A stretch of DNA of 14,244 nt from Nonomuraea sp. (GTDB lineage Bacteria; Actinomycetota; Actinomycetes; Streptosporangiales; Streptosporangiaceae): positions 1-14,244 of the forward strand of contig JABFVJ010000186.1 in NCBI GenBank assembly GCA_013362835.1, written 5' to 3'. The position numbers and the translations under genes were made by a program. The notes under the pieces were generated by a model that saw only the letters and a list, made by a program, of their open reading frames with translations, ran no database searches and was not told the origin of the DNA. Each line of letters starts with the position of its first letter. Position 1 is the first letter of the stretch. Positions 1 to 14,244 of this stretch are shown here, piece by piece.

Positions 1-43
1 GCGCCCTCACCAGGGCCTGTGCACCTGTCATCCGTTCGGTCAT
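1..43 (-). CDS. ilvB: Acetolactate synthase large subunit, N-terminal fragment (runs off the left edge)
   Basis: Only the first 14 codons are in the window; they read MTERMTGAQALVRA. The MTGAQ(A/S)L(V/I)R stretch is how the catalytic core of actinobacterial acetohydroxyacid synthase large subunits usually begins. The enzyme is ThDP-dependent and makes acetolactate or acetohydroxybutyrate, the first common step of valine, leucine and isoleucine synthesis. The start at 43 is supported by a Shine-Dalgarno-like AAGGA (minus strand, 52-56) eight bases upstream. An in-frame ATG at 31 is the alternative. The identification rests on 14 residues, but the Ile/Leu/Val leader peptide and terminator directly upstream support it independently. 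Expected neighbours beyond the edge are ilvN and ilvC; that is inference from actinobacterial gene order. Confidence 0.78.
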   Translation of the reverse strand, partial: MTERMTGAQALVRA

Positions 44-80
44 CGGCTCGTTCCTTGCGTGGCTACTCACTTAAGGACAT

Positions 81-117
81 AAAAAAGGCCCCTTCCCACT
101 GCGGGTGGGACTGGGGC
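81..117 (-). terminator. Intrinsic terminator (attenuator) in the ilvB leader
   Basis: On the minus strand GCCCC (117-113) pairs with GGGGC (92-88), and CCCAC (109-105) pairs with GTGGG (99-95). A small internal loop separates them, with a possible U110-A94 pair, and the apical loop is CCGCA (104-100). The 3' side continues with a C and then TTTTTT (86-81). This is a textbook rho-independent terminator, and a T6 run is rare in such GC-rich DNA. It sits 38 bp before the ilvB start codon and after the leader peptide, so it would stop transcription before ilvB unless it were overridden. Confidence 0.9.
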
Positions 118-157
118 GGCGCGCAGGTCGGAGTGCTTCGCTATCGGCCTGCGCGCC
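118..157 (-). promoter_or_regulatory. Leader RNA hairpin between leader peptide and terminator
   Basis: Minus-strand GGCGCGCAGG (157-148) and CCTGCGCGCC (127-118) are perfectly complementary over 10 bp and enclose the leader peptide stop codon. The 5' arm lies inside leader codons 12-15, so ribosome position decides whether it can pair. A competing pairing exists: TGCTTCGC (190-183, just after the leader start) with GCGAAGCA (141-134), 8 bp perfect. The two pairings interleave and cannot both form fully. I could not derive one unambiguous antiterminator that captures the 5' arm of the terminator, so the exact switching order is open. Confidence 0.75.
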
Positions 158-191
158 GGCGAAGTACTACGAGAATCTCACTGCGAAGCAT
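141..191 (-). CDS. Attenuation leader peptide of the ilvB operon
   Basis: This 16-codon ORF encodes MLRSEILVVLRRRAGR and ends in TAG (143-141). The ILVVL core (176-162) is the signature of a branched-chain amino acid leader peptide. Ribosome stalling at Ile, Leu or Val codons signals shortage and lets RNA polymerase pass the terminator at 81-117. The core uses ATT, GTA, GTA and CTT, which are A/T-ending codons that stand out in this genome and should sharpen stalling. No Shine-Dalgarno sequence precedes the ATG. The promoter at 199-229 predicts a transcript starting at or within a base or two of the ATG, so translation is probably leaderless. The peptide itself is expected to have no function after synthesis. 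The ORF was recognised from sequence; its role as a cis-acting sensor is established for ilv, leu and trp leaders in general. Confidence 0.88.
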   Translation of the reverse strand: MLRSEILVVLRRRAGR

Positions 192-198
192 GGCTTAC

Positions 199-229
199 AC
201 CATAGCCGCTCAGAACGCCCCGGTGTCAA
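199..229 (-). promoter_or_regulatory. Candidate promoter of the ilvB leader transcript
   Basis: Minus-strand TTGACA (229-224) is a perfect -35 hexamer. TATGGT (204-199), 19 bases further on, fits the actinobacterial -10 pattern TANNNT; CTATGG at spacing 18 is the alternative. The expected start of transcription is about base 191-192, which is the ATG of the leader peptide. The 19-base spacer is slightly long. The promoter lies just downstream of the GGDEF-EAL gene and its stop-codon hairpin, so ilvB appears to be transcribed on its own. Confidence 0.65.
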
Positions 230-240
230 CTTGGCGGGAC

Positions 241-265
241 ACGAGTCTCATACGGTGAGACTCGT
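241..265 (-). terminator. Hairpin overlapping the stop codon of the GGDEF-EAL gene
   Basis: ACGAGTCTCA (241-250) and TGAGACTCGT (256-265) form a perfect 10-bp stem with a 5-base loop. The TGA stop (250-248) lies inside the arm distal to translation. No T-run follows, which is common for actinobacterial terminators. It probably limits read-through from the c-di-GMP gene into the ilvB leader. Because the stem includes the last codons, a terminating ribosome would melt it, so it may act only on untranslated transcripts or as a 3'-end stabiliser. Confidence 0.6.
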
Positions 266-2908
266 ACGCATCAAGGAGTCCACCCCGCGTGCCGCCATCG
301 GACGCGCCACCAGGAATCCCTGCCCCCTGGTGCACCCCATCTCCCTCAGCAACTCCAGTTGTTCGGGACGCTCGATGCCCTCGGCCACCACGATGAGCCC
401 GAGGTCGTGGCCGAGGCGCACGATCGTCCGGGTGAGCAGCGTCAGCGTGTCGTCCTTGCCGAGCCCCGACACGAACGAGGGATCGATCTTGATCATGTCG
501 ACCGGGAGCTGCCGGAGGAAGGCCAGCGAGGCGTAGCCGGTGCCGAAGTCGTCGATCGCCAGGCGTACGCCGAGCGCGCGCAGCTCCGACAGCCGCTTGA
601 TCGTCTCCTCGGCGTCCTCGACGAGCATCTCCTCGATCACCTCAAGGGTGAGCGCGGAGGCGGGCAGGCCGCTCTCGGCGAGGGCCTCCTCGACGGTCTC
701 GACGAACCTGGGCGCGGTGATCTGCCGGGCCGACAGGTTGAGCGACAGGCCGATGTCCCAGGAGGAGGCGCGCCAGGCGGCCACCTCGCGGCACGCCTCG
801 CGCAGGATCCACTCGCTCAGCGGCACGATCAGCCCGGTGTCCTCGGCCGGGCCGAGGAACTGCTCCGGCGGTACGAACACCGAGCCGCGCCACCAGCGCA
901 CCAGCGCCTCGACCGCGGTCACCCGCGAGGTCGCCAGGTCGACCACGGGCTGGTACTCGATGGCGAACTGGTGCTCGATCAGCGCCCGCTGCAGGTCGGC
1001 CGCCAGTTCGAGCCGGCGTACGACGTCGGCGTGCATCTGCGCGGCGAACACCTCCACCCGCCGCCCGCCGAGCTCCTTGGAACGCGCCATCGCCACATCG
1101 GCGTTGCGCATGAGGTCACCGGCCGGCAGGTCGTCCTCGGTGAAGGCCACGCCCACGCTCGCGGTCAGCGCCACGTCGCGGTCGGCGACCCGGAACGGCT
1201 CCTGCGAGACCGCCCGCACCAGGCGCTCGGCCATGTCCACGGCCATCTGCGCGTCGCCGCCGGTCTCCACGAGCACCGCGAACTCGTCGCCGCCCCACCG
1301 GGCCAGCGTGTCGTCGGCGCGTACGGCGCCGCGCAGCCGCCGGGCGGCCTGGCCGAGCAGGTAGTCGCCGCTGGCGTGGCCCACCGAGTCGTTGACCGAG
1401 GTGAACCCGTCGAGGTCGAGGAAGATGACCGCGACGTTGCCGGACGTGCGGCCCGACAGCACCTCGCGGGTGCGCTCCTCGAAGTAGGCGCGGTTGGGCA
1501 GGCCGGTGACGCCGTCGTGGAAGGTGAGGTGGGCGACCTGGTTGCGCAGGGCCTCCTCGTCGCTGACGTCTCGGGTGGTGACGAGCATGAGGTCGTCGCC
1601 GCCGATGTGGCGGGTGGCGACGGACTCGGTGGGCCGCCACGTGCCGTCGGAGGCGCGTACGCGGCAGGCGATCATGCAGGCGCCCGGCGCGACGCCGCCC
1701 TCGTCCTCGGTGGTCATGGCGCGCAGCGCGGCCTGGATGCCGGGGACGTCCTCGGGGTGGATGTAGTCGAAGATCGAGCCGCCGACGAGCTCTTCGGGGG
1801 TGTAGCCGTAGGTGACCTCGACGCCGGCGCCGATCTCGTGGACCACGCCCTCGTAGTCGCACAGCAGCACGACGTCGCCGGTGCTCTCGGCGAGCTCCCT
1901 GAGCTGCCGCTCGCCGAGCGAGACCAGGGCGCGCAGGCGGATGGTCGCGCCCGACAGCACGAACAGGCGTACGAGCAGGAGCAGCACCACGGAGACCGCG
2001 ACCACCACGACGCCGGTCACGGGCTGCTCGGCCGAGCCGCCCGCCAGGTGGGCGAGCAGCGTGCAGGCCGCCACGGCGACCAGCGCGAGCGGCACGAGGG
2101 CGACCACGTTGCGTACGCCGGGCCCGCCGTGGGGCCGGGGGCGCGGCCCCCAGGGCACGGCGGCGAGCAGCAGCAGCGCGACGGGCACGAGCATCATGGT
2201 CCAGGCCGGCGGGAAGTCGCCGTCGAGCCGGGCCACGGCGGCGGCGAGGCCGCCCACGCTCATGGTCGCGAGCACGCCCACGCCGGCCAGGCCGAGCAAC
2301 CAGGACGTCGCCTTGCTGGTGAGCACCGAGGGGATCACCCCGCAGGTCACCAGGAGCGCGATCATCGGCGGCAGCATGGCGAAGATGAACGTGGGCGCGT
2401 CGCCCGCGTCCTCGTAGTAGTGGCGCAGCGCCACCACCCAGCCGATGAGGAAGATCGAGGCGGTGCACAGGTAGGCGTCGGTGAGATGCCGTAATGCGAC
2501 CCTGGCCGGGAACCTGCGGTCGGCGGCGATCAGCGCGCCGCCCGCCATGATCACGGTGCCGAGCAGGACGAACAGGTCGGCGAAGCTGACCACGAAGCTC
2601 GTGGCGACCGAGCGCAGGATCACTCCGGCGGCCCACACGACCGCGCCGCCGGCCATCCAGCGCGCGCCCATGGCCAGCGGGCGGTGCTCGGCCGACCTGA
2701 CCGAGACGACCAGCAGCGAGGCGGCGGCGACGAGGGCCCCGAGCCCTCCCGCCACGGCTCCGGTCAGCAAGGCCTGACCGCCCGCGAGGAGTGCGGCGGC
2801 GAACGCCACCACACCGGCCGCCCCTGCGGCGGCCAGCGGCGCTCGTGGATCACGCCAGCGGATCACAGTCGTTGCCCATCCCGTCTTGAACCCTGCACCA
2901 GTGACCAC
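248..2908 (-). CDS. Membrane-anchored PAS-GGDEF-EAL cyclic-di-GMP synthase/phosphodiesterase
   Basis: The protein makes and/or degrades the second messenger cyclic-di-GMP at the membrane. Residues about 22-320 are hydrophobic, with roughly 8-10 membrane segments and no recognised ligand motif. A PAS domain follows (about 334-455), then GGDEF (about 459-622) and EAL (about 632-880). The cyclase site is intact: metal aspartates D498 and D500 in FLDLDGF, and GGDEF at 539-543. The product-inhibition motif R530-A-D-D533 lies five residues before it. The EAL half is also complete: EAL 667-669, N724, E756, DD 786-787, K807, E843 and Q863. Both activities are therefore possible, and which dominates cannot be read from sequence. 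The start is uncertain: GTG at 2908 has no good ribosome site, and GTG at 2866 (removing 14 residues) follows GGGATGGG. From memory, Streptomyces has a protein of this layout next to ilvB; I have not verified that. Confidence 0.93.
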   Translation of the reverse strand: MVTGAGFKTGWATTVIRWRDPRAPLAAAGAAGVVAFAAALLAGGQALLTGAVAGGLGALVAAASLLVVSVRSAEHRPLAMGARWMAGGAVVWAAGVILRSVATSFVVSFADLFVLLGTVIMAGGALIAADRRFPARVALRHLTDAYLCTASIFLIGWVVALRHYYEDAGDAPTFIFAMLPPMIALLVTCGVIPSVLTSKATSWLLGLAGVGVLATMSVGGLAAAVARLDGDFPPAWTMMLVPVALLLLAAVPWGPRPRPHGGPGVRNVVALVPLALVAVAACTLLAHLAGGSAEQPVTGVVVVAVSVVLLLLVRLFVLSGATIRLRALVSLGERQLRELAESTGDVVLLCDYEGVVHEIGAGVEVTYGYTPEELVGGSIFDYIHPEDVPGIQAALRAMTTEDEGGVAPGACMIACRVRASDGTWRPTESVATRHIGGDDLMLVTTRDVSDEEALRNQVAHLTFHDGVTGLPNRAYFEERTREVLSGRTSGNVAVIFLDLDGFTSVNDSVGHASGDYLLGQAARRLRGAVRADDTLARWGGDEFAVLVETGGDAQMAVDMAERLVRAVSQEPFRVADRDVALTASVGVAFTEDDLPAGDLMRNADVAMARSKELGGRRVEVFAAQMHADVVRRLELAADLQRALIEHQFAIEYQPVVDLATSRVTAVEALVRWWRGSVFVPPEQFLGPAEDTGLIVPLSEWILREACREVAAWRASSWDIGLSLNLSARQITAPRFVETVEEALAESGLPASALTLEVIEEMLVEDAEETIKRLSELRALGVRLAIDDFGTGYASLAFLRQLPVDMIKIDPSFVSGLGKDDTLTLLTRTIVRLGHDLGLIVVAEGIERPEQLELLREMGCTRGQGFLVARPMAARGVDSLMRTSLTV

Positions 2909-2958
2909 CGAAGCCCGGCGAGCACATCGCCAGTGTGTGCGGTCGCGGGTGCGCGGGT

Positions 2959-2982
2959 GGTGACAACGCCGATGTCGTCACC
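2959..2982. promoter_or_regulatory. 24-bp imperfect palindrome upstream of the GGDEF-EAL gene
   Basis: GGTGACAAC (2959-2967) and GTCGTCACC (2974-2982) are inverted repeats with one mismatch in nine, separated by GCCGAT. It lies 51-74 bp before the GTG at 2908, where an operator or a 5'-UTR hairpin could act. A possible -10 (TATCAG) lies just upstream on the minus strand, but I could not find a convincing -35. I do not recognise the regulator. Confidence 0.4.
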
Positions 2983-3016
2983 GATCTGATAACCACACAG
3001 ACCCAATTTCCGCCAA

Positions 3017-3044
3017 GAGTTCCTTGACAGCGAGTCAGGAACTC
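3017..3044. promoter_or_regulatory. Inverted repeat: terminator of the dehydrogenase gene or regulator site
   Basis: GAGTTCCT (3017-3024) pairs with AGGAACTC (3037-3044). After a one-base bulge GAC (3026-3028) pairs with GTC (3034-3036), leaving loop AGCGA. As RNA on the minus strand it lies about 60 bp after the hydroxyacid dehydrogenase stop and is followed by TTGG, so it could end that transcript. The inner part, TGAC-N5-GTCA (3025-3037), also resembles the half-sites of the BldD box (TnAC-N5-GTnA, recalled from the Streptomyces literature), about 117 bp before the c-di-GMP gene. Both readings are possible. Confidence 0.45.
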
Positions 3045-3102
3045 CCTGCAGACGCCACCGTACGCACGAAAGGTCACGGACCAGCCACGTTCCGGAATCC
3101 TC

Positions 3103-4008
3103 TCAATACGAGTCGGTAATGACGTTGATCAGCGGCTCGCCGGCGAGGTGGCGCCGGAGCTGCTCGCGGATCAGTCGCAGCGTGCGGCGCACGGAGGCGG
3201 GGGTGCTGCCCGCGATGTGCGGTGTGATCAGCACGCCCGGCGCGCTCCAGAGGGGGTGGCCCTCGGGCAGCGGCTCGGGCGCGGTGACGTCGAGCGCGGC
3301 GCGTAGCCTACCGGTTTTGAGCTCGGAGATCAGCGCGTCGGTGTCGACCACCCCGCCCCTGGCCGCGTTGACGAGGACGGCGCCGTCCTTCATCCGGGCC
3401 AGGAAGGCGGCGTCGACCATGCCCGCGGTGTGGGGCGTGGCGGGCACGAGCAGGACGACGACGTCGGCGTCCGGAAGCAGCGCGGGCAACTCGTCCATGG
3501 CGTGCACGCCCTCGCGGGCGCTCCTCGCCACCCGGACGACCTCGACCTCGAAGCCTTCGAGCCGCCGCTCGACCGCCGCGCCGATCGAACCGTGGCCGAC
3601 GATGAGCACGGTGGAGTCGGCGAGCACGCCGGTGTGGTGGTAGGTCCACTCGCCCCTGCGCTGGGCGTCCACGAACCCGGGGAACTCCCTGAGCACCGCG
3701 ATCATCGCGCCGACCGCCCACTCGGCGGTGCCGGCGTCGTGCACGCCGCGGGCGTTGCACAACACCGCCCCTTCGGGCAGGTGCGGCCGGTACGGCTCCA
3801 CCCCCGCGGTCACCGTCTGCACCAGCCGCAACGAACGCATCCTCGCCAGTGTCCCCGGCACGTCGGGCACCACGATCAGCGGCGGGATCCAGACCTCCAC
3901 GTCCTCGATGCCGTCCGGCATGACCGAACCGTCATATACCGCGCATTCGACGCCCGGCAGGTCAGACAGAACATCGGCCGCCGACTCGGACGGAACCCAG
4001 ATCTTCAT
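3103..4008 (-). CDS. D-isomer-specific 2-hydroxyacid dehydrogenase
   Basis: This 301-residue cytosolic oxidoreductase interconverts a D-2-hydroxyacid and its 2-ketoacid with NAD(P)H. The Rossmann motif GHGSIG is at 138-143. The catalytic arginine is R217 in AARGGVVD, the glutamate is E245 in TAPEPLP, and the proton-relay histidine is H264 in TPHIAG. The arginines R159 and R162 after the second strand would favour NADP(H); that is inference. Length is near the family norm (310-330), with a short N-terminal substrate half. I chose ATG 4008 because AAGG lies eight bases upstream on the minus strand; an ATG 21 bases further out lacks such a site. The specific substrate is unknown: glyoxylate/hydroxypyruvate reductase-like and phosphoglycerate dehydrogenase-like are both possible. 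It does not carry the ACT domain of SerA. Confidence 0.9.
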   Translation of the reverse strand: MKIWVPSESAADVLSDLPGVECAVYDGSVMPDGIEDVEVWIPPLIVVPDVPGTLARMRSLRLVQTVTAGVEPYRPHLPEGAVLCNARGVHDAGTAEWAVGAMIAVLREFPGFVDAQRRGEWTYHHTGVLADSTVLIVGHGSIGAAVERRLEGFEVEVVRVARSAREGVHAMDELPALLPDADVVVLLVPATPHTAGMVDAAFLARMKDGAVLVNAARGGVVDTDALISELKTGRLRAALDVTAPEPLPEGHPLWSAPGVLITPHIAGSTPASVRRTLRLIREQLRRHLAGEPLINVITDSY

Positions 4009-4037
4009 GCCGAGAACCTTACGACCCACGGGGAAGT

Positions 4038-5093
4038 ATGGAACACATGAGGAAGCTCTGGACGATCATGCTTCTGGCCGTGCTCGCCGCCTGCTCCGGC
4101 AACGGCGCGGTGCGGCCGACCGCCGCCGTCTCGGCCGCCGTCGCCCCGGGCGCCCCGAAGGACGTGGTGACCGGCCTCGCGGTGCCTTGGGCGATCGCCT
4201 TCCTGCCCGGCGGCGACGCCCTGGTCACCGAGCGGGACTCGGCCAGGCTGCTGCGCGTCACCCCCACCGGCACGATCACCGAACTGGGCAGGATCAGCGA
4301 GGCGCGCCCCGAGGGCGAGGGCGGGCTGATGGGCGTGGCGGTCAAGGACCAGCAGGTCTTCCTGTACTACACGGCCGAGCAGGACAACCGCATCGTGCGC
4401 TACCAGCTCGGCGACAACGGCCTGGGCAGCGGACAACTGCTCGTCCAGGGCATACCGAAGGGCGGCATCCACAACGGCGGCAGGCTCGCCTTCGGCCCCG
4501 ACGGCTACCTGTACGCCACCACCGGCGAGACCGGCGACAGCGACCTCGCCCAGCAACGCGACTCCCTGGCCGGCAAGATCCTGCGCATGACCGTGGACGG
4601 CGCCCCCGCCCCCGGCAACCCGTTCGGCACGCTCGTCTACAGCTACGGCCACCGCAACGTCCAGGGCCTGGCCTGGGACCCCTCAGGCCGCCTGTACGCC
4701 TCGGAGTTCGGCGCCAGCGCCTACGACGAGATCAACCTGATCCGGCCGGGCGCCAACTACGGCTGGCCCGAGGTCGAGGGCAAGGGCAACGACGACAGGT
4801 TCGTCAACCCCATCCTCACCTGGCCCACCGCCGACGCCTCACCGTCCGGAATGGCGTACGCGGACGGCTCTCTGTGGGTGGGCGCGCTGCGCGGCCAGCG
4901 CCTGTGGCAGGTGCCGATCGGCCAGGACGGCTCCCCCGGCACGCCCGTCGCGCACTTCGACGGCCGCTACGGCAGGCTCCGCGCGGTCACCGCCGCTCCC
5001 GACGGCACCCTGTGGGTCGGCACCAGCAACAAGGACGGCAGGGGCTCGCCGCGCCCCGGCGACGACCGGATCCTGTCGGTCACCACGTCCTAG
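4038..5093 (+). CDS. PQQ-dependent sugar (aldose/sorbosone-type) dehydrogenase, lipoprotein
   Basis: The protein belongs to the glucose/sorbosone dehydrogenase beta-propeller family. Members oxidise sugars outside the membrane with pyrroloquinoline quinone. The N-terminus has a basic residue pair, a hydrophobic stretch and a lipobox LAAC with Cys19, so it should be exported and lipid-anchored on the outer face. Family motifs in order are WAIAFLPGG (51-59), EGEGGLMGVAV (92-102), GGIHNGGRLAFGPDG (142-156, H145 being the likely catalytic base), SLAGKILRM (176-184) and YGHRNVQGLAWD (203-214). ATG 4038 has GGGGA only three bases before it; ATG 4047 (three codons in) has it 12 bases away, so the start is ambiguous. 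The start codon lies 29 bp from that of the divergent dehydrogenase. No PQQ biosynthesis genes are in the window, and many family members have unproven substrates. Confidence 0.88.
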   Translation: MEHMRKLWTIMLLAVLAACSGNGAVRPTAAVSAAVAPGAPKDVVTGLAVPWAIAFLPGGDALVTERDSARLLRVTPTGTITELGRISEARPEGEGGLMGVAVKDQQVFLYYTAEQDNRIVRYQLGDNGLGSGQLLVQGIPKGGIHNGGRLAFGPDGYLYATTGETGDSDLAQQRDSLAGKILRMTVDGAPAPGNPFGTLVYSYGHRNVQGLAWDPSGRLYASEFGASAYDEINLIRPGANYGWPEVEGKGNDDRFVNPILTWPTADASPSGMAYADGSLWVGALRGQRLWQVPIGQDGSPGTPVAHFDGRYGRLRAVTAAPDGTLWVGTSNKDGRGSPRPGDDRILSVTTS

Positions 5094-7090
5094 CCGGACG
5101 AGAGGCAGGTGAGCGCGGTCTGCGGCCGGTACTTCGTGGTCAGCTTCTTGTCCTTCTTGACGGCCTTGCCGTCCTTGTAGAACACGCGGGTGACGTCGAT
5201 CGTGAAGCCCTGCTCGCCGTTGGCGGCCACGCAGCCGGGCTCGTTGCTGGTCGCCCGGCCGAACGGCGTGAAGTCCCGCCGCGCGGACTCGACCGCCTCG
5301 ACCTTGTCGTACCGCTTGGTGCTCCACAGGGTGACGGTCACCGAGGTCGGCGTCGTGACGGTCTTGATCAGGACGCCGTACTCGGAGTCGTTGCGCCACT
5401 TGAGGTCGCGGTCGGGGTAGAGCAGCGCCACGTCACGGCCGGCCGGGTAGGCGGGCGCGAAGTAGTCCATGGGATCGTGCTCGACGAGGTCGAACCCGCC
5501 GAGGAAGACCGCGTTGTACATGGTGGTGGCGAACTGGGACACGCCGCCGCCGACGATGTTGACCATGCGGCCGCCGACGATCTGGCCGGCCTCGACGTAG
5601 CCGTCCTCGGCCGTGCGCTCGCCGGTCACCTCGTTGAGCGACAGGGTCTCCCCCGGTTTGACCAGCATGCCGTCGAAGTCCTGGGCCATGCGCCTGATGT
5701 TGGTCGCGCGGGGCAGGCAGCAGTCGAAGCTCGTGCTGAACGTGCCGACGTTCTCCTTGATGCCGAGGCCGCGGATCTGGCTCGTGGTGACCTGCGGGGT
5801 GACCACGCCGAGCCTGACCTCGACGGTCCGCGCGGCGCCCGAGGTGAACAGCGCCTCCAGGTCGCGGGCCAGCAGCTTGTCGTTCACGCCCCGGCCCCTG
5901 CGCGCGGGCACCAGGACGGGCTTGTCGTTCACGATCTGGTACGTGGCGTCGCGCGGCTGCTGCGTGGCGTCCACCAGGCCGCTCTCCACGGACGTGAGCG
6001 CGCCCTTGGCGTCGAACCGGGGGACGAGCGTGCCGTCGCCGTCGGGCACGTAGGTCAGGTTGGCCGCGATCACGGCCGGGGTGAGCTGGGCCTGCCTGCC
6101 GGCGAGGGTCAGCGTGACCGGCGCGGACACGGCCTTCCTGGCCTTCACCACGGCCGCCTCGACGGCCTCGGGCGTGGTGTCGGGCTTGGCCGGCCGCATG
6201 GTGAGCGAGACCGCGCCCCCGCCGCGCAGGAACGCGTCGCCGATCCTGCGTACGGCGTCGTCGCGGTCGAGGAGCACGCCGTCCTCGGGCATGCGGGCCT
6301 TCGGCTCCAGGCCGGAGAAGACCACCCTGCCCTCGCGCGCCTGCTTGTCCACGCCTTCGGCCAGGCCCTCGACGGTCCTGGTGAGCTGGGAGGAGTCGAC
6401 GCTGATCTTGGGCTGGACGTCGGTCGTGCCGGTCAGGCCGTGCCAGACCTCCAGGGGGCCGGGGAAGCCGCTCGGGGCCTGCCCGATGGTGCCGACCACG
6501 TCGAGTTCGAGCCCGGCCTCGTCGGGCTGGACGGTGTCCTTCTTGCCGCCGATGTCCACGACGACCGGCGTGCTCAGCTTGGCGCCCAGCTCGGTACGCA
6601 GCTTGTCGGCCGCCTGGGTGACGGTCAGGCCGCCGATCTCCACGCCGCCCACCCGCGTACCGCGCAGCACGGCTCCGGACATCATCACGGCGGGGACGAC
6701 GTACGCCAGGGTCGCGAGGACGAGGACGAGGACGATCAGGCCGGGCAGCAGGCGGCGCCTGCGCGGCGGCTCGGGTTCGAAGGCGGTCGGCCGCTCCTGG
6801 CCTCCAGCGGCCCCGAACACGGGGGCGGGCGCGGCGGCGGGGTCCTTGTCCTTCATCGGCCACGGCTGCGCGGGCGGCGCCTTCGGGGGCAGGGCGCCAC
6901 CGGTCTGACCGCCGGGCGCGCTCGGTGCGGGGGCCGGCCGGGACTCCTGCTGGTCCTGCGGGCCGAAGATGTCGCGGGACACGCCCGGGGGTAATCCTTC
7001 GATCCGCGGCTTCTTGGAGACGCCCGAGGTCGGCAGTGGCACCGAGGCGAACGGGTCGGTCGGTGATTCGATCGGTCCGGCGTTTCGCAC
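5090..7090 (-). CDS. VanW-family cell-envelope protein with peptidoglycan-binding-like region
   Basis: This 666-residue membrane protein begins with a proline- and alanine-rich cytoplasmic tail (1-110). A stop-transfer RRRR and one membrane helix (about 115-138) follow, and the rest is extracellular. Residues about 140-430 hold two divergent copies of the fold often annotated as a putative peptidoglycan-binding domain. The VanW domain follows (about 446-600), with FSTSFDCCLPRATNI (450-464), KPGETLSLNE (478-487) and GGGVSQFATTMYNAVF (514-529). Four cysteines are visible outside the membrane: C457, C458, C620 and C662. VanW proteins occur in vancomycin-resistance clusters and widely in actinobacterial walls, but their activity is not established. 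The GTG start is secure because GGGAGGAG lies about nine bases upstream. The last bases overlap the convergent sugar dehydrogenase by 4 bp. No van resistance genes are nearby, so a resistance role is not implied. Confidence 0.9.
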   Translation of the reverse strand: MRNAGPIESPTDPFASVPLPTSGVSKKPRIEGLPPGVSRDIFGPQDQQESRPAPAPSAPGGQTGGALPPKAPPAQPWPMKDKDPAAAPAPVFGAAGGQERPTAFEPEPPRRRRLLPGLIVLVLVLATLAYVVPAVMMSGAVLRGTRVGGVEIGGLTVTQAADKLRTELGAKLSTPVVVDIGGKKDTVQPDEAGLELDVVGTIGQAPSGFPGPLEVWHGLTGTTDVQPKISVDSSQLTRTVEGLAEGVDKQAREGRVVFSGLEPKARMPEDGVLLDRDDAVRRIGDAFLRGGGAVSLTMRPAKPDTTPEAVEAAVVKARKAVSAPVTLTLAGRQAQLTPAVIAANLTYVPDGDGTLVPRFDAKGALTSVESGLVDATQQPRDATYQIVNDKPVLVPARRGRGVNDKLLARDLEALFTSGAARTVEVRLGVVTPQVTTSQIRGLGIKENVGTFSTSFDCCLPRATNIRRMAQDFDGMLVKPGETLSLNEVTGERTAEDGYVEAGQIVGGRMVNIVGGGVSQFATTMYNAVFLGGFDLVEHDPMDYFAPAYPAGRDVALLYPDRDLKWRNDSEYGVLIKTVTTPTSVTVTLWSTKRYDKVEAVESARRDFTPFGRATSNEPGCVAANGEQGFTIDVTRVFYKDGKAVKKDKKLTTKYRPQTALTCLSSG

Positions 7091-7182
7091 GCCTCAATCT
7101 CCTCCCGGTCCGCAGCCAAGTCTCAGGCAACAGTAAGGCACGAGCATCCACCTATGTCACGAGAAATGAATACGGAAGTGTG

Positions 7183-7842
7183 TCAACCACGCCACCGGTA
7201 GCGATGTTCGGGGCGGCCCGCGGTGCCGTAGCGGGGGTGGAGTTCGGCCCGTCCCGACGCGCACAGGTGCTCCAGATAGCGGCGGGCGCTCACCCTCGAC
7301 AGGCCCGTGAGCTCGGCCGTCTCGGCCGCCGACAGGTCGCGCCCGGCCTCGCGCAGCGTCTCGGCGACCAGCGCGCAGGTGGCCGGCGACAGGCCCTTCG
7401 GCATCGGGGCCGGCCTGGGCGCGCCGAAGAGCCGGTCCACGTCGTCCTGGCGGGCCTCGCGGCCGATCGCCGTGAGCCTGTTGCGGGTGTCGGCGTACTG
7501 GCGGAGGCGTTCGGCGAGGGCGGCGGCGGTGAACGGCTTGATCAGGTAGTTGACCGCGCCGCCGCGCATGGCCTCCCTGACCGTGGGCACGTCGCGGGCC
7601 GCGCTGATCATCAGGACGTCGACGTCGTCGAGCGCCTTGAGCACCTCCAGGCCGGACATGTCGGGCAGGTAGATGTCGAGCAGGACCAGGTCGGGCCGCA
7701 GCCCGGCCACCGCCGCGAGCGCGTCGGCGCCGCTGTGGGCCACGGAGACGACCTCGAAGCCGGGGACGCGGGAGACGTAGCCGCTGTGGATGCGGGCCAC
7801 CATGAAGTCGTCGTCCACGACCAGGACCCGTACGTCGTTCAC
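7183..7842 (-). CDS. CitB/DcuR-type response regulator
   Basis: This 219-residue cytoplasmic transcription regulator has a receiver domain (about 4-118). Its acidic pocket is D10-D11, the phospho-acceptor is D56 in LLDIYLPDMSG, and K102 lies in IKPF. The C-terminal helix-turn-helix (about 168-195, LSAAETAELTGLSRVSARRYLEHL region) is the small winged type of the CitB/DcuR/DpiA family. The GTG start at 7842 overlaps the kinase stop as GTGA, implying coupled translation and a cognate pair. The target is most likely the divergent tctCBA operon and its own promoter. Upstream in-frame codons run inside the kinase gene in another frame and look unlike protein, so the longer reading is rejected. Confidence 0.92.
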   Translation of the reverse strand: MNDVRVLVVDDDFMVARIHSGYVSRVPGFEVVSVAHSGADALAAVAGLRPDLVLLDIYLPDMSGLEVLKALDDVDVLMISAARDVPTVREAMRGGAVNYLIKPFTAAALAERLRQYADTRNRLTAIGREARQDDVDRLFGAPRPAPMPKGLSPATCALVAETLREAGRDLSAAETAELTGLSRVSARRYLEHLCASGRAELHPRYGTAGRPEHRYRWRG

Positions 7843-9410
7843 GCGCCGGCCTCGGCGGGCAGCAGGGCCGTGAAGACGGCGCCGTCGGCGTTGCGCACGC
7901 GTACCCAGCCGCCCCTGCGCAGGCACGCCTGCCGGGTCAGGGCCAGGCCGAGCCCGCGCGGCCCCGACTGGGCGGCCTTGGTCGTGAAGCCCTCCCTGAA
8001 CACCTCTTCCACCAGGTCGGGCGTGATGCCGGGGCCGGAGTCGCCGACGCGTACGCGCAGGCCCTCGTCGTCGGCCACGACCGACACCTCGATCGTGCCG
8101 ACCCCGCCGTCGAGCGCGTCGATCGCGTTGGCGACCAGGTTTCCGACCACGAGGACGGCGTCCTGCGGGTCGCCGAGCGCGCCCTCGGGCACGTCGGAGT
8201 CCTCCGACAGCACCAGCCGCGCGCCGCGCTCGGCCGCCTCGGCGGACTTGGCGAGCAGCAGGGCGGCGAGCGTCGGGTCCTGGACGCGTTCGCGCAGGTC
8301 GGTCGCGTACGTGCCGCGCGTGGTACGGGTGATGAAGCCGATCGCGGCGTCGTGCTCGCCGAGCTCCAGCAGGCCCACGACGGTGTGCATGCGGTTGGCG
8401 AACTCGTGGGCCTGGGCGCGCAGGGCCTCGGTGGCGCTGCTGGAGTCGTCCAGCTCGCGGGCCAGGCGTACCAGCTCGGTACGGTCACGCAGGGTGACGA
8501 CCCAGCCGCGATGCCTGCCGCGCACGGAGACCGGGGTCCTGTTGAGCACCAGCACGCGGTCGCCGTGCAGCACCACGCGGTCCTCGCCCTGGTCGGCGCC
8601 GGTCAGCACGTCGCGCATGCGCTCGGAGACCGGCATGCCCGCCACGTCGGAGCCGAGGTCGCCGAGCAGGTCGCGGGCCGCGTCGTTGACCAGCGTGACC
8701 CGGCCCTCCAGGTCGAGCGCGAGCACGCCCTCCTTCACGCCGTGCAGCACGCCCTCGCGCTGCTCCAGCAGGGCGGCGATCTCGCGCGGCTCCAGGCCGA
8801 ACGTCTGCCTGCGCACCCGCGCGGTGATCAGCGCGGCCAGCGCCAGCCCGGCCAGCAGCACGGCCAGCGCGGTCCAGATCAGCGGCGGCAGCGCGGCGCC
8901 GAGCTGGCCGGTGACCGTGGTCTGCAGCACGCCGACCGAGACCAGGCCGATGACGTTGCCGTATTCGTCGCGGATGGGGGTCTTGCCCCTGACGGTGGTG
9001 CCGATCGTGCCGGTCTCGGTGCCGACCCAGCTCCGGCCCGTACGCAGCACGGCGGTGCCGTCGGTCGACAGCCGCTTGCCGATCAGCGCGGCGTTGGGGT
9101 GGGCGTAGCGCTTCTGCTCGGTGTTGGCGATGGCCACGTAGTCGGCCCCGGTCTCGTGCTGGACGCTGAGCGCCAGCGGCTGCAGCACCGTCTCCGGGTT
9201 CTCCAGCCTGAACGCGTCGCGCACCTGCGGAAGGGCGGCCACCGACTGCGCGATGGCCAGGGCGCGCTGCTGGTGCAGCGCGTCGAGCTGCTCGCGCGTG
9301 TGCCCGGCCCACACTCCCGCCGTGCCGCCGACGGCGAGCAGGACGATCACCATCTGGAGCACGAACAACTGGGTGCCCAGTGGGGCATCGGTTACCCTGC
9401 GCACGCCCAC
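7839..9410 (-). CDS. CitA/DcuS-type sensor histidine kinase
   Basis: This membrane sensor of about 523 residues has a first membrane helix (about 15-36) and an extracellular PAS/Cache-like domain (about 38-170). The domain contains RYAHPNAALIGKRL (101-114) and a GYDE-like RDEYGNVIGLVSVGVL (147-162), as in citrate and C4-dicarboxylate sensors. A second helix (about 175-197), a cytoplasmic PAS (about 215-310) and the kinase core follow. The phospho-acceptor H335 sits in LRAQAHEFANRMH, the SPOB-like arrangement of this family. The ATPase has N427 in NLVANAIDAL, DSGPGI (457-462) and RGLGLAL (485-491). The ligand is probably a di- or tricarboxylate, judging from the transporter next door. The start is not certain: GTG 9410 or GTG 9404 both fit, with no good Shine-Dalgarno sequence. 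The longer open frame upstream crosses the promoter region and is not protein-like. Confidence 0.92.
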   Translation of the reverse strand: MGVRRVTDAPLGTQLFVLQMVIVLLAVGGTAGVWAGHTREQLDALHQQRALAIAQSVAALPQVRDAFRLENPETVLQPLALSVQHETGADYVAIANTEQKRYAHPNAALIGKRLSTDGTAVLRTGRSWVGTETGTIGTTVRGKTPIRDEYGNVIGLVSVGVLQTTVTGQLGAALPPLIWTALAVLLAGLALAALITARVRRQTFGLEPREIAALLEQREGVLHGVKEGVLALDLEGRVTLVNDAARDLLGDLGSDVAGMPVSERMRDVLTGADQGEDRVVLHGDRVLVLNRTPVSVRGRHRGWVVTLRDRTELVRLARELDDSSSATEALRAQAHEFANRMHTVVGLLELGEHDAAIGFITRTTRGTYATDLRERVQDPTLAALLLAKSAEAAERGARLVLSEDSDVPEGALGDPQDAVLVVGNLVANAIDALDGGVGTIEVSVVADDEGLRVRVGDSGPGITPDLVEEVFREGFTTKAAQSGPRGLGLALTRQACLRRGGWVRVRNADGAVFTALLPAEAGA

Positions 9411-9549
9411 ATGGAAACAAACCCAGGTCACGGCCAGGTCGCGACCAATACGACCACTATGACGGCAACCGCGCAAAGCCTCGACTCCACGGGGAAGGGA
9501 CCTCACCATCGCAGTTTTACAACCGTGAAAATCCCCCCTTGGAGTGATC
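9411..9549. promoter_or_regulatory. Divergent control region of the sensor pair and the tct operon
   Basis: This 139-bp spacer must hold both promoters. CCAGGTC occurs twice 11 bp apart (9423-9429 and 9434-9440), one helical turn. The second copy runs into the perfect palindrome GGTCGCGACC (9437-9446). Near tctC an AT-rich patch has TTTTAC (9515-9520) followed by GTGAAAA (9525-9531), a loose inverted repeat where a -10 or activator site could be. GGAG (9541-9544) is the tctC ribosome site. No consensus -35/-10 pair is obvious on either strand, which is consistent with promoters that need an activator. Confidence 0.45.
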
Positions 9550-10521
9550 ATGCGCTTGCGCGTATTCGCCGCCGCCCTGGCGGCACTCTCCGTCACCGCC
9601 CTGGCCGGCTGCGGCGAGTCCGGAACGACCGGTGGCAACGCCTCCCTGCGCATCATGGCCCCCGCCGCGGCGGGTGGCGGCTGGGACCAGACCGCCCGTA
9701 CGGCCGAGCAGGCGATCAAGACGGCCGCGCCCGACCGCAAGGTCGAGGTCTACAACGTGCCCGGCGCGGGCGGCACGATCGGCCTGGCCCAGCTCGCGGG
9801 CGAGAAGGGCAACGGCAACCTGCTGATGACCATGGGCCTGGTCATGGTCGGCGCCATCGAGCAGAACAAGTCGAAGGTCACCCTGGCCGAGACCACCCCG
9901 ATCGCCAAGCTGACCGAGGAGTACGAGATCGTCGTGGTCCCGGCGGAGTCCCCGTTCAAGACGCTGGCCGACATGGTGGCCGCGTGGAAGGCCGACCCGG
10001 CGAAGGTCTCGGTCGCGGGCGGCTCGGCGGGCGGCACCGACCACATCGTGGCCGGGCTGATGGCCAAGGCCGCGGGCGTCGACCCCAAGCAGGTCAACTA
10101 CATCGCGCACTCCGGCGGCGGCGAGGCGCTCAACGCGCTGCTCGGCAACAAGGTCAGCGCGGGCATCTCGGGCGTGGGCGAGTTCGCCGAGCACGTGAAG
10201 TCCGGCAAGCTGCGCGCCCTGGCCGTGAGCAGCGGCTCGCGGGTGTCCGGGCTGGACGTCCCGACGCTGAAGGAGGGCGGCCTCGACGTCGAGCTGGCCA
10301 ACTGGCGCGGCTTCGTCGCCCCGGCCGGCCTGGACGACGCCGCCAAGAAGTCCCTGACCGACCTGGTCACCAAGATGCACGACTCGCAGCCGTGGAAGGA
10401 CGCCGTCGCCAAGAACGGCTGGATCGACTCCTTCCAGACCGGCCGGCAGTTCGCCGACTACCTCAAGTCCGAGGAGACCAAGGTCAAGGGCATCATCGCC
10501 GACATGGGGCTCGTGTCCTGA
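9550..10521 (+). CDS. tctC: Tripartite tricarboxylate transporter, substrate-binding lipoprotein
   Basis: TctC (323 residues) captures the substrate outside the membrane and delivers it to TctA/TctB. The N-terminus is a lipoprotein signal with lipobox LAGC and Cys21, as expected for a Gram-positive binding protein. Family features are APAAAGGGWDQTAR (37-50), YNVPGAGGTIGLAQL (68-82), the VAGGSAGGTDHI region (155-166, likely carboxylate contact) and HSGGGEALNALLGN (187-200). ATG 9550 has GGAG five bases upstream; the GTG at 9544 lies inside that site and is less likely. The stop overlaps the tctB start by one base. The substrate is not fixed by sequence: citrate, other tricarboxylates or an aromatic acid are all known for this family. 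Confidence 0.92.
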   Translation: MRLRVFAAALAALSVTALAGCGESGTTGGNASLRIMAPAAAGGGWDQTARTAEQAIKTAAPDRKVEVYNVPGAGGTIGLAQLAGEKGNGNLLMTMGLVMVGAIEQNKSKVTLAETTPIAKLTEEYEIVVVPAESPFKTLADMVAAWKADPAKVSVAGGSAGGTDHIVAGLMAKAAGVDPKQVNYIAHSGGGEALNALLGNKVSAGISGVGEFAEHVKSGKLRALAVSSGSRVSGLDVPTLKEGGLDVELANWRGFVAPAGLDDAAKKSLTDLVTKMHDSQPWKDAVAKNGWIDSFQTGRQFADYLKSEETKVKGIIADMGLVS

Positions 10522-11006
10522 TGGCTCGCTGGTGGCGGCCCGAGCTCGGGCTGGCGGTCGTGGTGCTGGCGCTGGGCGTGTTCGTGGTGATCGGCACGTT
10601 CGACGTCTCCGCCGCGGCCTCACAGCTCGGCCTCGGGCCGCGCTTCTTCCCCATGCTGGTCGGCGGCGCCATGGTGGTGATCGGCGTGTTCTACGTGATC
10701 GACGTGCTGCGCGGCGGCCGCGGCGACCCCGAGGAGAGCGAGGACGTGGACGCCGACGCGCCCACCGACTGGCGCAGCGTCATGCTGGTCAGCGGCATCT
10801 TCCTGGCCTTCACCTCGCTCCTGAACGTGCTCGGCTGGATCATCGGCGCGAGCCTGCTGTTCTTCGGGCTGTCGGTCGCGCTCGGGGCCGAACGCAAGCT
10901 GCGGGCCGCCGTGGTGGCCGTGGTGCTGGGGGTGGCGACGTACGTGCTGTTCGTCAAGGTCCTCGGCGTGCCGCTGCCGGCCGGGCCGCTCGGCGGGGTG
11001 ATCTGA
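10521..11006 (+). CDS. tctB: Tripartite tricarboxylate transporter, small membrane subunit
   Basis: TctB (161 residues) is the small, poorly conserved membrane partner of TctA. Hydrophobic segments lie at about 9-28, 43-63, 87-120 (two helices) and 127-148. An acidic loop rich in Asp and Glu (68-83) joins the two halves. [14 protein letters not shown] (38-51) is the characteristic entry to the second helix. The ATG uses the last base of the tctC stop (TGATG), indicating coupled translation. The stop is one base before tctA. Identity rests on size, topology and position between tctC and tctA. Confidence 0.9.
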
Positions 11007-11007
11007 G

Positions 11008-12567
11008 ATGGACTCCTTCCAGCTCCTCATGGACGGCTTCGCCGCCGCCCTCACCCCCGTCAACCTCCTGTACGCCCTCATCGGCGTCACCCTCGGCACC
11101 CTGGTCGGCGTGCTGCCCGGCATCGGGCCCGCGATGACCGTGGCGCTGCTGCTGCCGATCACCTTCACCGTGCCGCCGGCCAGCGCGTTCATCATGTTCG
11201 CCGGCATCTACTACGGCGGCATGTACGGCGGCTCGACCACGTCGATCCTGCTCAACACGCCCGGCGAGTCGTCCTCCATGATCACCGCGTTGGAGGGCAA
11301 CAAGATGGCCCGGCGCGGGCGGGCGGCGCAGGCCCTCGCCACGGCGGCCGTCGGGTCGTTCGTGGCCGGGACCATCGCCACGGCGCTGCTGGTGGTCGCC
11401 GCGCCCGCCGTGGTGAGCTTCGCGATCTCGTTCGGTCCCGAGGACTACTTCGCGCTGGCGATCCTGGCCTTCACCGCCGTGTCGTCGGTGCTGTCCCGCT
11501 CGATCGTGCGCGGCCTGGCCTCCCTGGGGCTCGGGCTGGTGATCGGGCTGATCGGCATCGACCAGCAGACCGGTCAGGCGCGGCTCACGCTGGGCGTCCC
11601 GCAACTGCTCGACGGCATCGACGTGGTGATCGTCGCGGTGGGCCTGTTCGCGCTCGGCGAGGCCCTTTACGTGGCCTCCCGGCTGCGCCACGCCACGCCC
11701 GAGGTGGTGCCCGTCGGCCGGGCGTGGATGGGCCGCGCCGACTGGCGGCGCTCGTGGCTGCCGTGGCTGCGCGGCACCGCGCTCGGGTTCCCGTTCGGCG
11801 CGCTGCCGGGCGGCGGCGCGGAGATCCCCACGTTCCTGTCGTACGCGGCCGAGAAGCGCCTGGCCAAGGGCGTGGCCAAGGAGGAGTACGGCAAGGGCGC
11901 CATCGAGGGCGTCGCGGGCCCGGAGGCGGCCAACAACGCCTCGGCGGCCGGGACGCTGGTCCCGCTGCTCACGCTCGGCCTGCCCACGTCGGCGACGGCC
12001 GCCATCCTGCTGGCCGCCTTCCAGCAGTACGGCCTGCAACCCGGCCCGCAGCTCTTCGACCACAACCCGGCCCTGGTGTGGGCGATGATCGCCTCGCTGT
12101 TCATCGGCAACACGATGCTGCTGGTCCTGAACCTGCCCCTGGCGCCCCTGTGGGCCCGCGTCCTGCGCATCCCCCGCCCGTACCTGTACGCCGGGATCGT
12201 GCTGTTCGCCGCCCTCGGCGTCTACGCCGTGAACGGCACCGTCGTGGACCTGGTCGTCCTGTACGTCCTCGGCCTGCTCGGGTTCTCCATGCGCCGCTTC
12301 GGCCTGCCCGTCGCCCCCGCGGTGATCGGCATGATCCTCGGGCCGATGGCCGAGATCCAGCTCCGCCGCGCACTCGCGATCGGAGCGGGCGACGTGAGCG
12401 TACTGGTACGCAGCCCGATCGCGGCCGTACTCCTGGCCCTGTCCGCGCTCGCCCTGCTCACCCCGGTGTTCCGCCGCCTGATGACACGCCGGGCGGCCCA
12501 GCGCACGGCCCGGCGGACGGCACGACCGGGCGACGATGCGGTCACGCCTGCGTCACGCGAGGACTGA
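11008..12567 (+). CDS. tctA: Tripartite tricarboxylate transporter, large membrane subunit
   Basis: TctA (519 residues, usual length about 500) is the membrane channel of the secondary tripartite tricarboxylate transporter, driven by an ion gradient and not by ATP. It has about 11-12 hydrophobic segments. Two inverted half-signatures are visible. The first is [20 protein letters not shown] (30-49) with [20 protein letters not shown] (68-87). The second is [18 protein letters not shown] (262-279) with [20 protein letters not shown] (301-320) and [15 protein letters not shown]. The C-terminal 30 residues are unusually basic ([14 protein letters not shown]) and should be cytoplasmic. It is the last gene of the operon, and strong hairpins follow at 12578-12640. 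Confidence 0.95.
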
Positions 12568-12577
12568 CCACCGGTCG

Positions 12578-12598
12578 CACCGGGCAGATCGCCCGGTG
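12578..12598 (+). terminator. Hairpin after tctA
   Basis: CACCGGGC (12578-12585) and GCCCGGTG (12591-12598) form a perfect 8-bp stem with loop AGATC, 10 bp after the tctA stop, followed by GTTCTTGG. A competing 8-bp pairing, ACCACCGG (12567-12574) with CCGGTGGT (12593-12600), shares the same 3' arm. It probably ends the tct transcript together with the next hairpin. Confidence 0.65.
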
Positions 12599-12610
12599 GT
12601 TCTTGGGGTG

Positions 12611-12640
12611 GCCCCGCCGATATGTCCGGATCGGCGGGGC
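12611..12640. terminator. Strong 11-bp hairpin between convergent tctA and gatB
   Basis: GCCCCGCCGAT (12611-12621) and ATCGGCGGGGC (12630-12640) are a perfect 11-bp inverted repeat with loop ATGTCCGG. It lies between two convergent genes and is symmetric, so it can work as a bidirectional terminator. Neither side has a T-run, as is common in high-GC actinomycetes. For the gatB transcript it comes after the tandem repeat array, which would therefore be part of the gatB 3' UTR. Confidence 0.7.
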
Positions 12641-12652
12641 CCCCGCACTTCT

Positions 12653-12778
12653 GGCCACTCCTCGGAGACCGGCCACTTCTCGGAGACCGGCCGCTTCTCG
12701 GAGAGCGGCTGCTCTTCAGAGAGCGGCTACTCCTCGGAGACCGGCAGTTCCTCGGAGACCGACAGCTACTCCGAGACG
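12653..12778. repeat. Array of seven 18-bp tandem repeats reaching into the gatB stop codon
   Basis: Units start at 12653, 12671, 12689, 12707, 12725, 12743 and 12761, each exactly 18 bp. The plus-strand consensus is about GGCCACTYCTCGGAGACC; the TCGGAGA core is the most constant part, and units differ by 1-7 substitutions with no indels. The last unit contains the gatB stop (12768-12766), and the following 12 coding bases (12779-12790) still resemble half a unit. Read on the minus strand in the gatB frame, each unit encodes (P/L)-(V/L)-S-E-(E/K)-x, matching the gatB ending GVSE. This suggests duplication of the gene's own tail. There is no spacer/repeat alternation, so it is not a CRISPR. 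Function unknown. Confidence 0.9.
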
Positions 12779-14244
12779 CCCAGCTTCTCCAGGATCAGCT
12801 GGCGGGCGCGGGCCGCGTCGGCCTTGCCGCGGCTGGCCTTCATCACGCCGCCCACCAGCGCACCGGCCGCGGCGATCTTCCCGGAACGCACCTTCTCGGC
12901 CGCGTCGGCGTTGTCGGCCAGCACCTGGTCGATGATCGCCGCCAGCTCACCCTCGTCGTTGACGATCTTCAGGCCACGCTTCTCGACGACCTCGTCGGGC
13001 GTGCCCTCACCGGCGAGCACGCCTTCGAGCACCTCCCTGGCGAGCTTGTCGTTGAGCGCCCCCGACGCCACCAGCTCGGTCACCTTGGCGATCTGCGCCG
13101 GCGTGATCGGCAGCTCGGCCAGCGGGACCCCGGTCTCGTTGGCCCGCCGCGCCAGCTCGCCCATCCACCACTTGCGCGCGTCGGCCGCCGGGGCGCCCGC
13201 CGCGACCGTGGCCTCGACCAGGTCGATCGCGTCGGCGTTGTGCATGGCCTGCATGTCGAGGTCGGACAGCCCCCACTCGGCCTGCAGCCGCTTGCGCTTG
13301 ACCGACGGCAGCTCGGGCAGCGCCGCCTTCAGCTCGGCCACCCACGCCGGGTCGGGCTCGATCGGCACCAGGTCGGGCTCGGGGAAGTAGCGGTAGTCCT
13401 GCGCCTCCTCCTTGGACCTGCCGGACGTGGTCGTGCCGGTGTCCTCGTGGAAGTGCCGGGTCTCCTGCGTGATCTTGCCGCCCTGGGCGAGGACGCCCGC
13501 CTGCCGCTCGATCTCGCTGCGCACCGCCCGCTCGACGCTGCGCAGCGAGTTGACGTTCTTGGTCTCGGTGCGGGTGCCCCACTCCGACGACCCGCGCGGC
13601 ATCAGCGACACGTTGACGTCGCAGCGCAGCGAGCCCTCCTCCATCCGTACGTCGGACACGCCGAGCGAGCGCATGATCTCGCGCAGCTCGGTGACGTACG
13701 CCTTGGCCACCTCGGGCGCGAGCCGGTCGGTGCCGGGGATGGGCTTGGTGACGATCTCCACCAGCGGGATGCCCGCCCGGTTGTAGTCGACGATCGAGTA
13801 GTCGGCCCCGTGGATACGGCCGGTGGCGCCGCCCACGTGGGTGGACTTGCCGGTGTCCTCCTCCAGGTGCACCCGCTCGATCTCGATGCGCACGATCTCA
13901 CCGTTGACCTCGACGTCGACGTAGCCGTCGAAGCAGAGCGGCTCGTCGTACTGGGAGATCTGGTAGTTCTTCGGCATGTCCGGATAGAAGTAGTTCTTCC
14001 GGGCGAAGCGGCACCAGGAGGCGATCGAGCAGTTCAGCGCGAGGCCGATGCGGATCGTCGACTCGATGGCCATCGCGTTGGCCACGGGCAGCGACCCGGG
14101 CAGCGCGAGACAGGTCGGGCAGACCTGCGTGTTGGCCGGCGCCCCGAACGCGGTCTTGCAGCCACAGAACATCTTCGACTTGGTGCCGAGCTCGACGTGC
14201 GTCTCCAGCCCGAGCACCGGCTCGAACCTGTCGAGCGCTTCGTC
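12766..14244 (-). CDS. gatB: Asp-tRNA(Asn)/Glu-tRNA(Gln) amidotransferase subunit B, 5' end beyond window
   Basis: GatB is the tRNA-binding and kinase-like subunit of GatCAB. The complex amidates misacylated Glu-tRNA(Gln) (and Asp-tRNA(Asn)) in bacteria lacking the cognate synthetases. The open frame runs to the window edge as [20 protein letters not shown], so about 10 residues and the true start are missing; the GTG at 14217 is internal. In the visible 492 residues the zinc cysteines are C27, C29, C42 and C45 (MFCGC and CPTC). Other family blocks are [46 protein letters not shown] and [20 protein letters not shown]. The helical YqeY-like tail (about 340-490) ends in [10 protein letters not shown]. 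gatA is expected upstream, beyond the window. The stop codon lies inside the tandem repeat array. Confidence 0.97.

Follow-up and report, generated by a model that had tools for sequence, protein, structure and literature searches.

Introduction

In the trp, thr, leu and ilvBN attenuators of Escherichia coli, a ribosome that stalls on control codons selects between RNA helices. Among actinobacteria, the ilvBNC operon of Corynebacterium glutamicum is described as having a three-hairpin attenuator (PMC11857589, published in 2025), in which transcription starts one nucleotide from the leader start codon, the leader carries branched-chain amino acid (BCAA) codons that include CUU and GUA, and an anti-antiterminator, an antiterminator and a terminator follow in this order. 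According to the same paper, point mutations in the terminator increase expression, and changing leader Val codons to Ala codons abolishes the valine response (Morbach 2000, cited in PMC11857589). In the ilvB1NC operon of Mycobacterium tuberculosis, a uORF with GUA is reported to allow an anti-terminator when the ribosome is at GUA and to mask it when the ribosome is at the stop codon, and replacement of LVVI by AAAA abolishes induction (PMC13236596). The structures are predicted there to be mutually exclusive, in a manner that the accessible text leaves unstated, and an extended figure also presents ilvB1 leaders of other bacteria. The ilvB-II motif of Corynebacterium likewise combines a uORF, a P1 hairpin and a terminator, P2, but its antiterminator is described as pairing the 3’ side of the terminator with the P1 loop (PMC10272879). 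An earlier comparative study (Seliverstov 2005; PMC1262725) placed leader peptides and terminators upstream of ilvB in Corynebacterium, Mycobacterium and Streptomyces; its accessible text gives terminators only and terms the mode of regulation unclear, with codon mutants of Streptomyces coelicolor that did not fit. Finally, the IlvL leader of Streptomyces lividans (MRTRILVLGKRVG) is reported to be leaderless and to precede ilvBHC, together with hairpins and a U-rich segment (PMC8079986).

Codon-dependent induction of ilvB is known from C. glutamicum and M. tuberculosis, which belongs to another actinobacterial order. Here we describe the region upstream of ilvB in the window, the whole 14,244-nucleotide stretch of Nonomuraea DNA that was analysed. 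Actinobacterial ilv leaders with terminators (PMC1262725, PMC10272879, PMC8079986) and the three-hairpin logic (PMC11857589) are already on record; within the open PMC literature, as far as it was searched and in the text accessible there, the members from Streptosporangiales, the rule that sets the distances between GUA, P1 and terminator together with its held-out test, the variant in which the stop codon precedes P1, and the finding that overlap is dispensable and abutment is kept appear to be new.

Results and discussion

The ilvB leader region of the window

The sequence and its predicted folds indicate that ilvB is preceded by a ribosome-mediated BCAA transcription attenuator with three hairpins (Y, P1 and T), a reading to which we assign a probability of roughly 0.78. 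Its features, in window coordinates, are as follows.

229-224, minus strand: -35 hexamer TTGACA of the candidate ilvB promoter (direct reading; Nonomuraea relatives compared by eye)
204-199, minus strand: -10 hexamer TATGGT, 19 nt from the -35 hexamer and ending 7 nt before the leader ATG
191-141, minus strand: leader ORF MLRSEILVVLRRRAGR, stop codon TAG at 143-141
176-162, minus strand: control codons ATT CTC GTA GTA CTT (direct reading and codon counts)
167-133, minus strand: Y hairpin, proposed anti-antiterminator, arms 167-155 and 148-133, including P0 (CTTCGC:GCGAAG)
167-166/164-155 with 148-145/141-136/134-133, minus strand: pairing within Y in the predicted fold
158-148, minus strand: 5’ arm of P1, the proposed antiterminator, inside leader codons 12-15
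127-117, minus strand: 3’ arm of P1, whose last base, G117, is the one base common to P1 and the terminator
157-148 with 127-118, minus strand: P1 stem, 11 bp once C158-G117 is counted
117-88, minus strand: intrinsic terminator hairpin T, arms 117-113/110-105 with 99-94/92-88 (sequence and fold)
86-81, minus strand: T6 tract (direct reading)
56-51, minus strand: purine-rich AAGGAA upstream of the ilvB ATG (sequence)
43-1, minus strand: start of ilvB, acetolactate synthase large subunit, ATG at 43-41 (Pfam in a relative, and sequence)

The original prediction had placed a promoter, a leader ORF, a hairpin, an intrinsic terminator, a T6 tract and the ilvB start in this order, which reading of the minus strand bears out; the 123-nt leader folds with a z of -3.1. 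Consensus scans of the window reported neither promoter nor terminator, as is to be expected with the 19-nt spacer and an internal loop in the terminator stem, whereas sequence and fold place an intrinsic terminator between the leader ORF and ilvB. The Ile-Leu-Val-Val-Leu control codons can be read directly as predicted, and the hairpin formed by 157-148 and 127-118, originally given 10 bp, is present. A short ORF rich in codons of the pathway's own products thus stands upstream of a biosynthetic operon, as in BCAA attenuators. The 14 ilvB codons that are complete in the window read MTERMTGAQALVRA, the same as in the nearest relative compared, Nonomuraea spiralis JCM 3286, which matches the window at 97% identity across 230 bases of the leader region and in which Pfam places ilvB, ilvN and ilvC consecutively. 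The -10 hexamer, by its distance from the leader ATG, suggests that the leader ORF is probably translated leaderless, with transcription starting at or beside the ATG.

Control of ilvB by a T-box or a ppGpp-type ligand riboswitch would be a different explanation, and T-boxes occur on such genes. No Rfam match at the gathering score was found in the window with 4227 families, among which we take the ppGpp riboswitch and T-box models to be included. Window bases 1-400 gave sub-threshold hits only; Atu_C8 and two microRNA families, all under the gathering score, were taken as chance. ppGpp riboswitches are described as regulating ilvB in some bacteria, and the accessible text of the same paper reports no ppGpp-dependent structure change for the ilvB-II RNA of Corynebacterium ulcerans (PMC10272879). 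We regard control of this ilvB by either element as extremely unlikely.

Leaders in related genomes and their control codons

A family search with a 230-base query matched 86 of 150 family genomes, from which 30 loci and 40 further matches were fetched, and a protein scan of genome contigs contributed the best 80 of at least 592 ilvB loci. Leaders were then recognized by an ORF tail with three consecutive I/L/V residues followed by a pair of R/K/Q/E and R/V/A/S, and by a T run 30-110 nt past the stop codon; GUA, P1 and the contact described below formed no part of this filter. The window and the 152 loci made up 153 sources, of which 140 yielded exactly one candidate, for a total of 125 distinct leaders. 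The 13 sources without a candidate comprise a locus cut 27 nt upstream (L108), one with a weak T run (L149), a second ilvB paralog (L002) and ten loci with an earlier stop codon, which are taken up below. The paralog is a second ilvB-like gene of N. spiralis (G001:C4:549286-550755), whose protein is 82% identical, and the filter gave no candidate in its 3 kb. The original prediction had named an unconserved leader or terminator, or a downstream gene other than ilvB, as outcomes speaking against it; none of these was seen, since relatives keep both leader and terminator and ilvB is the gene that follows. Its central claim of attenuation through BCAA codons is further supported by the reported experiments on the C. 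glutamicum and M. tuberculosis homologues (PMC11857589, PMC13236596). In 116 of the 125 leaders an NANNNT hexamer ends 6-7 nt ahead of an in-frame start codon, as compared to ~10% at random positions, although the count is generous in that the script was free to choose among several starts.

The control codons are highly selective. An in-frame GUA occurs at most 45 nt before the stop codon in 125/125 leaders, and GUA accounts for 202 of the 208 Val codons in the control blocks, as compared to 46 of 3358 (1.4%) in IlvB ORFs (first 1470 bases of 80 ORFs). The codon directly after the last GUA is CUU in 102/125 leaders, whereas CTT makes up 72 of 2858 Leu codons in the same background. The control codons had been called mostly rare, and this is correct for GTA, CTT and ATT (93/2364 Ile codons); CTC, at 999/2858 Leu codons, is not rare. 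The theory of selective tRNA charging is reported to make the sensitivity of an attenuator depend on the use of one particular synonymous codon (PMC1183508).

P1 abuts the terminator

P1 was taken to be the best helix with a 5’ arm starting 6 nt or more downstream of the G of GUA, with the same outcome for the 125 leaders whether overlap with the terminator was limited to 4 nt or left without limit. In all 125 leaders P1 starts +7 to +11 nt from GUA and overlaps the 5’ arm of the terminator by -2 to +3 nt, across loops of 12-49 nt; P1 and the terminator have no base in common in 84 leaders and 1-3 nt in common in 41. As a control, the same search returned overlaps of 11 nt for E. coli thr, 6 nt for trp, 9 nt for leu and 13 nt for ilvBN, whereas the best helix of his lay clear of the terminator (-18). 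In the classical form the antiterminator helix overlaps the terminator 5’ arm and so excludes the terminator, an arrangement that is not found here. We therefore file the attenuator as a variant rather than the classical form, since P1 and terminator overlap by 1 nt in the window and not at all in 84/125 leaders, as compared to 6-13 nt in 4/5 E. coli controls. It had been noted earlier that neither stem of the window simply occludes the terminator, which holds for P1 with its single common base, and that the scheme might depart from the 1:2/2:3/3:4 order. The roles of Y, P1 and T look classical after all; the departure is that the 2:3-like helix abuts the 3:4 helix without overlap. The leader geometry, the E. 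coli controls and the comparison of held-out class genomes with shuffled DNA (below) establish that contact of P1 with the terminator, rather than overlap, is what is conserved. In this the window also differs from C. glutamicum, where a common GCC trinucleotide is taken as the switch (PMC11857589): the window has one common base in place of three. By inspection, no strong equivalent of the ilvB-II antiterminator pairing was seen in the window.

The ten loci with an earlier stop codon are informative about the nature of P1. In these leaders (L090, L094, L110, L128, L133, L137, L139, L145, L147 and L148), which record titles place in Micromonosporales, Jiangellales, Frankiales and Geodermatophilales, the ORF stops right after the control codons, as in GTA CTT CAT TAG leading into CGCG, and P1 begins ~10-13 nt past GUA and lies directly against the terminator (n = 10, by eye). 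Among the 75 rule-meeting held-out leaders, 13 likewise have a stop codon that starts no later than the first base of P1. As the geometry persists where the stop codon precedes or meets P1, P1 is conserved as RNA and not as peptide. These leaders bear directly on the idea of an arrest peptide, in which the like C-terminal residues (RRRAG, GRRAG, GKRVG) would act on the ribosome and P1 would be a by-product of the codons. Such tails are indeed similar across families, yet P1 remains in both groups of leaders whose ORF ends at or before its first bases, and we consider an arrest peptide very improbable.

Modelling of the switch

To describe the switch, the ribosome at GUA was modelled as a mask to +12. 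With the ribosome in this position the mean probability of P1 is 0.79 (74 leaders), 0.83 (50 leaders) and 0.78 (window), and with the ribosome at the stop codon it is 0.00, 0.02 and 0.00, respectively; i.e. in the folding model P1 is permitted by the stalled ribosome and prevented by one at the stop codon. The terminator behaves differently. Its probability remains at least 0.8 with the ribosome stalled in 125/125 leaders, and base pairing alone therefore gives no ON state. When the ribosome is placed at the stop codon, the terminator drops below 0.8 in 5/125 leaders (L019, L092, L105, L109 and L127), against the expected OFF state. Before the 3’ arm of the terminator has been made, the lower part of the 5’ arm stays largely free of pairing in the model (mean 0.79; under 0.5 in 1/125), and a hidden overlapping antiterminator in the stalled, incomplete RNA was rejected on this ground. 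A pairing of leader CUCG with CGAG in the 3’ arm of the terminator was seen by eye in several orders and was set aside, as it is absent from the Nonomuraea terminator.

A terminator that persists in every leader with a stalled ribosome is also what a constitutive partial terminator would give, with P1 and T coexisting, P1 acting as a pause or synchronising hairpin, and regulation residing elsewhere, e.g. at the promoter. The conserved element upstream of the -35 box (below) would suit this explanation, as would the leader codon substitutions in S. coelicolor, which were reportedly without effect (cited in PMC1262725) and count against a codon-based attenuator. It is at odds with the way in which GUA and its spacing from P1 are conserved, and with the codon-dependent regulation reported for M. 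tuberculosis (PMC13236596) and C. glutamicum (PMC11857589), and we judge it unlikely.

The attenuator that we favour would operate as follows. Transcription would begin at or next to the leader ATG, and the ORF would be translated leaderless. With an ample supply of Val, Leu and Ile, the ribosome would reach the stop codon at 143-141 and cover the 5’ arm of P1; with P1 prevented, the terminator would form and transcription would end. When charged tRNA is scarce, above all that for GUA, the ribosome would stall on 176-162, which would open Y, with its 5’ arm of control codons, and leave the 5’ arm of P1 free just ahead of the ribosome, so that P1 could form. P1 would then be flush with both the ribosome and the terminator base, one at either end, and would keep the terminator from being completed, and ilvBNC would be transcribed. 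In RNA that carries no ribosome, Y would compete with P1 for the P1 5’ arm.

The last step can be pictured in two ways, as the codon dependence in M. tuberculosis and the terminator dependence in C. glutamicum imply either that 0-3 boundary bases suffice or that P1 works by contact. In the former, modelled on the ‘fast attenuator’ of C. glutamicum, the outermost pairs of P1 would take 1-3 nt from the base of the terminator; the common GCC trinucleotide is placed at this boundary in C. glutamicum (PMC11857589), and the 41 leaders with common bases, and the window with its one, would be compatible with it. However, 84/125 discovery leaders and 60/75 held-out leaders have no such base, and in the window C158-G117 lies beneath the modelled footprint (to +12) when the last GUA is in the A site. 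Boundary sharing, which concerns this step only, is possible but falls short of an even chance.

In the latter, a ribosome stalled at GUA would be flush with P1, and P1 flush with the terminator, such that a steric block would arise in the RNA exit channel without common bases, and selection would keep both distances rather than complementarity. A helix can start ~11-12 nt after the first P-site base, and we infer that P1 would lie at the mRNA entrance of the ribosome when GUA is in the A site. Terminator hairpins are considered to fold inside the RNA exit channel, and a steric block at this site by phage P7 is described (PMC6624301). We slightly prefer contact over boundary sharing, since a steric block in the exit channel is known from P7 and, with no linker present, P1 would have to enter the channel too; P1 would thus antiterminate mainly by contact rather than by taking terminator bases. 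For actinomycete ilvB as a whole we propose contact antitermination tentatively, at somewhat less than even odds. If contact alone antiterminates, searches that require overlapping antiterminators would miss such attenuators, and these leaders would offer a direct probe of how intrinsic termination is suppressed by RNA together with a ribosome at the exit channel.

The Y hairpin

Within the stretch bounded by GUA and the 3’ arm of P1, the control codons pair with RNA just past the stop codon to give the Y hairpin. The arms of Y differ between groups, e.g. CUUCG:CGAAG in Nonomuraea, CUUGG:CCAAG in Actinomadura, CUUCC:GGAAG in Amycolatopsis and AUCGGC:GCCGGU in Rhodococcoides. In an alignment of 75 rows (A1), P0 is paired in 93.1% of cells, and two of its six pairs change on both sides (CG to GC in 12 rows, CG to UA in 14), the innermost pair being unpaired in 30/75 rows. 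For P0, P1 and T jointly, the number of both-side-changed cells and the covariation score in A1 exceed those of all 500 shuffles, values that are inflated by relatedness of the rows; the number of pairs with a both-side change (4, as compared to a shuffle mean of 2.6) was reached by 66/500 shuffles and is not above chance. In a second alignment (A2) the 3’ arm of P0 is misaligned between orders, so pair counts were omitted there and a register-free swap test was used instead. When arms are exchanged among all leaders, both P0 (z -10.3) and P1 (z -11.0) become weaker, with P0 at -6.4 and P1, which hardly varies there, at -1.4 in the Streptosporangiales set, and -4.2 and -10.0, respectively, in the other leaders; relatedness inflates these scores as well. 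Mean fold z values for Y, in groups set approximately by sequence signatures and locus numbers, are -2.1 in Streptosporangiaceae (64), -3.8 in Thermomonosporaceae (9), -1.8 in Nocardiopsidaceae (3), -2.0 in Pseudonocardiales (13) and -1.3 in Mycobacteriales (14). The fold gives no support for Y in Streptomycetales (-0.26, 13 leaders) or in the ‘other’ group (-0.13, 9 leaders), nor does the swap test for P0 in Streptomycetales (z +2.6). For the S. lividans leader, the accessible text describes the hairpins without switch roles (PMC8079986).

In the window, Y folds with a z of -2.1 (60 shuffles), which together with the covariation of P0 in A1 is in keeping with an anti-antiterminator, but P1 wins in the free RNA (0.99, as compared to 0.01 for P0), and this modelled balance suggests that Y may be of little weight in the window. 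P0 and P1 are interleaved and were considered as a simultaneous pseudoknot; as the extended Y of many leaders uses part of the 5’ arm of P1, they are treated as alternatives. The LEU element, a conserved pseudoknot upstream of leuA, differs in position from the interleaved P0 and P1 described here, which lie upstream of ilvB. The second stem originally proposed, 190-183 with 141-134, can form but is not conserved, its 5’ arm CTTCGC (codons 2-3) occurring in 16/75 rows of A1 by eye. It was rejected as a switch element: the widely kept partner of GCGAAG is the CTTCGC at codons 10-11 (164-159).

A distance rule in held-out genomes

The order of in-frame GUA, 7-11 nt, P1, contact and terminator constitutes a comparative rule, which was applied to genomes outside the discovery set. 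In its tested form it required a terminator, P1 within 3 nt of it, a GUA 8-14 nt before P1, and a GUA-containing ORF with at least three I/L/V residues around the GUA. An IlvB search matched 96 of 98 class genomes and 107 of 119 phylum genomes. The held-out class set consisted of 92 of the 96 upstream regions, four earlier-used genomes being left out, and four of the 92 were family members that the 230-base query had not matched; the non-class set was 28 of 97 matched genomes, mostly the best-scoring, with one region cut to 192 bases. A terminator-like site was present in 87/92 class regions and the full rule was satisfied in 75/92, as compared to 3/870 when the DNA upstream of the terminator was shuffled. 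No core among the 75 leaders is identical to any discovery leader. The overlap of P1 with the terminator is -2 to +2 nt in 73/75, the exceptions being L186 (-7, a 7-nt gap, which is among the 60 leaders that lack a common base) and L200 (+12). Six of the 17 class regions that failed the rule (L237-L242) come from small genomes (1.3-1.4 Mb) of one genus, in which ilvB is present and the leader is absent by the rule.

Outside the class, 7/28 regions satisfied the full rule, and in five of these seven (L246, L248, L250, L263 and L265) the stop codon starts 2 nt before P1. Judged from these sequences, the short-ORF form of the leader may be either ancient or of repeated origin.

Elements around the leader

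A few nucleotides upstream of the ilvB -35 hexamer, on the minus strand at 238-265 of the window, lies the element GAGA[CT]N3-4[TC]GTCC, which occurs in 53/64 Streptosporangiaceae leaders, 13/61 other leaders and 0.16% of mononucleotide shuffles. From its conservation and position it may be an operator. In the window, the first part of the element sits in a perfect 10-bp inverted repeat (265-241) that overlaps the stop codon of the upstream GGDEF-EAL gene; the arms of the repeat are not kept in the Nonomuraea relatives compared. Farther into the window, Pfam identifies a D-2-hydroxyacid dehydrogenase (3103-4029, minus strand), a GSDH protein (4038-5093, plus strand), a VanW-like protein with PG_binding_4 (5090-7090, minus strand) and a response regulator (7183-7926, minus strand).
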